A stretch of DNA of 64,000 bases from Micromonospora sp. WMMD1082 (GTDB taxonomy: Bacteria > Actinomycetota > Actinomycetes > Mycobacteriales > Micromonosporaceae). The notes beneath the pieces were generated by a model. That model did not search any database. It was not told where the DNA came from and saw only the letters and a list, made by a program, of their open reading frames with translations. The stretch is taken from positions 1,426,001 to 1,490,000 of the forward strand of contig NZ_JARUBM010000002.1 in assembly GCF_029626175.1 (NCBI RefSeq), read 5' to 3'. A program made the translations under genes and the position numbers. Below are positions 1 through 64,000 of this stretch, piece after piece; the first letter of the stretch is position 1; each line of letters opens with the position of its first letter.

Positions 1-258
1 CACCCCGGAGAGCACGCAGAACATCCCCTCCCGCCGGCCGACCCCGGTGACCAGGGAGCGGAACTCGGACCGCCGGCGGGCCAACGCGAAGGGACTCAGC
101 ACGGCGACCGCGAGCACGTTGCGCCAGAACGCGACGGCGAGCGCGGGCGCGGCGGCGAAGGCGATCAGCGGCGCCGACGACGAGACGGCGACGACGGCAA
201 CGGCCAGCGCCGCGCCGGTCAGCAGGTTCAGCGGCGGGCGCGGGGATTCGGGGGGCAC
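1..258 (-). CDS. EamA/DMT-family transporter, N-terminal part (cut by window edge)
   Basis: The minus strand is open from a GTG at 258 to the window edge. Its 86 codons begin VPPESPRPPLNLLTG and continue with a hydrophobic helix and the stretch SSSAPLIAFAAAPALAVAFW followed by RN. A small-residue first helix followed by an FWRN-type turn is typical of the first EamA repeat in drug/metabolite exporters of the inner membrane. The usual family length is about 300 residues, so roughly two thirds of the gene lies outside the window. It is divergent from the HAD gene at 365. The substrate cannot be inferred. Confidence 0.6.
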   Translation of the reverse strand, partial: MPPESPRPPLNLLTGAALAVAVVAVSSSAPLIAFAAAPALAVAFWRNVLAVAVLSPFALARRRSEFRSLVTGVGRREGMFCVLSGV

Positions 259-364
259 GAGATGCAATCCTCACACGGCGCCGGTCACCACTTTCCGTCA
301 GCATTCGGTTACGATCATGCGCGTTCTCGTCGGGGCTCTCGTGATCGCCCGGAGGCAGCTCCCC

Positions 365-1075
365 ATGCCCAGGTTCCAGGCGGTGCTGTTCGACTTCTTC
401 GGCACGCTGACCCGTCCGGTCCAGCGTGGCGCCGGGCACCGCACCACCGCCGAGCTGCTCGGCTGCCCGCCGGACACCTTCGTGGAGGTGCTCGACCGCA
501 GCTTCTACGAGCGCGCCAGCGGGCGCTTCGGCAGCGCCGAGGCGACCCTGCGCTGGGTGTGCGACCAGGCCGGCGTACGCCCGCCGGAGGAGGCGCTGCG
601 GGCGGCGGTCGCCCTCCGGCACCAGGCCATCCGCGCGGACACCCGGCTGCGCGAGGAGGCGGTGCCGACCCTGCGGGCGCTGCGGCGGCGGGGCGTGCGT
701 ACCGGTCTGATCAGTGACTGCACCCACGAGCTGCCGCTGTTCCTACCAGGGCTGGCGATCGCTCCGCTGCTCGACGTCCGGGTCTTCTCCGTACAGGTGG
801 GACGGTGCAAGCCGGACGCGGCGCTCTACCTGGCCGCGTGCACGCGGCTGGGCCTGCACCCGCGCAACTGCCTCTACGTGGGTGACGGCGGCAGTCAGGA
901 GCTGACCGGCGCGCAGCGCGCCGGGATGAGCGCCGTCCGGCTGGCCGCACCCGACCTGGTCGACCACCTGGTATTCAACCTCGACGCCGGCTGGTCCGGT
1001 CGGGTGATGACCAGTCTCGGTGAGGTGATCGACCTGGTCGAGGAGGTCACCACCCCGGTGGGCGCGCCGTGGTGA
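365..1075 (+). CDS. HAD-superfamily hydrolase
   Basis: A 236-residue cytoplasmic HAD hydrolase. Motif I is DFFGTLT (nucleophile Asp10), motif II lies in LISDCTHE, the motif III lysine in KPDAALY, and the motif IV acid in YVGDGGSQELTGA, in the order expected of HAD-IA phosphatases and dehalogenases. The second motif I acid is replaced by Phe, a common HAD-IA variant. The reading frame is open upstream to 47, but the ATG at 365 is chosen because GGAGG lies about 10 bases before it and the domain begins there; the upstream frame overlaps the divergent transporter. Substrate unknown, probably a small phosphorylated metabolite. Confidence 0.85.
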   Translation: MPRFQAVLFDFFGTLTRPVQRGAGHRTTAELLGCPPDTFVEVLDRSFYERASGRFGSAEATLRWVCDQAGVRPPEEALRAAVALRHQAIRADTRLREEAVPTLRALRRRGVRTGLISDCTHELPLFLPGLAIAPLLDVRVFSVQVGRCKPDAALYLAACTRLGLHPRNCLYVGDGGSQELTGAQRAGMSAVRLAAPDLVDHLVFNLDAGWSGRVMTSLGEVIDLVEEVTTPVGAPW

Positions 1076-1108
1076 ACTCGGTCGGGCACGATCGGCTGCG
1101 CGGCGGCG

Positions 1109-1612
1109 TCAACGACCCCGGACGCGGTGCAACCGGAACGGCTTGCGGGTGGCCCGGGTCGCCGGCGACGGCCGGGGCGGCTCGGCCAGCGAACCGGCGG
1201 GCAGTTCGGCGCCGTGCACCGGCTCGCCGCCGGGAGCGAGTCGGACCAGTGCGCAGCCGTCGGCGGCCCAGCGGGCCACCAGGTCCGCGGTGGAGCCCCG
1301 GGCGTTCAACCGCTTGGCACCCACCAGCGGGGCCAGCGTGTCCCACTCCTCGGTGCCCGGGGTCACCCGGGTCACCCGCGCCGGCCAGGTGACGATCCGG
1401 CCACCATGGTCACCGCGCAGCGTCACCCGGGCCTCGTCCGCCTCGGCCAGCCCGGGCGCGGACTGCTCTCCCGGGCCAGTGACCACGAACAGGGCATTCT
1501 CCAGGGGTACGCACCACAGGGCGTGCGACGGGCCGTCGGCCACCCCTACCCAGGCCACCGAGGCCTTCTTCATCGCCTCGTCGACCAGGGCGCTCTCGTG
1601 CTCGTCGGTCAT
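1109..1612 (-). CDS. Pyridoxamine 5'-phosphate oxidase-like split-barrel protein
   Basis: A 167-residue protein with the layout of FMN-binding split barrels: a short helical start (EHESALVDEAMKKA), then strands SVAWVGVADGPSHALWCVPLENALFVVTG read as two halves, a polar turn GPGEQ, and the strand RVTLRGDHGGRIVTWPARVTRV. Such proteins bind flavin, F420 or haem, or have lost the cofactor. The basic, Pro-rich C-terminus is probably disordered. It lies just downstream of phzF on the same strand (about 40 bases between) and may be co-transcribed with it. The family assignment comes from the sequence pattern only. Confidence 0.6.
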   Translation of the reverse strand: MTDEHESALVDEAMKKASVAWVGVADGPSHALWCVPLENALFVVTGPGEQSAPGLAEADEARVTLRGDHGGRIVTWPARVTRVTPGTEEWDTLAPLVGAKRLNARGSTADLVARWAADGCALVRLAPGGEPVHGAELPAGSLAEPPRPSPATRATRKPFRLHRVRGR

Positions 1613-1652
1613 CGCCGCATCCTCTCGTACCCGGGCCGGTCCGCGCCGACGG

Positions 1653-2522
1653 TCAGCCGACGAACGGCGGGATCAGGATCTCCCCCCGCGCCACCGGCAT
1701 CACCTGGCCGGCGACGCTCGCACCCAACACCGTGCCACCGGCCGCGGTCACCGTGCACGCCAGCGAGGACGGCCGGCCCATCTCGGCACCCTGGCGGACG
1801 GTGTACGACGATCGCCCGTCGCCGGGCAGCAGGCCGCTGGCGACCAACCACACCCCCAGGCCGAGCCCGGCGGATCCGGTCGCCGGGTCCTCGGGCACAC
1901 CGAGACCGGGCACGAAGACCCGGACATGCGCGGTTTGCGCGGCGGCGTTCCAGGAGAAGACGCTGACATGATCGATTCCGTACCGCCGTGCCGCCACCGG
2001 GTCGACCTGGGCCCGGGCCAGCGCGTCGGGGCGTACCGGCAGGAACGGGAACTCCAGGCCGCAGCCGGCCACCCGAGGCGCTGGACCGAGGTGGTCGTCG
2101 GCACCGAGCCCGACCATCTCCAGCAGCGGCTCCGGATCCAGCTCGGGCCCGAGGGTGGGGCTGCCACCGGTCAGGGTGGCCGCGCCGTCGGTCACCTCGA
2201 TCGGCAGCACCCCGGCGCCACACTCCTGGGTGACCTGTCCCACACCGAACAGGCCCCGCCGGCAGGCCGTCACCGCGGCGCCGACGCTGGGGTGACCGGC
2301 GAACGGCAGTTCGTCGACCGGTGTGAAGATCCGGGCCCGGTAGGTGGCGCCGACCTGGGTGGCGGGCAGCACGAAGACCGTCTCCGAGAGGTTGAACTCC
2401 CGGGCTATCGCCTGCATCTGATCGGTGGCCAGCCCGTCGGCGTCGAAGACCACCGCGAGCGGGTTCCCCGCGTACGGCCGGTCGGTGAAGACGTCCACGA
2501 TCTCGTAAGCCAGGGTCGACAT
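1653..2522 (-). CDS. PhzF-family isomerase/epimerase
   Basis: A 289-residue PhzF/DAP-epimerase-fold protein. The N-terminus YEIVDVFTDRPYAGNPLAVV is the PhzF signature, NLSETVFVL carries the catalytic Glu (E of SET), PFAGHPSVGAA matches the first phosphate/glycine loop, and DPATGSAGLGLG the second. These fold as two pseudo-symmetric halves and catalyse proton shifts on small acids; most actinobacterial members have no proven substrate. The ATG at 2522 is preferred: the frame stays open much further upstream, but that extension lies antisense to the MgtE-like gene. No phenazine genes are nearby, so a phenazine role is not implied. Confidence 0.88.
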   Translation of the reverse strand: MSTLAYEIVDVFTDRPYAGNPLAVVFDADGLATDQMQAIAREFNLSETVFVLPATQVGATYRARIFTPVDELPFAGHPSVGAAVTACRRGLFGVGQVTQECGAGVLPIEVTDGAATLTGGSPTLGPELDPEPLLEMVGLGADDHLGPAPRVAGCGLEFPFLPVRPDALARAQVDPVAARRYGIDHVSVFSWNAAAQTAHVRVFVPGLGVPEDPATGSAGLGLGVWLVASGLLPGDGRSSYTVRQGAEMGRPSSLACTVTAAGGTVLGASVAGQVMPVARGEILIPPFVG

Positions 2523-2603
2523 GGTGATAAACACTAGGCCCTCGGACGTCCGTCGACGTCGCAGCGCGGCGAGGACGCCGACGGACGCCCTAGGCTGGTG
2601 CCC

Positions 2604-3911
2604 GTGAGCACGCCGACCCGGGTCTACCTCGCCCGCCTCGCCGGAGTCGCCGTCTTCGACCCCAACGGCGACCAGGTGGGCCGGGTACGCGACGCGGTGG
2701 CCCGGCTGCGGGCCAGCCAACGACCGCCCGAGGTGGTGGGACTGGTCGCCGAGATGCCGATGCGCCGACGGATCTTCCTCTCCATCAACCGGATCACCAC
2801 CATCGACGCCGACGCCGTCGTGCTGGGCAGCGGCACGCTGAACCTTCGCCGGTTCGAGAAGCGCCCGAACGAGCTGCTGGTGCTCCAGGAGCTGCTGGAT
2901 CGCCGGGTGCAGATCGCCCCGGAGGGCCGGGCCGCGGCGGTGGTGGACGTGGCGATGGAGTGCAGCCGGGGCGGCGAGTGGTCCCTGACCCGGGTCGCCG
3001 TACGCGAACAGACCGGCCGGCTGGCCCGCCGGGGCAACCTGCACCAGGTCGAGTGGGACCAGGTACGCGGGCTCAGCGGCGTCGCCGACACCCGCGGCAC
3101 CGCCAACCTGCTGGCCGTGCTGGAGGAGATGCGCCCGGCCGACCTGGCCAACGCGTTGCAGGATCTCCCCGACGCCCGGCGGAACGAACTCGCCGCGGCC
3201 CTGGACGACGAGCGGCTCGCCGACGTGCTGAGCGAGCTGCCCGAGCGTGACCAGGTCGAGATCCTCGCCGCGCTGGACCGCGAACGGGCCGCCGACATCC
3301 TGGAGGAGATGGACCCGGACGACGCCGCCGACCTGCTCGGCGAGCTGACCCCACCGGAACAGGACGTGCTGCTCGACCTGATGGAGCCCGACGAGGCCGA
3401 CTCGGTGCGGCAGCTGTTGAAGTACACCCCGGGCACGGCGGGCAGCGTGATGACCTCCGAACCGGTGATCCTGCCCCCGGACGCGACCGTGGCGGAGGCC
3501 CTCGCGCGGATCCGGGAGCCGCAGCTCTCCCCGGCGGTGGCCGCGCAGGTGTTCGTGGTCCGCGCGCCGATGGCCACGCCCACCGGCCGCTACCTGGGCA
3601 TGGTGCACTTCCAGCGGCTGCTCCGCGAGCCCCCGGCCGACCTGCTCGGCGGGGTGGTGGTCAACGACATCGATCCGCTGCGCCCGACCACCCCCCTGCC
3701 GGAGATCACCCGCCGGATGGCCACCTACGATCTGGTGGGCATGCCGGTGATCGACCGCAACAACCGACTGGTGGGTGCCGTCACCGTCGACGACGTGCTG
3801 GACCATTCGCTGCCGAGGGACTGGCGGGACCGGGACGCGACGACGGGCGGCAATCCGGATGCGGCGACGAGGGCGGCCGCCCCCGACGCGGTGACGGACG
3901 GTGATCGATGA
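2604..3911 (+). CDS. PRC-barrel / MgtE-N / CBS-domain protein (no transporter pore)
   Basis: About 435 residues. The first ~170 form two PRC-barrel-like segments (GVAVFDPNGDQVGRVRDAV; AAAVVDVAMECSRGGEWSLT). Next comes the MgtE N-terminal superhelical domain with repeated LxxLPxxxxxEILxxL-like units (LSELPERDQVEILAAL; EEMDPDDAADLLGEL), then a CBS pair ending at ITRRMATYDLVGMPVIDRNN. The membrane pore of true MgtE is absent, so it may sense Mg2+ or nucleotides rather than transport. A GTG at 2598 is an alternative start. The stop overlaps the next gene by ATGA, so the two are translationally coupled. Recalled M. tuberculosis counterpart: Rv1232c. Confidence 0.85.
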   Translation: MSTPTRVYLARLAGVAVFDPNGDQVGRVRDAVARLRASQRPPEVVGLVAEMPMRRRIFLSINRITTIDADAVVLGSGTLNLRRFEKRPNELLVLQELLDRRVQIAPEGRAAAVVDVAMECSRGGEWSLTRVAVREQTGRLARRGNLHQVEWDQVRGLSGVADTRGTANLLAVLEEMRPADLANALQDLPDARRNELAAALDDERLADVLSELPERDQVEILAALDRERAADILEEMDPDDAADLLGELTPPEQDVLLDLMEPDEADSVRQLLKYTPGTAGSVMTSEPVILPPDATVAEALARIREPQLSPAVAAQVFVVRAPMATPTGRYLGMVHFQRLLREPPADLLGGVVVNDIDPLRPTTPLPEITRRMATYDLVGMPVIDRNNRLVGAVTVDDVLDHSLPRDWRDRDATTGGNPDAATRAAAPDAVTDGDR

Positions 3912-4537
3912 GCGAGCAGCGACGGGCGGAACGCCTGGACCTTCCGCGCGAGCCCCGCGGGCTGAAGCTGCCCCGGGTGGACCAGGAGACCTTCGGCCGC
4001 TGGGCCGAGGGCATCGCGCGCGGCATGGGTACGGCGAACTTCATCGTCTACATGACGCTGGTCATCACCGCGTGGTTCGTCTGGAACACTCTCGCCCCGG
4101 CGGGGCTGCGCTTCGACCCGTACACCTTCACCTTCCTCACCCTGGTCCTGTCGATCCAGGCCTCGTACGCGGCACCGCTGATCCTGCTGGCACAGAACCG
4201 CCAGGCCGACCGCGACCGGATCGCGCTGGACGAGGACCGCCGCCGGGCGACCATGCAGAAGGCGGACACCGAGTACCTCGCCCGCGAGATCGCGGCGCTG
4301 CGGATCGCGCTGGGTGAGGTGGCCACCCGGGACTTCGTCCGCTCGGAGCTGGCCCGGCTGGCCGAGGAACTGGACGAGGCGGCGCACCGCCGGCAGCGGC
4401 TGGAGCGCCGGCAGCGGGAAGGGCCGGGCATCCAGACCGGCGGTGACGGGCTGGAGGAGCCCCGCGACGAGGTGGACGGCGACCATGCCGGTGACGGGCG
4501 TCACGACGTCGAGGCGCCGCGGCGCCCGGAGAGCTGA
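3908..4537 (+). CDS. DUF1003 membrane protein
   Basis: A 209-residue inner-membrane protein of the DUF1003 family. Two hydrophobic helices (FIVYMTLVITAWFVWNTL and FLTLVLSIQASYAAPLILLA) are joined by a short acidic loop, and the family-typical AQNRQADRDR follows the second helix. The C-terminal half is charged and probably coiled coil (EDRRRATMQKADTEYLAREI onward). Its ATG overlaps the stop of the MgtE-N/CBS protein by four bases, which predicts a functional pair at the membrane. No enzymatic motif is seen and the function is unknown. Confidence 0.88.
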   Translation: MSEQRRAERLDLPREPRGLKLPRVDQETFGRWAEGIARGMGTANFIVYMTLVITAWFVWNTLAPAGLRFDPYTFTFLTLVLSIQASYAAPLILLAQNRQADRDRIALDEDRRRATMQKADTEYLAREIAALRIALGEVATRDFVRSELARLAEELDEAAHRRQRLERRQREGPGIQTGGDGLEEPRDEVDGDHAGDGRHDVEAPRRPES

Positions 4538-4602
4538 TCGACTCGCGCACACCCCGGTTACTGGCGCCGGTCGCGGAGGGCGACCGACGTAGCATTGCGG
4601 GC

Positions 4603-5751
4603 ATGTCAGCTCCCGTCAGCACCGTCAACGACGCCGTCCAGGCCGCCCTGGCCACCGTCAACGACCCGGAGATCCGCCGGCCGATCACCGAACTCGGCAT
4701 GGTCCGCTCCGCCGAGGTCGGCGACGACGGCGTGGTCCGGGTCGAGCTGCTGCTCACGGTCGCCGGTTGCCCGCTGAAGGACAAGCTGCGGACGGACATC
4801 ACCGCCGCGGTGAGCGCGGTGAGCGGGGTCACCGGCGTCGAGATCGAGTTCGGCGTGATGAGCACCGAGCAGCGCCAGGGGCTCCAGGCGAAGCTGCGCG
4901 GTGGCGGCGCGACCGAGGAGCCGGTCATCCCGTTCGCTCAGCCCGGCTCCCGCACCCGGGTCTACGCGGTGGCCAGCGGCAAGGGCGGCGTGGGCAAGTC
5001 CAGCGTCACGGTGAACCTGGCCGCCGCACTGGCCGCCCGGGGCCTCTCCGTCGGCGTGGTGGACGCGGACATCTACGGGCACTCCGTGCCCCGGATGCTC
5101 GGCGCGGACGGCCGCCCCACCCGCGTCGAAGACATGATCATGCCGCCGCAGGCGCACGGCGTGAAGGTCATCTCGATCGGCATGTTCACCGCCGGCAACG
5201 CGGCCGTGGTCTGGCGCGGCCCGATGCTGCACCGCGCGTTGCAGCAGTTCCTCGCCGACGTCTACTGGGGCGACCTCGACGTCCTCCTCCTCGACCTGCC
5301 CCCCGGCACCGGCGACGTGGCCATCTCGCTGGCCCAGCTGCTGCCGAACGCCGAGATCCTGGTGGTCACCACCCCGCAGGCCGCCGCCGCCGAGGTGGCC
5401 GAGCGGGCCGGCGCGATCGCCCTGCAGACCCACCAGCGCGTGGTCGGCGTGATCGAGAACATGTCCTGGCTGGAGCTGCCGGACGGTTCCCGGATGGAGA
5501 TCTTCGGGGCCGGCGGCGGCCAGACGGTGGCCGACTCGCTGACGCAGACCATCGGCGCGCAGGTGCCGCTGCTGGGTCAGGTGCCGCTCGACACCCGGGT
5601 CCGCGAGGCGGGCGACGACGGCAACCCGATCGTGCTCGCCGAGCCGGATTCCCCGGCGGCGAAGGCGCTGGGCCAGGTCGCCGACCGGCTCGCGCTGCGC
5701 CGTGAGTCGCTGCTCGGCAAGCCGCTGGGCCTCAAGCCGGCCGGCCGCTAA
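4603..5751 (+). CDS. mrp: Mrp/NBP35-type P-loop ATPase, Fe-S cluster carrier
   Basis: A 382-residue Mrp/ApbC protein. The N-terminal ~95 residues are a MIP18/DUF59 domain (VNDPEIRRPITELGMV). The deviant Walker A ASGKGGVGKSSVTVNLA follows at about residue 125, then VDADIYGHSVPRML and the DLPPGTGDVAISL block typical of Mrp. The C-terminal CxxC used for Fe-S binding in many homologues is not obvious: VIENMSWLELPDG sits where ENMSxF.C..C often occurs, without cysteines. Known members load [4Fe-4S] clusters onto apoproteins. It faces tatB tail-to-tail across a strong hairpin. Confidence 0.93.
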   Translation: MSAPVSTVNDAVQAALATVNDPEIRRPITELGMVRSAEVGDDGVVRVELLLTVAGCPLKDKLRTDITAAVSAVSGVTGVEIEFGVMSTEQRQGLQAKLRGGGATEEPVIPFAQPGSRTRVYAVASGKGGVGKSSVTVNLAAALAARGLSVGVVDADIYGHSVPRMLGADGRPTRVEDMIMPPQAHGVKVISIGMFTAGNAAVVWRGPMLHRALQQFLADVYWGDLDVLLLDLPPGTGDVAISLAQLLPNAEILVVTTPQAAAAEVAERAGAIALQTHQRVVGVIENMSWLELPDGSRMEIFGAGGGQTVADSLTQTIGAQVPLLGQVPLDTRVREAGDDGNPIVLAEPDSPAAKALGQVADRLALRRESLLGKPLGLKPAGR

Positions 5752-5783
5752 GCGGGTCGCCGCTGGCCGGCTGGGCGCTGGTC

Positions 5784-5809
5784 CGGCCGATCGCTGACCC
5801 GATCGGCCG
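5784..5809. terminator. Perfect hairpin between convergent mrp and tatB
   Basis: Two 10-base arms, CGGCCGATCG and CGATCGGCCG, flank the 6-base loop CTGACC. They lie between the stops of mrp (5751) and tatB (5826), so the hairpin can serve as a bidirectional terminator. A third copy of CGGCCGATCG follows at about 5816, allowing an alternative fold. There is no T-tract, as is usual for actinomycete terminators. Confidence 0.7.
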
Positions 5810-5825
5810 CTGAGCCGGCCGATCG

Positions 5826-6239
5826 TCAGGTGACCTCGTCGTAGCTGGCGGCGCGCGGGGCCGGGGCGGCGGGAGGTGCCGACGAGGTGCCGGGCCGGCG
5901 CGGGTCCGCCGCGTTGGCGACGTCCTTGAGTTCGTTGTGCACACCGGTGACATCCGCCCGGAGGTCGTCGTAGACCCCCTGCAACGGCTTGCGGAGCGCC
6001 TGCTCGTCCTCCTCGCTGAGCAGGTGCTTGCGGATGAACGCCTTGGGGTGCAGATCCTCCAGCTGGATGTCGGTGCCCAGCTCCTTGCTCAGGTCGCTGG
6101 TGGCGCTGCGGGCCATGTTGCGAAGGTTGCGCACCATCCGCAGCCCGTCGCTGATCACCGCCGGCAGCCGGTCGCCGAAGATCAGCAACGCGAGCAGCAG
6201 CAGCGCTCCGACCTCCCACACGTTCAGATTCTCGAACAC
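5826..6239 (-). CDS. tatB: TatB-like Sec-independent translocase subunit
   Basis: A 137-residue protein with the TatA/B topology: one N-terminal membrane helix (VWEVGALLLLALLIFGDRLP, with the conserved FG-x-RLP hinge), an amphipathic helix (VISDGLRMVRNLRNMARSAT) and a charged, Pro/Ala-rich tail. TatB, with TatC, recognises twin-arginine signal peptides. TatB rather than TatA is favoured by the long tail and by the neighbouring HtrA-like protease; actinobacteria commonly keep htrA-tatB together. It follows htrA on the same strand (72 bases apart) and may be co-transcribed with it. Confidence 0.85.
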   Translation of the reverse strand: MFENLNVWEVGALLLLALLIFGDRLPAVISDGLRMVRNLRNMARSATSDLSKELGTDIQLEDLHPKAFIRKHLLSEEDEQALRKPLQGVYDDLRADVTGVHNELKDVANAADPRRPGTSSAPPAAPAPRAASYDEVT

Positions 6240-6311
6240 CCTCGGCCTCCTCCCCCGGCTACCGCAGCCAGAGTACGCACGTCGGCGGCCCGGCCAGAAG
6301 AGGGTGACGGG

Positions 6312-7634
6312 TCACTTCGCGTCCGCGGCGAGGGTCACCGAGGCGTTCTGCCGGGTGGAGCCCCGGCGGTACTCGACGGTCACCACCGAGCCGGGCGCGT
6401 GCTTGCGGACCAGGGCGATCAGGTCGGTCGGCTCGGTCATCGGGCGCCCGTTGAGCCTCAGGATCACGTCACCGGCCCGCAGCCCCGCACCGGCGGCCGG
6501 GCCGGACGGCTCGACCGTCGAGAGGCGTACCCCGGCGCCGCTCGTGCCCGAGCCGGGCCCGCCGACCTGAGCGCCGATCACCGTACGGCGAGCCTTGCCG
6601 GTGCCGATGATGTCCTGCGTGATCCGTTTCGCCTGATTGATCGGGATGGCGAAGGCGAGGCCGATGTTGCCGGCCTCCTGGCCGTCGGCGACCAGGGACT
6701 TGATCGTGGAGTTGACTCCGATGACCCGTCCCGCCGCGTCGACCAGCGGGCCGCCCGAGTTGCCGTGGTTGACCGCGGCGTCGGTCTGGATCGCGGCGTA
6801 GTAGCGCGTCGGGCCGCCCGGGTCGCCGGCGTGCATCGTCCGGTCCAGGGCGCTCACGATTCCCGCGGTGACCGTGTTCGCCAGCGACAGCGGTGAACCC
6901 ATGGCCAGCACCGGGTCGCCCACGGCCAGCGCGTCGGAGTCGCCGAACTCGACCGGGCGCAGCCCACTGCGGGAGACCTTGATCACTGCGATGTCGGACT
7001 CCGGGTCCTGGCCCACCACCGTCGCCGCGGCCGAGCTGCCGTCGTTGAAGATCACGGATGCCTTACCGGTGCCGCCGGCGACCACGTGATCGTTCGTGAT
7101 CACGTGCCCGTCGGCGCTGGCGATGAACCCGGACCCCTCGCTGGTGCCGCCCAGACCGGCCACCCGGACCGTGACCACGCTGGGCAGGACGCGCTCCGCG
7201 ACCCCGGCCAGCGACTCCGGCGGGCGCTGGGCGAGCGTGGGCGCGGCACCGGGAGCCGCGCCGAGCACCGCACCGCCCGCACCGCCCCGGACGGCGAACG
7301 CGTAGCCGAGAGCGCCACCGAGCGTGCCGGCGAGCAGGGCGGCCATCAGCGGAATGAGCAGGATCTGGTGCAGCCGCGTCCGTCCGGGCGCATCCGGATC
7401 GGTGACCGGTTCCGGCTCGGTGCCGGCGATCGGTGCGGCCGGCAGCACCACCGCCGCCGGCGCGTACGGATCCCGCCACGGGTCGGCGAGCGCGTCGGAC
7501 CACCACGGCGACGCGGCGCCGTGGCCGCCGTCGCCCGGTGTCGTCGGCGCGCCCGCCGACGGATGCCCGGGCCCCGGCTGTCCCGCCGGTGCCCCGCTCG
7601 CGCCGGGCCGGCGCCAGTCCCAGCCGTCGGTCAC
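6312..7634 (-). CDS. htrA: Membrane-anchored HtrA/DegP-type serine protease
   Basis: A 440-residue envelope protease. A Pro/Gly/Ala-rich cytoplasmic start (~110 residues) leads to one membrane helix (ILLIPLMAALLAGTLGGALG). The trypsin-like domain carries the triad: His in HVITNDHVV, Asp in PESDIAVIKV, Ser in NHGNSGGPLVD. A C-terminal PDZ domain (GLRAGDVILRLNGRPMTEPT) completes the HtrA layout. It degrades or chaperones misfolded exported proteins. In many actinobacteria sigE and its anti-sigma gene sit just upstream; here the 197 bases to the divergent methyltransferase hold neither. Confidence 0.93.
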   Translation of the reverse strand: MTDGWDWRRPGASGAPAGQPGPGHPSAGAPTTPGDGGHGAASPWWSDALADPWRDPYAPAAVVLPAAPIAGTEPEPVTDPDAPGRTRLHQILLIPLMAALLAGTLGGALGYAFAVRGGAGGAVLGAAPGAAPTLAQRPPESLAGVAERVLPSVVTVRVAGLGGTSEGSGFIASADGHVITNDHVVAGGTGKASVIFNDGSSAAATVVGQDPESDIAVIKVSRSGLRPVEFGDSDALAVGDPVLAMGSPLSLANTVTAGIVSALDRTMHAGDPGGPTRYYAAIQTDAAVNHGNSGGPLVDAAGRVIGVNSTIKSLVADGQEAGNIGLAFAIPINQAKRITQDIIGTGKARRTVIGAQVGGPGSGTSGAGVRLSTVEPSGPAAGAGLRAGDVILRLNGRPMTEPTDLIALVRKHAPGSVVTVEYRRGSTRQNASVTLAADAK

Positions 7635-7831
7635 TCGGTGCCTCCCACACTCCGTCCCCCGGTATCCACCATCCGCGATCCGGCGCCGCCGGGGTGCGGT
7701 CGACGGGATACCGCTTCCAGGATTGCACGGATGCGCCGCGCGGGGTCAGCGGTTGTCACCGCGGGTGGATGCCCCGCTGCGCTCGTGGCAGACCACATCT
7801 AGAGTCACAGTGCCCACCCGCCCTGCGCATC

Positions 7832-8506
7832 ATGCTCGTCGCCCGGAGGTGTCCCATCGCCACGGTCGCCGGTTCCGGCAGTTCGACGAACCCGGCCCTG
7901 CAGTTCGCCGAGTCGTACGTCACGGAGGACCTCGTGCTGCGGACCGCGCGCAGCCTCGCCCGCGAGGTCGGCCTCGACGCGGTCACACCGGGTGCGGGCG
8001 CCGCGTTGCGCCTGCTCGCCGCCGCGGGCAATGCCCGTGCGGTGGTCGAGATCGGCACCGGCACCGGTGTCAGCGGCGTGTGGCTGCTGCGCGGTATGCG
8101 CGCCGACGGGGTGCTCACCACCATCGACGTGGAGGTGGAGCACCAGCGGATCGCCCGGCGCATCTTCGCCGAGGCCGGTTTCGTCTCCGGCCGGACGCGG
8201 ATCATCACCGGCCGGGCGCTGGACGTCCTGCCCCGGCTCGCCGACGGCGCGTACGACCTGGTCTTCGTCGATGCCGACGCGACCGGCTTCACCGCCTGCG
8301 TGGACGCCGCGCTGCGGCTGCTGCGGCCGGGGGGTGTGCTGGTGCTCAACGGTGCGCTCGCCGGTGGCCGGATCGGCGACCCGGCGGCCCGCGACGCGGA
8401 GACGGTGACCGTACGCGAGACGGTGAAGGCGATCCGCGAGTCGGAGCACTGGATCCCGGCGTTGCTGCCCGTCGGCCACGGGCTGCTGGCCGCGGTGCGC
8501 TGCTGA
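7832..8506 (+). CDS. SAM-dependent O-methyltransferase (family 3 type)
   Basis: A ~224-residue class I methyltransferase. VVEIGTGTGVSGVWLLRGM is the SAM-binding motif I, TTIDVEVEHQRIAR the acidic loop, and YDLVFVDADATGF the post-II motif shared with caffeoyl-CoA/catechol O-methyltransferases. The only ATG in frame is at 7832 and lacks a ribosome site, while GGAGG at 7845-7849 lies inside the frame, seven bases before an ATC at 7856 beginning IATVAGSG. The true start may be that rare codon. Divergent from htrA; recalled M. tuberculosis counterpart Rv1220c. Substrate unknown. Confidence 0.88.
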   Translation: MLVARRCPIATVAGSGSSTNPALQFAESYVTEDLVLRTARSLAREVGLDAVTPGAGAALRLLAAAGNARAVVEIGTGTGVSGVWLLRGMRADGVLTTIDVEVEHQRIARRIFAEAGFVSGRTRIITGRALDVLPRLADGAYDLVFVDADATGFTACVDAALRLLRPGGVLVLNGALAGGRIGDPAARDAETVTVRETVKAIRESEHWIPALLPVGHGLLAAVRC

Positions 8507-8519
8507 GGGACGGCCGGCG

Positions 8520-9986
8520 TCAGGACAGCGTCGCCAACCAGCGCAGCAGCCCGCGTACGCCCCAACCGGTCGCGCCCCGGGTCAGCTCGGCGTCGTCGCG
8601 CTCGCACCAGGAGGGCGCGGACATGTCGATGTGCAGCCACCGCTCGCGCAGGTCTCCGGTGAACTCCCGCAGGTAGAGGGCGGCCAGCACGGAGCCGGCG
8701 CCCTGCGTCGGGGCGCTGTGCAGGTCGGCCAGGTCGCTGCCGAGGTGCTCGACGTAGTCGGCGGGCAACGGCATCCGCCAGGCGAACTCGCCGGCGGCGT
8801 CGATGGCCGCCAGCAGATCCTTGGCGAGCTGGTCGTTGTCGCTGTAGAGGGCGCCGGTGCGGGTGCCGAGCGCCACCGCGTTGGCCCCGGTCAGGGTGGC
8901 CAGATCGATGAGCAGATCGGGTTCGAGCTCCCGGACGGCGTACGCCAGCGCGTCGGCGAGGACCAGGCGGCCCTCGGCGTCGGAGTTCGTCGTCTCGCTG
9001 GTCACCCCGCCGTAGTGTCGGACGATGTCGCCGGGCCGGAACGCGGCTCCGCTGACCATGTTCTCGGCCAGCGGGGCGAGCGTGGTGACCCGGACCGGCA
9101 GCCCCAGCGCCGCCGCGCCGAGGGTCGCCGCGACGACGGCGGCGGCCCCCGCCATGTCTTTGCGCATCAGCTTCATCGCCGGCACCGGCTTGATCGAGAT
9201 GCCGCCGGTGTCGAAGGTGATGCCCTTGCCGACCAGCACCACGTGGGTACGGGCGTCCGCCGGATGCCAGTCCAGCTCGACCAGGCGTGGACCGCTGGCC
9301 GATCCGCCGCCGACGGCGAGGATGCCACCGAAGCCCTCGGCGGCCAGTTCCTGGGGCGCGCGGACCCGCAGCCCGAGCCCGGGCAACTCGGCGACGGCCT
9401 CGGCGACCTGGGCGGCGAACCACTGCGGGTTCTTGACCGAGGAGGGCATGTTGGTGAGGTCCCGGGCCAGGCGGGTCATCCGCGCGGTGGTCCGGGCCAC
9501 CTCGACGGCCTGCTCGTACGCCCCGGGGACGGCGACCGCCAGGTCGACGCCGGCCAGCGCGGGGGCGTCGGCGTCGGCGCCCAGCCGGAACCGGTACGAA
9601 CCCAGCAGCAGCCCTTCGACCAGGCCCCGCACCGCCTCGGACGATGCACCGTCCGGCATCGCTACTGTGATATGAGTCTCATCTCTTGCCGCCCGGGCCA
9701 GCGCCGCGCCACCCGCCCGCCAGGCGGCCTCGTCCCCTGCACCGACCCCGAGCAGCAGCAACCGGTCGGGGGTACGCCCGGGTCGCAGCTGCGCACGGAC
9801 CTCGCCGGCACGGCCCTCGAACCGTGCCATCGGGATCAGCGCGGCCGCCTCGTCGGCGACCCCGTCGGGCAGCGTCACCCCGGTCTGGACCGGCTCTGCC
9901 GGTGCGTCGTCGGTGGCGCCCGGCCGCACGGGCAGGGCCAGGGTGTCGAGCCGGTCCGGCTCGGCGGTCAGACGGATGGCGAGCAC
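8520..9986 (-). CDS. pepA: Leucyl aminopeptidase (M17)
   Basis: A 488-residue cytosolic aminopeptidase. The C-terminal catalytic domain contains the metal/catalytic lysine segment VGKGITFDTGGISIKP, the second Asp cluster in MRKDMAGAAAV, and the M17 signature as NSDAEGRLVLADAL (NTDAEGRL in the family; the Thr-to-Ser change is mild). The N-terminal macro-like domain is divergent. M17 enzymes form hexamers with two metal ions per subunit and trim N-terminal residues from peptides. Length is normal. A 15-bp perfect hairpin separates it from the DUF3117 gene upstream, so it probably has its own promoter. Confidence 0.95.
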   Translation of the reverse strand: MLAIRLTAEPDRLDTLALPVRPGATDDAPAEPVQTGVTLPDGVADEAAALIPMARFEGRAGEVRAQLRPGRTPDRLLLLGVGAGDEAAWRAGGAALARAARDETHITVAMPDGASSEAVRGLVEGLLLGSYRFRLGADADAPALAGVDLAVAVPGAYEQAVEVARTTARMTRLARDLTNMPSSVKNPQWFAAQVAEAVAELPGLGLRVRAPQELAAEGFGGILAVGGGSASGPRLVELDWHPADARTHVVLVGKGITFDTGGISIKPVPAMKLMRKDMAGAAAVVAATLGAAALGLPVRVTTLAPLAENMVSGAAFRPGDIVRHYGGVTSETTNSDAEGRLVLADALAYAVRELEPDLLIDLATLTGANAVALGTRTGALYSDNDQLAKDLLAAIDAAGEFAWRMPLPADYVEHLGSDLADLHSAPTQGAGSVLAALYLREFTGDLRERWLHIDMSAPSWCERDDAELTRGATGWGVRGLLRWLATLS

Positions 9987-10045
9987 GCGGAGCCGTACCT
10001 CCCGGGGAAGATCGCGGGGTGGGTGGCCCGCGCGATGGTGTGCAG

Positions 10046-10080
10046 GCCCTGAGTCACCGGCGGAACCGGTGACTCAGGGC
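10046..10080. terminator. 15-bp perfect stem-loop after the DUF3117 gene
   Basis: Arms GCCCTGAGTCACCGG and CCGGTGACTCAGGGC pair perfectly around the loop CGGAA. It lies 54 bases beyond the stop of the minus-strand DUF3117 gene and before pepA. It is the strongest hairpin seen in the window and is best read as the DUF3117 terminator. No T-run follows. Confidence 0.8.
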
Positions 10081-10133
10081 TAGGCCTAGACGAATCGTCT
10101 GCGGCCGCGAGCGCCGCCGACGAACCACCATGA

Positions 10134-10301
10134 TCAGCCGGCGGCCGCCTTCAGCGCGTCACCGAGAGCGGTCGCTTCGTCGGGAGTCATCTCGACGACG
10201 AGCCGGCCACCACCCTCCAGCGGGACCCGCATGACGATGCCCCGGCCCTCCTTGGTGACTTCCAGCGGACCGTCGCCCGTCCGCGGCTTCATCGCCGCCA
10301 T
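10134..10301 (-). CDS. DUF3117 protein, 55 residues
   Basis: A 55-residue protein starting MAAMKPRTGDGPLEVTKEGR and ending in GDALKAAAG. It matches the very short, highly conserved actinobacterial DUF3117 family over its whole length (KPRTGDGPLE and VPLEGGGRLVVE are the constant blocks). The start is fixed by homology; the longer open frame upstream is not conserved. It has no membrane helix or known enzyme motif. It is a single-gene unit with a strong terminator. Recalled M. tuberculosis counterpart: Rv1211. Function unknown. Confidence 0.93.
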   Translation of the reverse strand: MAAMKPRTGDGPLEVTKEGRGIVMRVPLEGGGRLVVEMTPDEATALGDALKAAAG

Positions 10302-10491
10302 GTTGTCTCCCCTCAGACCTACACCAGGGTCGGTGGGTTGCCCCACAGCCACTTCGCCATGACCACCCGCAACCTGCATGTGGGTGTCGACCAACGATTT
10401 TCCCTGATGAACACCGCCGGACCCAAACCGAAGCAGCATTGATGTAACAGCATCTAGCTTATCCCGAGACGGCCTGTCACAATGTGCGGTC

Positions 10492-11316
10492 ATGCAGGCA
10501 CGGTCGGCACTCTTCGACCTGTACGGCGACCACCTCCGGCCCCGGGGTGGCCGCGCACCCGTTGCCGCCCTGGTCAAGCTGCTGGCACCGCTCGGCATCG
10601 CCCCGCCCGCCGTGCGGACGGCGGTCTCCCGCATGGTGCGCCAAGGCTGGCTCGAACCGGTCAAACTGACGTCCGGGCCCGGATATTCGATCACACCGAA
10701 GGCGGCCCGCCGGCTGGACGAGGCCGCCTCCCGGATCTACCGCACCGGCCGGGTCACCTGGGACGGGCGCTTCGACCTGCTGGTGCTGGACGCGCCGAGC
10801 GCGCGCCGCGACCGCCAGCGGCTCGCCGCCAACCTGCGGTTCCTCGGCTACGGCACGCTGGACGAGCAGACCTGGGTGGCCACCCGCCCGGCCGAGGACG
10901 TCGACCTGCTGCTCAGCGAGGCGGGCGTGCGCTTCGAGCGGTTCAACGCCGCGCACGCCGCCGGCACGCCGGGCGCGATGGGCCTGGTCCGCCGGGCCTG
11001 GGACCTGGCCGAGATCGGTCGGGCGTACGAGCGGTTCGTCGCCGACCAGCGGACGCTGCTGACCGGCGTCACCGCCCGCAGCGGCGACGAGGAGGCGTAC
11101 TCGGCCCGATTCCGGCTGGTGCACGCCTGGCGTACCTTCCTCTTCCGGGATCCGCAGCTGCCGCCGGCGCTGCTGCCCGAACGCTGGCCCGGCACCGCCG
11201 CGGCCGGCTTCTTCGACCGGCACGCCGCCCGGCTCCGGCCGGCCGCCGACCGCTACGTCGAGCAGTGCCTCGACGGCGGACACCGGATAGCCCGACAGAA
11301 GGGTCGCCACACGTGA
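10492..11316 (+). CDS. PaaX-family transcriptional regulator
   Basis: A 274-residue regulator. An N-terminal winged helix (ARSALFDLYGDHLRPRGG; VRTAVSRMVRQGWLEPVKL, with recognition helix AVSRMV) is followed by the PaaX central and C-terminal domains (WDGRFDLLVLDAPSARRDRQ; AWRTFLFRDPQLPPALLPER, the family's LRDP.LP..LLP.. signature). PaaX represses phenylacetate catabolism and is released by phenylacetyl-CoA. Its stop overlaps the next start (GTGA), coupling it to a PaaG-like enoyl-CoA hydratase. The ring-oxidation genes are not in the window. The upstream 190 bases are free of genes and would hold the promoter. Confidence 0.92.
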   Translation: MQARSALFDLYGDHLRPRGGRAPVAALVKLLAPLGIAPPAVRTAVSRMVRQGWLEPVKLTSGPGYSITPKAARRLDEAASRIYRTGRVTWDGRFDLLVLDAPSARRDRQRLAANLRFLGYGTLDEQTWVATRPAEDVDLLLSEAGVRFERFNAAHAAGTPGAMGLVRRAWDLAEIGRAYERFVADQRTLLTGVTARSGDEEAYSARFRLVHAWRTFLFRDPQLPPALLPERWPGTAAAGFFDRHAARLRPAADRYVEQCLDGGHRIARQKGRHT

Positions 11317-12104
11317 CCGAGCCGCTGCTCGTCGATCGCACCGACGCCGTCACCACCCTCACCCTGAACCGCCCGGCGGCGATGAACGCGCTCGACGTGG
11401 CGCTCAAGGAGGCGCTCCGGGACACCCTCGCCGAGCTGGAGTCCGACCGGAGCTGCCGGGCGGTGGTGCTCGCCGGCGCCGGTGCGTCGTTCTGCGCCGG
11501 TCAGGATCTGCGCGAGCACGTGAACACCCTCCAGGCCGGCGTCGGGAACCCGCTGGACACCGTCCGTGCGCACTACAACCCGATCGCGGCCCGGCTGGCC
11601 AGCCTGCCCAAGCCGGTGGTGGCCGCGGTCCGCGGGATGGCCGCGGGGGCGGGCGCCTCGCTGGCGTTCCTGGCCGACATCCGCATCGGCGGGCCGTCGA
11701 CCAGCTTCCTGATGGCGTTCGCCAAGGTCGGGCTGGCCGCCGACACCGGCGCCTCCTGGACCCTGCCCCGGCTCGTCGGCCACGCCAAGGCCGTCGAGCT
11801 GCTGATGCTCGCCGAGCCGGTCCGCGCCGAGGAGGCGTGCCGGCTGGGACTGCTCAACCGGATGGTGGACGACGACGAGAGCGTGCTGCCCACCGCCCAG
11901 GAACTCGCCGCCCGACTCGCCGCCGGCCCGACCGTGGCGTACGGGGCGATCAAGCGCCAGCTCTCGGTGGCCGACGCCGGCACCCTGGCCGACGCGCTGG
12001 CCGCCGAGGCACAGGCCCAGACGATCTGCGGCGGGACCGCCGACCATCGCGCGGCCACACTGGCCTTCGTCGACAAGCAGAAGCCGGTCTTCGAGGGCCG
12101 CTGA
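11313..12104 (+). CDS. Enoyl-CoA hydratase/isomerase, PaaG-like
   Basis: A 263-residue crotonase-fold enzyme. GAGASFCAGQDLREH gives the first oxyanion-hole segment and the family's CAGQDL, AAVRGMAAGAGASLAFLADI the second. The residue after LAFLADIRI and the ...GLAADTGASWTLPRLVG block match PaaG/2-(1,2-epoxyphenyl)acetyl-CoA isomerase relatives (ADTGASW rather than the Glu seen in ordinary hydratases). GTG start at 11313, overlapping the PaaX stop; the product therefore depends on PaaX translation. Acts on CoA thioesters in phenylacetate or fatty-acid breakdown; the pathway assignment rests on the PaaX link. Confidence 0.88.
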   Translation: MTEPLLVDRTDAVTTLTLNRPAAMNALDVALKEALRDTLAELESDRSCRAVVLAGAGASFCAGQDLREHVNTLQAGVGNPLDTVRAHYNPIAARLASLPKPVVAAVRGMAAGAGASLAFLADIRIGGPSTSFLMAFAKVGLAADTGASWTLPRLVGHAKAVELLMLAEPVRAEEACRLGLLNRMVDDDESVLPTAQELAARLAAGPTVAYGAIKRQLSVADAGTLADALAAEAQAQTICGGTADHRAATLAFVDKQKPVFEGR

Positions 12105-12120
12105 CCGTCGCCGAGCCGGG

Positions 12121-12744
12121 TCAGTCGTCCTCTTCCGGATCCTGGTTCGCCTCGGCGCCGAGCACGAACGCCTGCATGGCCAGCTCGTCGCCGGAGGGTG
12201 AGACGAAGGCGGGCAGCTCCCGGGGGCCGAGCTCCTGAACGTATGCCCAGAACAGCCGCACCGCCTCGGCCGGCGAGTCGGCCTCGATCGGCAGATCCAG
12301 GCTCACCAGCCAGTTGCGGCGCAGCGGCGCCGGGCCGAGCTGGTCGACCAGCGCGCGGAACGTCGCCGGGTCGAGCGCGGTGACCGGCCCGCCGAGGATC
12401 AGCGCGTCGGCCGGCACCGGCTCGTCGAAGGCCCGCCGGGTGTACGCCACCACCAGCGCGTCGGGCGCCCGGTCGGACTGCGGGTCGTCAGGATCCTCGG
12501 GGCGGCGAGCGGTCGGACCGGCGACCCGACCCACCGCCACCAGCCGGGGCGGCTCGTCGGCCAGCACCGCGACCTGATCATTGAAGCGGGGCAGGGCGAC
12601 GCCGTCCAGGCCCGTCAACTCCAGTGTGTCGTGGTGGACGAGCCGCTCGGCGTCGTACCGTCCGGCGGGCAGGAGCACCGCCCAGGTGCGCGTGCCGTCC
12701 GCGTGGCTCGCCCCGTTCGCCCGGTGCGCGGTGTCGGTCGTCAT
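12121..12744 (-). CDS. Conserved hypothetical protein
   Basis: A 207-residue soluble, acidic protein of no recognised family. It begins MTTDTAHRANGASH, has a strand-rich centre (TWAVLLPAGRYDAERLVHHD; DALVVAYTRRAFDEPVPADA), an NWLVSLDLPIEADSPAEAVR helix start and a very acidic end (NQDPEEDD). There is no signal peptide or membrane helix. It ends 16 bases from the convergent hydratase gene and begins 5 bases past the end of the tag gene upstream, so the two minus-strand genes form one unit. Codon use is like the backbone, which supports a real gene. Confidence 0.75.
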   Translation of the reverse strand: MTTDTAHRANGASHADGTRTWAVLLPAGRYDAERLVHHDTLELTGLDGVALPRFNDQVAVLADEPPRLVAVGRVAGPTARRPEDPDDPQSDRAPDALVVAYTRRAFDEPVPADALILGGPVTALDPATFRALVDQLGPAPLRRNWLVSLDLPIEADSPAEAVRLFWAYVQELGPRELPAFVSPSGDELAMQAFVLGAEANQDPEEDD

Positions 12745-12748
12745 GCCC

Positions 12749-13339
12749 TCATCCCATCACGCCCACCCCGGACGGCTCGACGTGGCAGCCTACGAGATGG
12801 TCGTCGACCATTCCGGTGGCCTGCATCAGCGCGTACGCCGTGGTCGGGCCGACAAACCGGAAGCCACGCTTCTTGAGCGCCTTGGCCATCGCCGTGGAGG
12901 CGTCGGTCAGCGCGGGCACGCCGGCCGAGGAGCCCGGTCGGGCCCGGCCGGGCGGCGGGGCGAACGACCAGAGCAGCGCCGACAGCCCCTCCGGCAGCTG
13001 CTGCGCGGCCCGGGCGTTGGCGATCGCCGCCTCGATCTTGGCCCGGTTGCGGACGATGCCCGCGTCGGCGAGCAGCCTGGTCACCTCGGCCTCGCCGTAG
13101 CCGGCCACCGTGTCGATCCGGAAGTCGGCGAAGGCCGCCCGGAAGGCCGGCCGCTTGCGCAGGATGGTCAACCAGGACAGCCCGGACTGGAACGCCTCCA
13201 GCGTCATCCGCTCGTAGAGGGCGTCGTCACCGTGCAGCGGGCGGCCCCACTCGGTGTCGTGGTAGATGGCGTAGTCGGGGGTGCTCGCGCCCCAGCCACA
13301 ACGGGCCAGCCCGTCGGCACCGATCACCAGTTCAGTCAC
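12749..13339 (-). CDS. tag: DNA-3-methyladenine glycosylase I
   Basis: A 196-residue base-excision repair enzyme. RCGWGASTPDYAIYHDTEWG contains the N-terminal zinc-snap Cys and the conserved YHD.EWG; LEAFQSGLSWLTILRKRPAF is the family's F.GA/SGLSW..IL.KR block with the base-recognition residues; YALMQATGMVDDHLVGCH ends with the His/Cys that complete the zinc site. Tag removes 3-methyladenine from alkylated DNA. GTG start at 13339 gives the usual ~190-200 residues. Recalled M. tuberculosis counterpart Rv1210, also near folP2. Confidence 0.95.
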   Translation of the reverse strand: MTELVIGADGLARCGWGASTPDYAIYHDTEWGRPLHGDDALYERMTLEAFQSGLSWLTILRKRPAFRAAFADFRIDTVAGYGEAEVTRLLADAGIVRNRAKIEAAIANARAAQQLPEGLSALLWSFAPPPGRARPGSSAGVPALTDASTAMAKALKKRGFRFVGPTTAYALMQATGMVDDHLVGCHVEPSGVGVMG

Positions 13340-13391
13340 GACATCCAGGCTAGGCGAGCCCTCCGACAGCCGGCCACCGCCGCAGCCGCGG

Positions 13392-13889
13392 TCAGGGTAG
13401 GCGGCCCTGCTCGACCTGGCGGGCGAACCTGCGCAGCGCCTGGGTGAGGCTGAACTTGGAGCCGGGCCAGAGCACCGGCCAGGCCACCCGCCCGGCCGGG
13501 CCGCCCGGCAGGTGGAACCATTCGTGCCAGACCACCTGGCTGCGGCCGCTCGCCAGCTGGGTGCAGCGCAGCACACCCGGGCCCCGCAGCAGCGTGCCGC
13601 AGTGCACCACGCCGATCTCGTACGGCGCGTCCACCCGGACCACCCGCATCCTGTCCCGGAGCACCGCCGGGCCGAGCGAGGTGACCGCCTCGACCAGGCT
13701 CCCCTCGCCGCCGTCGCCCTCGACCACCCGGACGGTGGTGAACGGGATCCAGTCGGACTGCCGCTCCCATGCCAGCAGGGCGGCGAAGACCCGCTCCGCG
13801 GGCGCGTCGACGATCACGGTGGCGGTGACCTCCCCGGCGCCGGGTTGGGCCGCCTCGCGTAGATCGTCGGCGCCGTCCGGGCCGCTCAC
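13392..13889 (-). CDS. SRPBCC/polyketide-cyclase-like START-fold protein
   Basis: A 165-residue single-domain protein with the SRPBCC pattern: VTATVIVDAPAERVFAALLA opens the beta-alpha layout and WERQSDWIPFTTVRVVEGDG follows. A long C-terminal helix (LTQALRRFARQV) closes the cavity. Such proteins bind hydrophobic small molecules; no catalytic residue can be named. The GTG at 13889 overlaps the stop of the DivIVA-like gene upstream (GTGA), so it is translationally coupled to that membrane protein. Confidence 0.82.
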   Translation of the reverse strand: MSGPDGADDLREAAQPGAGEVTATVIVDAPAERVFAALLAWERQSDWIPFTTVRVVEGDGGEGSLVEAVTSLGPAVLRDRMRVVRVDAPYEIGVVHCGTLLRGPGVLRCTQLASGRSQVVWHEWFHLPGGPAGRVAWPVLWPGSKFSLTQALRRFARQVEQGRLP

Positions 13890-14542
13890 GCCGACTCCGA
13901 CCGGACCACCGGACCGCGCGGCCCGGCCTCCGGTGGCCCGGCATCGGCCGGCTCGTCACCCCCGGCCTGGCCGTTGCTCCCGGCCGGCTCCGCCACCGCG
14001 GTGTCCGGCTCCGCCACTGCCGCGTCCGGCTCCGCCACCGCAGTGTCCGGCTCCGCCACTGCGACTTCCGGCTCTGTCGCCGCCGCAGCCGTCGGCTCCG
14101 CCGCCCCGGCCGGCACGCCCGCGGCGTCCGTGCCCCCGGCTTCCGCCGTCGTGCCGACCCCCCCGGTCGGGACGGTGGCCGCTCCGGCGGACTGCTCGCG
14201 GGCCCGCCGCAACGCGTCGGCCTCGCTCGTCCGACCCTCCCGCAACGCGGCCACCTCGGCCTCCAGCACCCCGATCAGCTCCGTCTTGTAGCCGATGTCG
14301 TACGCCGCCCGGCGCATCGCCTGGTCGACCTGGGTCATCCGGTACCCGCGCAACGCGGTGTCGAAGCGCACCTCGCCCACATCCGACTCGCGCAACGGCC
14401 GGTCGCCGGGCAGCGGCACCGCGCGACCGTCCGCCTCGGCCGGCACCAGACCGGGATCCCGACCGGTGACCAGCACCGTAACGCCGAACACCACCGCCGC
14501 GACGGTGACCGCCACGACCAGCAGGAGCAGAAGCTGACCCAT
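13886..14542 (-). CDS. DivIVA-domain membrane protein with Ala/Glu/Pro repeats
   Basis: A 218-residue protein. An N-terminal membrane helix (MGQLLLLLVVAVTVAAVVFG) is followed by a DivIVA-like segment: DVGEVRFDTALRGYRMTQVD and QAMRRAAYDIGYKTELIGVL, the usual F....RGY...QVD motif then a coiled coil. The C-terminal third is low complexity, with AVAEPD units encoded by 21-bp repeats. DivIVA-like proteins mark curved or polar membrane. Recalled counterpart Rv1209 also sits between folP2 and tag. ATG at 14542 is chosen because it begins the membrane helix. The downstream SRPBCC gene overlaps it. Confidence 0.85.
   Translation of the reverse strand: MGQLLLLLVVAVTVAAVVFGVTVLVTGRDPGLVPAEADGRAVPLPGDRPLRESDVGEVRFDTALRGYRMTQVDQAMRRAAYDIGYKTELIGVLEAEVAALREGRTSEADALRRAREQSAGAATVPTGGVGTTAEAGGTDAAGVPAGAAEPTAAAATEPEVAVAEPDTAVAEPDAAVAEPDTAVAEPAGSNGQAGGDEPADAGPPEAGPRGPVVRSESA
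13992..14075. repeat. Four 21-bp tandem units inside the DivIVA-like gene
   Basis: Four imperfect 21-base units starting GCCAC.GC follow one another at 13992, 14013, 14034 and 14055. They encode AVAEPDT/AVAEPDA blocks on the minus strand. Because the unit is a multiple of three, copy changes alter tail length without breaking the frame. Confidence 0.9.
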
Positions 14543-14684
14543 GCACTGATCGTGGCACGCCGAGCGGAACCGAGCGACCCCACCCGGCGCGGCGTACCGG
14601 ACGGGGCACCCGGCCAGCGACCGGATAGCGTCACCCTGGCGGCGGCGTGATCGGCCGGCGGCGTACGGCGATGGAGGAGGCGGC

Positions 14685-15554
14685 GTGGCCGGGGTGCTGC
14701 GGCTCGGAGGTCGAACGTTCGGCGCCCACGACCTGGTGGTGATGGCGATCGTCAACCGGACCCCGGACTCGTTCTTCGACCGGGGCGCGACGTACCACGC
14801 CGACAGTGCCCTGCGGGCGGTGGAGCGCGCGGTCGACGAGGGTGCGGACATCGTCGACATCGGCGGGGTGAAGGCCGGGCCGGGTGCCGAGGTGGACGTC
14901 ACCGAGGAGATCCGTCGCACGGTCGGCACCATCGCGGCCGTCCGGGCCGCCTTCCCGGCGGTCGTCATCTCGATCGACACCTGGCGCGCCGAGGTCGCGG
15001 TGGAGGCGGTGGCGGCCGGCGCGGACCTGCTCAACGACACCTGGTCGGGCGCGGATCCGGCGCTGGCGCGGGTCGCCGCGCAGACCGGAGTCGGGCTGGT
15101 CTGCTCGCATGCCGGCGGGCTCAGCCCGCGGACCAGGCCGCACCGGGCGGCCTTCGACGACGTGGTGGCCGACGTGGTCACGACGGTGACCGGGCTCGCC
15201 GAGCGCGCGGTGTCGCTGGGCGTACGCCCCGACGGGATCCTCATCGACCCGGCGCACGACTTCGGCAAGAACACCCGTCACTCGCTGGAGATCACCCGGC
15301 GGCTCGGTGAGCTGGCCGCCACCGGCTGGCCACTGCTGGTCGCGCTGTCGAACAAGGACTTCATCGGCGAGACGCTGGACCTGCCGGTCGCCGAGCGGCT
15401 GGAGGGAACACTCGCCGCGACGGCGGTCTCGGCCTGGCTGGGCGCTCGGGTGTTCCGGGCCCATCAGGTGCGCCCGACCCGCCGCCTGCTGGACATGGTC
15501 GCCGCCATCCAGGGCCACCGCCCGCCCACGCTCACCCGCCGCGGGCTTGCCTAA
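14685..15554 (+). CDS. folP2: Dihydropteroate synthase paralogue, FolP2 type
   Basis: A 289-residue TIM-barrel protein of the DHPS family. VVMAIVNRTPDSFFDRG is the N-terminal signature, ADIVDIGGVKAGPGAEVD the position of the DIGGESTRPG loop, and LVALSNKDFIGE replaces the S.K.F.G.. block of folate-making DHPS. These loop changes (KAGPG, SNKDF) are those of the FolP2 paralogue, which in mycobacteria does not replace FolP1. A role in folate synthesis is therefore doubtful. GTG start after GGAGGAGGC. The usual neighbour gpgS is not present. Followed by the convergent nuoA gene. Confidence 0.88.
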   Translation: MAGVLRLGGRTFGAHDLVVMAIVNRTPDSFFDRGATYHADSALRAVERAVDEGADIVDIGGVKAGPGAEVDVTEEIRRTVGTIAAVRAAFPAVVISIDTWRAEVAVEAVAAGADLLNDTWSGADPALARVAAQTGVGLVCSHAGGLSPRTRPHRAAFDDVVADVVTTVTGLAERAVSLGVRPDGILIDPAHDFGKNTRHSLEITRRLGELAATGWPLLVALSNKDFIGETLDLPVAERLEGTLAATAVSAWLGARVFRAHQVRPTRRLLDMVAAIQGHRPPTLTRRGLA

Positions 15555-15565
15555 GGGTGACCGGG

Positions 15566-15943
15566 TCAGGTCCAGCGCAGGATGTTGCGCCGCCAGGCGT
15601 AGAGCAGGCCGAGGGCGAGTACGCCGACGAAGATCGCCATCTCCACCACCGTGACCAGCCCGAATCCGGGCCGGTCGAAGACCACCGCCCAGGGGAAGAG
15701 GAACACCGCCTCGACGGCGAACAGGACGTAGAGGTAGGCGTAGACGTAGTAGCGGATCTGCATCTGTGCCCAGTCGCCACCGACCGGGTCGATCCCGCAT
15801 TCGTAGCTGGCGCGCTTGCCGGGTGGGTCGGCCGGGCGGGCGGGCCGCAGCACCCGGTTGGCCGAGAACGCGACCACGAGGAAGAGGACCCCGGCGAGCA
15901 GCAACAGCCCGAGCGTCGCGTACGAGCCCAGGTAACCGGTCAC
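15566..15943 (-). CDS. nuoA: NADH-quinone oxidoreductase subunit A (isolated)
   Basis: A 125-residue membrane protein of NuoA length and pattern. Three helices (LGSYATLGLLLLAGVLFLVV; FAVEAVFLFPWAVVFD; VTVVEMAIFVGVLALGLLYA) flank the conserved loop KRASYECGIDPVGGDW, and the central QIRYYVYAYLYVLFAVEAVF is near-invariant in the family. NuoA is part of the complex I membrane arm. No other nuo gene lies here, so it is either a leftover of a second partial nuo cluster or a subunit used in trans. KorAB, about 2 kb away, may be related. Confidence 0.92.
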   Translation of the reverse strand: MTGYLGSYATLGLLLLAGVLFLVVAFSANRVLRPARPADPPGKRASYECGIDPVGGDWAQMQIRYYVYAYLYVLFAVEAVFLFPWAVVFDRPGFGLVTVVEMAIFVGVLALGLLYAWRRNILRWT

Positions 15944-16067
15944 GGTCGATCAGCGTACCGGCCCGGTGGAGACGCCGCCGCGTCGCGAACCTATTTCCAC
16001 CTGGGACTAGTGTCCCAGGGCAACTTCCGACCAACATGGGATCACCACCACCAGCACCGGAGGATCC

Positions 16068-17564
16068 ATGGTCCGTCTGCACGGACGACCGGCCAGGCCG
16101 ACGACCGGCTGGCGTCGCGCCGTGGCGTCCGCCCTCGCCATCGGCCTGGCGACCGGCGCCGCGGTCGCGGTGCTGCCGGGCGCGGCGGCAGCCGTGCCGC
16201 CGGTGAGTGGGGAAGCCGAGCCGGGCCCGTACCACCCACCCGCCGAACCGACGGACGAGCCCGAGCCCACGTCGCCTCCGCCCACGGTGGAACCCCCGGT
16301 CGAGACGAGTGCGCCGCCAACACCGTCGGCGTCGCCCACGCCGAGCGCCACCACGGCCGCGCCGGCGCCGAGCAGCGGCCCGCCCGCCGTCACCCCGCCC
16401 CGGCCCACGTACTCCCCGCCGGTCCGGCCGCCCGGCCCGACCCTCGCGCCACCCGTCTCGGCCGGGGTCCGGGTCACCACCGGCGATATCACGCTCCCCG
16501 CCGGTTACTGGAAGGCCGCCAGCACGGTGACCACCCTGCAGGTCACCGTCACCAACACGGGCTCGGCGAGCGCCGGTATCCGGCTCACCTACCGCCTGCC
16601 GCCGGGAATCGCCGACGCCGGCACGCACGGTTGCGCCGCCGCCGGGAACCGGGAGTACCGCTGCGCCCAGTGGACGGCGGCGCCGGGCGCGCGGTTCAGC
16701 ACCCGGTTGCGGGTACGGGTCGACGGCGACGCCTGGCGCGGGATGCCGCTGGCCGGATCGGTGCGGGTGACGGCCACCGGCGCAGCCGGGACCGCCAGCG
16801 ACGACGAGGGCTTCGCCGTGCTCTTCCCGCCCGGCCCACCCGCGCCCGGGATCACCATGCGGGCCGGCGAGGTCACCTTCGACGTCGATGGCGCCGGTGC
16901 CGCGCTCACCCTCCGGCTGGGCAACACCGGTCGGGTCGACGCCACGGGTCGGGTCGACGTGGTGCTGCCCGCCGGGATCACCGTGCCGGCACCACCGGCC
17001 GGCTGCGCCGCGACGGCGGCGACGCGTACCCGGTGCGACCTCGGGTCCGTTCCGGCGGGGCGTACCGCGCACCTGCGGTTGCCGCTGGCCGCGACGCCGC
17101 AGGCCCGCCGCGACGCGCCGCTCTCCGGCGCGGTGATCGGTCGGCTCGCCCCCCGGAACGGCACCAGCCAACGGATGCAGCTCAGCTTCCGGATCACCGC
17201 GGTGGCGCCGGAGGAGCCCGCGGTGTTGCCGCCGCCCGCACCGGTGGACGCACCGAGCGTGCGCCCGGCCGGGGCCGCGCCCGACGGCCGCGACGGACTG
17301 ACGCCAGCACAGCGGCGGGCGGTGTTGCTGAGTGCGGTCTCGGTGCCACTGACGGTGCTCGTCCTCGGGCTGGTCATCGCGTTGCGCCGCCGGGCTACCG
17401 CACCGGACAGCGTGGCCGGCGAGGTCATCGGGTCGGCGCAGCCGGAACACCGCACACCAGCGGAAAACCCGACCGGCGCCCGGCCGGCACCGGAGGGCGG
17501 GATCTGGTTCCGACCCGGCAGGCCAGCCAGATCGCGCGACCGGCCGGGCTGGGACGCGCGGTGA
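16068..17564 (+). CDS. Secreted surface protein with DUF11-like domains and C-terminal membrane anchor
   Basis: A 498-residue exported protein. An N-terminal signal peptide (RRAVASALAIGLATGAAVAV, cut probably after GAAAA) is followed by ~110 residues of Pro/Thr/Ser linker. Two beta-sandwich domains of the DUF11/CARDB kind follow, each with TLQVTVTNTGSASAGIRLTY-like or LTLRLGNTGRVDATGRVDVV strands and a Cys pair. A C-terminal membrane helix (AVLLSAVSVPLTVLVLGLVI) and an RRR stop-transfer complete it. No LPXTG is visible. Likely a cell-surface protein displayed past the wall; ligand unknown. Confidence 0.78.
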   Translation: MVRLHGRPARPTTGWRRAVASALAIGLATGAAVAVLPGAAAAVPPVSGEAEPGPYHPPAEPTDEPEPTSPPPTVEPPVETSAPPTPSASPTPSATTAAPAPSSGPPAVTPPRPTYSPPVRPPGPTLAPPVSAGVRVTTGDITLPAGYWKAASTVTTLQVTVTNTGSASAGIRLTYRLPPGIADAGTHGCAAAGNREYRCAQWTAAPGARFSTRLRVRVDGDAWRGMPLAGSVRVTATGAAGTASDDEGFAVLFPPGPPAPGITMRAGEVTFDVDGAGAALTLRLGNTGRVDATGRVDVVLPAGITVPAPPAGCAATAATRTRCDLGSVPAGRTAHLRLPLAATPQARRDAPLSGAVIGRLAPRNGTSQRMQLSFRITAVAPEEPAVLPPPAPVDAPSVRPAGAAPDGRDGLTPAQRRAVLLSAVSVPLTVLVLGLVIALRRRATAPDSVAGEVIGSAQPEHRTPAENPTGARPAPEGGIWFRPGRPARSRDRPGWDAR

Positions 17565-17821
17565 TCTGGATTACGGCGAGCCGGGCGAAACATCGCAAGG
17601 GACCATATAAACCCTCACATTTCGATCCCAGTCGGCGGACCTCCGGGGCTGGCACGGCCCCGAACCGACGTAGGCTCTCGGGTGAGGAATGACAGGCGGG
17701 CCGGACGTTCACGGACGGCCGGTACAGCGGCGCGTCAAGGAGGTCTCGTGGCCGGGCAAGGCGGGGTCACCATCCAGTTCAGCCGGCCGCGCCACGGCGC
17801 GCAGCGAAGCGAGGTACGGCC

Positions 17822-19669
17822 GTGACCAAGCAGATCCGCCAGCTGGAACGGGTGGTCATCCGATTCGCCGGCGACTCCGGCGACGGCATGCAGCTGACCG
17901 GGGACCGGTTCACCTCCGAGACCGCGCAGTTGGGCAACGACATCTCCACGTTGCCCAACTTTCCCGCCGAGATCCGCGCTCCCGCCGGCACCCTGCCGGG
18001 TGTGTCGAGCTTTCAGGTGCACTTCGCCGACTACGACATCCTCACGCCCGGCGACGCGCCGAACGTGCTGGTCGCGATGAACCCGGCGGCACTCAAGGCG
18101 AACCTCGCCGACCTGCCGCGCGGGGCCGACATCATCGTCAACACCGACGAGTTCACCCGGCGCAACCTGGCCAAGGTCGGCTACGCGAGCAGCCCGCTCG
18201 ACGACGACACGCTCGACGGCTACGCGGTGCACCCGGTCGCGCTGACCTCGATGACGATCGGGGCGCTCGCCGACCAGGATGTGTCCAAGAAGGACGCCGA
18301 GCGGGCCAAGAACATGTTCGCCCTCGGCCTGCTCAGCTGGATGTACTCCCGGCCGTACGAGTCGACCCTCCGGTTTCTGGAGCGCAAGTTCGCCAAGCGG
18401 CCCGAGCTGGTGGCGGCCAACATCGCCGCGTTCAAGGCCGGCTGGAACTTCGGCGAGACCACCGAGGACTTCGCCGTCCGGTACGAGGTGAAGCCGGCCA
18501 AGATGCCGCCCGGCACCTACCGGAACATCACCGGCAACGCCGCGCTCTCGCTCGGCCTGGTCGCCGCCGGGGTCCGCTCGGGCCTGCCGGTCTTCCTCGG
18601 TGCGTACCCGATCACTCCGGCCTCGGACATCCTGCACGAGCTGAGCAAGCACAAGCGGTTCGGCGTGACCACCGTGCAGGCCGAGGACGAGATCGCCGCG
18701 ATCGGCGCCGCCCTCGGCGCGTCGTACGGCGGCGCGTTGGGCGTGACCACCACCAGCGGCCCCGGCGTGGCGCTCAAGGGCGAGACGATCTCCCTCGCGG
18801 TGGCGCTGGAGCTGCCGCTGCTCATCGTCGACGTGCAGCGGGCCGGGCCCTCCACCGGCATGCCGACCAAGACCGAGCAGGCCGACCTGAACATGGCGCT
18901 GTTCGGCCGGCACGGCGAGGCGCCGGTGGCGGTGATCGCGCCGAAGTCACCGTCCGACTGCTTCCACGCCGCGCTGGAGGCGGCGCGGATCGCGCTGACC
19001 TACCGCACCCCGGTGATCCTGTTGTCGGACAACTACGTCGCCAACGGCTCCGAACCGTGGCTGCTGCCCGAGGTGGAGTCCCTGCCGGACCTGCGCGTCG
19101 AGTTCGCCACGCAGCCCAACGGCGAGGACGGCACGACCTTCCTGCCGTATCTTCGCGACCCGCAGACGCTGGCGCGGCCGTGGGCCGTCCCGGGCACCCC
19201 GGGGCTGGAGCACCGCATCGGCGGGCTGGAGAAGGCCGACAAGACCGGCGACATCTCGTACGACCCGGCGAACCACGACTACATGGTGCGGACGCGGGCC
19301 GCCCGGATCGAGACGATCCCGGTGCCGGACGTCGAGGTGGAGGACCCGGACGGCGACGCCCGGGTGCTGGTCCTCGGCTGGGGCTCGACGTACGGCCCGA
19401 TCGGTGCCGCCTGCCGGGCCCTGCGCCAGCGCGGGCTGCCGATCGCGCAGGCGCATCTGCGGCACCTCGCCCCGCTGCCGGCCAACCTGGGTGCGATGCT
19501 GGGCTCCTACGACCGGGTGGTCATCCCCGAGATGAACCTCGGCCAGCTCGCCCACGTGATCCGGGCCCGCTACCTGGTCGACGCGATCGGCTACAACCAG
19601 GTCCGCGGCCTGCCGTTCACCGCCGCCGAGCTGGAGACGATGCTGGAAGAGGTCCTGAAGAATGTCTGA
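17822..19669 (+). CDS. korA: 2-oxoacid:ferredoxin oxidoreductase, alpha subunit
   Basis: A 615-residue fused gamma-alpha subunit. The N-terminal gamma domain (VVIRFAGDSGDGMQLTGDRF, ~1-190) is followed by the alpha domain, whose GAYPITPASDILHELSKH at about residue 260 is the family YPITP motif, and EDEIAAIGAALGASYGGALG binds the cofactor pyrophosphate region. With KorB it oxidises 2-oxoglutarate (or another 2-oxoacid) to the CoA ester and reduces ferredoxin, bypassing the NAD-dependent complex. GTG start at 17822; the stop overlaps korB by 8 bases. Confidence 0.94.
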   Translation: MTKQIRQLERVVIRFAGDSGDGMQLTGDRFTSETAQLGNDISTLPNFPAEIRAPAGTLPGVSSFQVHFADYDILTPGDAPNVLVAMNPAALKANLADLPRGADIIVNTDEFTRRNLAKVGYASSPLDDDTLDGYAVHPVALTSMTIGALADQDVSKKDAERAKNMFALGLLSWMYSRPYESTLRFLERKFAKRPELVAANIAAFKAGWNFGETTEDFAVRYEVKPAKMPPGTYRNITGNAALSLGLVAAGVRSGLPVFLGAYPITPASDILHELSKHKRFGVTTVQAEDEIAAIGAALGASYGGALGVTTTSGPGVALKGETISLAVALELPLLIVDVQRAGPSTGMPTKTEQADLNMALFGRHGEAPVAVIAPKSPSDCFHAALEAARIALTYRTPVILLSDNYVANGSEPWLLPEVESLPDLRVEFATQPNGEDGTTFLPYLRDPQTLARPWAVPGTPGLEHRIGGLEKADKTGDISYDPANHDYMVRTRAARIETIPVPDVEVEDPDGDARVLVLGWGSTYGPIGAACRALRQRGLPIAQAHLRHLAPLPANLGAMLGSYDRVVIPEMNLGQLAHVIRARYLVDAIGYNQVRGLPFTAAELETMLEEVLKNV

Positions 19670-20699
19670 GCCCGTCGCCCTCAAGCTCACCACCAAGGAC
19701 TTCAAGTCCGACCAGGAGGTGCGCTGGTGCCCCGGTTGCGGCGACTACGCGATCCTCGCCGCCGTCCAGCAGTTCATGCCGGAGCTGAACATCCCCCGGG
19801 AGAACATCGTCTTCGTTTCGGGGATCGGCTGCTCGTCGCGCTTCCCGTACTACATGAACACCTACGGGATGCACTCGATCCACGGGCGGGCTCCGGCGAT
19901 CGCCACCGGCCTGTCCGTCTCCCGGCCGGACCTGTCGGTCTGGGTGGTCACCGGTGACGGCGACGCGCTCTCCATCGGTGGCAACCACCTGATCCACGCG
20001 CTGCGCCGCAACGTCAACCTCAAGATCCTGCTGTTCAACAACCGGATCTACGGCCTGACCAAGGGGCAGTATTCTCCCACCTCCGAGGTTGGCAAGATCA
20101 CGAAGTCGACGCCGGTCGGTTCGGCCGACGCGCCGTTCAACCCGCTGTCGCTGGCGCTCGGCGCGGAGGCCACCTTCGTCGGCCGGACCATCGACTCCGA
20201 CCGCAAGCACCTCCAGTCGGTGCTGCGCGCCGCCGCCGAGCACGAGGGCTCGGCCTTCGTGGAGATCTACCAGAACTGCAACATCTTCAACGACGGCGCG
20301 TTCGAGCAGCTCAAGGAGCCCGGCACCCGGGACGACTACCTGATCCGGCTGGAGCACGGCCAGCCGATCACCTTCGGCTCCGACGGCCAGTTCTGCGTCG
20401 TGCACCCGCCGGGTGGCTTCGGCCTGGAGGTACGCGACACCGCGTTGACGCCGGCGGAGGAGATCGTCGTGCACGACGCCGGCGTCGCCGACCCGGCATA
20501 CGCGTTCGCGCTGTCCCGGCTGCCCGGGTTCGACCTGCGCAACACCCCGATCGGTGTCTTCCGTTCGGTGCGCCGCCCGTCGTACGACAGCGTGGTGCAG
20601 GGGCAGCTGAACGACGCCCGGGCCACGGTGACCGAGAGCCCCGAGCGGCAGCTGGCCGACCTGCTGGGCAGCGGCGACACCTGGACGATCGTCGGCTGA
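19662..20699 (+). CDS. korB: 2-oxoacid:ferredoxin oxidoreductase, beta subunit
   Basis: A 345-residue TPP-binding subunit. EVRWCPGCGDYAILAAVQQF has the CPGCG cluster-binding motif, VFVSGIGCSSRFPYYMNTYG the second Cys block, and VVTGDGDALSIGGNHLIHAL the GDG...N TPP/Mg2+ motif; FNNRIYGLTKGQYSPTSEVG completes the active-site loop. The KorB type is aerobic-tolerant in actinobacteria such as mycobacteria. It overlaps korA and is closed by a near-perfect hairpin at 20723. Confidence 0.95.
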   Translation: MSEPVALKLTTKDFKSDQEVRWCPGCGDYAILAAVQQFMPELNIPRENIVFVSGIGCSSRFPYYMNTYGMHSIHGRAPAIATGLSVSRPDLSVWVVTGDGDALSIGGNHLIHALRRNVNLKILLFNNRIYGLTKGQYSPTSEVGKITKSTPVGSADAPFNPLSLALGAEATFVGRTIDSDRKHLQSVLRAAAEHEGSAFVEIYQNCNIFNDGAFEQLKEPGTRDDYLIRLEHGQPITFGSDGQFCVVHPPGGFGLEVRDTALTPAEEIVVHDAGVADPAYAFALSRLPGFDLRNTPIGVFRSVRRPSYDSVVQGQLNDARATVTESPERQLADLLGSGDTWTIVG

Positions 20700-20722
20700 C
20701 GCGTACTCACCGGCACGCGGAG

Positions 20723-20753
20723 GGCGGGCCGTTCCGTCGCGGAACGACCCGCC
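20723..20753 (+). terminator. korAB terminator hairpin
   Basis: Arms GGCGGGCCGTTCCG and CGGAACGACCCGCC pair over 14 bases with one mismatch around a three-base loop, 24 bases after the korB stop. The convergent azoreductase gene ends at 20782, so the hairpin may act on both transcripts. Confidence 0.8.
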
Positions 20754-20781
20754 TTCGCATGCTGGCAGGGCCCCGTGCCGG

Positions 20782-21429
20782 TCAGGCCGCCGCCGGGATC
20801 GGCGCCCATAGCTCGTCGATGGCCCGCTCGGCCGCGGAGAGGCTCTCCTCGTGCAGCGGGACCAACTCGGCCATGGCGGGTACGACCGGGGCGAGCGTGA
20901 GCTCGGCGGCGATGAAGCGCGGCGCCAGGCCGGTCTGCGAGAGGCCGTGCGGCAGCCAGGTCTCCGCGTGGTCCCAGCCCTCGCGCGGGGTGCCCGCGCC
21001 GTAACCGCCGCCCCGGGACGTGACCACGACGAACTGCCGGTCACCGAGCAGCCCGGCGCCGGTCTCCGGGTCGTACGACAGGCCGGGTGCGATGAGCAGG
21101 TCGACCCAGGTCTTCACGCTGCTCGGCACGCCGTAGTTGTAGAGCGGAAGGCCGAGCAGGACGGCGTCGGCCCGCTTCACCTCGTCCACCAGTTCCTCGC
21201 TCAGCTCCCAGGAGCGGCGCTGCTCCGGGGTGTGCTGCTCGGCCGGCACCATCCGCGCCAGGCCACCGGCCTCGTCGATGTGCGGCAGCGGATCCCTGCC
21301 CAGGTTGCGGTAGGCGACCGTGCCGCCGGGGTGAGCAGCCTGCCAGACGGCGGCGGCGCGGGCGGTGAGCCGCCGGCTGACCGACTGCTCCCCCCGGATG
21401 CTCGAGTCGATGTGCAACAGGTGCGGCAT
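20782..21429 (-). CDS. FMN-dependent NADH:quinone reductase/azoreductase (flavodoxin-like)
   Basis: A 215-residue flavodoxin-fold protein. HLLHIDSSIRGEQSVSRRLT is the FMN phosphate loop of the AzoR family (S-x-R-x-x-x-S-x-S pattern), ADAVLLGLPLYNYGVPSSVK gives P.YN...P..LK for the flavin ring, and VVTSRGGGYGAG the third loop. AzoR-type enzymes reduce quinones and azo dyes with NAD(P)H by two electrons. ATG at 21429. It is divergent from a MarR gene 84 bases away, a pairing typical of quinone or electrophile response units. Confidence 0.92.
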   Translation of the reverse strand: MPHLLHIDSSIRGEQSVSRRLTARAAAVWQAAHPGGTVAYRNLGRDPLPHIDEAGGLARMVPAEQHTPEQRRSWELSEELVDEVKRADAVLLGLPLYNYGVPSSVKTWVDLLIAPGLSYDPETGAGLLGDRQFVVVTSRGGGYGAGTPREGWDHAETWLPHGLSQTGLAPRFIAAELTLAPVVPAMAELVPLHEESLSAAERAIDELWAPIPAAA

Positions 21430-21513
21430 TGGATAATCCTCCACAGATCGTTTGTGTAACGCCAACCATTTATACCAGGGTAATGTTTCGCCCCGTTGGG
21501 TAAACTGGGTCAC
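21430..21513. promoter_or_regulatory. Divergent promoter/operator between azoreductase and MarR genes
   Basis: An 84-base, relatively AT-rich gap. GTTTGTGTAAC (from 21449) and GTTGGGTAAAC (from 21495) form an imperfect inverted repeat (7 of 11 positions) spanning the likely promoters. This is a reasonable MarR site by position; the sequence match alone is weak. Confidence 0.35.
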
Positions 21514-21996
21514 ATGTCTTCCGGGCCGGCCGCACAGACGGAGCGCCGTTCCGGCGCGCTGCTCGACTACCTGGCCCGGCGAATGCGGCTCCGGTCGGAG
21601 TCGGTGTTGGCGCCGCTCGGCCTGCGCCCCCGGCATCTCGTCGCGCTCACCGTGCTGCGGGACGCGGGCGACACCAGCCAGCAGGGGCTCGCCAGCACCC
21701 TGCAGATCGACAGCACCAACATCGTGGGCCTGCTCAACGACCTGGAGACGGCGGGGCTGGTCGAGCGGCGACGCTCACCCGAGGACCGCCGACGGCACGT
21801 GGTGAGCCTCACCGCGGCCGGCGTGACCCGCCTCGACGAGGCCGAATGCGCCCTGGCCGGCGTCGAGGACGAGGTCCTCGGCGCGCTCGACCAGGCCGAG
21901 CGCGACACGCTCTACGACCTGCTGCGGCGGGCGACCAGCGAGACACCGGCGAGTTGTGCGGCAGCGGCCGGGCAGGACCCGGACGCCCTCTGTTGA
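21514..21996 (+). CDS. MarR-family transcriptional regulator
   Basis: A 160-residue winged-helix regulator. LGLRPRHLVALTVLRDAGDT, the recognition helix in STNIVGLLNDLETAGLVER, and the wing RRRSPEDRRRHVVSLTAAG (the family's DRR..V.LT) are clear. The ATG at 21514 is chosen; a TTG at 21496 is possible. MarR proteins bind palindromes in divergent promoters and release on binding phenolics or on oxidation; one Cys pair near the C-terminus (ETPASCAAAAGQ and the final Cys) could be redox-sensitive, which is speculation. The probable target is the azoreductase gene. Confidence 0.92.
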   Translation: MSSGPAAQTERRSGALLDYLARRMRLRSESVLAPLGLRPRHLVALTVLRDAGDTSQQGLASTLQIDSTNIVGLLNDLETAGLVERRRSPEDRRRHVVSLTAAGVTRLDEAECALAGVEDEVLGALDQAERDTLYDLLRRATSETPASCAAAAGQDPDALC

Positions 21997-22011
21997 CCCG
22001 CGATCATCCGG

Positions 22012-23025
22012 TCAGGGCAGGGTGTTCGCCGCGGGTCGGTCGTCACGGACGTGCACCAGCATGTCGCCGGTCTCGACGACCGCGCCCGCCCGGTCCGCCA
22101 GGGTGACCACCTTCCCCCGCCGCACCAGTGCGATGACCAGCGTGTCCAACTCGCGCGGGTTCCGACCCACCTCGTGACGTTCGGCCGAGCGCATGGCCAG
22201 CGCCATGCCCTGACCGGGGGTCAGCAGATCCTCCACCACGTCGATCAGCGGCGGGGCCGAGGTCGACAGGCCCAGCAACCGGCCGGCAGTCGCCGAGGAG
22301 ACGATCACATGATGCGCACCGCTCTGCTTGAGCAGCGGGGCGTTCTCCGCCTCCCGGGCCGCGGCGATGATCCGGACCTGACCGGCGGTGAGCTGACGTA
22401 CGGTCAACGCCACCAGCACCGAGGCGTCGTCGCTGTCGGTCGCGATGATCACCGCCTTGGCGGTGCGCACATGCGCCTGGTTGAGCACGGAGGATCGGGT
22501 GGCCGACCCCTCGATGGCGACCAGACCGTTCGAGGTGGCCTGGCGCAGCGCCGGGCCGTGCCGCTCCACGACCACGATCCGGGACCTGTCCAGCCCGTTC
22601 TCCATCAGCGCGGAGATCGCACTGCGGCCCTTGGTGCCGTAACCGCAGATGATGACGTGGTCCTTCACTTTTCTCTCCCACCGGTGCAGGCGACGGCCGG
22701 TCCGGTACTGCTCGGTGAGCACCTCGAGGGTGGTACCCACCAGAATGATCAGGAACAGCACCCGCGCCGGGGTGATGAACAGGACGTTGATCAGCCGAGC
22801 TTCCTCGCTGACCGGCACGATGTCGCCGTATCCCGTGGTGGAGAGCGAGACGACCACGTAATAGAAGCTGTCGAGCAGGGTGATGCCGTCCTCGTTGACG
22901 TCACGGTAGCCGTCGCGGCCCAGATAGACCACCGCCACCACGGCGAGCACCAGCCCGACGGCGGCGGCCAACCGTAGGCTCAGCGCGCTGAGCGGGCCTC
23001 GCCGCTGCGCGGGAAAGTGAATCAC
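22012..23025 (-). CDS. Two-TM potassium channel with RCK/TrkA domains
   Basis: A 337-residue ion channel. TM1 (~15-35), a pore helix and selectivity filter STTGYGDIVPVS (63-74), TM2 (~80-103), then an RCK N domain starting KDHVIICGYGTKGRSAISAL with the GYGxxG nucleotide motif, and a C-terminal TrkA-C domain. This is the MthK/YugO layout: a K+ channel gated by a cytosolic ligand. The GTG at 23025 is chosen as nearest to TM1; the frame is open to 23160. Intergenic distance to the divergent HTH gene is about 175 bases. Confidence 0.92.
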   Translation of the reverse strand: MIHFPAQRRGPLSALSLRLAAAVGLVLAVVAVVYLGRDGYRDVNEDGITLLDSFYYVVVSLSTTGYGDIVPVSEEARLINVLFITPARVLFLIILVGTTLEVLTEQYRTGRRLHRWERKVKDHVIICGYGTKGRSAISALMENGLDRSRIVVVERHGPALRQATSNGLVAIEGSATRSSVLNQAHVRTAKAVIIATDSDDASVLVALTVRQLTAGQVRIIAAAREAENAPLLKQSGAHHVIVSSATAGRLLGLSTSAPPLIDVVEDLLTPGQGMALAMRSAERHEVGRNPRELDTLVIALVRRGKVVTLADRAGAVVETGDMLVHVRDDRPAANTLP

Positions 23026-23201
23026 CGCAGGGCCTGCCCCGGCTCCGTCGACTGCACGACCACAAGATAGCCCCTGCACCGGAATCCGCACGGCGGACTC
23101 CGGCGGCCAGCACGTCGCCACGCCCACCGCCGGGCAGCGTGAGCGGCGACGGCCGGGCATGATGGGAGGGTCAGCCAGGACCGGCGAGAGCGAGGCCGCG
23201 C

Positions 23202-24035
23202 ATGTCGTTGCTGCGACGGGTGATCGGCGCGGTGCTGCGCCGGGAGCGTCAGCGCCAGGGCCGCACGCTGCGGGAGGTCGCCCACGCCGCCGGAGTTTCC
23301 GTGCCGTACCTGTCCGAGGTCGAGCGTGGGCGCAAGGAGGCCTCCTCCGAGGTGCTCGCGGCGATCTGCCGGGCCCTCGGTCTCTACCTCTCCGACCTGC
23401 TGGAGGAGGTCCGCGACGAGCTGCGGCGGGTCGAGCGCCGGCTGCCGGCCGCGCCGCAGGGCGGCCGCGTCCCCGGCACGCGGCACGGCGCTCCGGCGGT
23501 CACACCCGCCGGACGCGGTACGGACGGGTCCGCACATCCCGTCGCTCGCCTCCACGGTGTCGGCTTCGGCACCGGGTCGGGCGTGACCGGCCGGCGCGGC
23601 GGGCACGGACTGACCGGCAACGGACTGGCCGGTGACCGGCTGGCCGGCTACCTGGTGACCGGCGGTGGGCCCGGATCGGCCGGGCCGGCCAGTGGTGGGC
23701 TCGGCTCGGCCGGGTGGGCCGGCGGGTTCGCGGCGTTCGAGATCAGCGGCAGCCTGACCAGCAGCGGGATCAGGGCGGTCGGGTGGACCGACTCGACCGT
23801 CCCCCTCGACGCGATCGCCCGAGGCTCGCTGCTGCGTGGCCCGTCGCTCGGCCGACGGTCCGGCGATCCCGCACGCCGGGTCAGGAGGCGGATGCGATCC
23901 GCCCGGCGAGCCCGGGTACTGACCCGCTCCCGCCCCGGCGGCCCTTCCGGACACGGCCCGCGTTCCGGCCCACGTCCCCTCGGCCGCGTCGTAGCCTTCG
24001 TCCGGACCGTCACCCACTCGGCCCACGCCCGGTAG
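23202..24035 (+). CDS. XRE-family regulator, ClgR-like N-terminus with long low-complexity tail
   Basis: 277 residues. The first ~80 are a Cro/XRE helix-turn-helix: [20 protein letters not shown] then [20 protein letters not shown], matching ClgR, the activator of clp genes (GRTLREV, YLSE.ERGRKE.SSE). The remaining ~190 residues are Gly/Ala/Arg-rich with repeats ([18 protein letters not shown]) and end in a basic tail; no LAVA-type degron is seen. ClgR proteins are usually 100-120 residues, so the tail is unusual. A clpP gene follows 260 bases downstream on the same strand, supporting control of Clp protease genes. Confidence 0.75.
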
Positions 24036-24294
24036 CTCGGGCCTGCCACGGTTTGCGGCAAGTCGGGCTATCGTGCCGGCGGGAGGGCCCCACTTCCCGC
24101 ATGTTGCGACCTCAGCCGGCCGGAACCCGGGCCAGCAGTGGGTGGGGGCCGGCCCGGCTGGTCGTCGCTGTTCTGCCGTGGGCGGATCTGCCGGGGGCAG
24201 AAACGCTGGGTCAGGACCGGCAGCCCGGCGCAGGCTGAGGGAGCCGGTCCCCGGGCTGCTCGATGTCGCCCGCCGGCGGGTGGAGGTTGACGCC

Positions 24295-24882
24295 ATGATC
24301 ACGATGCTGGACGACGGACAGCGGACCTTCGGCGACCAGGTGTTCGAGCGGCTGTTGCGGGAGCGGATCGTCTTCCTCGGCAGCGAGGTGACCGACGAGA
24401 TCGCCAACCGGATCTGCGCGCAGATCCTGCTGCTCGCCGCCGAGGATCCGGAGCGGGACATCACCCTCTACATCAACTCGCCCGGCGGCTCGGTGAGCGC
24501 GGGGATGGCGGTCTACGACACGATGCGCTTCGTCCGCAACGACGTGGCCACGCTGGCCCTGGGGCTCGCCGGCTCGATGGGGCAGTTCCTGCTCTGCGCG
24601 GGCACGGCCGGCAAGCGGTACGCGCTGCCGCACGCGCGGATCCTGATGCACCAGCCCTCCGGCGGCATGGGCGGTACCGCCTCCGACATCACCATCCAGG
24701 CGGAGAACATGTTGCACGTGAAGCGGACCATGCAGGAGTTGATCGCCCAGCACAGCGGGCGCACCCTGGCCGAGATCCAACAGGACTGGGACCGGGACCG
24801 CTGGTTCACCGCCGAAGACGCCCGTGCCTACGGCCTGATCGACCAGGTAATAACCGCCGCCACCCAACTCCCCACCCCCTAA
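24295..24882 (+). CDS. clpP: ATP-dependent Clp protease proteolytic subunit
   Basis: A 195-residue ClpP. The triad is visible: Ser in LGLAGSMGQFLLCAGTAGKR, His in LPHARILMHQPSGGMGG, Asp in DRDRWFTAEDARAYGLIDQV. INSPGGSVSAGMAVYDTMRF is the ClpP signature. ClpP forms two stacked heptamers fed by ClpX/ClpC. The ATG at 24295 has GGAGG eight bases upstream. The usual clpP1-clpP2-clpX operon is elsewhere, so this is a lone third-type paralogue placed behind a ClgR-like regulator. The 259-base leader holds no gene. Confidence 0.95.
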   Translation: MITMLDDGQRTFGDQVFERLLRERIVFLGSEVTDEIANRICAQILLLAAEDPERDITLYINSPGGSVSAGMAVYDTMRFVRNDVATLALGLAGSMGQFLLCAGTAGKRYALPHARILMHQPSGGMGGTASDITIQAENMLHVKRTMQELIAQHSGRTLAEIQQDWDRDRWFTAEDARAYGLIDQVITAATQLPTP

Positions 24883-24910
24883 CCCGCCCCTTCCCGCCCG
24901 GAACGCGTGG

Positions 24911-25288
24911 TTAGGCCGACGCGCGGGCGTCGTAGCGGAGGCGGGCGGCTTCCACCTCGGCAAGGTGATCGGTGGCCCAGGCTTCCAGGCCGGCAAGGAG
25001 CGTCAGCAGGCTGCGGCCGAGGCCGGTCAGCTCGTAGTCGACCCGGAGCGGCACCGCGGCGTGCACCGTCCGGGTGACCAGGCCGTCGCGCTCCAGCCCG
25101 CGCAGGGTCTGGGTGAGCATCTTCTGGCTCACCCCGTCGATCCGCCCGGCCAGTTCGCCGTACCGCTTGGGACCGGCGGCGAGGGTGAGCACCACGAGCA
25201 CGCTCCACCGGTCGCCGATCCGGTCGAGCACCTGGCGGCTACCGCACCTGCGGTTGTACAGATCTGGCGTCACCTCTTTACTCTCCAT
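24911..25288 (-). CDS. HxlR-family regulator
   Basis: About 125 residues: CGSRQVLDRIGDRWSVLVVL is the HxlR signature (Cys then GD.W), RYGELAGRIDGVSQKMLTQT the helix-turn-helix, and LERDGLVTRTVHAAVPLRVD the wing. The Cys can sense electrophiles or redox in this family (QorR, YodB). The ATG at 25288 is preferred over a GTG at 25303 because a palindromic operator (25297-25316) covers the latter. It is divergent from a quinone-reductase-like gene, the standard arrangement. Confidence 0.92.
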   Translation of the reverse strand: MESKEVTPDLYNRRCGSRQVLDRIGDRWSVLVVLTLAAGPKRYGELAGRIDGVSQKMLTQTLRGLERDGLVTRTVHAAVPLRVDYELTGLGRSLLTLLAGLEAWATDHLAEVEAARLRYDARASA

Positions 25289-25296
25289 CAGAAAGT

Positions 25297-25316
25297 CGCG
25301 CACTTCAAGGTGCCTA
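25297..25316. promoter_or_regulatory. HxlR operator, copy 1
   Basis: The plus strand reads CGCGCACTTCAAGGTGCCTA. Against the palindrome found at the second HxlR locus (33525-33544), 14 of 20 positions agree and most differences are transitions. It sits in the divergent promoter between hxlR and the NmrA-like reductase, immediately before the hxlR start, as expected for autorepression. Confidence 0.6.
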
Positions 25317-25394
25317 CTCTCCGGAGGGAAGTGTCGGTGCGGTGTTCGGAGTTGACGCCGACGTCAGGCAGCTTTCCCGGAAGGAGCACCACCC

Positions 25395-26243
25395 ATGTCC
25401 ATCGTCGTCACCGGCGCCACCGGGCACCTCGGCCGACTCATCGTCACCTCCCTGCTGGAGCGGGGCGTACCGGCCGCCGAGATCGTGGCGCTGGGCCGGG
25501 ACACCGGCCGGCTGGCCGACCTGGCCGGACGCGGCGTCACCGTCCGGCAGGCCGACTACGACGACCCCGACTCGCTGCGGGCCGCCCTCGCCGGCGCCGA
25601 GAAGCTGATGTTCGTCTCCGGCAGCGAGGTGGGCCGACGGGTGGCCCAGCACCGCAACGTGGTCGCCGCCGCCGGGGAGGCCGGCGTCGGGCTGATCGTC
25701 TACACCAGCATCGCGAAGGCGGACACCTCCAGCCTCATCCTCGCCACCGAGCACCGGGCCACCGAGCAGGAGATCGTCGCGTCCGGGCTGCCGTACGTCT
25801 TCCTGCGCAACAGCTGGTACCTGGAGAACTACCTCCCGCAGCTGCCCGCGTACCTGGAACACGGGGTGGTGGGGGCGGCGGGTGACGGCCGCATCAGCGC
25901 CGCCACCCGCGCGGACTTCGCCGAGGCCGCCGCCGCGGTGCTGACCGGAGACGGTCACACCAACCAGGTGTACGAGCTGGGCGGCGACTCCTTCACCCTG
26001 GCCGAACTCGCCGCGGAGGTGGCGCGGCAGAGCGGGCGCGAGGTGGGCTACACCGATCTGCCGGTGGCGGCGTACGTCGAGGTCCTGGTCGGGGCCGGGC
26101 TGCCCCAGGGGTACGCGGAGGTGCTGGCCGACGGCGACCGGGGCGCCGCCGACGGTGAGCTGCACGTGGCGAGCGACGACCTGACCAAGCTCATCGGACG
26201 CGCACCGGCAACCCTCGCGGAGGCGATCCGCGCCGCGCGCTGA
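25395..26243 (+). CDS. NmrA-like NAD(P)H-dependent reductase (QorB/azoreductase type)
   Basis: A 282-residue atypical short-chain dehydrogenase. SIVVTGATGHLGRLIVTSLL has the GxTGxxG nucleotide motif, and KLMFVSGSEVGRRVAQHRNV with LIVYTSIAKADTSSLILATE is the pattern of NAD(P)H:quinone oxidoreductase 2 (QorB). The YxxxK of classical SDRs is missing, as in NmrA relatives. It follows a GGAAGGAGC ribosome site and is probably repressed by the divergent HxlR protein. Substrate: quinones or a related electrophile, by analogy. Confidence 0.9.
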   Translation: MSIVVTGATGHLGRLIVTSLLERGVPAAEIVALGRDTGRLADLAGRGVTVRQADYDDPDSLRAALAGAEKLMFVSGSEVGRRVAQHRNVVAAAGEAGVGLIVYTSIAKADTSSLILATEHRATEQEIVASGLPYVFLRNSWYLENYLPQLPAYLEHGVVGAAGDGRISAATRADFAEAAAAVLTGDGHTNQVYELGGDSFTLAELAAEVARQSGREVGYTDLPVAAYVEVLVGAGLPQGYAEVLADGDRGAADGELHVASDDLTKLIGRAPATLAEAIRAAR

Positions 26244-26298
26244 GGTCCTGGCGGCGGCGCGCTGACGCTATGCTCGGGATCCTCTACAGAGGAGCATG

Positions 26299-27051
26299 AT
26301 GCGCGCCGCCTTCTTCTTCCGTGGCAACGTGTGGTTGACCGGGCTGTCGGGGCTGGCGCTCGGCGTGCTGGTCGGCGTGGCCGTATTCGCCGCGGGTCAG
26401 TTGACCGGGTGGCGGCTGGCGGCGCTCGTCGGTGGGTTCGTCGGTCTGGTGCTCGCGCCGATCTTCCGCGCCTACTCGGCGGCCGGCGTGGAAGTTCGGG
26501 ACATCAAGGTGCGGGTTCCGCAGCTCGGTGAGGCGTCCATCGTGCTCCAACAGGACACCCGTGCGCAGGCGTACCGGCTCTACGTCGAGCTGAGCAGCCG
26601 GGTGGCGACGACGCCCCTGCCACCCGGGACCGGCCTGGTGGAAGACGCCATGAAGTCCCTGTACGCGCTGTTCACGGTCACCCGTGAGGTGATCACCACC
26701 GCGCCCCCGGCCAAACGACGTCGGGGGCCGTCGGTGCTGGATCTGGGCCTGCGGATGCTCAACGTCGAGCTGAGGCCGTTCCTGTCCTACTGGTGGCCCA
26801 CCTTCGTGCGGTGGCGGGCGGCGCACCAGACCGCGATCGAGGACGAGTGGCCGGACAACGCTCGCTTCCGCGCCGAACTCGCCGCGCTTCAGCCCCGGAT
26901 GCGGGAGTTCATGCATGCCTTCGCCCGGCTGGCGGAGTTGAGCGACGAGCAGGTCACCATCACGTGGCCGCAGGACGTCGATCTTCCTGAGCAGCGCCGG
27001 CCCGCCGATGGCACCGCCCGACACCCGGACCGGTCGCAGGAGCAGCCGTAG
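26299..27051 (+). CDS. Two-TM protein with a C-terminal domain shared with the adjacent TIR-NTPase
   Basis: About 250 residues of no named family. Two membrane helices (LTGLSGLALGVLVGVAVFAA ~13-33 and WRLAALVGGFVGLVLAPIF ~38-57) precede a soluble domain of ~150 residues. Positions ~90-215 (RLYVELSSRVATTPL; ALFTVTREVI; LNVELRPFLSYWWPTF; FRAELAALQPRMREF) align with the last ~125 residues of the convergent TIR-NTPase. The end is polar and basic. The second of two adjacent ATGs is chosen, four bases after GAGGAG. A membrane-bound partner or anti-partner of the TIR protein is inferred. Confidence 0.8.
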   Translation: MRAAFFFRGNVWLTGLSGLALGVLVGVAVFAAGQLTGWRLAALVGGFVGLVLAPIFRAYSAAGVEVRDIKVRVPQLGEASIVLQQDTRAQAYRLYVELSSRVATTPLPPGTGLVEDAMKSLYALFTVTREVITTAPPAKRRRGPSVLDLGLRMLNVELRPFLSYWWPTFVRWRAAHQTAIEDEWPDNARFRAELAALQPRMREFMHAFARLAELSDEQVTITWPQDVDLPEQRRPADGTARHPDRSQEQP

Positions 27052-27067
27052 CCGGCACGTCGAGTCG

Positions 27068-28444
27068 TCACGGCGGGGCGTTGGTGCCGGACAGCCCGGC
27101 CAGCTGTTGCGCGGCCCGGGTCATCGGCTCACGGAGCGCGATCAGCTCGGTACGTAGCTGCGGCGCCATCGGCCACGCGCGCTCGTGCTGCCAGATCCCC
27201 ACCGGCGGGGTGCGCTGCTCCTCGTACGCCGCCAGTTCGGTGTGCCACCGGAGCAGGAACGGGCGCAGCACGTCGTTGAGCAACTCCACCGCGATGTTGT
27301 GGACGGCCGCCGCATCCGGGCCGTGCCGACGCAGCGTGGTCCTGGTCGTGTCGAACAGTTGGTGCAGCGAGTTGAGCGCCTCGCGGAGCAGACCCTCGCG
27401 TTCACCCAGGGACTGCACGCCAACCCGGGTGGTCAGCTCGATCTGCAGGTCGAAGGCTGCCGCCCGTTCGGCGGCGGACCCACGCGGCCCTGCGGGCAGC
27501 CCGCGTACCTGCGGCTCGTCAAGATCCATGACCGCCGCCACACCGGGGTAGCTTCCCCGGGTGGTGAGCACCGTCGCGGCCAGGCCGGATGGCGCGAACA
27601 GTCGACGTACGGCCTGGCAGGGAAGGTCGGCGGGCACGCCATCGACCACCCAGAGGCAGGGCAGTTCCCGACCGCGCAGCATGATCGCCAACCCGTTCAG
27701 GCAGTCGTCCAACGACAGCGCCGTGGGTACGCCCAGCGCGGCACAGACGGAGCGCAACTGGTCGGCGTACGCCCCCATCGGGTCGGCACGCCCGTCGAGG
27801 TCCATCCAGAAGACCCCACCCGGGAAGGCCGCGGCAAACCGGATGGCGTACTCCTCGACCAGGGTCGTCTTCCCGGTGCCCGGACCACCTCGCAGAATGA
27901 CCGTCGCCGGCCGGCCGCGACCGGTCAACAGCGGCGCCACGTGCGGATGCAACGCGCTGTGCAGCCGCCACAGATGCGGAATACGCCCGACGAAGTCCGG
28001 CGTCCCACTCCGCGGCGGGGCCGGCAGCCACAGGGCCGGCGTCAGCATCTCCACCCGGCCCATCGGAGTATCCAGCCGACGCACGTGCGCCGCCACCTTC
28101 GCCGCGAGAACGGCCGGTGCGGCTGAGGCCGGCCCCGCGAGCCCGTGCCGAGCGTCCCGCAGTTCCACGGGATGGATGTGCTCGGCGCCGGCCTCCGGGT
28201 TCACCACCAGCACCCGCCGGTACACATCGCCCTCGCGCTGACCCGCCAGATAGGCCGCCGTCAACTCCCACTGGCACGCCCGACGCCGTGGGTAGTACTC
28301 CGAGTAGACCGCCAACAACACGGACGAAGCGGCAAGCTCCCGGTTGATCGTGCGACTGATGCTGGCGAAGTCATCGACGACCGCCTCGTCTACGAATACC
28401 CGCAGGCCGCGATCCCGCAGGGCGGCCACGATCGGATCCGCCAC
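27068..28444 (-). CDS. TIR-domain STAND/NB-ARC-like NTPase, possibly phase-variable
   Basis: The frame is open to a TAG at the start of a heptamer tract (about 28555) and reads WDVFVSYARHDHA just inside, the first strand of a TIR domain. The only start codon in frame is the GTG at 28444, which removes that strand. Numbering from it: TIR to ~120 with the putative NADase Glu60 in RRRACQWELTAAYL; linker; P-loop ILRGGPGTGKTTLVEE (183-198); Walker B PCLWVVDGV; sensor TTR (294-296); and a C-terminal domain ~335-458 with LRPFLLRWHTEL, shared with the neighbouring membrane protein. There is no repeat sensor array. An ATG at 28593 would supply a full TIR only if the tract had 8 or 11 units instead of 10. 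Confidence 0.8.
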   Translation of the reverse strand: MADPIVAALRDRGLRVFVDEAVVDDFASISRTINRELAASSVLLAVYSEYYPRRRACQWELTAAYLAGQREGDVYRRVLVVNPEAGAEHIHPVELRDARHGLAGPASAAPAVLAAKVAAHVRRLDTPMGRVEMLTPALWLPAPPRSGTPDFVGRIPHLWRLHSALHPHVAPLLTGRGRPATVILRGGPGTGKTTLVEEYAIRFAAAFPGGVFWMDLDGRADPMGAYADQLRSVCAALGVPTALSLDDCLNGLAIMLRGRELPCLWVVDGVPADLPCQAVRRLFAPSGLAATVLTTRGSYPGVAAVMDLDEPQVRGLPAGPRGSAAERAAAFDLQIELTTRVGVQSLGEREGLLREALNSLHQLFDTTRTTLRRHGPDAAAVHNIAVELLNDVLRPFLLRWHTELAAYEEQRTPPVGIWQHERAWPMAPQLRTELIALREPMTRAAQQLAGLSGTNAPP

Positions 28445-28593
28445 CGCATGATCATGCCGGGCATAACTGACGAAGACGTCCCATCCCGGCTCCCGGCTCC
28501 CGGCTCCCGGCTCCCGGCTCCCGGCTCCCGGCTCCCGGCTCCCGGCTCCCGGCTATTTAACGATTGGGCTGCCGTTGTCGTTACCTGGTCCAT
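28390..28593 (-). CDS. Short ORF entering the heptamer tract (off-frame start of the TIR gene)
   Basis: The ATG at 28593, three bases after AAAAAGGG, begins MDQVTTTAAQSLNS and runs into (REPGAGS) units made by the 7-bp repeats, then leaves the TIR frame and stops at 28390 after 67 codons. Gain of one unit or loss of two would join this start to WDVFVSYARHDH. It is therefore listed as the probable native 5' end of the TIR gene in its OFF state, not as an independent gene. Confidence 0.5.
   Translation of the reverse strand: MDQVTTTAAQSLNSREPGAGSREPGAGSREPGAGSRDGTSSSVMPGMIMRWRIRSWPPCGIAACGYS
28484..28553. repeat. Ten perfect tandem copies of the heptamer TCCCGGC
   Basis: Ten uninterrupted 7-base units run from 28484 to 28553. 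The unit is not a multiple of three, so each gain or loss shifts the frame; three units encode AGSREPG on the minus strand. Such tracts mutate by slipped-strand pairing. The sequence immediately after (TATTTAACG) is abruptly AT-rich. Confidence 0.97.
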
Positions 28594-28780
28594 ATGCCCT
28601 TTTTGGTCACAATCACAGATCAGCGCGCAGCCCAAGCCGGCCACGCCGTGAGTGTATGCCCGGACCCAGGCTGGCCGGCACCGGAGCACCGGCAGGCGAC
28701 GACCGTGCCACCGGCGTACGAAGATAGTGGAGGAAGTCTCCGCGGAGCGTGTCGGAGAGGACAGCCAACGACGACAGGAG

Positions 28781-28816
28781 ATGAGCCCGGTGGCGCAGTA
28801 CTTCCTGGACGCATGA
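28781..28816 (+). CDS. 11-codon leader ORF overlapping the sigma factor start
   Basis: After ACAGGAG, an ATG at 28781 (or GTG at 28790, better spaced) opens MSPVAQYFLDA and stops with TGA overlapping the sigma factor ATG (ATGA at 28813-28816). VAQYFL resembles the start of YCII/DGPF-domain proteins, which normally pair with ECF42 sigma factors. So this may be a stub of that gene fused by deletion, or a leader that couples translation. No ribosome site exists for the sigma ATG itself. Confidence 0.45.
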   Translation: MSPVAQYFLDA

Positions 28817-30033
28817 CCGATCTCGACGAGGTGATCACCAGGGTCCACCGCGAGGAGTGGGCCCGGATGGTCGCGACCCTGGCCAGGCGATTCGGGGATC
28901 TCGACATCGCCGAGGAGATGACCGCCGAGGCGTTCGCGACCGCCATCGAGCGTTGGCCGGGCGACGGCGTCCCCCCGAATCCCGGCGCGTGGCTCACCAC
29001 CACCGCCCACCGCAAGGCCATCGACCGGCGCCGGCGCGAGGCCAGGCGCGAAGACAAGCACCGGGAGGCGCTGATGCTGTCCGGCACCTCCGAGCCGCTC
29101 GGCGCCATCGACGACGATCGGCTCCGTCTCGTCTTCACCTGCTGTCACCCCGCCCTCGCCGTCGAGGCACGGGTTGCGCTGACCCTGCGGTTGGTCGGCG
29201 GGCTCACCGTAGCCGAAATCGCCCACGCGTTCCTGGTGCAGGAGACCACCATGGGCCGGCGGATCACCCGGGCGAAGGCGAAGATCAAGGCGGCGAAGAT
29301 CCCCTACGGCGTACCGTTACGGGAGGATCTCCCGGCCCGGGTCACCGGGGTGCTCACCGTCCTCTATCTGATCTTCAACGAGGGCTACCTGGCCTCGAAC
29401 CCCGAGAAGGAGGCGGTCCGCGGCGACCTGACCGCCGAGGCGATCCGGCTGTCCAGGCTGCTCCGTGACCTGATGCCGGCGGACGGCGAGGTCGTCGGGC
29501 TCCTGGCGCTGATGCTCCTGACCGAGGCCCGCCGGGCCGCGCGGGTATCGGCGAGCGGTCAGCTCGTCACCCTCGATGAGCAGGATCGCGGCGCGTGGGA
29601 CCGCGAGCTGATCGCCGAGGGTCACGCCCTGGTCCGCGCGCGTCTCGCCTGCGGCCAGGCGCCGGGCCGCTACCAGATCCTCGCTGCGATCAACGCCCTG
29701 CACACCGACGCCCGCGACGTCCGCGCCACCGACTGGTCGCAGGTCATCGCGCTCTACGACCAGCTGATCCACGTCGACCCCTCGCCGGTCGTACGGCTCA
29801 ACCGGGCGATCGCGGTCGCCGAGTTCGACGGCCCGGAGGTCGCCCTGGCCGAGGTGGACGGTCTGCCACTGGAGGGCTACCACGCCTACCACGCCACCCG
29901 CGCCGAGCTGCTGCGCCGGCTGGGCCGCAGCGAGGAGTCGCGGGCGGCATACGACCGGGCCATCGGGCTGGCCGGCAACACCGCCGAGACCGCATATCTC
30001 ACCCGTCGGCGCGACCAGTTGTCCGGCCCGTGA
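28813..30033 (+). CDS. ECF42-type RNA polymerase sigma factor with TPR-like C-terminus
   Basis: A 406-residue sigma factor. Region 2 (ATLARRFGDLDIAEEMTAEA; NPGAWLTTTAHRKAIDRRRR) and region 4 (TLRLVGGLTVAEIAHAFLVQ; TTMGRRITRAKAKI) are followed by the ~230-residue helical DUF6596/TPR-like extension typical of ECF42 (VLYLIFNEGYLASNPEKEAV; LIHVDPSPVVRLNRAIAVAE). ECF42 factors lack an anti-sigma protein and pair with YCII-domain genes, which may supply the signal; only a stub of such a gene is visible upstream. Start chosen by the ATGA overlap with the leader ORF. Confidence 0.92.
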   Translation: MTDLDEVITRVHREEWARMVATLARRFGDLDIAEEMTAEAFATAIERWPGDGVPPNPGAWLTTTAHRKAIDRRRREARREDKHREALMLSGTSEPLGAIDDDRLRLVFTCCHPALAVEARVALTLRLVGGLTVAEIAHAFLVQETTMGRRITRAKAKIKAAKIPYGVPLREDLPARVTGVLTVLYLIFNEGYLASNPEKEAVRGDLTAEAIRLSRLLRDLMPADGEVVGLLALMLLTEARRAARVSASGQLVTLDEQDRGAWDRELIAEGHALVRARLACGQAPGRYQILAAINALHTDARDVRATDWSQVIALYDQLIHVDPSPVVRLNRAIAVAEFDGPEVALAEVDGLPLEGYHAYHATRAELLRRLGRSEESRAAYDRAIGLAGNTAETAYLTRRRDQLSGP

Positions 30034-30110
30034 TGCGCTCGCCGGCGTTCCTGCTCGAACGCCTGCTCCGGGCGGGGATGAGCGATGTTGTCGCAGTGGA
30101 ACCGGCGACG

Positions 30111-30547
30111 GGTGGCCTCGCGGCGCTGGCGGGCGTAGCCACCCCCGGGAGATGGGCGCCGAACGGTTCATCGCCACCCAGGATTCCGACCCGGCCGAGG
30201 CGCTCAGGGCCTGGGACGGCGGTGCCGACCTCGTCGTCAACGCCTCACCGTCCACCTCGGCCGCCGTGGCCACGCTCACCGGCCTGGCGCCCGACGGTTG
30301 GCTCGTGCTGTGCGGGTACGACCCCGAACCGCTGACCCTGTCCACCCAGCCGATGGTCCTCAACCGGCTGCACGTCATGGTCAACCCGTCCGGCTCCCCG
30401 CACGACCTGCGCGACACCCTCGCGTTCTCGGCGACGCACGGCATCGTGCCCGACTTCACGCCGATCGGTCTGCGCGACGCCAACGCGGCGCTCGACGCCA
30501 TGGCCAACGGCCGGGCCGCCAAGCGGTCGGTCATTGCCTTCGGCTGA
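30111..30547 (+). pseudogene. Zinc-type alcohol dehydrogenase, 5'-truncated and frameshifted
   Basis: From 30152 the frame reads MGAERFIATQDSDPAEALRA, then LVVNASPSTSAAVATLTGLA, DGWLVLCGYDPEPLTLSTQP and GRAAKRSVIAFG: the nucleotide-binding and C-terminal half of a CPxTP-type zinc alcohol dehydrogenase. Just upstream GGLAALAGVAT lies in another frame and reads like the glycine loop, joined by PREMGAERF after a shift. The N-terminal catalytic half with the zinc ligands is missing. A decaying gene; the intact 131-codon part is unlikely to be functional. Confidence 0.75.
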
Positions 30548-30630
30548 CCGCTCGGCTCTGGCCGTCACCACCCGGGTTCCGGACACACCCGCCGATCGCG
30601 ACCAGGGCGGACCGGAGAAGGTGCCGGGCC

Positions 30631-31458
30631 TCACGGCTTGCGCGCGACGAGTCCGACGAAGGTGTGGTAGGTGTCGCTCTGACTCGGCGCCGTCTCGCCC
30701 GGCTCCGGCCGCCACTCGGCCAGCGGCACCAGCCCCGGCTCCAGCACCTCCAGGCCTTCGACGAAGGAGAGAATCTCCTCATCGGTACGCCAGCGGCCGG
30801 TGCCGAGCGACTCGTTGAAGATGCGCTCGACCTCGCGCGCCTTACGGGACGCATCCGGCTGCCGCTCGCCGGGATCACGGAAGTGGGAGATCGCCACGTA
30901 GCTGCCGGACGGAAGCGCCTCGATCAGCTTCGCCGCCACCGCCTTCGGGTCCTCGTCGTCCCCGATGTGATGCAGAATCCCGAAGAGCAACAGCCCGATC
31001 GGGCGGCTGAAGTCCAGGAACTGGCGCACCTCCGCACCTTCCAGGATGACCTCCGGCGATCGGACGTCGGCCTGGATCACCGTCGCGGCGCCCTCGTGGG
31101 CCAGCAGCGCCCGCCCGTGCGCCAGCACGATGGGGTCGTTGTCGACGTAGACCACCCGCGCCTGCGGGTCGTGACGCGTGGCCACCTGGTGCACATTGCC
31201 CTGCGTGGGCAGACCCGAACCGAGATCGAGGAACTGGCCGATCTTCTGCTCCGCGGCGAGGAAGCGAACCACCCGACGCAGGAAGGCCCGGTTCGCCTGG
31301 GCGGCCTGCGGACCATCCGGCGTGATCTTGAGCGCATGCTCAGCCACGGTGCGGTCCACCGCGAAGTTGTCCTTGCCGCCGAGCATGAAGTCGTAGACCC
31401 GGGCAATGCTCGGCACGCTGACGTCGACCCCGGACGGTGCCGCCTCATTACTCGCCAC
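30631..31458 (-). CDS. SAM-dependent methyltransferase, DUF574 type
   Basis: A 275-residue protein of the actinomycete Methyltransf_19/DUF574 family. PSIARVYDFMLGGKDNFAVD is the diagnostic N-terminus; IGQFLDLGSGLPTQGNVHQV the SAM loop; RVVYVDNDPIVLAHGRALLA the acidic motif; and LLFGILHHIGDDEDPKAVAA a post-motif block. These are very numerous in actinomycetes and have no assigned substrate. GTG at 31458, after GAGGAGACG. Single-gene unit; 212 bases upstream are free of genes. Confidence 0.92.
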   Translation of the reverse strand: MASNEAAPSGVDVSVPSIARVYDFMLGGKDNFAVDRTVAEHALKITPDGPQAAQANRAFLRRVVRFLAAEQKIGQFLDLGSGLPTQGNVHQVATRHDPQARVVYVDNDPIVLAHGRALLAHEGAATVIQADVRSPEVILEGAEVRQFLDFSRPIGLLLFGILHHIGDDEDPKAVAAKLIEALPSGSYVAISHFRDPGERQPDASRKAREVERIFNESLGTGRWRTDEEILSFVEGLEVLEPGLVPLAEWRPEPGETAPSQSDTYHTFVGLVARKP

Positions 31459-31670
31459 AGTTCGTCTCCTCGTCCACACCGGATCACAGTCGGCCGAGCC
31501 GCTTGGTGGGCCGAGCGTCGGACTGAGTGTATCCACACGCCCGAACGTGTTCAGTCGGCGCTACCGCGAGCCGCATCGGTCCACGTACGACCGCCCAGGT
31601 CTTGATCGCGAGCATGGGAGGTCGAACGACGCCGAGCTGCCCACCGAGCGAAGCCACCCTGACCGGCGGC

Positions 31671-32453
31671 TCAACGCTCGGCCTCGCCGGCGTTCGGCCG
31701 GGTGCTGGCGATGAACGTGTCGAGCGCCGGCCCGTGCAGCACCCCGCCGGGCACCGGATCGCGCAGCGCCCGCGCCACCAGGCGCGCCACGGGCAGCCGG
31801 CGCGGGCGCGGCGCCGCGGCGAGCACCACGTTGCCGTACCGGCGGCCGCGCAGCATCCGCCGGTCGGCGACGACGCACACGTCGGCGAAGACCGCCCGCA
31901 GGGTGGCCGCCTGCACCCGAGCGAGGACCAGAGGCGGCAGGTCCGTGACGTTGACCAGGTAGATGCCGTCCGGTCGCAGCACCCGGGCGACCTCGGCGGC
32001 GAATGCCACGGTGGCCACGTGCGGCGGCATCCGGGCCGCCCGGTAGATGTCGGCGAGCACCAGGTCGTACGCGCTGGCGGGCGCGGCAAGAACGGCCTCC
32101 CGGGCGTCGGCGACATGCACCTTGACACCGGCCGGTCGGGGTGGCAGCTCGTGCGCCACCAGTTCGACCACGGCCGGATCCCGCTCGACCACCACCTGCG
32201 TCGAGCCGGGCCGGGTCGCGGCGACGTAGCGCGGCAGCGTCAGCGCACCGCCGCCGAGGTGCAGCACGTCCAGCGGATCACCGGCCGGCGCGGCGAAATC
32301 CGCCACGGCGGCCATCCGGCGGACGTACTCGAAGTGCAGGTACGTGGGATCAGCGACATCCACGTAGGACTGCTCGACGCCGCCGGCGAACAGCGTACGC
32401 CCGGTGGGCCGGGACGGATCGACGGCCAGCTCAAGGCGGTCGTCGGCGTCCAT
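31671..32453 (-). CDS. Spermidine-synthase-like protein (SAM-methyltransferase fold)
   Basis: A 260-residue Rossmann-fold protein. DVLHLGGGALTLPRYVAATR is the glycine motif, TQVVVERDPAVVELVAHELP the acidic loop, VKVHVADAREAVLAAPASAY and DLVLADIYRAARMPPHVATV the later motifs of spermidine synthase relatives (the YDLVLxDxY... block). The YDLVLADIY arrangement favours a 'fused/orphan spermidine synthase' group whose substrates are unknown; the classical polyamine-binding Asp pair cannot be confirmed. Lies downstream of the quinone reductase gene on the same strand, 86 bases away. Confidence 0.85.
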   Translation of the reverse strand: MDADDRLELAVDPSRPTGRTLFAGGVEQSYVDVADPTYLHFEYVRRMAAVADFAAPAGDPLDVLHLGGGALTLPRYVAATRPGSTQVVVERDPAVVELVAHELPPRPAGVKVHVADAREAVLAAPASAYDLVLADIYRAARMPPHVATVAFAAEVARVLRPDGIYLVNVTDLPPLVLARVQAATLRAVFADVCVVADRRMLRGRRYGNVVLAAAPRPRRLPVARLVARALRDPVPGGVLHGPALDTFIASTRPNAGEAER

Positions 32454-32539
32454 GAACAGGCAGGCTAACGGCGCCCACCCGCTGGCGTCTCGGCAACCAC
32501 CCCCACCGGGGCGTACGCGGGCATGACGCCGGTGGCGGG

Positions 32540-33457
32540 TTAGGGAACGATCACTACGCTGCCTCGCACGCCGCCCTGGGCCAGTCGCTTGTGGGCCGCC
32601 GCGGCGTCGGCGAAGGAGTACACCCCGGCGACCCGCAACGGGATGTCGCCGCTCTCGACCAGTTTCACCAGCTCGCCGAGCCGGGATCCGTCCGGCAGCA
32701 CCTCCAGGGCGAACGTCCGGATCCCCCGCACCGACGCTGGGCGCAGCGGGGGTGCGGCGGCCACGTAGCCACCGCCGTCGCTGACCAGTTCCATCAGTGA
32801 CGGGCCGATCAGCGCCAGGTCGACGGCCGCGTCGAAGGTGCCCGGTGTCACCGCGAGCGGACCGTCCGAGCGCGGCACGAACGCCGCGCCCTGCGACTCG
32901 ACGAACTCGCGGTCGCCGGCTCCCGCGATTCCGGTGGCGCGTAGACCGGCGACCCGGGCCAGGGCGAGGGTGAACCCGCCGACCTGCCCTGCGGCGCCGG
33001 CGACAAGCACGGTGGAGCCCGGCGGGAGCGCGAGCAGGTCGAGGGCCTGCGCGGCGGTGAGGCCGTTGGTCGGCAGAGTCGCGGCCTCGGTGGCGGGAAT
33101 CCCGGTGGGCGCCGCGGTCAGCCACTCGGCCGCCAAGACCACATACTCGGCGTGGGCACCGACCGTGGTGCGCAGCCAGTGCGAGAAGCCGATGACATCA
33201 TCACCGGTCCTGAAACCGGCGACGGACGGACCGACCGCGTCGACCGTGCCTGCCACATCCCAGCCGGGGATATACGGCAGCCCGGACGGCAGCGGTGCCG
33301 GGAATCGGCCGGCACGAATCATGAGGTCAACCGGGTGGACGACGGACGCGGCGAGGCGCACCCGCACCTGCCCCGGCCCCGGCTCGGGCACCGGCAGGTC
33401 CGCCACCACGTGCAACACCTCCGGCCCTCCGAACTCTGCATAGCTGACTGCGCGCAT
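32540..33457 (-). CDS. NADP-dependent quinone oxidoreductase (MDR superfamily)
   Basis: A 305-residue zinc-free medium-chain reductase. MRAVSYAEFGGPEVLHVVAD opens as in quinone oxidoreductases, ASVVHPVDLMIRAGRFPAPL is the substrate-side block, VAGAAGQVGGFTLALARVAG the AAGxVGxxxxxLA nucleotide motif. No zinc-ligand Cys set is present. The ATG at 33457 follows GGAGGAGGC. It is divergent from an HxlR gene with the same operator as the 25 kb locus, so quinone-stress control is likely. Confidence 0.93.
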   Translation of the reverse strand: MRAVSYAEFGGPEVLHVVADLPVPEPGPGQVRVRLAASVVHPVDLMIRAGRFPAPLPSGLPYIPGWDVAGTVDAVGPSVAGFRTGDDVIGFSHWLRTTVGAHAEYVVLAAEWLTAAPTGIPATEAATLPTNGLTAAQALDLLALPPGSTVLVAGAAGQVGGFTLALARVAGLRATGIAGAGDREFVESQGAAFVPRSDGPLAVTPGTFDAAVDLALIGPSLMELVSDGGGYVAAAPPLRPASVRGIRTFALEVLPDGSRLGELVKLVESGDIPLRVAGVYSFADAAAAHKRLAQGGVRGSVVIVP

Positions 33458-33497
33458 TGCCGCCTCCTCCGCTGAATGTCGTGGTCTCTCTGGACGG

Positions 33498-33544
33498 TAG
33501 GTACCATTGGGCACTGCGAGAAAGTAGGTACCTCAAAGTGCCTA
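33498..33544. promoter_or_regulatory. HxlR operator, copy 2 (palindrome plus half-site)
   Basis: TAGGTACCTCAAAGTGCCTA at 33525-33544 is a 20-bp imperfect palindrome: 14 of 20 positions match its own reverse complement and the six others are transitions. A second TAGGTACC lies at 33498-33505, 27 bases earlier. Both are between the divergent quinone reductase and hxlR genes. The same sequence recurs at 25297-25316. Confidence 0.7.
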
Positions 33545-33568
33545 GGGCACCGGCAAAGGTGGTGGGAC

Positions 33569-33967
33569 GTGGCGACAACGACCGCTGGGCAACGACGTGA
33601 GCAGGCGAAACGCGACTATGACGCGTTTCTGGCGGCCTGCCCGACACGGGAGTTGTTGAGCACGCTCACCGACAAATGGGCGGCGCTGGTGATCGCGGCG
33701 CTCGCCGACGGCCCGCAGCGGCACAGCGAACTCGCCCGCCGCATCGCCGGCGTCAGTCAGAAGATGCTCACCCAAACGCTGCGCAAGCTGGAACGCGATG
33801 GCCTGCTCACCCGCACGGTGACCGCGTCGGTGCCCGCCCGCGTCGACTACGCGCTCACCCCACTCGGTGGCGATCTGCTCCCGGTGATGGTCGCGATCAA
33901 GACCTGGGCGGAGGCGCACATGGATCGCGTCTTCACGGCTCGCGCTCAGTTCGACGCACGACCATGA
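33569..33967 (+). CDS. HxlR-family regulator (second copy)
   Basis: A 132-residue HxlR protein: AACPTRELLSTLTDKWAALV is the Cys...DKW signature, RHSELARRIAGVSQKMLTQT the recognition region, and LERDGLLTRTVTASVPARVD the wing. The recognition segments RIxGVSQKMLTQTLRxLERD match the 25 kb HxlR protein almost exactly, consistent with the shared operator. GTG at 33569 (GGTGG upstream) gives the usual length; the open frame extends upstream across the operator and is rejected. Confidence 0.9.
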   Translation: MATTTAGQRREQAKRDYDAFLAACPTRELLSTLTDKWAALVIAALADGPQRHSELARRIAGVSQKMLTQTLRKLERDGLLTRTVTASVPARVDYALTPLGGDLLPVMVAIKTWAEAHMDRVFTARAQFDARP

Positions 33968-34165
33968 GAACCACGGGACGACTGTCCTCAGCAGCGCCGC
34001 CCGCAACGTCGCCGTCGAGGGACGCGTTGACGACCGCTTGCGCCAGCAGTTGCAGACCGTCTCGGCCACTGCGGCCAGAAGGGACCGCTGCTACGGCCGG
34101 CGCAACCCGCACGCCCGACGGAACCAAAACGGCCCCTGGCTCTGTAGAAGGTGCTTACGAGCAGA

Positions 34166-35053
34166 ATGAACGGCATGCCAGTCATCAACGCCGTCCTCGG
34201 TGACATCACGACGCAGGACGTCGATGCCATCGTCAACGCGGCGAACAAGGCTATGCGTGGAGGAGGCGGTGTGGATGGCGCCGTCCATCGCAGCGGCGGC
34301 CCGGCGATCTTGCGTGACTGCATCGCCCGGTTTCCGAACGGCCTCGCCACCGGCGACGCCGGCTGGACGACGGCAGGTGATCTGCCCGCCCGGTGGGTCA
34401 TCCACACCGTCGGCCCCAACTACAGCACCGGGCAGCGTGACCGCTCCCTGCTGGAGGGGTGCTACCGGCGCGCGCTGGAGGTCGCCGACGAACTCGGCGC
34501 GCGCAGCATCGCGTTTCCGCTGATCAGCACGGGATCCTACGGCTGGCCACGTGCCGATGCCATCGCGGCGGCGATCGAGACCATCGCGGCGGCCAGGACC
34601 CGCGTCGACGAGGTACGGCTCGTCGCATTCGACGAAGCCGTACACAAGCAGATCCGTTCGGTGCTCTGGGCCCAATGTCCGCCGCCCGTCGGCTCAGGCA
34701 CGGTGGGCTGCTTGTTCGAACGCGAGCCGATCCAGTTCGGCCTACGTGGCGATTCCTACCTGTGGCGGGAACTTCGCGCGCGGTTCGCGAACATGCCGCT
34801 GCCAGACGACTGGCTCACCCTGCGGACGCTCATCACCCACGTCATCGAGCAGGTCGTTGGCGAGCCTCTCACCAACCGCGAATCCACACCGTGGCACGAC
34901 AGCACCGCAGCGATATACCTCCCCGAGTTCGACCCAGGCCACGGCATGTCCGCCGGCACCGTTCACCTTCCGTGGTGGGCACACACGGGAGTGCCGATCT
35001 TGCTGGACCGGTACGCCGCGCTACGCGGATCCGACGCACTCCCCGATCAGTGA
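34166..35053 (+). CDS. Macro-domain protein with an extra C-terminal domain
   Basis: About 295 residues. The first ~170 are a MacroD-type domain: INAVLGDITTQDVDAIVNAA, then NKAMRGGGGVDGAVHRSGGP and the ISTGSYGWPRADA loop, i.e. the ADP-ribose binding set of O-acetyl-ADP-ribose deacetylases. From ~175 a separate ~120-residue region follows (VGCLFEREPIQFGLRGDSYL; DDWLTLRTLITHVIEQVVGE; GMSAGTVHLPWWAHTGVPIL) of no recognised family. Macro domains hydrolyse ADP-ribose adducts or bind NAD-derived signals. The ATG at 34166 is chosen; 34175 is possible. No operon partner. Confidence 0.85.
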   Translation: MNGMPVINAVLGDITTQDVDAIVNAANKAMRGGGGVDGAVHRSGGPAILRDCIARFPNGLATGDAGWTTAGDLPARWVIHTVGPNYSTGQRDRSLLEGCYRRALEVADELGARSIAFPLISTGSYGWPRADAIAAAIETIAAARTRVDEVRLVAFDEAVHKQIRSVLWAQCPPPVGSGTVGCLFEREPIQFGLRGDSYLWRELRARFANMPLPDDWLTLRTLITHVIEQVVGEPLTNRESTPWHDSTAAIYLPEFDPGHGMSAGTVHLPWWAHTGVPILLDRYAALRGSDALPDQ

Positions 35054-35164
35054 GCACCGCTCGGAGCCGCGACCCGGAAGCCAGCCGGCGCAGAGTGCGC
35101 ACCAGCGACGCTCGCTCGGCGGCATGAGCGGGCGCTTCGCCACGCCGATCACCGTTGGCTGCGG

Positions 35165-35818
35165 CTACGCGGGAAACAGCCTCCAGTGCCCCTCGGAGAC
35201 GACCTCGACGGTACCGTCGAGCACCTTGATGGCCGTCTGGTCGTCGATTGCGTACGCCGGAACCGCGATCTCGGCCGCCCATCTCTCGGCACCTGCCATG
35301 GTGTTGTCCGGCTCGAGACCCAGGTGCGGGAAGATCGAGAAGTCGACGAGCCCCAGTGTGCGGTCGTCGGGCGCGGACTGCCACTCGACGAAGTCCGCAC
35401 CGATCCGTGGGGTCAGCACCATGCTCCCAGCACTCAACCCCACCCAGACGGTGTCCCACAGCGACGGCAGGAGGTCCGCCAGCCCGGACTGCCGCATCCA
35501 GTGGCACAGATACGTCGCATCGCCGCCGGCCACGAGCATGACGTCAGCCTCCCGGACCCAGGGGACCCACTGCTCCTCGCCGATGCTGGGCAGCGCTGTC
35601 AGCTCGAGGACGCCCAGCGACTTCCAGCCCAGGTCGCACATGGGTAGCGGCGTCTGACCGGTGATGAAGCGCCAGGCCGAGGCTGGCCCGCCCATGGGGT
35701 AGCACGCCGTAGGGATGCAGAGGGCGCTGGAGTCGGCGATCGGCTTGCCCAGCAGGTCGACCAGCGCACCGCGGATGCTCGGGTTCTGGACACCCGCGGA
35801 TGTGAGAAGAAGCTTCAC
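35165..35818 (-). CDS. Peptidase S51/dipeptidase E-like protein (class I amidotransferase fold)
   Basis: A 217-residue protein. KLLLTSAGVQNPSIRGALVD, the nucleotide-like loop ADVMLVAGGDATYLCHWMRQ and the nucleophile elbow WVGLSAGSMVLTPRIGADFV (Ser in GLSAGS) are those of peptidase S51 (PepE/cyanophycinase) relatives; LGLVDFSIFPHLG holds the expected His. PepE cleaves Asp-X dipeptides; the specificity here is unknown. GTG at 35818 with AGGAGG seven bases upstream. Isolated gene in a variable region. Confidence 0.88.
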   Translation of the reverse strand: MKLLLTSAGVQNPSIRGALVDLLGKPIADSSALCIPTACYPMGGPASAWRFITGQTPLPMCDLGWKSLGVLELTALPSIGEEQWVPWVREADVMLVAGGDATYLCHWMRQSGLADLLPSLWDTVWVGLSAGSMVLTPRIGADFVEWQSAPDDRTLGLVDFSIFPHLGLEPDNTMAGAERWAAEIAVPAYAIDDQTAIKVLDGTVEVVSEGHWRLFPA

Positions 35819-35981
35819 GCTTGCCTCCTGTACGTAGCGGTCATGACGCTCCGCCCGAGAGTCGGGAGATCGGTGCACGGGAATTCAGACTGGACACCAT
35901 AACGAAACTCATCGCCGTTGCGACCCCTCAAGCCCCCCGCACGCACATCGGCTAGATCCGGAAGCCCGCTATCCTCCGCCG

Positions 35982-36208
35982 ATGGCATCAGAGGGAACCG
36001 CCGCGCTGGAGGCGATGATCGGGGAAGCCACCGTCGACGCGTACGGCGACGATGAACAGCTCACCGGCCTGTTCACCATGATTGAGGAGCATTCTGTGCC
36101 CGAGGCCACCACCGGCAAAAGATCGATCTCCTCGACCTGCCGCTATCCACCCCCGCACCGGACGGCGCCGCGTGGATCGACGCCTACCGGCACTGGGCTC
36201 GGAGGTAG
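35982..36208 (+). pseudogene. Broken small 'calcium-binding family' gene with internal deletion
   Basis: The ATG at 35982 opens ASEGTAALEAMIGEATVDAY, GDDEQLTGLFTMIEEH, the standard start of a ~110-residue actinobacterial family annotated as calcium-binding. After about 36110 that frame degenerates, while another frame reads IDLLDLPLSTPAPDGAAWID then AYRHWARR and stops at 36208, the standard end. The middle (about 35 codons) is missing and the join is out of frame. The usual partner follows intact five bases later. Confidence 0.75.
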
Positions 36209-36214
36209 GCCACG

Positions 36215-37366
36215 ATGAGCGAGTACCAGTACTACGAATTCACCGCCGTCGACCGGCCGCTCGCCGCTCGAGACCAGGCCGAGCTGCGGTCGCTGTCCAC
36301 CCGGGCCGACATCACCGCCACCAGCTTCGTCAACACCTACGAGTGGGGCGACTTCAAGGGCGACCCACGCAAGCTGATGGAACGATACTTCGACGCGCAC
36401 CTGTACCTGGCGAACTGGGGCACCCGCCAGCTCATGCTGCGGCTACCGAAACACGGGCTCGACCCCGCCGCGGTGGCCCAGTACTGCCAGGGCGACAGCG
36501 CATCCGCTTGGACCGCCGGCACGCACGTCATCATCGATCTGCACAGTGAGGACGAGGACGGCACCGACGAGTGGGACCTCGACGGCCACGGCCTGCTCAC
36601 CTCCATCATCCCGGTTCGGGCCGGCCTCACCGCCGGCGACCTGCGCCTGCTGTACCTGGCCTGGCTGCGCTGCGTACAGTCCGAAGAGATCGCCGACGAC
36701 GAGCCCGAACCGCCCGTCCCCGCCGGACTGGGCACCCTCGACGCGCCCCTCACCGCCATCGCCGAGTTCCTGCGCATCGACCCCGATCTGATCGCGGCGG
36801 CGGCCGCCGGGTCGGCGCCGGCGTCCTCCGGCGAACCGACCGCCGCGCAACTACGGAACTGGGTCGTCGGGCTGCCCGCCCGGGATAAGGACGCCATCCT
36901 GACCGACCTGATCACCGGCGGCGACGTCCACCTACGCAACCGACTGCTGCACCGGTACCGCGACGCGCATCCCACCGTTGCGTCTACTCCGACGGCCGCC
37001 CGCACCGCCGGGGAACTGCTCGCCACCGTCGCGGACCAGCGCATCGAAAGGGAACGACGGGACGCCGAGCAGCGCGAACGCGACCGGGTTCGCCGCGAGC
37101 GGTCCGCAGCCGCCGCCCGGCAACGGCACCTCGACACCCTCGCGGTCGACCAACCCGCCGCATGGCGGCGGGTCGACGAACTCATCGCCACGAAGAAACC
37201 CCGCGAGTACGATGCGGCCGTTCAACTCCTCGTCGACCTGCGCGATCTCGCCGAGGGCCACGGAGACAGCGGGCTGTTCCAACAGCGGCTGGCCGAGCTA
37301 CGGGCGGTGCACGCCCGCAAGCCCAGCCTGCTCGAACGACTCAACCTCGCAGGCCTCGACGACTGA
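36215..37366 (+). CDS. Conserved hypothetical actinobacterial protein (calcium-binding-family partner)
   Basis: A 383-residue soluble protein. The N-terminus MSEYQYYEFTAVDRPLAARD, then DITATSFVNTYEWGDFKGDP and FDAHLYLANWGTRQLMLRLP, is a conserved block seen in large actinobacterial proteins often next to the small family broken upstream and SWIM-zinc-finger genes (recalled). The last ~120 residues are a charged coiled coil (QRIERERRDAEQRERDRVRR) and an AYD-rich helical end. ATG follows GGAGG. Function unknown; loss of its partner may leave it idle. Confidence 0.8.
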   Translation: MSEYQYYEFTAVDRPLAARDQAELRSLSTRADITATSFVNTYEWGDFKGDPRKLMERYFDAHLYLANWGTRQLMLRLPKHGLDPAAVAQYCQGDSASAWTAGTHVIIDLHSEDEDGTDEWDLDGHGLLTSIIPVRAGLTAGDLRLLYLAWLRCVQSEEIADDEPEPPVPAGLGTLDAPLTAIAEFLRIDPDLIAAAAAGSAPASSGEPTAAQLRNWVVGLPARDKDAILTDLITGGDVHLRNRLLHRYRDAHPTVASTPTAARTAGELLATVADQRIERERRDAEQRERDRVRRERSAAAARQRHLDTLAVDQPAAWRRVDELIATKKPREYDAAVQLLVDLRDLAEGHGDSGLFQQRLAELRAVHARKPSLLERLNLAGLDD

Positions 37367-37440
37367 CGCACGGTTCGCCGCCCTATTTGGCCGCCGTATA
37401 TCACCGCCAAGCAGTACCCGGATCAGGGGTTGAGGTCGGC

Positions 37441-37824
37441 TCACTGCGCCTGCGTCAGCAGGCCCTCGTGCTCCAGCCGGTTGGCGATCTTGGCCTTCGT
37501 GGCCGCATCCAGCGTCTCGGGTAGATCCTCGAACGAGGCGGGTAGGACATCCAGCAGGGAAAAGATCTGCTGGCCGTCTCGCACCGTCAAAAGCAGCATG
37601 CACCGCCAGTGCGGCGAAGACTCAGGCCGGTGCCCCAACCGGTGCACCAGTACCGGCCACAGATAGTGCACCGCTGCTGGATCGGCGAACTCCGCCAACC
37701 ACCCTGCCCCGTGATTGCGGTTCAATCCGCAATGAATCGCCTCGGTGTCGAGCCGGATCAACTCCGACGTGTCGACTGCCTTGATCGTCCGGGAACACCT
37801 GAGCCCACAGCGAGAGTTTCCCAT
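37441..37824 (-). CDS. Hypothetical protein upstream of the integration site
   Basis: About 127 residues with no recognised family: SELIRLDTEAIHCGLNRNHG, then AGWLAEFADPAAVHYLWPVL, and a C-terminal helix DAATKAKIANRLEHEGLLTQ. There is no signal or membrane segment. The start is uncertain (an ATG at 37824, no ribosome site; GTG at 37887 possible). Codon use is weaker than in the backbone. It may be the remnant of a gene cut when the element inserted beside it. Confidence 0.4.
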   Translation of the reverse strand: MGNSRCGLRCSRTIKAVDTSELIRLDTEAIHCGLNRNHGAGWLAEFADPAAVHYLWPVLVHRLGHRPESSPHWRCMLLLTVRDGQQIFSLLDVLPASFEDLPETLDAATKAKIANRLEHEGLLTQAQ

Positions 37825-37923
37825 GCGACAACGAGCCCCTGGGCTGGGAGAACGGCGATCCGGGGAACGTGGGTGAACGTGGGCCACTCCCTGCCACCCC
37901 AGGCGAACCCCCAGGTCGCTAGA

Positions 37924-39969
37924 CTAGGCCCTCGCGCCCTCGTAGCTCAGGGGATAGAGCATCGGTTTCCTAAACCGTGTGTCGCAGGTTCGAATCCTGC
38001 CGGGGGCACTGACAACATGGGAACGCGCCCCGGTGGCCGGCATGCCGGCCACCGGGGCGGTTTCGTTGCTATGAGCCGTTTTGCGTGGTTCGTTGCTGGT
38101 CATGGAACGGATCTTTTGCGTCAGCACGCCGACGGCTTCCGCGTAGATGGTGACTCGGAGGGTTACCTGGTGCTTGGCGCGGTCGTAGCGGACCTGTAGA
38201 TGGAAGGCGTCGTATAGCTCGCGTTGATCTTCCTCTGGAAGGAGGGTCGGATCGATGGCCTCCTGTGGCAGTAGGTCGAGCAGGGCTGGGTTGCCGCCAC
38301 CTGCGTCCCGATCCTGCTTGTCGAGCGCTGTGAGGCTGTTGCTGACCGTTCGGCGCTCGGCTGCGATCTGAGCGAACCGGCGTTGCAGTGCGCCGCGCCA
38401 CTCGGTGTCGATGTCGTCGTCGCCGGTTGGTTCGTAGTCCTCCAGTTGTTTCATCAGGTTGGTCTGGGCCCGGCCAAGTTGTTCGAGTTGTTTGCGAAGG
38501 GCCGCCTGCTGGGCGGCGACGCCGCTGCCGGTGTCAGGCTGCGGCTGCCGATGGTTAAGGTAAATAGCGCGCTGCGGCCCGAGGATACGCTCGCCGAAGA
38601 ACCTGCCAATGGCGGGCAGGAGATGGTCCTCGCGGACGGTAATGTTCTTCGGGTGCTGGGCGTACCAGCTCTGCTCCTGGTGGTGCTCTGGGTTGGTGAC
38701 GCACGCGTAGTAGACGGTCTCCTGGCCGCGGCGGACGCGGTTCTTGCCGAACATCCTCCGATTGCACAGGTCGCACACAAGGTAGGAGCGCAGAACGTAG
38801 CTGCGTTGCGCCTGCCGGTGTGCCGCGTTGGGGCCTGCGCCGGTGCGCGAGCCTTGGCGCAGCCGGGAGATAGGCGTGGCGGCGTCGAAGATCGCCTTGG
38901 TGACGAGGGGTTCGTGGGTGGGACGTGGTGACCACACCCATTCGCTAGGTGGGTTGACCTTGCCTGAGACGCCGCGCTCGGGACGTGACCGCTTGCGCCG
39001 GTTCCAGACCATGTAGCCGGTGTACTTCGGGTTGGCGAGCAGGTCCAGGACCGAGGTTTTCGTCCAGGCGCCTATCGCTCGCCGTCCCCTGCCGGGAATC
39101 GGCTGCGGTGGTGGATAGCGTTCCAGGTCCGCGTTGAGCCGGTCAGCGATGTCCTGCGCGCCGAGACGTTGCAGCGCCCTCCATTGGAATATCTGCGTGA
39201 CCACTGGTCCGCGGACCGCGTCCGGGACGAGTCTGGTTTTGACCTTGCCATCGTCACGTTTGGCTTTGACCGGATGTGGATGACGCTCGGCGATATAGCC
39301 GTATGGTGGCTTCCCGATGTTCCAACCTTGCCGAGTGTGTTCCATGGCGCCATCCCACGACAATTCGAGCATGTTGACGACGTACCACTCGGCGATTGCC
39401 TGCTTGACCCTCCTGGTTAGGATCTGCGTCGCCTGCTTAGGGCGCTCACCGCCGGTGCGCAGCACCGCGTCGGGTTTGATGCCTTCATCTGCGGCGAGCA
39501 GCGCGACGCCGACCTGGGCCAGTTCGTATTCGATTTTGGTGCTGAAGTAGCTGACCCGTGCGACCCGTTCGATCGATTCACAGACGACCGCGACGAATCG
39601 TCTATCGGGACGCTTGGCTTCGTCGAGCATGTCGGCGATTCCGCCGTCGCGGGCAATTGGGATGTCGAACCGTTCGTGGGCATCACCGTGTCCCCGAAGT
39701 TCCAGGTCATTGCGACCGGACTCGATGTCGTAGAACTTCGCCACAATGACGAACGGGGCGGGCAGGGCCCGCCGGGAGTTCTCCAGTTGGCGTGGAAGGG
39801 ACAGGGTCGGGTCCTGCTGGTCGTCGGTGGAGGTTCGCCCCATCCACGCCACCGGGATGACGGCGGGCGTGACATCGTCTGGGCGGTTACGGTCCGCGAC
39901 AGCTTGCAGCCAGGACAACACACTCGTGCCATCGCTGTAGCTAACGTCAGGGAGGTCGATAGTAGTCAT
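37924..39969 (-). CDS. Large serine recombinase/integrase, ending inside the tRNA-Arg gene
   Basis: A 681-residue serine recombinase. The N-terminal catalytic domain has AWMGRTSTDDQQDPTLSLPR with the nucleophile Ser in RTST; SIERVARVSYF follows. The recombinase domain (GWNIGKPPYGYIAERH), a zinc ribbon (CDLCNRRMFGK ... YYACVT) and a coiled coil (AAQQAALRKQLEQLGRAQTN) complete it. The last ~27 codons read APGRIRTCDTRFRKPMLY and are antisense to the tRNA, so the native C-terminus before integration must have differed. Base composition is clearly lower in GC than the backbone. The N-terminus overlaps the small upstream gene by four bases. Confidence 0.92.
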   Translation of the reverse strand: MTTIDLPDVSYSDGTSVLSWLQAVADRNRPDDVTPAVIPVAWMGRTSTDDQQDPTLSLPRQLENSRRALPAPFVIVAKFYDIESGRNDLELRGHGDAHERFDIPIARDGGIADMLDEAKRPDRRFVAVVCESIERVARVSYFSTKIEYELAQVGVALLAADEGIKPDAVLRTGGERPKQATQILTRRVKQAIAEWYVVNMLELSWDGAMEHTRQGWNIGKPPYGYIAERHPHPVKAKRDDGKVKTRLVPDAVRGPVVTQIFQWRALQRLGAQDIADRLNADLERYPPPQPIPGRGRRAIGAWTKTSVLDLLANPKYTGYMVWNRRKRSRPERGVSGKVNPPSEWVWSPRPTHEPLVTKAIFDAATPISRLRQGSRTGAGPNAAHRQAQRSYVLRSYLVCDLCNRRMFGKNRVRRGQETVYYACVTNPEHHQEQSWYAQHPKNITVREDHLLPAIGRFFGERILGPQRAIYLNHRQPQPDTGSGVAAQQAALRKQLEQLGRAQTNLMKQLEDYEPTGDDDIDTEWRGALQRRFAQIAAERRTVSNSLTALDKQDRDAGGGNPALLDLLPQEAIDPTLLPEEDQRELYDAFHLQVRYDRAKHQVTLRVTIYAEAVGVLTQKIRSMTSNEPRKTAHSNETAPVAGMPATGARSHVVSAPGRIRTCDTRFRKPMLYPLSYEGARA
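37936..38008 (+). tRNA. tRNA-Arg (anticodon CCT)
   Basis: A 73-base tRNA. The 7-bp acceptor stem GCCCTCG pairs with CGGGGGC (one T-G), the D arm contains AGCTCAGGGG, the anticodon loop is TTCCTAA (CCT, Arg codon AGG), and the T arm GCAGGTTCGAATCCTGC is canonical. The discriminator base is A and CCA is not encoded. The serine recombinase gene overlaps it on the other strand, marking it as the integration target. Confidence 0.97.
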
Positions 39970-40223
39970 AGGCGGCTCTCTTTCTGAGGGGTTTGTATTT
40001 GTCTCTCGGCCATGCGGGCGAGGATGCGATAGATGACGTCGGCTTGTATTTCGTGCAGTCTCTGACCTTCCGGTCCGTCAACCACCACCAACTCGACCAG
40101 CACTTCTGGTTCTGCCCGACCGTTCGCGGCAGCGCTGCCATCATCGCGGTCGCCGCTTTCTGCCCGCATTTCGCCTGTTCCAGCATAGTCGATGGCGGCT
40201 GGAATATCGTTTCCCTGTTGCAT
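39966..40223 (-). CDS. Small protein coupled to the recombinase
   Basis: 85 residues starting MQQGNDIPAAIDYAGTGEMR, with a C-terminal part LVELVVVDGPEGQRLHEIQA then DVIYRILARMAERQIQ. The ATG at 40223 is preceded by AGGGGGAACT; a longer frame to 40307 has no ribosome site. Its stop overlaps the recombinase ATG (ATGA). Small genes in this place often regulate or reverse the integrase; that role is only inferred. Confidence 0.7.
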   Translation of the reverse strand: MQQGNDIPAAIDYAGTGEMRAESGDRDDGSAAANGRAEPEVLVELVVVDGPEGQRLHEIQADVIYRILARMAERQIQTPQKESRL

Positions 40224-40267
40224 AGTTCCCCCTGTTTTGGATAGCGGATAAACAAAGCGATAAATGC

Positions 40268-40325
40268 GACTCGATTCATTGGGTTTCATTTCCTTTCCTG
40301 ACTCCACACAGAGTCGTATTGACTC
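40268..40325. promoter_or_regulatory. Array of GACTC/GAGTC palindromic elements
   Basis: GACTC at 40268, GACTC at 40300, GAGTC at 40311 and GACTC at 40321 form overlapping palindromes. Three fall one helical turn apart. They lie in the AT-rich gap between the recombinase unit and the nuclease gene. A possible operator for either side; a palindrome of the same core occurs at 52342. Confidence 0.35.
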
Positions 40326-40458
40326 GAAATCGGATGGTTTCCGAAGTGGAACGGAGGACTACCGCCAAGCGCCGCGAATCGGCAACTCAGCGTTCTTGAT
40401 TTGACATTTCAGCGGGATGAAGTCGCGCGGAGGACCGTGCCGCACCGGTCGCGGCACA

Positions 40459-41961
40459 ATGACGGTTGTCACGTCTGACCGACTTGTCTGGCACTCTGTG
40501 CGCGTGAAGCTGACCCCTCCTGCCGGCGCCGCCGATGTACCAGTCCAGGCTCGTGACGCCTTTGACGTGCCCGTTCTCGTCCGGTGGTCGACGCCGCTAC
40601 GACCGGGACGGCGACCGCGTCGCGGTCGTATCGACGCCGCGCACCGCCCATGGCCAGCCCCTGCCCAGATTGCTCCCAACGGCATGTACCGGGTCCCGAC
40701 AACGTGGCGCGATGTCATCGACGCCGCGTTATCCGTCGGCAGGGATCCCACGGCCTGGCTCGCTGCCGTGCCCGCCCTTGCCTCGTCGGAGATCATCGCC
40801 CGGCGTTCGCCCCTGGCGGCCTATCTCGGCCGCCGTAGGATTCCCAGCGGCGGCAGCACCGGCTTCTCCATCGAGCCGAACGTTGTCTACCGCGACGGCA
40901 CGGAACGCACCGCCCAGGCGGCCTTCGCCTACCGCATCGGCATGACCATGGCGGAGTGGGCGTGTCGAGGGCTCATGGGGCTGGGACCAACCACACACGC
41001 GGAAGCCGTTACGCCGGCGAGCGCGGGGCCGGCCTGGTCACCCGCACTGGGCCTGCCCGACCTGATCGGCGATCACGCCATTGCCCCGTCGACTTGGCTG
41101 GTCGAAGCCAAAGGCGCGCGCAGGCTTATGCGCAGGACGCTCGTCAAAGGCGCAGCGCAGCTCTGCGTCCCCGACCTCGTGCATGGCCCCCACATGCGGG
41201 TGCTCTGCGGCGCCAGCCTCGAACACCGCCTGTTCGTCACTATCGATGTGGAAAAGATCGAGGGCGAAGACCGAGACAGCGCCATCCATGACGTTGACGA
41301 CCCAGGCAGTAGCGACCAGACACTCATGGCAATTGCCCGCTCCCGGATGCTGTTTTACTTGGCCTTGATCTCGTTGTCAGGGGCCGAGCGCCGCATCGTG
41401 CCCGTTGGACATGGCGTCAGGGACCGCGCGGGGCGCCGCGCCGGTGCCACTGTGATGCTGTTGGAGGACGACGACACGACCACCACCGAGCGATCCGCAG
41501 CCCGACGAGACGAAGCCCGCTACCTCCGCCGTCCCGGGTTGGAACGCTTGGACATGCTCATCGGCCGGGTCCCCGGCACCGACCTGATCATCGGCATGTC
41601 TCGCCGGCTGTTCGCCGCCTGCCGCAGCCTCGCCGAGATCCAGACCAGGATCGTCGCCGATGTCGATCGCGAGTACCCGTCCGTCGGCCGAGACGAGCTG
41701 GAGGCCGTTTCCGACGAACAGATGCAGGTGCGTAACGAGCAACGTCGCTCGCTGTACTGGCAACAGGAACGGGCGCTGTCGTCCAACATCGCCGGTGCGC
41801 TCCGTGCGGGGTTCACCAGCGGAGAGCGGCAGTCTTGGGAAGCGCTGTTGGGCGAACGCACACCGTTACGTCGGATCACTCCGCCAGCCATCGTCGAAGC
41901 GGCCACGAGCGACACGTACCTCGCCCTGGACGTCCAATCGGTCGCCCGGTGGACTTCTTAG
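40459..41961 (+). CDS. PD-(D/E)XK-type nuclease-like protein at the head of the pPIWI_RE island
   Basis: About 500 residues. A basic N-terminus is followed by a motif set LGLPDLIGDHAIAPSTWLVE and AKGARRLMRRTLVKGAAQL: PD, 13 residues, then EAK and a downstream Gln, the classic PD-(D/E)XK restriction-endonuclease arrangement. The remainder (MAIARSRMLFYLALISLSGA; LIIGMSRRLFAACRSLAEIQ) is helical and unrecognised. The ATG at 40459 is taken; GTG codons at about 40498 are possible starts. A hairpin follows the stop directly, so it forms its own unit ahead of the helicase-pPIWI genes. Lower GC than the backbone. Confidence 0.7.
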   Translation: MTVVTSDRLVWHSVRVKLTPPAGAADVPVQARDAFDVPVLVRWSTPLRPGRRPRRGRIDAAHRPWPAPAQIAPNGMYRVPTTWRDVIDAALSVGRDPTAWLAAVPALASSEIIARRSPLAAYLGRRRIPSGGSTGFSIEPNVVYRDGTERTAQAAFAYRIGMTMAEWACRGLMGLGPTTHAEAVTPASAGPAWSPALGLPDLIGDHAIAPSTWLVEAKGARRLMRRTLVKGAAQLCVPDLVHGPHMRVLCGASLEHRLFVTIDVEKIEGEDRDSAIHDVDDPGSSDQTLMAIARSRMLFYLALISLSGAERRIVPVGHGVRDRAGRRAGATVMLLEDDDTTTTERSAARRDEARYLRRPGLERLDMLIGRVPGTDLIIGMSRRLFAACRSLAEIQTRIVADVDREYPSVGRDELEAVSDEQMQVRNEQRRSLYWQQERALSSNIAGALRAGFTSGERQSWEALLGERTPLRRITPPAIVEAATSDTYLALDVQSVARWTS

Positions 41962-41979
41962 CGCCGCGTTGGTGCGGCG
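41962..41979 (+). terminator. Short hairpin directly after the first island nuclease
   Basis: CGCCGC and GCGGCG pair around GTTGGT, starting at the base after the TAG stop. Short but GC-only. It separates this gene from the next unit, which starts 235 bases on. Confidence 0.45.
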
Positions 41980-42196
41980 GAGCGTGAACACCGTTGGATT
42001 GGAGGCCTCGACCCGCACCGCCACTACATCGTCCTCATCCGGGCCGTATCCCGCCTGACTGTTCGACATTGCCGTAGGACCTTCCAGCCTCCGCATCCGG
42101 CACGATCGCCGCCTGGCAGTAACGCGAAGCCGATTCACGTATTAAGGCGGCTCGAGGTTGCGGGAACTGTCGGTCCGGGCCGCTACTCTCCCGCCT

Positions 42197-43150
42197 GTGA
42201 GTCTCACGGCTGTTATCGCGGATCAAGAGCATCCGTTGGCGCAGTGGGTGCGGCAACGGATGCCTCACACGGCCGCGGTTCGGGCGTCGTACCGTTCGAG
42301 GTTGCCTGTGCGTCGGGTACAGCGACCTGTGGCGGCCGGGCGGACGGTTGTTCGGTGGGATCTGCTCGGAACCGCGATAGATTTTCGGATTCGGTGCGCC
42401 TTCGTGGAATCCGGAGTGGCGCCGTCCGCTGCGGCCGGCGTGGCCTTGGCTGCCGCACTCGGTGGCTCTGTGGCGGTGCGTGAGGTCGGCGTGGCGCTGC
42501 TTTCAGCGTTCGAGGAGCATTTGCGCCGGTTCCAGCCGCAGCGCCGTGGGCGCCGTTGGCTGCTCGACGAGGAGGCCGAGGCTTCGCTTGATCAAATGTG
42601 CTTCGCCTTGGCCTGGTTCGATCGTGTCTATCGGGATGGTTCTATCCCTGTCGGTTCGCCCCTGACAAGTGCCACTATCATCCCAACAGGGCTCGAAGGG
42701 CTACTTGAGGCTGTCCCCGACTACGCGATCATGGACCTGCAGGTGCAGATCCGCTTAGCAGAACGGGCGTTGGGTACGCTGCGGGACGCAGTGGACGAGG
42801 CCGACTGCCATGCGGCACCGACCTTCGCCGGCAGCGGCGACGTCAACGGCGCGGACGCCGACCTCATCATTGGCGGACGGCTAATAGATATCAAGGCTGT
42901 GTCGCAACCGGGCCGTCTTGGTGACCACATCATCTGGCAGCTGGCGGGCTATGTGTTGCTTGACTACGACGACCGCTACGGCATTGAGGTGGTCGGGTTC
43001 TATATGGCACGCATCGGAGTCCTTGCCGTTTGGCCGGTCGACGAGTTCTTCCGGATGCTGGGTTGCCGAGTGCCACTTCACCGGTTGCGTGCTGAGTTTG
43101 CGGACCGTTGCGCGTCGTTAGTCGCCGACGCGACGACGTTCCGCCGATGA
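42197..43150 (+). CDS. RecB/Cas4-like nuclease-fold protein
   Basis: About 317 residues. GADADLIIGGRLIDIKAVSQ contains D-x8-D-I-K, and GDHIIWQLAGYVLLDYDDRY supplies QLAGY, the Q-x-x-x-Y motif of RecB-family nucleases; GIEVVGFYMARIGVLAVWPV is the following strand pair. The N-terminal 200 residues are helical and unrecognised. The GTG at 42197 has no ribosome site but TACTCT ends eight bases upstream, so the message may be leaderless. The stop overlaps the next ATG by ATGA, tying it to the REase-helicase-pPIWI cassette. Confidence 0.72.
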   Translation: MSLTAVIADQEHPLAQWVRQRMPHTAAVRASYRSRLPVRRVQRPVAAGRTVVRWDLLGTAIDFRIRCAFVESGVAPSAAAGVALAAALGGSVAVREVGVALLSAFEEHLRRFQPQRRGRRWLLDEEAEASLDQMCFALAWFDRVYRDGSIPVGSPLTSATIIPTGLEGLLEAVPDYAIMDLQVQIRLAERALGTLRDAVDEADCHAAPTFAGSGDVNGADADLIIGGRLIDIKAVSQPGRLGDHIIWQLAGYVLLDYDDRYGIEVVGFYMARIGVLAVWPVDEFFRMLGCRVPLHRLRAEFADRCASLVADATTFRR

Positions 43151-44397
43151 CAAGGGACCGTTGTCTACCGCTCAAGGGAGGCGGATGCCGCGTGACGGTG
43201 CGTGGTGGACCTGATTCCGACGTGCTCGACCGTCGAGCCCGGATCACCTCGGCGGCTCTACGTGCCGCGTACGCCTGGTCGGTTCGAGACCGGGAACGTA
43301 GGGCGTTTGAGGAGATCGCACGGATGACCGGCGTGGTGATGTTCGAGCTGGGGCCAGGCAATGGTCCGGTGACGCCGCTGGAGCTGGTGAGGAGCCTTCG
43401 GCGGCCCTTGGGCAAACTCTTGCCGCCGCTGCGTGACGACGCTAAGGGCGGCTACGGTCCCGGTATCGACGAGGTGGTTCTGCTCGGCGATGACGACACG
43501 TTGACCGATGTGGCGTACGAGATCGGCTCGGACTACGTGCGTGAGGTCATCAATGGGCTGGACTCCGGGCGGGACTGGCTGCCTTCGTGGTCCTGGATGC
43601 GGGCCAACGACATCGAGAACGAACTGTTCGGCCGCCTGATAGCCGCTCATGACGAAGCCGCTTACCGAGCCGCCCGGCAGTTTGTGGTGGAGTTGCCGGC
43701 CGGTGAGGAGCAGGCCGTGGTCGAGGAGTGCAATGCGCGCGGTGCGATGCGTGTCGCCCGTTACGTTCCGATTACCGAGGGGCAGTCGTACCGGTGCGGG
43801 CAGCGCCGGTGGTGGTGGCCATGCCGCGTCTGCGGGTGGCCGATGGATGTGCGGGGTCGGCTGGTCCGCTGCCGGTACCCCTACCACATGGCGACCTACC
43901 AGGTCGCCGAGCGGTCGGGGAAGGGCCCGATCCTTATCGCCGTTGATCAGCGCCTTCCCGTGGGTGTGAAGCGAGGGCTGCCGGAACGGCATGACGCCGA
44001 CATATCTATCCAGGCGGAAGAAGCGGTCTGGCAGTTCATCGTGGTGCCAGGTGCGACGGAGGTCCGCCTCTGGCGTCTACTCACGGAGGCGGGCGCGAAG
44101 GTGGAGCTATATCCAGGCTGTGACACCTACGACTTGGACATCACCGTCGGTAAACGACCGTGGGATGTCGACGTGAAGGAGCACGCCACCGTGGAGGGGC
44201 TGCTGCGTCGCATCAGGGAGAAGCCCCCGTCAGCCAGGCACATTCTGGTGCCCGACACCCATAAAGGACAGCTCCACGCTGTCGAACAAGCGCTGCCGAC
44301 CTACCGGGTGCTCACCGAGAGTCAACTGATCAAGCAGGTCAAGAACGAGATTCGGCGCCAGAAGCGGAGCAGAGATGACGCGGCCACGTCAGCGTGA
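43147..44397 (+). CDS. pPIWI_RE-associated REase protein
   Basis: About 416 residues. The N-terminal two thirds are helical with a Cys cluster (PCRVCGWPMDVRGRLVRCRY, zinc-ribbon-like). The C-terminus is a restriction-endonuclease fold: LWRLLTEAGAKVELYPGCDT, then DLDITVGKRPWDVDVKEHAT with D-x(9-10)-D-V-K, and HILVPDTHKGQLHAVEQALP. This matches the REase component of the pPIWI_RE three-gene island described by Burroughs, Iyer and Aravind (Y/Z domains plus REase). Overlaps the upstream gene by ATGA and the helicase by 23 bases. Confidence 0.82.
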   Translation: MTRDRCLPLKGGGCRVTVRGGPDSDVLDRRARITSAALRAAYAWSVRDRERRAFEEIARMTGVVMFELGPGNGPVTPLELVRSLRRPLGKLLPPLRDDAKGGYGPGIDEVVLLGDDDTLTDVAYEIGSDYVREVINGLDSGRDWLPSWSWMRANDIENELFGRLIAAHDEAAYRAARQFVVELPAGEEQAVVEECNARGAMRVARYVPITEGQSYRCGQRRWWWPCRVCGWPMDVRGRLVRCRYPYHMATYQVAERSGKGPILIAVDQRLPVGVKRGLPERHDADISIQAEEAVWQFIVVPGATEVRLWRLLTEAGAKVELYPGCDTYDLDITVGKRPWDVDVKEHATVEGLLRRIREKPPSARHILVPDTHKGQLHAVEQALPTYRVLTESQLIKQVKNEIRRQKRSRDDAATSA

Positions 44398-47300
44398 TGA
44401 TCTAAACCAGAACACGCTGTTACTGCTGCGCGCGGCGATAGGGCTGGCAGCGGTGCACTTCCCGCTTAAGGCGAACGCCGGGACGGTCCTGGTGTCCAGT
44501 CGGGATGTGGCCTTTCTCCTCGACGGGCACGTTGACGTCTGGCCGGCCTGGCCGGGCCTGGCTGAGGAGGACACCCACCGGATCGTGCGACTGCTGCGGC
44601 TGCGCCGGTCGGAGTACGCCGACGGGGAGTGGGTTAGGCGCGCCCTTCGGCAGGCATTGGAGGAGGAAGGACTACCCGGCTGCCAGTTGGTGAACGATGC
44701 CGACGATGGGCTGACGATCGCCTGCGCGCCCGGGATGCCGCCCCGCGACTTCGTCGACGAGGCGCTGGGGAAGTTGGCGCGGCGCAGCAGCGTCGGACGT
44801 GGTCACACCGCTGTGGCTGGCCCCGGTCGATATCACACGACCATGCGGGTCACGACGGCAACTGGTGTGACACAGGCCGTAGACCAGAGGTATCTCATCC
44901 CCGTCTACCCGACACCGAAGGAGCAGGCAGCGCCGGAACTGCGGACCTCGGCCCACGTCGGGGACATCATGATCCCGGTCAACGACCTTATCGAGCTGGC
45001 GGGAAAGATTGATGCCACGCGCGGTGGTGGCGCCTACCGTGCCCGGCACGTCAGGAAGCTCTGCAAACGGCTGCGCACCGCGGATGGCTTCGTGTCGATC
45101 AACGGGCTTCTCGGGCTGCCCGCCGGCAAAATGCGGTTGCTCAACGCGCCGACCGGCTTTGGCAAGAGCGTGCTCATGGAGGTCATCGCCTGCTGGATCG
45201 CCGCGAACCCGAACGGCCTGGTCATGACCCTGGTGGTACCAACCAACAGCGACGTGCTGAAGCTGACCAGGGCTATCGAACTCGACCTGGACGCGTTGGG
45301 CCTCGACGCGTCCGCGACCGCCCTGATGTCCCCCTCAGCGGTGTTCAAGACCGCACAGAAGGTAATCCAGACCAGGCCGAGCTGGGATCCCGACGGGCAA
45401 TGGACCACGGACCGTCTCGGTTACGGCTGTGCGTTGGCCGCGTCAGCCGAAACGGAGGCGGCCGTCGATGGCTGGTCACCGGGATCCGAACCATGCGTGA
45501 CGCTGCAGGCGACCGGTGACGACAACGCCAAGCAACGCGCCTGCCCCTGGCGGACGACCTGCGGGAAGTCCAGCCTGGCTCGCGCCGCCATGAAAGCCTC
45601 CGTGATCGTCACCAGCCACGCCAACTTCCACAGCGGCCGGCTGCACCTTCCGGTTCAGGACGAGCACGGCCTCACCGACCGGACGACCGTCGAGGAGTTG
45701 GTGTTCCGCCGCAGCCACCTCGTGGTAATCGACGAAATTGACGCGTTCCAGAGCAACGTGATATCGCAGGCTGCCCGTGGACTGGTGCTGGACCGTCGGG
45801 GCAGTACCCGCACCCCGCTGCATGAGTTGGAATCCGAGTACGTACGAGCCGCTGGCCGGATCAACCGGGAGGTGGAGTCCAGCGTGCGGGACATGGTCCA
45901 CCACTCGAAGTTCCTCGCCTCGCTCTACACCGCGGCGTTGTACTTCGGCACGATCGGTGTGGAGGGCCTGGGCACGGTGACCGGCAGATACTGGATCGTG
46001 CCCCGCCGATGGGACGGCGCGCTCACCGCGCAACTGTACGGGCTGGCCGAGCACGAACCGTTGACCCCGGCGATGGTAAGCGGCTTCAGGTCCCTTTTTC
46101 CTGGAGAGGAGCCGTCACAACCCGACGAACCGCTGGAGTTCCCGGCCATCCGGCAAATCCTGGCTACCGTGACGGAGGTCGGCAGCGGCGCCAAGCACCT
46201 TGAGGACAGCCGTGACCGCCTTGACGCGCTCCTGGAGTCGCGCATCACCGACGTCAGTGCTCGAACGAGAGCGATCAACCGACTGTTGCAACGCGCCATC
46301 CTGGAACGGCTTCGTCAACACCTGCGGCAGTTCGTTTACGACGCACCGCATCTCGCCGCTGCCGGTGTACCGGCCGCGCGGGAAATCGCCGAAACGTTCG
46401 GCCCGTACAGCCGTTGGCGCCCCTTGCCAACCGGACCGCTCGGACGGCTCCTGTTCGCGTTCAGCCACCACGTGGATCCCAGCGGCCGGCTGCCGATCCG
46501 GCTCAACGCAGCCGCGTTCGGCGGTGACCCTCACGTCTACACGACCACGCTCGGCGACGTCACCGCGTTGTGCCGGGCCGGAACCCGCCGCGCCGTCCTG
46601 GGTCTGTCGGCGACCGCGTTCTTCCCGCAAGCACCCCATCACCACGTCCACGTCGACCCGTACTGGTGGGTATCCGACGAGGACCCGGGAGGCGTGAAGA
46701 TCCTGCCGGCGTACGTCGCCGATCAGGTCGCGGAGCAACGCCGGCTGGTGCGAGTGTCTGGCACGGAGGGCGCCCGCCGTGACGAGGCACTGCGCCGCCT
46801 CGCCGAGCTGCTGTGGCGTACCCGGTTGCAGCAGGAGCTGCAGCGCCTATCGGTCGAAGACCCGAACCGGCAGCTGGTGCTGCTGGCCACCACCTCTTAC
46901 GACGGTGGGCGGGCTGTGGCCGAAGGCTTGGTGCGCGCTGGCGTCGATCCACGACGGATATGCCTCGCCGTCCGCCCGGAGACCGCCCCGGATATCGGCG
47001 ACACCAGCGACGACGAGCAGGACCGCACCAGCTGGCGGGAACTGGCCGCTGACCGGCTCGAAGAGGTGCCTGGCCTGGATGTGGACATCCTCATCGCCCC
47101 ACTGGCCCGGGTGCAGCGGGGTGTGAACATCATCGGAGCCGATGACCGTTCGGCGTTGGGCTCCATCTGGCTCCTCGTCCGCCCCGTGCCGATCATCGAC
47201 GAGCCGGCCGAACTGATCGCACACGTGAACGCGTATCCGCTCGCCCCCGACGCCAACGACGACGTCCTGAGCACGCTGCGCCGCCGACCGGCTGACGTCC

Positions 47301-47650
47301 TCGACGCCCGCAAGCAGGCCGCCGGCCACTACTTCGAGGAGATCGTCACCAGCCTGCCCTACTTCCGCACCATGCCCAAGGCGGTCCAGCTCTCGATCAC
47401 CGCTGAGATCATGAACGGCATCGTGCAGTTGGTCGGGCGCGCTCGGCGCGGTGGCACGCCCGCCGCCATTTACCTCGCCGACGGTGCCCTGCTTGACCCG
47501 GGCGGCGGCCCCACATTCGGCACACTGATCCGCAAGCTGCGGGACCACTGGGACCAGACCGGCCAGCTGTCCCGGATGCGAGAGCTGTACGGCACCACCC
47601 TGGCCGAGTTCTTCCGCTACGCCGACGACGAAGCCAAACTCCTCGCCTGA
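44375..47650 (+). CDS. DinG/XPD-like superfamily 2 helicase of the pPIWI_RE island
   Basis: 1091 residues. Walker A LLNAPTGFGKSVLMEVIACW at ~258; a four-Cys set, GYGCALA (~351), EPCVTL (~374), ACPWRTTC (~389-395), spaced like the Fe-S domain of XPD/DinG helicases; VIVTSHANFHSGRL after it; Walker B as LVVIDEIDAF (~450); motif VI EIMNGIVQLVGRARRGGTPA near 1018. These helicases open DNA 5'-3'. The N-terminal 240 residues are specific to the island. Start at 44375 inside the REase gene end; pPIWI gene begins 13 bases after the stop. One operon. Confidence 0.88.
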   Translation: MTRPRQRDDLNQNTLLLLRAAIGLAAVHFPLKANAGTVLVSSRDVAFLLDGHVDVWPAWPGLAEEDTHRIVRLLRLRRSEYADGEWVRRALRQALEEEGLPGCQLVNDADDGLTIACAPGMPPRDFVDEALGKLARRSSVGRGHTAVAGPGRYHTTMRVTTATGVTQAVDQRYLIPVYPTPKEQAAPELRTSAHVGDIMIPVNDLIELAGKIDATRGGGAYRARHVRKLCKRLRTADGFVSINGLLGLPAGKMRLLNAPTGFGKSVLMEVIACWIAANPNGLVMTLVVPTNSDVLKLTRAIELDLDALGLDASATALMSPSAVFKTAQKVIQTRPSWDPDGQWTTDRLGYGCALAASAETEAAVDGWSPGSEPCVTLQATGDDNAKQRACPWRTTCGKSSLARAAMKASVIVTSHANFHSGRLHLPVQDEHGLTDRTTVEELVFRRSHLVVIDEIDAFQSNVISQAARGLVLDRRGSTRTPLHELESEYVRAAGRINREVESSVRDMVHHSKFLASLYTAALYFGTIGVEGLGTVTGRYWIVPRRWDGALTAQLYGLAEHEPLTPAMVSGFRSLFPGEEPSQPDEPLEFPAIRQILATVTEVGSGAKHLEDSRDRLDALLESRITDVSARTRAINRLLQRAILERLRQHLRQFVYDAPHLAAAGVPAAREIAETFGPYSRWRPLPTGPLGRLLFAFSHHVDPSGRLPIRLNAAAFGGDPHVYTTTLGDVTALCRAGTRRAVLGLSATAFFPQAPHHHVHVDPYWWVSDEDPGGVKILPAYVADQVAEQRRLVRVSGTEGARRDEALRRLAELLWRTRLQQELQRLSVEDPNRQLVLLATTSYDGGRAVAEGLVRAGVDPRRICLAVRPETAPDIGDTSDDEQDRTSWRELAADRLEEVPGLDVDILIAPLARVQRGVNIIGADDRSALGSIWLLVRPVPIIDEPAELIAHVNAYPLAPDANDDVLSTLRRRPADVLDARKQAAGHYFEEIVTSLPYFRTMPKAVQLSITAEIMNGIVQLVGRARRGGTPAAIYLADGALLDPGGGPTFGTLIRKLRDHWDQTGQLSRMRELYGTTLAEFFRYADDEAKLLA

Positions 47651-47663
47651 CGAAGGGACCACG

Positions 47664-50207
47664 ATGCTCACCCTCGGCTTCCGCATTCCCGCCGCGCACG
47701 TCGGATCGCTGCTCGGGCAGGTCGCTGTCTACCCGTGGGGAAGCGACTTCACCGCTGCCTGGCAGCGCCTGCCGAAAACGCCACGCCGAGGCGGCGCCCC
47801 GATCAAGCCGCCGTACCGGCAGCTACTCACCGGGCTGACCGCAGTACACGGCCGGCCGGTGCGGATCGTTGAGGACTGGCAGTTGTCTGACGAGGACCGT
47901 GACGCCGGCATCGAAGGCATGATCATCACGACTGACCCGATCAACCCCTTTCACCTGACCACCTGTGTGCGCACCTTCGAGCGTCAGCTGCGTAAGGGAG
48001 AAGACCGGAACACTCTCGCACCTGCACTACCCACGGTCGATACCTCCCGGGCATTCACGGACTACATCACCGTCGCCGACTCCGGCACCGCCCAGGCCCC
48101 AGGGTGGCTGTTCGAGTCCGCCGTCTGGGCGATCATGGCTAAGTTGGCGTCACGGAAGCTGCGCCTGGAGGACAACGGACCGGCGCTGACGCTGCGCATG
48201 GACACCGACGGTTCGCTGCTCGCATGGGACGACCTGATCGCCAACCAGTGGTCCGACTACATCGGCTACGCCATGCTGCGTGTAACCGCGCGGATCATCA
48301 CACTGCCCCGTATCCCGGAACTGGCCATCGTCTTCGACGCCCACATGTCCAGGATCAACAACCAGTGGCGGGGTTCCAAGACGGCTTGGATCGAACGGCA
48401 GAACAGCGACCTGCCGATCCTTCGGGTACCCGTCAAGAACGTACGGCCCGCAACAGACGACGCGCCTTGGACCACCGTCGTCGCCAACCATGCGGCAGTG
48501 ATCGCCGAAGCGTGCGGTATGGAACGCCTTGACCTCGACCAGGAGCTCCCCGCGCGGCCCGGGCGGGTCCGCCCGCTGGTGCCGGGACCTCGCGTGCACC
48601 CCGTCGGCAAGGGGCCCGGCGCACGCGTCATGATGCGCCTGGCCGAACACATCGCCAGAACCTGCCCGGAACTGCAGCCACTGGAGTGGCTCAAAAACAA
48701 GACCACCAAGGTCAGAACACCGCGACGGCAAGTCCTCACAGACCCCAAGGGCAAGGGTGAGGAGAAAACGCTCCTCGTCACCCCGGAGATCATCGCAGAC
48801 GCGATGGAGGCCGCCGGTAGCAAGCGGCTGCGGCTGCTCTGCCTCTACGACACCTCGGCCGCCCGCCAGCGCATGACGACCCAGCTACGTGCCTTCACCC
48901 CAGCGGCGGCTCCAACCTTCGACGACGAGGCGGTCGAAGTCCATCCACGACTCGTCGTATCCTTTCACCGCGTCGCCGAACTGCTGGCGCACGGCGACCG
49001 TGACCGGATGGCCCTGGCCAGCGACATCGAGGCCATCGCGAAACAAGAAGCAGGCACGGTAGTGGCCTGGGTCGAGACCGAATACGACCCGAAAACCGGC
49101 AAGGCCACCGACGACGCCAAGAACCCCGTCCGCCGCGTGCTGGCGCAACTCGGCATTTCCGCGCAGTTCCTCGCCACGCCACCATCGGACACCCCGCAAC
49201 AGACGCCACGCCGTGGCCGAGGCAAGAACACCGACGCCAAAACAGACCATCGCGCCATGGCAGCAGCGGCAGACCTGCTGCTACGCACAACTGGCGTCAT
49301 ACACCCCAACATGACCAGCGATATCCTGCAGGACTTCCTTGACGGCACTGGCCACCCATCAGTGCACCTCGTCGGCCTGCACTCCCGGCTTCAGCACTCC
49401 GGTGTCGAAGGCGTGCCGCCGAAACTTGTCGTCACCGCTACGGCCATCCATGCCCACCACGACCCACGCCGGCCATGGACCGTGCGCATGTGGAGCGACA
49501 CCGCTAACCAGTGGGTTCCACAGCCCACAGGCATCGCCCACTTCCACGCCGGCCCGATCGGGTCCACCCAGCGGGGCCGTCGCGGTGAGAAAGCCGTCGA
49601 GTCTCGCCTACACATCGAATCAATACTCGACGCGCTGCCGCCCGGACCCGCCGTGATCATGGTCGACACGCTGTCATTCCGCTCCATCTACCCGGGCCTG
49701 CAAAACCACCACTTCGGCGTCGGAGCGCTGCCGGCAATCAGCCTCAGCGCGGTACGAGACGTGGCGATCGTCCGCTGCAACACCAGCCGCGAAGTTCCCC
49801 GCCCCGTCAACCGGCAAGGTGGCCAACAACCCGACGACCCTCGCCAGCCCGCATCCCCTGACCGGTACGTCTACCAACTCGCGGGCAGCAACCTGTGGCT
49901 GCTTCCCAAATCCTCCCGCCTCTACCGTGCCAAGGGCGGCAGCATCGGTGCCCGGTACACACCCTGGACATTGCCGACGAACCTCCGCTACATGCTCCAA
50001 GACGACTGGCACTCCTACACCAGCACCGAAATCACCGTTCCCCAAACCGGGATCTGGACCGCACACGCGCTGGTCATGCTCACCGCCCGCCTATCCGACC
50101 ACACCATCACCTGGGACGACCGCACCCTCGGCCCCATACCACTACATCTATCAACCCGAGCCGACCTCACACACCCCGACTACCGCCTGGATGACGACGA
50201 CCTGTAG
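47664..50207 (+). CDS. pPIWI_RE protein (Argonaute-like, RNase H-fold module)
   Basis: 847 residues. The N-terminal half matches the pPIWI_RE X-type module (DUF3962-like: AWLFESAVWAIM-like hydrophobic block read as PGWLFESAVWAIMAKLASRK). The C-terminal half is an RNase H-fold PIWI: LRLLCLYDTSAARQRMTTQL; GPAVIMVDTLSFRSIYPGLQ; VAIVRCNTSREVPRPV with the hallmark Arg (~697), and WHSYTSTEITVPQTG with the hallmark Glu (~787). The family was predicted to act on RNA-guided or R-loop structures in genome conflict; no guide locus is seen here. ATG after GAAGGGA. A hairpin follows at 50213. Confidence 0.9.
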   Translation: MLTLGFRIPAAHVGSLLGQVAVYPWGSDFTAAWQRLPKTPRRGGAPIKPPYRQLLTGLTAVHGRPVRIVEDWQLSDEDRDAGIEGMIITTDPINPFHLTTCVRTFERQLRKGEDRNTLAPALPTVDTSRAFTDYITVADSGTAQAPGWLFESAVWAIMAKLASRKLRLEDNGPALTLRMDTDGSLLAWDDLIANQWSDYIGYAMLRVTARIITLPRIPELAIVFDAHMSRINNQWRGSKTAWIERQNSDLPILRVPVKNVRPATDDAPWTTVVANHAAVIAEACGMERLDLDQELPARPGRVRPLVPGPRVHPVGKGPGARVMMRLAEHIARTCPELQPLEWLKNKTTKVRTPRRQVLTDPKGKGEEKTLLVTPEIIADAMEAAGSKRLRLLCLYDTSAARQRMTTQLRAFTPAAAPTFDDEAVEVHPRLVVSFHRVAELLAHGDRDRMALASDIEAIAKQEAGTVVAWVETEYDPKTGKATDDAKNPVRRVLAQLGISAQFLATPPSDTPQQTPRRGRGKNTDAKTDHRAMAAAADLLLRTTGVIHPNMTSDILQDFLDGTGHPSVHLVGLHSRLQHSGVEGVPPKLVVTATAIHAHHDPRRPWTVRMWSDTANQWVPQPTGIAHFHAGPIGSTQRGRRGEKAVESRLHIESILDALPPGPAVIMVDTLSFRSIYPGLQNHHFGVGALPAISLSAVRDVAIVRCNTSREVPRPVNRQGGQQPDDPRQPASPDRYVYQLAGSNLWLLPKSSRLYRAKGGSIGARYTPWTLPTNLRYMLQDDWHSYTSTEITVPQTGIWTAHALVMLTARLSDHTITWDDRTLGPIPLHLSTRADLTHPDYRLDDDDL

Positions 50208-50212
50208 GACGC

Positions 50213-50238
50213 CGCACGCCATGTCAGTACGGCGTGTG
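50213..50238 (+). terminator. Hairpin after the pPIWI_RE gene
   Basis: CGCACGCC and GGCGTGTG pair over eight positions with one G-T-type mismatch around a 10-base loop, six bases after the pPIWI stop. It probably ends the island operon. The 218 bases beyond hold no supported gene. Confidence 0.55.
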
Positions 50239-50456
50239 CCCAGGGTGTTCGGGTGGACGCCACCGCATACCAGGAATGCGCACGCGGATCATGATCTGGA
50301 AAGATCGCGGTCACGGAAGCTGGTGGTGGCCCTGGCCCATACCTGTGCGACCGCTATCCCAGACCCAGTCACACGAGCTCGCCGAGCCCATCGGCGCTCG
50401 GCGAGCTACTCGGGATATCAACGGGACAGGAATGTCGTGAAGCTGGGTCGAAGTGG

Positions 50457-51320
50457 TCAGCCGGTGATTACGGGCAAGGACTCCGTTACCTCGATGGAGG
50501 CTTGGTCAGCCGTCGTGGCCGGGGGCTCGGTGCCGCTGAAGCCGCCGCCGGCCCAGGTGATGTGCCAGATCACGACGGCGCGGAGGGTGAACTTACCGCC
50601 CGACGCTTCGCGTGATGTGGTCGTGTAGGTGTGGCTACAGTCGGACTTCGACAGCGGTGACGCGCTCCCGGTCCAGGGGGTGCCGGGGCCTCGGCACACG
50701 GTGGAGCTGCCGTCTCCGGCGTACCAGGTGATCTTTGTCGGTTCCGCCCTCGCGGTGATGGTGATGCCCGGTAGCGACGCGGTGGCGGTGTGGGTTTTCC
50801 AGAGTCCGGGCTGGACCCACCACCACACCGGCACGTGGACTACCTGCGGGCTGTCCAGACCGGGGTTCGTGGCGATGACGGGTCTGGGCATCTTTAGCTG
50901 CGACACGGCTCGCTGAGCCAGGATGGCCAGAGTGAGCGGCGGGTCGTCCAGGAAGACGGTGCCCTCGAAGTTCATGTTGCCGCTCGCTGGGTCGTAGCAC
51001 AGCCTGATGTACCATTGCTCGGGCAGGAAGCCGCCGCCGTCCTTGCCGTAGTAGCATCCGTCGCTGCCGAGCCAGCCCCACGCTTCGGAGTAGCAGGGAA
51101 CGACTTCGCCGCCGAGCTTGCAGGTCAGCGACCCTCCGCCGTCGCCGTCCCCGCCACCTCCGCCGCTGCCAGGGTCGATTACGACGACAGTGCATTGTGG
51201 ATCGTTCGGATGGGCCTTGCAGTCGACATCACCCCACGGGTCGTCAGCCCTTGCGGCGGCGGGCGCTAGCACGATGGTGGCGAAAGCGGCTATGAGGATG
51301 AGGAGCCTTGTGCGGAACAT
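50457..51320 (-). CDS. Secreted protein of the Tad-pilus locus
   Basis: A 287-residue exported protein. Signal peptide RTRLLILIAAFATIVLAPAA with cleavage near ARA-DD; then WGDVDCKAHPNDPQCTVVVI, a Gly/Asp linker, a Cys-pair domain around CKLGGEVVPCYSEAWGWLGS, and a beta-rich C-terminus (VHVPVWWWVQPGLWKTHTAT; ITITARAEPTKITWYAGDGS). The paired cysteines suggest disulfides. Proteins of this type stand next to SAF/TadA genes in actinomycete Flp loci (recalled). Its start overlaps the lipoprotein gene upstream by 31 bases. Function unknown. Confidence 0.78.
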   Translation of the reverse strand: MFRTRLLILIAAFATIVLAPAAARADDPWGDVDCKAHPNDPQCTVVVIDPGSGGGGGDGDGGGSLTCKLGGEVVPCYSEAWGWLGSDGCYYGKDGGGFLPEQWYIRLCYDPASGNMNFEGTVFLDDPPLTLAILAQRAVSQLKMPRPVIATNPGLDSPQVVHVPVWWWVQPGLWKTHTATASLPGITITARAEPTKITWYAGDGSSTVCRGPGTPWTGSASPLSKSDCSHTYTTTSREASGGKFTLRAVVIWHITWAGGGFSGTEPPATTADQASIEVTESLPVITG

Positions 51321-51880
51321 GATCCCACTCCATGGATGCCGATGCCGGTGACCTTCCAGGTGTTGTCGACGATTTCTAGGTCGGCGATCACGAGTCGAAA
51401 GCCGCCGGGCGTGTCGTTGTAGGGCTCGCCGGATGCCTTGTAGACCTGGCTTCCCCTGGTGTCCATGCAGTCGCGGATCCGTGCTTTGGTCGGTGTCTTG
51501 GGAGGTTCGAGGCTAACAATCGAGGGGCTGAACTTTGTCTCGCCGCGGCTGCGAAGGCCCTTGTCTCGCAACGACTTCACGCCATCCCGCAGACGTTCGT
51601 ACGCTTTGCCAGCCGCGTGCGCGGCCAACCCCGGGTAGTCGGGGTCGGCCGTTTCCGTGGCCTTGAGGTACGCCCGCTGTGCGCCGAGGTAGGCATCAAT
51701 GGCCTGCCTCTGAACGTTAGTGTCCGGGTCGTTCGACGGAGTGGGCGTCGAGGTTGTCGCGATGCTCGGGCTGGCGCTGGGCAGGGTGATGGGCGGTTCT
51801 TCGGGGTCGGTGCAGGCCGCCAGTGTGGCTGCGACGGCGAGCAGGGTGGTCACGGTGATGGTGCGGGTGGTGCGGTTCAT
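51290..51880 (-). CDS. Putative lipoprotein of the Tad-pilus locus
   Basis: A 196-residue lipoprotein. ITVTTLLAVAATLAACTDPE contains the lipobox AAC with the lipidated Cys, followed by a Thr/Ser/Pro linker. The folded part (NVQRQAIDAYLGAQRAYLKA; IADLEIVDNTWKVTGIGIHG) resembles small NTF2-like lipoproteins common in actinomycetes. ATG at 51880 begins the signal; the frame above it is antisense spill. Sits between the winged-helix gene and the secreted protein in one minus-strand unit. Confidence 0.8.
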   Translation of the reverse strand: MNRTTRTITVTTLLAVAATLAACTDPEEPPITLPSASPSIATTSTPTPSNDPDTNVQRQAIDAYLGAQRAYLKATETADPDYPGLAAHAAGKAYERLRDGVKSLRDKGLRSRGETKFSPSIVSLEPPKTPTKARIRDCMDTRGSQVYKASGEPYNDTPGGFRLVIADLEIVDNTWKVTGIGIHGVGSCSAQGSSSS

Positions 51881-51992
51881 GTGCCCTCCAGCGCCGCTTC
51901 TGTTCGTACCTCGGAATGTCCGTTCGCCGCTACTGTCACGTGTGCACGTACACGCTGGCAGTGGCCGTCGAGGTTCGTGTCGGGCGGCGTCG

Positions 51993-52319
51993 TCATCCCC
52001 GTTGGATACGATGGTAGGCGTCGATGACCGCGTGGTAGAGGTGGACCTGTAGCCGCCCCTCGTCGGTGATGGCGTAGACCGGGACCAGGCGGTCGCCGTC
52101 GCGCATCGTGGACTTGCGGACGTGGTTGTCGTTGGCGAGGCGCCGGAGGCTGCGGCCAACGGCGTTGTCGTCTACGTGTCCGCCCTCGACCTGGCGCTCC
52201 AACCGGCTGACCAGCTCGCGGAAGCGGTAGGGCCGCTCGGCGATGGCGCTGAGCACGGCCGGGTCGTAGCGGAAGCGAAAGAGATCAGAAATTTCTAGGT
52301 AAACATTTACATCTATCAC
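51993..52319 (-). CDS. Winged-helix regulator
   Basis: A 108-residue winged-helix protein: SDLFRFRYDPAVLSAIAERP, YRFRELVSRLERQVEGGHVD, then NAVGRSLRRLANDNHVRKST (recognition helix) and a wing VPVYAITDEGRLQVHLYHAV. It belongs to the PadR/HxlR-like broad class. The GTG at 52319, directly after GGGGGAAAGTT, is chosen; the upstream extension is not domain-like. Divergent from the pilus genes and first in its own unit, it may control both. A 15-bp palindrome lies 23 bases upstream. Confidence 0.8.
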   Translation of the reverse strand: MIDVNVYLEISDLFRFRYDPAVLSAIAERPYRFRELVSRLERQVEGGHVDDNAVGRSLRRLANDNHVRKSTMRDGDRLVPVYAITDEGRLQVHLYHAVIDAYHRIQRG

Positions 52320-52616
52320 AACTTTCCCCCGAGTGATACCGCGAGTCCAAGACTCGACAGTGCCACGTCCGTGCCGCATCGGAAAGGTAAATATTCCTCT
52401 ACATCCTGGTCTCACAACGGAGTCTGCCCGTCTGGGTGTTGACTCGGTTGGCCGTTTGATCGAGGACATAGGAAGACTTTTCATGATTTGCCGCTGACAC
52501 GCGTGTACTTACCGCGGCGCACGTACGTCGGTGTACGCGAGCGAATGTCCGTAGACCGGCCTTCGCTGATCCTGTACGCCTGGAAGGGATTCCAGCTCAC
52601 GAGGGGTGGCAAGCCG
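52320..52616. promoter_or_regulatory. Divergent promoter region of the Tad-pilus locus
   Basis: About 297 bases without a convincing gene, unusually AT-rich for this genome. It holds the palindrome at 52342 and two related sequences, AGGTAAACATTTACATC (52296-52312, in the regulator start) and AGGTAAATATTCCTCTACATC (from 52385). These could be operator repeats for the winged-helix protein. A clear promoter pair could not be set. Confidence 0.4.
52342..52356. promoter_or_regulatory. 15-bp perfect palindrome CGAGTC-CAA-GACTCG
   Basis: Six-base arms around CAA, 23 bases before the regulator's GTG. The GAGTC/GACTC core matches the array at 40268-40325. It probably is an operator for the winged-helix regulator; binding is unproven. 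Confidence 0.45.
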
Positions 52617-53273
52617 ATGACCGTAGGAGTGGCGCCGTCGCGCGCCCAGCCGACGGCCGTACGTGCGGTGACGCCGTCGCTTCGACCGAGGCGGCGGGTC
52701 TGGTTGTTGATCGTAAGCCTGCTCGCGATGGTGGTGTGCGCCGGGGCGTTCGCGTTGGTCTACGTACGCGCCGACACGCGGGTTCAGGTGCTCGCCGTCA
52801 CGCGTGCCGTGGCAGCCGGGCAGACGATCGCGGTGGCGGACCTTCGGGTGGTCCGCGTCGTCCCGGACGCGGGCGTCGCGCTGGTGCCGGCCTCCCGGGC
52901 GTCGCAGGTGATCGGCGCGACGGCGGTGGTACCGCTCGCGGCGGGTTCGCTGCTGACCGAGTCGCAGCTCGGGCCGGCGGCGTGGCCGCCGTCGGGGCAG
53001 GCGGTGGTGGCGATCCCGGTGAAGGCCGGTCGGATCGCGTCCGGGGTGACCCCGGGCGTGCGGGTGCTGGTGATCCCGGTGGCCAAGGAAGGCGACCCGC
53101 AGCCGGCACCCTCGGCGTCGGGGGCGCCCGCTCCGGTGAAGGCGACCGTCGTGCGCGTCGCGGCGACCGACGGCGCCGGTTCCTTCGTGGTGTCGCTGCT
53201 GGTGGCGCGAGCCGACGCGGTCCGGGTGGCCGGCGCCGCAGGTGACATGTCGATCGCGGTTGCGCAGGACTGA
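52617..53273 (+). CDS. SAF-domain protein, CpaB/RcpC-like
   Basis: A 218-residue membrane-anchored protein. One helix (RRRVWLLIVSLLAMVVCAGA) is followed by a SAF domain (VLAVTRAVAAGQTIAVADLR) and a second half (SGQAVVAIPVKAGRIASGVT; GVRVLVIPVAKEGDPQPAPS) as in CpaB/RcpC, which stabilise the Flp pilus secretin in Gram-negatives; in actinobacteria it is an envelope assembly factor. ATG at 52617 with GAGGGG upstream; the longer frame to 52488 lacks a site. First gene of the plus-strand pilus operon. Confidence 0.85.
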   Translation: MTVGVAPSRAQPTAVRAVTPSLRPRRRVWLLIVSLLAMVVCAGAFALVYVRADTRVQVLAVTRAVAAGQTIAVADLRVVRVVPDAGVALVPASRASQVIGATAVVPLAAGSLLTESQLGPAAWPPSGQAVVAIPVKAGRIASGVTPGVRVLVIPVAKEGDPQPAPSASGAPAPVKATVVRVAATDGAGSFVVSLLVARADAVRVAGAAGDMSIAVAQD

Positions 53274-53276
53274 GCC

Positions 53277-54008
53277 ATGCTGATCGCGGTCACGTCTACG
53301 AAGGGTTCGGCCGGGGTGTCCACCCTCGCCGTGGTGCTGGCGGCCGTGTGGCCCGGTGACGACGCGCCGATCGTCGTGGAAGCCGACTGCGCCGGTGGGG
53401 ATCTCGGTGCCTGGCACTGGCTGCCGGACAGCCCTGGCGTGGCGACCCTGGCCACGCAGAGCCGCACCGGCAGTGTCACCCTCGACGCGCATTTGACCCG
53501 CCTGCCGTGCGGGGTTGATGTGGCGCTCGCCCCGGCGGGCCGGCACCCGGCCACGGTCGCGGTGGGGCTGCTCATGGAGGCCAACCTTGCGCTGTGGACG
53601 AAGGAGCGGCCCACGATCGCCGATGTGGGCCGGCTGGAACCGGGCGCGCCGAGCGCGGCCGTCGTCGAGCAGGCCGACACGGTGTTGGTGCTCGCACGCG
53701 GTGATGAAGGGTCGCTGCTTCGGCTCGCCGACGCCGACCTGCCCACAGGGACTACCCGGCTGGTGCTGGTTGACGGGAGCCGCTACACGCACGCCGAGAT
53801 CACCGAACGGACCGGCCTGCAGGTCGCGGCCGAGGTGCCGTGGGACCGCCGGGCCGCCGACGTGGTCGCCGGGCGGCGCAAGGTGAGCAAAGCCTGGACG
53901 CGCCGTGGGTTGCCGGCCGCTGCCCGCGCCCTGGCCACCGGTCTCGCCACGCCGCCCACCGTGCCCACACCGGCCGTGATTCGCAGCCACCGAGGGGGTG
54001 AGGTGTGA
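53277..54008 (+). CDS. CpaE/TadZ-like MinD-family protein with degenerate P-loop
   Basis: A 243-residue MinD/ParA-fold protein. The N-terminus MLIAVTSTKGSAGVSTLAVV stands where KGGVGKTT is expected; the P-loop Lys is replaced by Val, so ATP hydrolysis is doubtful. Switch-like VVEADCAGGDLGAWHWLPDS and the C-terminal helix region remain. CpaE/TadZ places the pilus machine at a pole and is often degenerate. The TGA overlaps the TadA ATG (TGATG). Confidence 0.82.
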   Translation: MLIAVTSTKGSAGVSTLAVVLAAVWPGDDAPIVVEADCAGGDLGAWHWLPDSPGVATLATQSRTGSVTLDAHLTRLPCGVDVALAPAGRHPATVAVGLLMEANLALWTKERPTIADVGRLEPGAPSAAVVEQADTVLVLARGDEGSLLRLADADLPTGTTRLVLVDGSRYTHAEITERTGLQVAAEVPWDRRAADVVAGRRKVSKAWTRRGLPAAARALATGLATPPTVPTPAVIRSHRGGEV

Positions 54009-55315
54009 TGGCCACCGAGGCTGAACTCGTCGCCGAGATGCGCGGGCTGGTCGCCGGGCAGATGGCCGCGCACGCCGGCACCGGGCCGATGCCGATCGCC
54101 GAGCGGCGGCGCCTGGCCGAGCGGTACACCGCCGACGTGCTCGACGCACACGCCCAGCAGGCCGTCGCCCGAGGCGACGCGCCGCTGTCCGCGCAAGCCG
54201 AGGCCCGCATCAGCCGGGCCATTGTGGACCGCATCGCCGGCGCCGGTGGGCTGGAGAGCCTGCTCGGCGACAAGGACGTGGAGAACATCGAGGCCAACGG
54301 CTGCGACAACGTCTTCGTCCACCGCACCGACGGCAGCTACGAACGGGTCGCCCCGATCGCCGAGTCCGACGACGAACTGGTCGAGCTGATCCGCGCGTTT
54401 GCGTCGGAAGCGGCGATCGGCGACGACGAGAAGGGCACCGGCCAGGAACGCACCTTCGACCGCAACAACCCGGTGCTGGATCTGCGCCTACGCGACGGGT
54501 CACGGCTGTGCGCGGTGATGTCGGTGTCGGCGCGGCCGTCGCTGTCGATCCGCCGAGCCACCATGATCGAGGCGAACCTCGACGACCTGGTGGGCCGCGG
54601 CATGCTCTCGGCGGGCATGGCCGAGGTAATCCAGGCCGCGATGCGCGCCCGCCTCAACACGATCTTCGCTGGGGGCACCAACACGGGCAAGACCACCTTC
54701 GCCCGCGCCGCCGCCCGCGCCATCCCCGCGACGGAGCGGCTGATCACCATCGAGGACGCGTACGAGCTGGAGCTGTACGACCCCGAGGTGCACCCCAACG
54801 TGCTGGCGTTCCAGTCCCGGCGGGCGAACCTGGAAGGCGTCGGCGCGGTCAGCATGTCCGCTCTGGTGCGCACTGCACTGCGGATGCGCCCGGACCGGGT
54901 CGTCGTCGGTGAGGCACGCGGCGACGAGGTCATCGACCTGCTCAAGGCGATGTCGCAGGGCAACGACGGCTCGTTCGCCACCGTGCACGCCTCCTCGTCG
55001 GGGCAGGCGTTCACCCGGCTGATGATGTACGCGGTCCAAGCGCCGGAACGGCTCACGTTCGAGGCGTCGGCGATGCTCATCGCCGAATCCGTGCACCTGG
55101 TCGTGCACCTGGACTGGACACCGGACCGCAAGCGGGTGGTGTCCAGCATCCGCGAGGTCGTCGGGTTCGACGGCCGTGATGTCGCCTCCAACGAGGTGTG
55201 GCGGCCCGGCCCGGACCGCCGCGCGATGCCGAACACCCCGCTGCGCGCCGAAACCCTCGACCGACTGGAGGCCGCCGGGCTGCGCGCGGCCACCATCGAC
55301 CGGATCGGGTGGTAA
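54008..55315 (+). CDS. tadA: Secretion/pilus ATPase, CpaF/TadA
   Basis: A 435-residue hexameric assembly ATPase. An N-terminal domain (DKDVENIEANGCDNVFVHRT) leads to Walker A FAGGTNTGKTTFARAAARAI, Asp box TIEDAYELELYDPEVHPNVL, Walker B ALRMRPDRVVVGEARGDEVI and the His box NDGSFATVHASSSGQAFTRL, all in the order of CpaF/TadA. It powers pilin insertion. ATG at 54008 overlaps the CpaE stop. TadB follows five bases after the stop. Confidence 0.95.
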   Translation: MATEAELVAEMRGLVAGQMAAHAGTGPMPIAERRRLAERYTADVLDAHAQQAVARGDAPLSAQAEARISRAIVDRIAGAGGLESLLGDKDVENIEANGCDNVFVHRTDGSYERVAPIAESDDELVELIRAFASEAAIGDDEKGTGQERTFDRNNPVLDLRLRDGSRLCAVMSVSARPSLSIRRATMIEANLDDLVGRGMLSAGMAEVIQAAMRARLNTIFAGGTNTGKTTFARAAARAIPATERLITIEDAYELELYDPEVHPNVLAFQSRRANLEGVGAVSMSALVRTALRMRPDRVVVGEARGDEVIDLLKAMSQGNDGSFATVHASSSGQAFTRLMMYAVQAPERLTFEASAMLIAESVHLVVHLDWTPDRKRVVSSIREVVGFDGRDVASNEVWRPGPDRRAMPNTPLRAETLDRLEAAGLRAATIDRIGW

Positions 55316-55319
55316 CGGC

Positions 55320-56144
55320 ATGGTCGCTGTCGTCGCGCTTCTCGGCGCCGGGTTCGCCCTCAGCGTGTTCGGTGTCGTCGCGGGCCTGCGCAAGCGGGCC
55401 GTGCAGCCCAGCGGGCTGCGCCGCCCGGTGCTCACGAGGGAGATGCTGATCCGGGCCGCCATTGCGGTGCTCATCGCGGCGGCCGTCGGGCTGTGGACCC
55501 GCTGGCCGGTCGGGGCGCTGCTGGCCGGCATCGCCGCCTACGCCCTGCCGACCGCGCTGGGCTCGGACCGGCATCAGAAGCAGGCGCTGGCCCGTACCGA
55601 GGCGGTCGCGGCGTGGGCGGAGATGCTGCGTGACAACCTGTCTGCCGCGGCCGGGCTGGAGCAGACCATCCTCGTCACCGCCCCGTTCGCGCCACCGGCC
55701 ATCCACGACGACATAGCCGACCTGGCCGCCTCGCTGCGGCTGGGCACCCGCCTTCCGGTGGCGTTGACCGAGCTACGCGGACGGATGGACGACCCCACCG
55801 GACGCCTGGTGGTGCGGGCACTGTTGCAGGCCAGCCAACGCCAGTCGAGGCAACTGGCCGAGCTGCTGTCGGAGATGGCCCGCCGGGCACGTGAGCGGGC
55901 CAACCTGCGGCTGCGTATCGCTCCTGGCCACGCGCGGATTCGCACCAACGCCCGCATCATCGTCACCTTCACCCTCGCGATGGCCGCCGGGCTGACGTTG
56001 TTCAACCGCAAGTTCCTCGCCCCGTACGACGACCTGATGGGGCAGCTCGTCCTGGTCGTGGTCGGGCTGATCTTCGCCGCCGGGTTCGTAGGCATCTCGC
56101 GGCTGGCCCGCGTCGGCCTAGACGCATCGAGGAGGCCGTCATGA
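55320..56144 (+). CDS. tadB: TadB-like inner-membrane platform protein
   Basis: A 274-residue GspF-domain protein. Two N-terminal helices (VALLGAGFALSVFGVVAGL; IAVLIAAAVGLWTRWPVGAL) precede the GspF core (VAAWAEMLRDNLSAAAGLEQ; RLVVRALLQASQRQSRQLAE) and two C-terminal helices (IVTFTLAMAAGLTLF; LVLVVVGLIFAAGFVGISRL). With TadC it forms the membrane platform that TadA turns. Overlaps tadC by ATGA. Confidence 0.92.
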   Translation: MVAVVALLGAGFALSVFGVVAGLRKRAVQPSGLRRPVLTREMLIRAAIAVLIAAAVGLWTRWPVGALLAGIAAYALPTALGSDRHQKQALARTEAVAAWAEMLRDNLSAAAGLEQTILVTAPFAPPAIHDDIADLAASLRLGTRLPVALTELRGRMDDPTGRLVVRALLQASQRQSRQLAELLSEMARRARERANLRLRIAPGHARIRTNARIIVTFTLAMAAGLTLFNRKFLAPYDDLMGQLVLVVVGLIFAAGFVGISRLARVGLDASRRPS

Positions 56145-57046
56145 CCGGGCCGCTGCTGCTCGGTGCCGGGTTCGGTGCCGGTTTCGCGTTGCTGGTCGGC
56201 TGGCTGCTGCCGGCACGCCTGAGCCTGGCGCAGGCGTTCGCCGCGCTGCACCCGCCCGCGCCGACCGTGACGCCGGTGCCGCTGCTGCTGCCGCCGGAGC
56301 CGGGCGGTTGGATCGCCGGGCTCGGCAAGCCGGCGGTGCCGCTGCTGGCCCGCGCCGGCCTGCCGCGTACGGCGACCATCGGTGATCTGGCCATCTGCGG
56401 ACGCGACCCGGCCCGCCACCTCGCCGAGCAGGCCGCCATGGCGCTGTGCGGCTTCCTGGCCGTGCCGGCGCTGGCGGGCATCCTCTACCTCGGTGGGATC
56501 ACCGTCGGCTGGCAGACGCCGTTGTGGGCGGCGCTGGTCGGTGCCGCGCTCGGCCTGTTCGTTCCCGACCTCGCCCTGGCCTCCGAGGCGGCCAAGCGGC
56601 GCAAGGAACTGCGCGACGCGACCGCCAGCATGCTGGACATGGTCGTCATCTCCTTGGCCGGCGGCGCCGGGGTCGATCAGGCCCTGCGCGATGCCACCGA
56701 CGAGCCCACCGACTGGGCGCAACGCGCCCTGCGGCAGGCGGTCGAGGCGGCGCACCTGACCCGCGTCCCGCCGTGGCAGACCATCGGCGGGCTCGGCGAC
56801 ACCACCGGCGTGTCCACCCTGTCCGAACTGGCCGCCGCGCTGTCTCTCGCGGGTAGTGAAGGCGCTCGCATCAAAGCGACCCTGACCGCCCGGTCGGCCG
56901 CGCTGTCCGCGCACCAGCTCGCCGAGGCCGAATCCGCCGCCACTTCGGCCACCGAACGCATGGTCCTGCCGGTGGTGGGGCTGCTCGGCGGGTTCCTCAT
57001 CTTTATCGGCTATCCCGCGTTCGCCACGGTTCTCGAAGCGCTCTAG
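56141..57046 (+). CDS. tadC: TadC-like inner-membrane platform protein
   Basis: A 301-residue GspF-domain membrane protein. Helices at 6-24, ~105-150, and the C-terminal VLPVVGLLGGFLIFIGYPAF bracket the core KELRDATASMLDMVVISLAG, GAGVDQALRDATDEP, TLSELAAALSLAGSEGARIK. It is the second platform subunit paired with TadB. The ATG overlaps the tadB stop. Followed by a 21-codon peptide and the pilin. Confidence 0.92.
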   Translation: MTGPLLLGAGFGAGFALLVGWLLPARLSLAQAFAALHPPAPTVTPVPLLLPPEPGGWIAGLGKPAVPLLARAGLPRTATIGDLAICGRDPARHLAEQAAMALCGFLAVPALAGILYLGGITVGWQTPLWAALVGAALGLFVPDLALASEAAKRRKELRDATASMLDMVVISLAGGAGVDQALRDATDEPTDWAQRALRQAVEAAHLTRVPPWQTIGGLGDTTGVSTLSELAAALSLAGSEGARIKATLTARSAALSAHQLAEAESAATSATERMVLPVVGLLGGFLIFIGYPAFATVLEAL

Positions 57047-57094
57047 GTCATCGAATCCCATGACTCGCAGTCGTTACGTCGAAGGAGCCCCGAC

Positions 57095-57160
57095 ATGACT
57101 GAAGACCGCATCATCTGGCCCGTGCTCGCTGTGGTCTTCATCATCGCTGCGCTGACCTGA
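57095..57160 (+). CDS. 21-residue single-helix membrane peptide
   Basis: An ATG eight bases after GAAGGAG opens MTEDRIIWPVLAVVFIIAAL plus Thr and stop: a short polar head then one hydrophobic helix. It lies between tadC and the pilin with its own strong ribosome site. Its size explains why standard gene finders would skip it. A small pilus-assembly or regulatory membrane peptide is inferred only from place and sequence. Confidence 0.6.
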   Translation: MTEDRIIWPVLAVVFIIAALT

Positions 57161-57216
57161 CCCGAACGAACTCACGGCAGTACCGACAAAGTCACTTTCG
57201 GAGGAGGCGTCACACT

Positions 57217-57435
57217 ATGACGTACCTGGCCCTGTCTTACCTGTTCACTCACATCCGCGCCGCCCGGCAGCGGCTGGTGCGCGTCTACCGCGATGACGGC
57301 TATTCCACCGAGACCATCCTGGTGGCCTCGCTGCTGGTCGTCCTCGCCATCGCAGTGCTCGCCATCCTGGCAACAGCCGTGACCAACAAGGCTAACGACA
57401 TCGATCTCGATGCCCCCGCCCCTGCGGCGCCATGA
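57217..57435 (+). CDS. Flp-pilin-like protein
   Basis: 72 residues. A charged head (FTHIRAARQRLVRVYRDDGY) ends at DDG-YSTET, resembling a prepilin cleavage site (Gly then polar residues and Glu), and is followed by one helix (ILVASLLVVLAIAVLAILAT) and a short Asp/Ala/Pro tail. This is the layout of actinobacterial Flp pilins: a cytoplasmic leader removed by the prepilin peptidase at 61442. GGAGGAGG precedes the ATG. Overlaps the next gene by ATGA-type overlap (57432). Confidence 0.8.
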   Translation: MTYLALSYLFTHIRAARQRLVRVYRDDGYSTETILVASLLVVLAIAVLAILATAVTNKANDIDLDAPAPAAP

Positions 57436-57827
57436 TTTGCAGGTTGCGGGACGGCGGCGGCGATCGTGGCTCGGCCACGGTCGAGGTGACCCTCGCGATG
57501 CCGCTGCTCGGTCTGCTGTTGCTGCTCATCGTGCAGTTCGCGTTCTGGGCACACGCCACCCACGTCGCGCAGGCCGCCGCGAACCAGGGCGTGCAGACCG
57601 CCCGCGCGTACGGCTCCACCGCTGATGCGGGTGTCGATGACACCAACGCCATCCTGGATCAGACGGCCGGGTCGATCCTCGCCGACCGCAGCGTGAGCGC
57701 GAACAACACGGCGACGACCTCGACGGTGACGGTGACCGGCAAGGCCGCCGCCGTGGTGCCGGGATTGTCGCTGCCGATCACGGTCAGCGTGACCGCACCG
57801 CGCGAGAAGGTGCCGGGGATGCCATGA
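57432..57827 (+). CDS. TadE-like pilus protein
   Basis: 131 residues. DRGSATVEVTLAMPLLGLLL is the TadE signature (G-S-A-x-V-E then a hydrophobic helix), followed by an extracellular domain (AHATHVAQAAANQGVQTARA; STVTVTGKAAAVVPGLSLPI). TadE/F/G are pseudopilins processed like the pilin. Coupled by overlaps with the pilin upstream and the next TadE-like gene (ATGA). Confidence 0.9.
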   Translation: MICRLRDGGGDRGSATVEVTLAMPLLGLLLLLIVQFAFWAHATHVAQAAANQGVQTARAYGSTADAGVDDTNAILDQTAGSILADRSVSANNTATTSTVTVTGKAAAVVPGLSLPITVSVTAPREKVPGMP

Positions 57828-58246
57828 CCCCCGAGCGTGCCCGCGGGATGGTGTCGGACCGAGGATCGGTGTCGGCGGAGATGGTCGTGCTCGCCACCCC
57901 GTTCATGATCCTGGTTGCGGTGTTCCTCATCTTCTGCGGCCGGGCCGCCTCCGCCGTCATCGACGTCGAGTCGGCAGCGGCGGCAGCGGCCCGCGCGGCG
58001 GCCGACGCGCCCACGCCCGGCGCCGCCGTCACGGCCGCGCAGGACGCGGTCGCCGCGACCACTGCCGGCAGCGTGTGGACCTGCACCACCAGCACGAACA
58101 CCGCGCAGCACCATCGCGGCGGGCAGGTCTCCGTGACGGTGACCTGCGTGGTGCCGATGTCCGACCTCGGCCTGCCGGTCGGCGCCAGCAAGACCGTGCA
58201 TGGCACGGCGACGGAACCGATCGCGACCTACAAGGCGGACATATGA
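57824..58246 (+). CDS. TadE/TadG-like pilus protein
   Basis: 140 residues. DRGSVSAEMVVLATPFMILV is a second TadE-type signature with the Glu in the helix start; the outer domain has a Cys pair (GSVWTCTTSTNTAQ; VTVTCVVPMSDLGL). It lies between two relatives with four-base overlaps on both sides. Probably a minor pseudopilin of the same machine. Confidence 0.88.
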   Translation: MTPERARGMVSDRGSVSAEMVVLATPFMILVAVFLIFCGRAASAVIDVESAAAAAARAAADAPTPGAAVTAAQDAVAATTAGSVWTCTTSTNTAQHHRGGQVSVTVTCVVPMSDLGLPVGASKTVHGTATEPIATYKADI

Positions 58247-58662
58247 GGTACAGGCGGTGGAGCAGGCGACTGGATCGTGATGCCGGGTCGGTGTCCGGCT
58301 ACACCGTCATCACCAGCCTGGCCGGGCTGGCGTTCGCCGCGCTCGTCCTCGACGCCGGCCTGGCCATCGCCACGAAGGTCGACGCGGTGTCGATCGCGCA
58401 GTCATCGGCCCGTGCCGGTGCCCGGGAACTCGACGTGCTGTACCTGCGGGAGACCGGCGTGATCCGTCTCGACCCGGTCAAGGCCCAGGACACCGCCGAA
58501 CAGTGGGTGGCCAACTCCGGGCTGTCCGGCACCGTCACCGTGGCCGGCAACACCGTCACCGTCTCGGTCACCACCGCGCAGCAAACCCAACTGCTGCAAA
58601 TGGTCGGCATCACCTCCATCCCGATCGCCGCGCAGGCGACCGCCACCGCCGTGGAACCGTAG
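58243..58662 (+). CDS. TadG-like pilus protein
   Basis: 139 residues. DRDAGSVSGYTVITSLAGLA begins the helix, with LVLDAGLAIATKVDAVSIAQ then SSARAGARELDV typical of TadG/Flp-associated pseudopilins (DAG..... followed by an AGA helix). The helix lacks the Glu of the other two. Ends 17 bases before the LysM-BTAD gene. Confidence 0.85.
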   Translation: MRYRRWSRRLDRDAGSVSGYTVITSLAGLAFAALVLDAGLAIATKVDAVSIAQSSARAGARELDVLYLRETGVIRLDPVKAQDTAEQWVANSGLSGTVTVAGNTVTVSVTTAQQTQLLQMVGITSIPIAAQATATAVEP

Positions 58663-58679
58663 AAGGGAGGCGGGTATCG

Positions 58680-61445
58680 ATGTTCGGCGCCATCCGCCGC
58701 CTCGCCGTACGCGCCGTCGCCGCCGCACTGCTGGCGGCGGCCGTCGCCGGGCTGCCCGCCGCCCTCGTCGCCTTCATCGGCTGGCCGCTGCCGTCCAAGG
58801 TGCCGACCGGTGACCAGCTCTCCGCGTGGATCACCAGTCCGGTCACCGACGCCGTCATCCTCAACGCCCTCGCGGTCGCCGCGTGGCTGCTGTGGGCGGC
58901 GTTCCTGCACGCCATCGCGGCCGAGGCCCGCGCCGCCTGGCGCGGCCTGCCCACCCGGGCCACCACCCGCCGCACCGCGAACCCGCTCCGGCTGGCCGCC
59001 GCCACGTTGATCACCGCGCTGACGTTGGGCACCCTGTTCGGTGGCGCCGCAGCCGCCGCGAGTCCCACCCCCGCCCAGGCCCGGCCCGCGACCGTCCAGG
59101 TTGTGAAGGCCGCCCCGCCGGTGCTGGTACAGCAAGGCCCGGCCACCATCCACGTCGGCGACAAGACCTACACCTACGTCGTCGAACGCCGCGACACCCT
59201 GTCGAAAATCTCCAAGGAGTGGCTCGGCGAGGCCAACCGGTGGCCGGAGATCTGCGAGCTGAACTGGCACCGCCACTTCCCGAAAGTCGGCGGCACCCTG
59301 CGCGACTGCAACCTCATCTACCCCGGCTGGGACCTGCGGCTACCCGCCGACGCGAAACCTCCCGCGAACGCGACGCCAGCGCCGACCACGCCGCCGCAGA
59401 CCGGCGAGCCGAACCCAGAACCCGCCCCCACGCAGGAGTCGACCCCGGCACCGTCGACCAGCGCCAGCACGGCACCCACCCAGGACCCGGACGGCGTGGT
59501 CGAACCCCCGTCGGCCACACCGTCCGCCACCCCCTCGGCCACCACCGCCGCGCCGGGTGCCGTCCCGACGCCGGCCACCAGCTCGGCGCCGGTCACACCG
59601 AGCCAGTCCGCCCCGGCCTCACCCACGACGGCGACCCCCACCACGACGGCGAGCCCGGCCGACGACGCGCAGGACGGCCGCCCGTCCGCCGACGAGGACG
59701 GCGTCCGCCTGCCCGGCGGCAGCTTCGTCCCGTGGACCTTGGCCGCCGCGATCGTCGCCGCCGCCGCCATGGTGTGGCTGCAACGCCGCCGCCGCTTCGT
59801 CCCCGGCGAAATGGCCGAGGACGACGAAACCCCGGAACTGCCCCCACCCGTCGCCGAGCTGCACCGCCAGGTCACCCGCAACCCCGACCTGCCCGTCCCG
59901 AGCGACCTGGCCGAACGCGCCGCCGCCGTACCCGCCCTGCCGCTGCTGCCGCCCGGCGGCGTCGGCCTCGTCGGCGACGGCGCGCACGCCGCCGCCCGCG
60001 CCGCACTCGTCTCCAGCCTCGCCTCCGGCGGCCCCCGCGACCCGGACCGGCGCGGCGAGGTCGTCATCGACGGCACCACCCTGACCACGTTGATCGGCGC
60101 CGACGCCGCCGCTCTCGGCCCCTGGCCGCGCCTGCACGTGGCCGACGACATCGACCACGCCCTGTCCCTGCTGGACGCGCGGCTGCTGCACCGAGCCCGG
60201 GTCCTGGACGAACACAGCCTCACCGACGTGGACTCCCTACGCGAAAGCGCACCTGACGAGGAAGCGTTGCCGCCGGTGCTGCTGATCTGCGAAACACCCC
60301 CGGCGGGGGCGCGGATGCGCGCCCGGGTCAGCTTCGGCCTCGGCAACGGCCTGGACGTGTCCGCGCTGCTGCTCGGCGAATGGCCGCACGGGTCCACCAT
60401 CACCGTCAGCAGCGACGGGCACACCAGCGTCGCTGATGGGCCGGCGGTGAAGGCGATCGGCGAACGCGTCGCCGTGCTCGACACCGCCGAGGCCGTGGCG
60501 ATCCTGACCACCCTGCGCGAGGCCCACACTGGCGAACCACCCAACCCGGTCCTCCGACCGCCCGCCGCGCCGCGGCCCGCCGCACCGGCCGCCGAGCCCG
60601 ACCCGGTTCCGCCCGCCACGAACGAACCGGCTGACCAGACGGCACCGGCGGAGCATCCGCTCGACGCGCCACCGCCCGCCGTGGACGGCAAACCGCGTGT
60701 CAAGGTGCACCTACGAGTGCTCGGCACGCCGGAAGTGGAGGACATCACCCTGCCCGGACGGGACCTGCGCGGCAGGGCCGCCGAGCTGGCCGTCTTCCTC
60801 GCCTGCCACCCCGATGGCGCGGACACCGAAACCATCGCCGAATACCTCGTACCCGACGTGCGGCGCCGCCAGGCCAAACAGTTGGTGCACACCAACGCCT
60901 CCAACCTGCGCCACGTCTTCGGCCGCGCCGGTGGACCCATCACCGGCGGGTACGTGCTCAAACGCGGCGCGTCCGCCCGCTACCGACTCGACCCCGCCAC
61001 CGTGCGGGTCGACCTGTGGCAGTTGCGGGACCTGCTCACCCGCGCCCAGCTCGCCTCCGCCCCGGCCCGCGCCGAGCTGCTGCGCGAAGCCTGCGACCTG
61101 TACACCGCACCGCTCGCGGAGGGCTGCGACTACGAATGGGTCGACCCGCACCGGGAGAAGGCCCGCCAGTCGGGCACCGAAGCCCACCTGCTGCTCGCTG
61201 ACGACGTGCTCGAATCCGACCCACAGGCCGCGTCCGACCTGCTCGACAAGGCCATCGGCCTGGACCGCTACAACGAGGAGCTGTACCGCAAGGCCATGCA
61301 CGCCCGCCACGCCCTGCGCGACGCCGACGGCATCCGCGCTCTGCTCCGCGCGCTGGCCAAGGCCCTCGCCGACCTGGACGCCGAACCTGCCGAGGCCACC
61401 ACCGACCTCGCCGCCAAGCTCCGCGCCAGCCTGGAGCAGCGGTGA
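58680..61445 (+). CDS. LysM- and BTAD-domain membrane protein
   Basis: 921 residues. Three N-terminal membrane helices lie at ~12-34, 58-80 and 101-121. A LysM domain follows (~160-215: YTYVVERRDTLSKISKEWLG; LIYPGWDLRLPAD), then a ~130-residue Pro/Thr linker, a fourth helix (VPWTLAAAIVAAAAMVWLQR) and a ~480-residue cytoplasmic part ending in a BTAD/SARP-like domain (VRVDLWQLRDLLTRAQLASA; RYNEELYRKAMHARHALRDA). LysM would touch peptidoglycan outside while BTAD is usually in transcription factors, so signalling of wall contact is an inference. Overlaps the peptidase gene by GTGA. Confidence 0.88.
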   Translation: MFGAIRRLAVRAVAAALLAAAVAGLPAALVAFIGWPLPSKVPTGDQLSAWITSPVTDAVILNALAVAAWLLWAAFLHAIAAEARAAWRGLPTRATTRRTANPLRLAAATLITALTLGTLFGGAAAAASPTPAQARPATVQVVKAAPPVLVQQGPATIHVGDKTYTYVVERRDTLSKISKEWLGEANRWPEICELNWHRHFPKVGGTLRDCNLIYPGWDLRLPADAKPPANATPAPTTPPQTGEPNPEPAPTQESTPAPSTSASTAPTQDPDGVVEPPSATPSATPSATTAAPGAVPTPATSSAPVTPSQSAPASPTTATPTTTASPADDAQDGRPSADEDGVRLPGGSFVPWTLAAAIVAAAAMVWLQRRRRFVPGEMAEDDETPELPPPVAELHRQVTRNPDLPVPSDLAERAAAVPALPLLPPGGVGLVGDGAHAAARAALVSSLASGGPRDPDRRGEVVIDGTTLTTLIGADAAALGPWPRLHVADDIDHALSLLDARLLHRARVLDEHSLTDVDSLRESAPDEEALPPVLLICETPPAGARMRARVSFGLGNGLDVSALLLGEWPHGSTITVSSDGHTSVADGPAVKAIGERVAVLDTAEAVAILTTLREAHTGEPPNPVLRPPAAPRPAAPAAEPDPVPPATNEPADQTAPAEHPLDAPPPAVDGKPRVKVHLRVLGTPEVEDITLPGRDLRGRAAELAVFLACHPDGADTETIAEYLVPDVRRRQAKQLVHTNASNLRHVFGRAGGPITGGYVLKRGASARYRLDPATVRVDLWQLRDLLTRAQLASAPARAELLREACDLYTAPLAEGCDYEWVDPHREKARQSGTEAHLLLADDVLESDPQAASDLLDKAIGLDRYNEELYRKAMHARHALRDADGIRALLRALAKALADLDAEPAEATTDLAAKLRASLEQR

Positions 61446-62170
61446 GCACCCCGACAGCGACCCGGCACCGGCCGCGCCAGCTCGCATATGCCCTTGCCGT
61501 CACGCCGCTGCTGCGCTGGCTGATCGCCCACCACAGCGTGCCCGCCGGGCAGCCGTGGCGCACCCGATGCCAGGTATGCGCCACCTCGTTGTGGCCCGCC
61601 GGGTGTGCCCCTTCGGGTCGGTGCCACACCTGCCGGACCCGCCTCGGCGCACCGCCGTACATGCTGGAGCTCGCGGCACTCGCCGCGACCGGGCTGCTGA
61701 TCTTCTCCGGGATGCACGGCTGGGAACTGGCCGCCTACCTCTGGTGGACCGCCGGCCTGCTTGTCCTGGCGTTCGTCGACGCCGCCGTGCTGCGCCTGCC
61801 GCACCGGCTGACGGCCACGACCACCGCCGGCACCGTCGTACTGCTCGCCTTCGCCGACAACCCGCACACGTCGTGGTGGACCGCCACGATCGGCGCGGCA
61901 GTGCTGGCCGCCTACTACGCCGTCATCCACCTCGCCTCACGCGGCGACCTTGGTCTCGGGGATGTGGCCGTAGCCGTCCCGATTGGCATCGCCCTCGGCT
62001 GGCTCGACTGGCGTCTGATCGTCGCGGCGACGGTGCTCGGACACGTCGCCGCCGTCGCATCGCTGCCTCTTCGCCGACGCGCGGACCAGCGACACACGCC
62101 AATACCCATGGGCACCTACCTGATCGCCGCGTCGATCACCACCGTCGCCGTCGCCGCCGCGATCCGCTGA
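61442..62170 (+). CDS. A24 prepilin peptidase (full-length type)
   Basis: A 242-residue inner-membrane aspartyl protease. The N-terminal part has two CxxC pairs (CQVCATSLW; CHTC) as in full PilD/TadV relatives; catalytic Asp sites are FVDAAVLRLPHRL (~112) and GDLGLGDVAVAVP, the GxGD motif (~170). It cuts the Flp pilin and pseudopilins at 57217-58662. GTG start overlaps the LysM-BTAD stop. Last gene of the operon; two hairpins follow at 62224. Confidence 0.93.
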   Translation: MSTPTATRHRPRQLAYALAVTPLLRWLIAHHSVPAGQPWRTRCQVCATSLWPAGCAPSGRCHTCRTRLGAPPYMLELAALAATGLLIFSGMHGWELAAYLWWTAGLLVLAFVDAAVLRLPHRLTATTTAGTVVLLAFADNPHTSWWTATIGAAVLAAYYAVIHLASRGDLGLGDVAVAVPIGIALGWLDWRLIVAATVLGHVAAVASLPLRRRADQRHTPIPMGTYLIAASITTVAVAAAIR

Positions 62171-62223
62171 TCGCGGGGCTTGACGCCGACCCGCACCGTT
62201 GACCACGGGTTCGACCGGACGAA

Positions 62224-62263
62224 CGCCGCTGTGGACAGCGGCGCACCATCCGCGCGCACGCGG
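62224..62263 (+). terminator. Two tandem hairpins ending the pilus operon
   Basis: CGCCGCTG-TGGA-CAGCGGCG (62224-62243) and CCGCG-CGCA-CGCGG (62250-62263) follow the peptidase stop, with AACCCCGTTTT after the second. Good intrinsic-terminator candidates, also placed to stop the convergent gene ending at 62281. Confidence 0.7.
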
Positions 62264-62280
62264 AACCCCGTTTTGTTAGC

Positions 62281-63174
62281 TCAGTAGGAGCCGAGCGCGT
62301 GCACGATGTCCATCAACTCGGCCCAGCCCAGGGGATCGGCCGGATCGGCGCGGAGCCGGTCGAGACCGGCGTGGATGCGCACCAACAAACAGGGGTCCAG
62401 TCCCTTGTCCACCGCACAGGTGGCTTCGATGGCCAGTTCGTTCATCGCCATCGGCAGGCCGGGCGTCCCTTCCCGCATGGCGGCGATCTTGAGTTGGAGG
62501 GCGAGGGCGCTGATCCCTGGGTCGCCGTTGTGGTAGGGCAGGCGCAGCGGCGGTTTGGCTTCCTTGCGGATCAGATCGACAGCGCAGGCGATCGTGCCGG
62601 CGAGGTTCTCCTGCACGGCTTGTTCGGTCAAGGAGTGGCCGACCAGCGCCCGCACCGCCAGGGCCTGCGGGTACTCCGGTGATATGCCGACCGCCAGCGG
62701 TACCGGATTGGCGATCTGGGTGCCGAGTTCCACCAGCGCTGACGGGTCCGCGTCGGACCCTTCGAACCAGAACATCGCCATGTCGCAGCGCCACAGGTGG
62801 CGTCGCTGCCAGGCGACCTGGACGAGCACCTCATCATCGGAGCTGGTCGGCTGTTCCCGACGCGGGTTGGTGATGACCACCGGATGGGCGATCAGCGCCG
62901 TGACAGCCTCAGCCTGCCAGTTGCGGTCCGGGGAGATCGTGCCGCCTAGATACAGCACCGAGAGCCCGCCGGGGGTGTCGAGGCTCTCCGGCGGCTGCAC
63001 CACACGGGTGTCGGTGCCCAGCAGCGGGTCCTCGGCGATCTGGAGCCGGTCCGCCTGCTCGGGCAGGGACGTGCCGACGTACCGCATCGCGCTGTGGGCG
63101 TCCGCGAGAGTCTCGGCCACCGCGATGAGCTGCGGCGACTGGGCCGAGTCGAGATAGTTGATGCGATATGCCAT
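62281..63174 (-). CDS. Nucleoside 2-deoxyribosyltransferase-like protein
   Basis: 297 residues. The central part has SVLYLGGTISPDRNWQAEAV, VVITNPRREQPTSSDDEVLV and MAMFWFEGSDADPSALVELG, the Nuc_deoxyri_tr3 pattern; the Glu in VELG fits the nucleophile that attacks C1' of the nucleoside. The first ~70 residues and the last ~100 (PYHNGDPGISALALQLKIAA) are extra. Such domains cleave N-glycosidic bonds of nucleosides or nucleotides and share the NADase-type fold. ATG at 63174. Substrate unknown. Confidence 0.82.
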   Translation of the reverse strand: MAYRINYLDSAQSPQLIAVAETLADAHSAMRYVGTSLPEQADRLQIAEDPLLGTDTRVVQPPESLDTPGGLSVLYLGGTISPDRNWQAEAVTALIAHPVVITNPRREQPTSSDDEVLVQVAWQRRHLWRCDMAMFWFEGSDADPSALVELGTQIANPVPLAVGISPEYPQALAVRALVGHSLTEQAVQENLAGTIACAVDLIRKEAKPPLRLPYHNGDPGISALALQLKIAAMREGTPGLPMAMNELAIEATCAVDKGLDPCLLVRIHAGLDRLRADPADPLGWAELMDIVHALGSY

Positions 63175-63368
63175 GTGCCGTCCCCCGGGCTTGTCGCGGC
63201 CGTGGTCATGTGGTGTGCGGGTCAGCCGAGGCCGATGCGGACGCCCACCACCTACGGTCCGCCAAGGTTCGTGCTGGCGCAACGCCGGATCTGGGCGTGA
63301 GCTGGGAGCCGGCTCGAAGCCCCGGGTCGGTACGCGAGCGGCCTGCGTCGTCGACCCTCGAATCGTGG

Positions 63369-64000
63369 TCAGGTTGCCGCCCATCGGACGGACCGGTCAC
63401 CGTTGCGCAGCGAGGCGATCCTGATGCCTAGTTGTGCGAGGGCTGCGGGTTTGCGGGTTCCGGTGCGGATGTACGCGGCGAGGGAGTGCAGGTCGCGGAT
63501 GTCGCGCAGGGCCTGGTAGTCGGGCCAGGTGGCGATGTCGTAGCCGTACGCGGTGGTGAAGGCGAGCCGTTCGTTATCGGGGTCTCCGAAGCGGCTGCCG
63601 GGTGCGCCGACGAGGACCACGTCCAACTCGCGCGGGCCGAGGCAGGCGCCTTCCCAGTCGGTGAGCAGGTAGCCGTACCGGCTGGCCGGGTCGCTCACCA
63701 GGTTGCCGGGGTGGGCGTCGTTGTGGATCAGTCCCGACCCGAGCGGGAACCGCATGCTGGCGTACCGGGCGGACAGGTGCTCGATACGGCGGTGTAGGAA
63801 CGCGGTGTCGTCGCGGTCGAGGACCGGTTCGGGGCGGGCCGCGTCGAGGCGCAGCGCCGCGCGCAGCCGGGCGAGGGGGTCCGCGGTGGGCAAGGCGAGC
63901 GGTGGTACGGGCAGCAGGTGCAGCTCGCGCAGGAGCCGCCCGAGGGCGGTGTTGACCTCCACCGGGGAGCCTGGCGCACGAGCGGCAACCTCGTGCCAGG
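63369..64000 (-). CDS. Aminoglycoside-phosphotransferase-family kinase-like protein (partial)
   Basis: The C-terminal ~210 residues of an APH-fold protein; the 5' end is past the window edge. GLIHNDAHPGNLVSDP is the catalytic H-x-D-x-x-x-x-N loop, LLTDWEGACLGPRELDVVLV the metal-binding DxE/G segment, and WHEVAARAPG with NTALGRLLRELH precede them. The frame remains open beyond 63962 to the edge, so the GTG there is not the start. Many actinobacterial members phosphorylate unknown small molecules; resistance cannot be claimed. Confidence 0.88.
   Translation of the reverse strand, partial: WHEVAARAPGSPVEVNTALGRLLRELHLLPVPPLALPTADPLARLRAALRLDAARPEPVLDRDDTAFLHRRIEHLSARYASMRFPLGSGLIHNDAHPGNLVSDPASRYGYLLTDWEGACLGPRELDVVLVGAPGSRFGDPDNERLAFTTAYGYDIATWPDYQALRDIRDLHSLAAYIRTGTRKPAALAQLGIRIASLRNGDRSVRWAAT

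Follow-up and report, generated by a model that had tools for sequence, protein, structure and literature searches.

A heptanucleotide tract at the 5' end of a TIR/NB-ARC-like gene in Micromonospora sp. WMMD1082 as a candidate phase switch

Introduction

Phase variation driven by repeats is known best from the surface genes of pathogens. In contingency genes of the Haemophilus type (e.g., modA), a non-triplet unit in the 5' part of the frame turns the gene ON or OFF by slippage; the units are usually shorter than the heptanucleotide described here, the genes are surface or methyltransferase genes, and their switching is proven. The locus that we analyzed likewise has a non-triplet tract in the 5' part of a gene that is intact downstream.

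An actinomycete defense gene with a repeat tract inside its reading frame is found in the Pgl system of Streptomyces coelicolor, where, according to the accessible part of the source, the G tract of pglX switches, with Pgl+ cells becoming Pgl- at 10^-2 to 10^-3 and reverting at 10^-3 to 10^-4 (PMC4365076). Our locus resembles Pgl in these two respects as far as that part describes them (PMC4365076), but Pgl has a homopolymeric G tract, a methyltransferase, and a multigene system, whereas here a 7-nt unit lies 5' of a TIR/NB-ARC-like gene and switching is a proposal. The tract gene encodes a TIR protein and not the PglX-type methyltransferase of Pgl/BREX, and the comparison with Pgl is therefore one of mechanism only.

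Heptameric repeats are overrepresented in bacteria, and in Xanthomonas and Nostoc those rich in G form quadruplexes, as described in the accessible part of PMC4692102. The tract studied here shares with them the G3-N4 pattern and, judging from one homologous protein, probably the length variation between close species, and it differs in that the repeats covered in that part are mostly intergenic, with no frame switch described (PMC4692102). Our search of the open-license literature, including that on Streptomyces heptamer repeats, found no report of a repeat-switched TIR protein; the accessible part of PMC12118408 holds no phase-variable TIR (its one mention of "TIR domain" is in the reference list), and that of PMC12817950 holds no heptanucleotide case.

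Results

A perfect heptanucleotide tract precedes a TIR/NB-ARC-like gene

The window is a stretch of 64,000 nucleotides from Micromonospora sp. WMMD1082, and the features discussed below are collected in Table 1. A sequence-only reading of this DNA had reported ten perfect TCCCGGC units ahead of a TIR gene, and TRF bore this out: the tract was recovered with a period of 7, 10.1 copies, 100% matches, and a score of 142, its ten full units occupying positions 28484 to 28553 between a minus-strand ATG and the TIR/NB-ARC-like gene. A single TRF row in the window scored higher (154, an imperfect 42-nt array), and the remaining rows with 100% matches had at most 2.2 copies each. When we scanned for exact repeats (period 5 to 12, at least four copies), the TCCCGGC tract was the sole match in the window. 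The same scan of a 400-kb sample of the genome returned one other tract, CGCCCCG in 8.7 copies, which lies directly 3' of the stop of a coding-like frame (L231 17327-17387, G000:C2:7147327-7147387). We also considered the TIR tract as a dispersed repeat of its own genome and rejected this, since all eight matches of a three-unit probe to the 7.44-Mb genome were overlapping registers of the TIR tract, the sole tract of its unit there.

TABLE 1 Positions of the features discussed in the text (window coordinates except for the last line)
Feature	Position	Strand	Basis or remark
Convergent neighbor, hydrophobic N terminus (by eye), C-terminal domain as in TIR protein	26296..27051	+	32%, E 1e-13
Open TIR/NB-ARC-like frame including tract-coded linker	27068..28552	-	471 residues from TIR tryptophan at 28483
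C-terminal helical domain, also in convergent neighbor	27089..27466	-	
P-loop NTPase part	27725..27994	-	AAA_16 below cutoff; NB-ARC-like in model
TIR domain (TIR_2, residues 3-109 counted from tryptophan)	28157..28477	-	Pfam, structure model
ATG frame with ten units: leader and tract, out of frame thereafter	28390..28593	-	stop 28392-28390
GTG, first in-frame start codon of TIR frame	28442..28444	-	
Heptanucleotide tract, ten full units, sense strand GGGAGCC	28484..28554	-	TRF + sequence
TAG closing TIR frame at tract edge	28553..28555	-	
Junction 8-mer TCGTTAAA adjoining tract; also at second gene-linked tract (L179)	28556..28563	-	
TAA closing third frame beside tract	28557..28559	-	
Candidate leader ATG (MDQVTTTAAQSLNS...)	28591..28593	-	sequence
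Divergent sigma-factor gene (Sigma70_r2, Sigma70_r4_2, DUF6596)	28813..30033	+	neighbor only
Second tract gene	G000:C2:6882656-6884600 (L179 957-2901); also L211, L210		

The unit number sets the reading frame

On the minus strand, AAAAAGGGCAT is followed by the candidate leader ATG, nine codons, TCGTTAAA, one T, the tract, and TGG GAC GTC, with which the first strand of the TIR domain begins. Because three 7-nt units equal seven codons, all frames through the tract read REPGAGS, in rotated form. The ATG had been described as having a ribosome-site-like sequence, and this held in part: ATG and AAAAAGGG (28604-28597, minus) are both present, but AAAAAGGG is just three bases from the ATG, which makes it a weak, short-spaced site.

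With ten units, the computed distance from the ATG to the tryptophan codon is 110 nt, so that the ATG frame misses the TIR domain and ends at 28390, and translation of the frames agreed with the sequence-only reading on this point. It agreed also on the TIR frame, which across the tract edge reads K-stop-PGAGS...REPGWDVFVSYARHDH and is without a start codon between that TAG and the GTG at 28444. The GTG lies 13 codons past the first TIR residue, and we rejected it as the start of the protein, because a protein starting there would lack the first TIR strand (strand 24-30 in the model). In the third frame, a TAA stands beside the tract; these stops may be due to chance in an AT-rich stretch. We then computed the frame for unit numbers 5 to 14 and found the leader in frame with the TIR domain only at 5, 8, 11, and 14, so the earlier count, by which 8 or 11 units fuse the two and 9 or 10 do not, is arithmetically exact. 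Assuming the candidate leader ATG, the unit number determines whether the product is full length or truncated.

We think it probable, though by no means assured, that the TIR tract is a slipped-strand phase switch (a simple-sequence-repeat contingency locus) that is OFF in the assembly. Slippage would add or remove 7-nt units between the short leader and the TIR/NB-ARC-like immune protein; one unit number in three would join the leader to the TIR domain and yield the full protein with a disordered REPGAGS linker, and the other two phases would end at stops. The assembled genome, with its ten units, would represent the OFF phase. The switch is supported by the tract-bearing counterpart in WMMD1076, the second gene-linked tract of the genome, and the actinomycete family with 7- or 8-nt tracts, all described below; the weak ribosome site, the unaligned WMMD1076 leader, and the mostly intergenic tracts of the genus speak against it. 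Slippage and its rate, use of the ATG, and selection for switching are what we infer.

The encoded protein is TIR/NB-ARC-like

The label of a TIR-NTPase, given from the letters and translations, proved apt: Pfam placed TIR_2 above and AAA_16 below its cutoff, and the domains of the structure model matched TIR and NB-ARC structures, while the rows shown of the structure comparison barely covered the C-terminal helical domain. The glutamate of the CQWELT motif, which we take to be the TIR glutamate with a catalytic role, was invariant in 14 of 14 aligned sequences. PADLOC gave partial, weak matches only, the best to PDC-S66 (29.7 bits over 76 residues) and the next to a ThsB-type model (16.9 bits). 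TIR-NB-ARC (NLR-type) proteins, such as Streptomyces P0009 (52% identical over 68% of the query), have the TIR domain and, judging from the model, the NB-ARC-like domain in common with it. P0009, P0011, and P0012, however, have a stretch between the NTPase and the C-terminal domain that is missing in the 471-residue WMMD1082 protein, which in contrast to TIR-NB-ARC proteins is without a recognized repeat-type sensor and has the tract at its N terminus. From the folds and the conserved glutamate, the protein when ON would be predicted to cleave NAD or to signal in phage defense; NAD consumption, cell suicide, and bet-hedging, as first suggested, are roles that it may have.

A counterpart in WMMD1076 carries the tract in frame

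The protein search scored 302 matches, of which 120 were listed, and the homolog counts given here refer to those 120. The closest among the matches listed was P0001 of Micromonospora sp. WMMD1076, 83% identical over 470 residues with no gap; together with the coding-like GC3 of the TIR frame (0.85), this indicates that the TIR gene is no old wreck. P0001 contains six copies of EPGAGSR plus EP, then I, then WDVF, so that its tract ends one codon before the TIR domain and in frame. The proteins are alike in tract, 3' junction, and phase and differ in length, the REPGAGS-type run being 44 residues in P0001 and 23 in WMMD1082 (a comparison of proteins, with one homolog). The P0001 tract would measure 132 nt, or about 19 units, if its codons are like those of WMMD1082. 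Upstream of the tract, the P0001 frame runs for 88 residues to the annotated start, with no methionine nearer, and these 88 residues matched the three window frames no better than shuffles did (133, 194, and 336 of 500).

Homologs might have begun at the equivalent of the GTG, with the first TIR strand missing. They do not: a first strand like WDVFxSY is present in 115 of the 120 listed, preceded by a median of 10 residues. None of the other 119 listed homologs contained an exact peptide repeat of at least 14 residues, from which we conclude that the tract arose in the Micromonospora lineage, at the place of the ordinary start region. Both known tract-bearing TIR copies, those of WMMD1082 and WMMD1076, keep the tract. 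The gene is rare, being found in 3 of 160 genus genomes at E values up to 1e-20 and in 4 of 354 family genomes at E values up to 1e-50 (own genome included in both counts); the two other genus matches were 35 to 42% identical over roughly the first 310 to 390 residues. A DNA pattern of tract plus TIR had no matches, a pattern search of contigs returned 143 stretches, none of them a relative, and the WMMD1076 gene was in none of the 160 genus and 354 family genomes. A viral carrier of the tract gene was rejected, as none of the 22 pattern stretches in viral contigs was a relative.

A second gene of the same genome has a tract at its 5' end

By following REPGAGS proteins into another family, unrelated to the TIR gene, we reached a second gene-linked tract in the WMMD1082 genome (G000:C2:6882656-6882992), where 48 GAGCCCG copies stand directly before a conserved N terminus. 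Its leader, GTG ACC TCG TTA AAG AGC, enters the tract in frame with the gene, and the other two frames have stops that begin 4 and 27 nt ahead of the tract. The same TCGTTAAA adjoins both gene-linked tracts, and the codon phase of TCG TTA AA is alike in the two leaders, which show no clear likeness beyond this 8-mer. The second gene was found in 3 of 160 genus genomes (E values up to 1e-80). In one of these (G025, a sister species), the ortholog has the same leader and 36.9 copies, with the GTG out of frame and a TAA in the gene frame 27 nt ahead of the tract; in another (G026), the contig starts inside the tract. The genes of WMMD1082 and G025 form what by their sequences is a cross-species pair, one in frame and one out of frame, with the architecture proposed for the TIR gene.

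Alternative explanations of the tract

The heptamer of the TIR tract is in the genus mainly an intergenic satellite, and its presence alone therefore proves nothing. GAGCCGG tracts of at least five units occurred in 12 of 160 genus genomes, the own genome included (11 of the 159 others). Thirteen of the 15 tracts from these 11 other genomes lie outside coding-like frames (GC3 test), and eight of the 15 adjoin an AAGATC edge, which mostly belongs to an intergenic repeat. That the genus tracts are mostly intergenic is the strongest evidence against a special role of the TIR tract, and it favors an explanation in which a neutral satellite grew at the 5' end, eliminated the former start codon, and silenced the gene, with no selected switching. 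We nevertheless judge this explanation unlikely. Two species, with a difference of 17% between their proteins, keep the tract at the same codon position and have an intact and gap-free downstream part, and in WMMD1076 the tract is in frame; that of WMMD1082 is also the only such tract in its own genome, and its edge is TCGTTAAA and not AAGATC, as at the second gene-linked tract. In a 464-kb sample of the own genome, TCGTTAAA occurred once, at the TIR tract. As a separate observation, the AAGATC(T)-edged intergenic GAGCCGG tracts (L013, L015, L020, L021, L023, L035, L133, and L136) mostly have as their edge a dispersed GATCTTGGTAC-type repeat, of which the WMMD1082 genome has seven copies (at most one mismatch).

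The tract could also be untranslated and regulatory, part of a 5' UTR or promoter in which the unit number tunes transcription or translation, with TCGTTAAA as a possible -10-like element or with G-rich repeats forming quadruplexes, and the protein would then start elsewhere. The G3-N4 repeats do fit quadruplex motifs, similar G-rich heptamers lie mostly between genes and fold in Xanthomonas and Nostoc, as far as the accessible part of PMC4692102 goes, and a GTG stands directly after the tract of the second gene, where a start is possible. At the TIR tract itself, by contrast, we found no sigma-70-like promoter, no intrinsic terminator, and no unusual RNA folding (z -0.78, a score that leaves quadruplexes out), and the TIR frame offers no start between the TAG and a GTG that would cost the protein its first strand. 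In WMMD1076, moreover, the tract belongs to the annotated reading frame, and we regard a regulatory tract as quite improbable.

It is very doubtful that the assembled unit number is wrong and the gene always in frame in the living strain: tandem arrays are error prone, but this genome is in two contigs with a completeness of 100, and common reads are longer than a 71-nt tract. Least credible is normal expression of ten units by ribosomal frameshifting within the repeat, for although both frames are open across the tract and one -1 step would join them, no classical slippery heptamer was seen by eye in the GGGAGCC repeats.

The TIR locus lies in a strain-variable stretch

The left flank of the locus is common to all five relatives taken and ends at the stop of an NmrA-like gene (26243/26244). 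In one of the five, a second match, to 35143-35930, follows after about 6 kb. By this comparison, the TIR locus lies within a stretch that varies between strains (window 26244-35142). In a separate comparison, the sigma-factor gene had a different neighborhood in 5 of 5 relatives taken, including one on a contig of just 6 kb. The convergent neighbor, with which the TIR protein has its C-terminal domain in common, is for that reason a possible partner of it. The family of this neighbor occurs in 13 of 160 genus genomes, the own included (E values up to 1e-5), and no TIR gene lay within the flanks fetched for its 12 other genus loci (about 6 kb at most; L095 and L096 are cut by contig ends).

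Seven- and eight-nucleotide tracts recur at one codon position in an actinomycete family

Tracts of similar period were found in relatives of the second tract gene, the family of protein P0129 in Streptomyces and other actinomycetes (loci L138, L159-L164, L166-L197, and L199-L208), for which 51 loci were given and 48 were usable for a frame test. Counting tracts of at least three copies, 34 of the usable loci have a 7-nt unit, three an 8-nt unit, one a 6-nt unit, and one a 10-nt unit, and nine are without a tract; the unit is thus of 7 or 8 nt in 37 of 39 tract-bearing loci. The tract sits at a single internal position, between H-G-x-G-Y-(N/T)-K and F-G-L-S, and the unit sequences vary (ACACCGG, CCGGGAG, GAAACCG, ACAGGAA, GGTCGCC, GAAGCCGG, and others). 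Selection for frame switching would be expected to leave such a pattern, a conserved non-triplet period combined with a free sequence.

Across the 37 loci with 7- or 8-nt units, the two halves of the gene are in one frame in 24; the other 13 are out of frame, and in all of them the frame of the N-terminal half contains a stop. All nine tract-free loci are in one frame. Nine of these 13 out-of-frame loci come from genomes with at least 20 contigs; the genomes of the other four (G606, G689, G751, and G766) have no more than three contigs, and draft assembly therefore does not explain all of them. The loci were picked by protein score, which favors in-frame copies, so the ratio of 13 to 37 is no rate. 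Source names in the family are UDP-N-acetylglucosamine 2-epimerase and CDP-glycerol glycerophosphotransferase, and four members had no Pfam match; from the names and the sequence, we read it as a putative GT-B-like envelope transferase. These loci make the family a strong candidate for a phase-variable gene family in Streptomyces. A protein that by eye is similar to the family, P0144 of Actinopolyspora lacussalsi, has a leader with a methionine and, near its N terminus, a REPGAGS run of 32 residues; its order of leader, tract, and body is that of the TIR gene.

Discussion

In this soil actinomycete, the gene proposed to be switched belongs to the bacterial relatives of NLR-type immune receptors. 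A wider possibility, which we hold tentatively and with slightly less than even confidence, is that actinomycetes have a general heptanucleotide "phasome," in which the period (7 or 8 nt) is selected and the sequence is free. It would switch genes for an NLR-like TIR protein and for envelope-type transferases, that is, bet-hedged, phage-facing functions, with a shared junction of TCGTTAAA plus tract in Micromonospora. The P0129 family makes the idea testable, as it offers many species with long 7- or 8-nt tracts at one codon position, and alleles both in frame and out of frame are already visible in public genomes. If phase switching of the TIR gene is true, only some cells of a clone would keep this costly, suicide-type immunity ON, and defense inventories drawn from single assemblies would miss genes that are momentarily out of frame.
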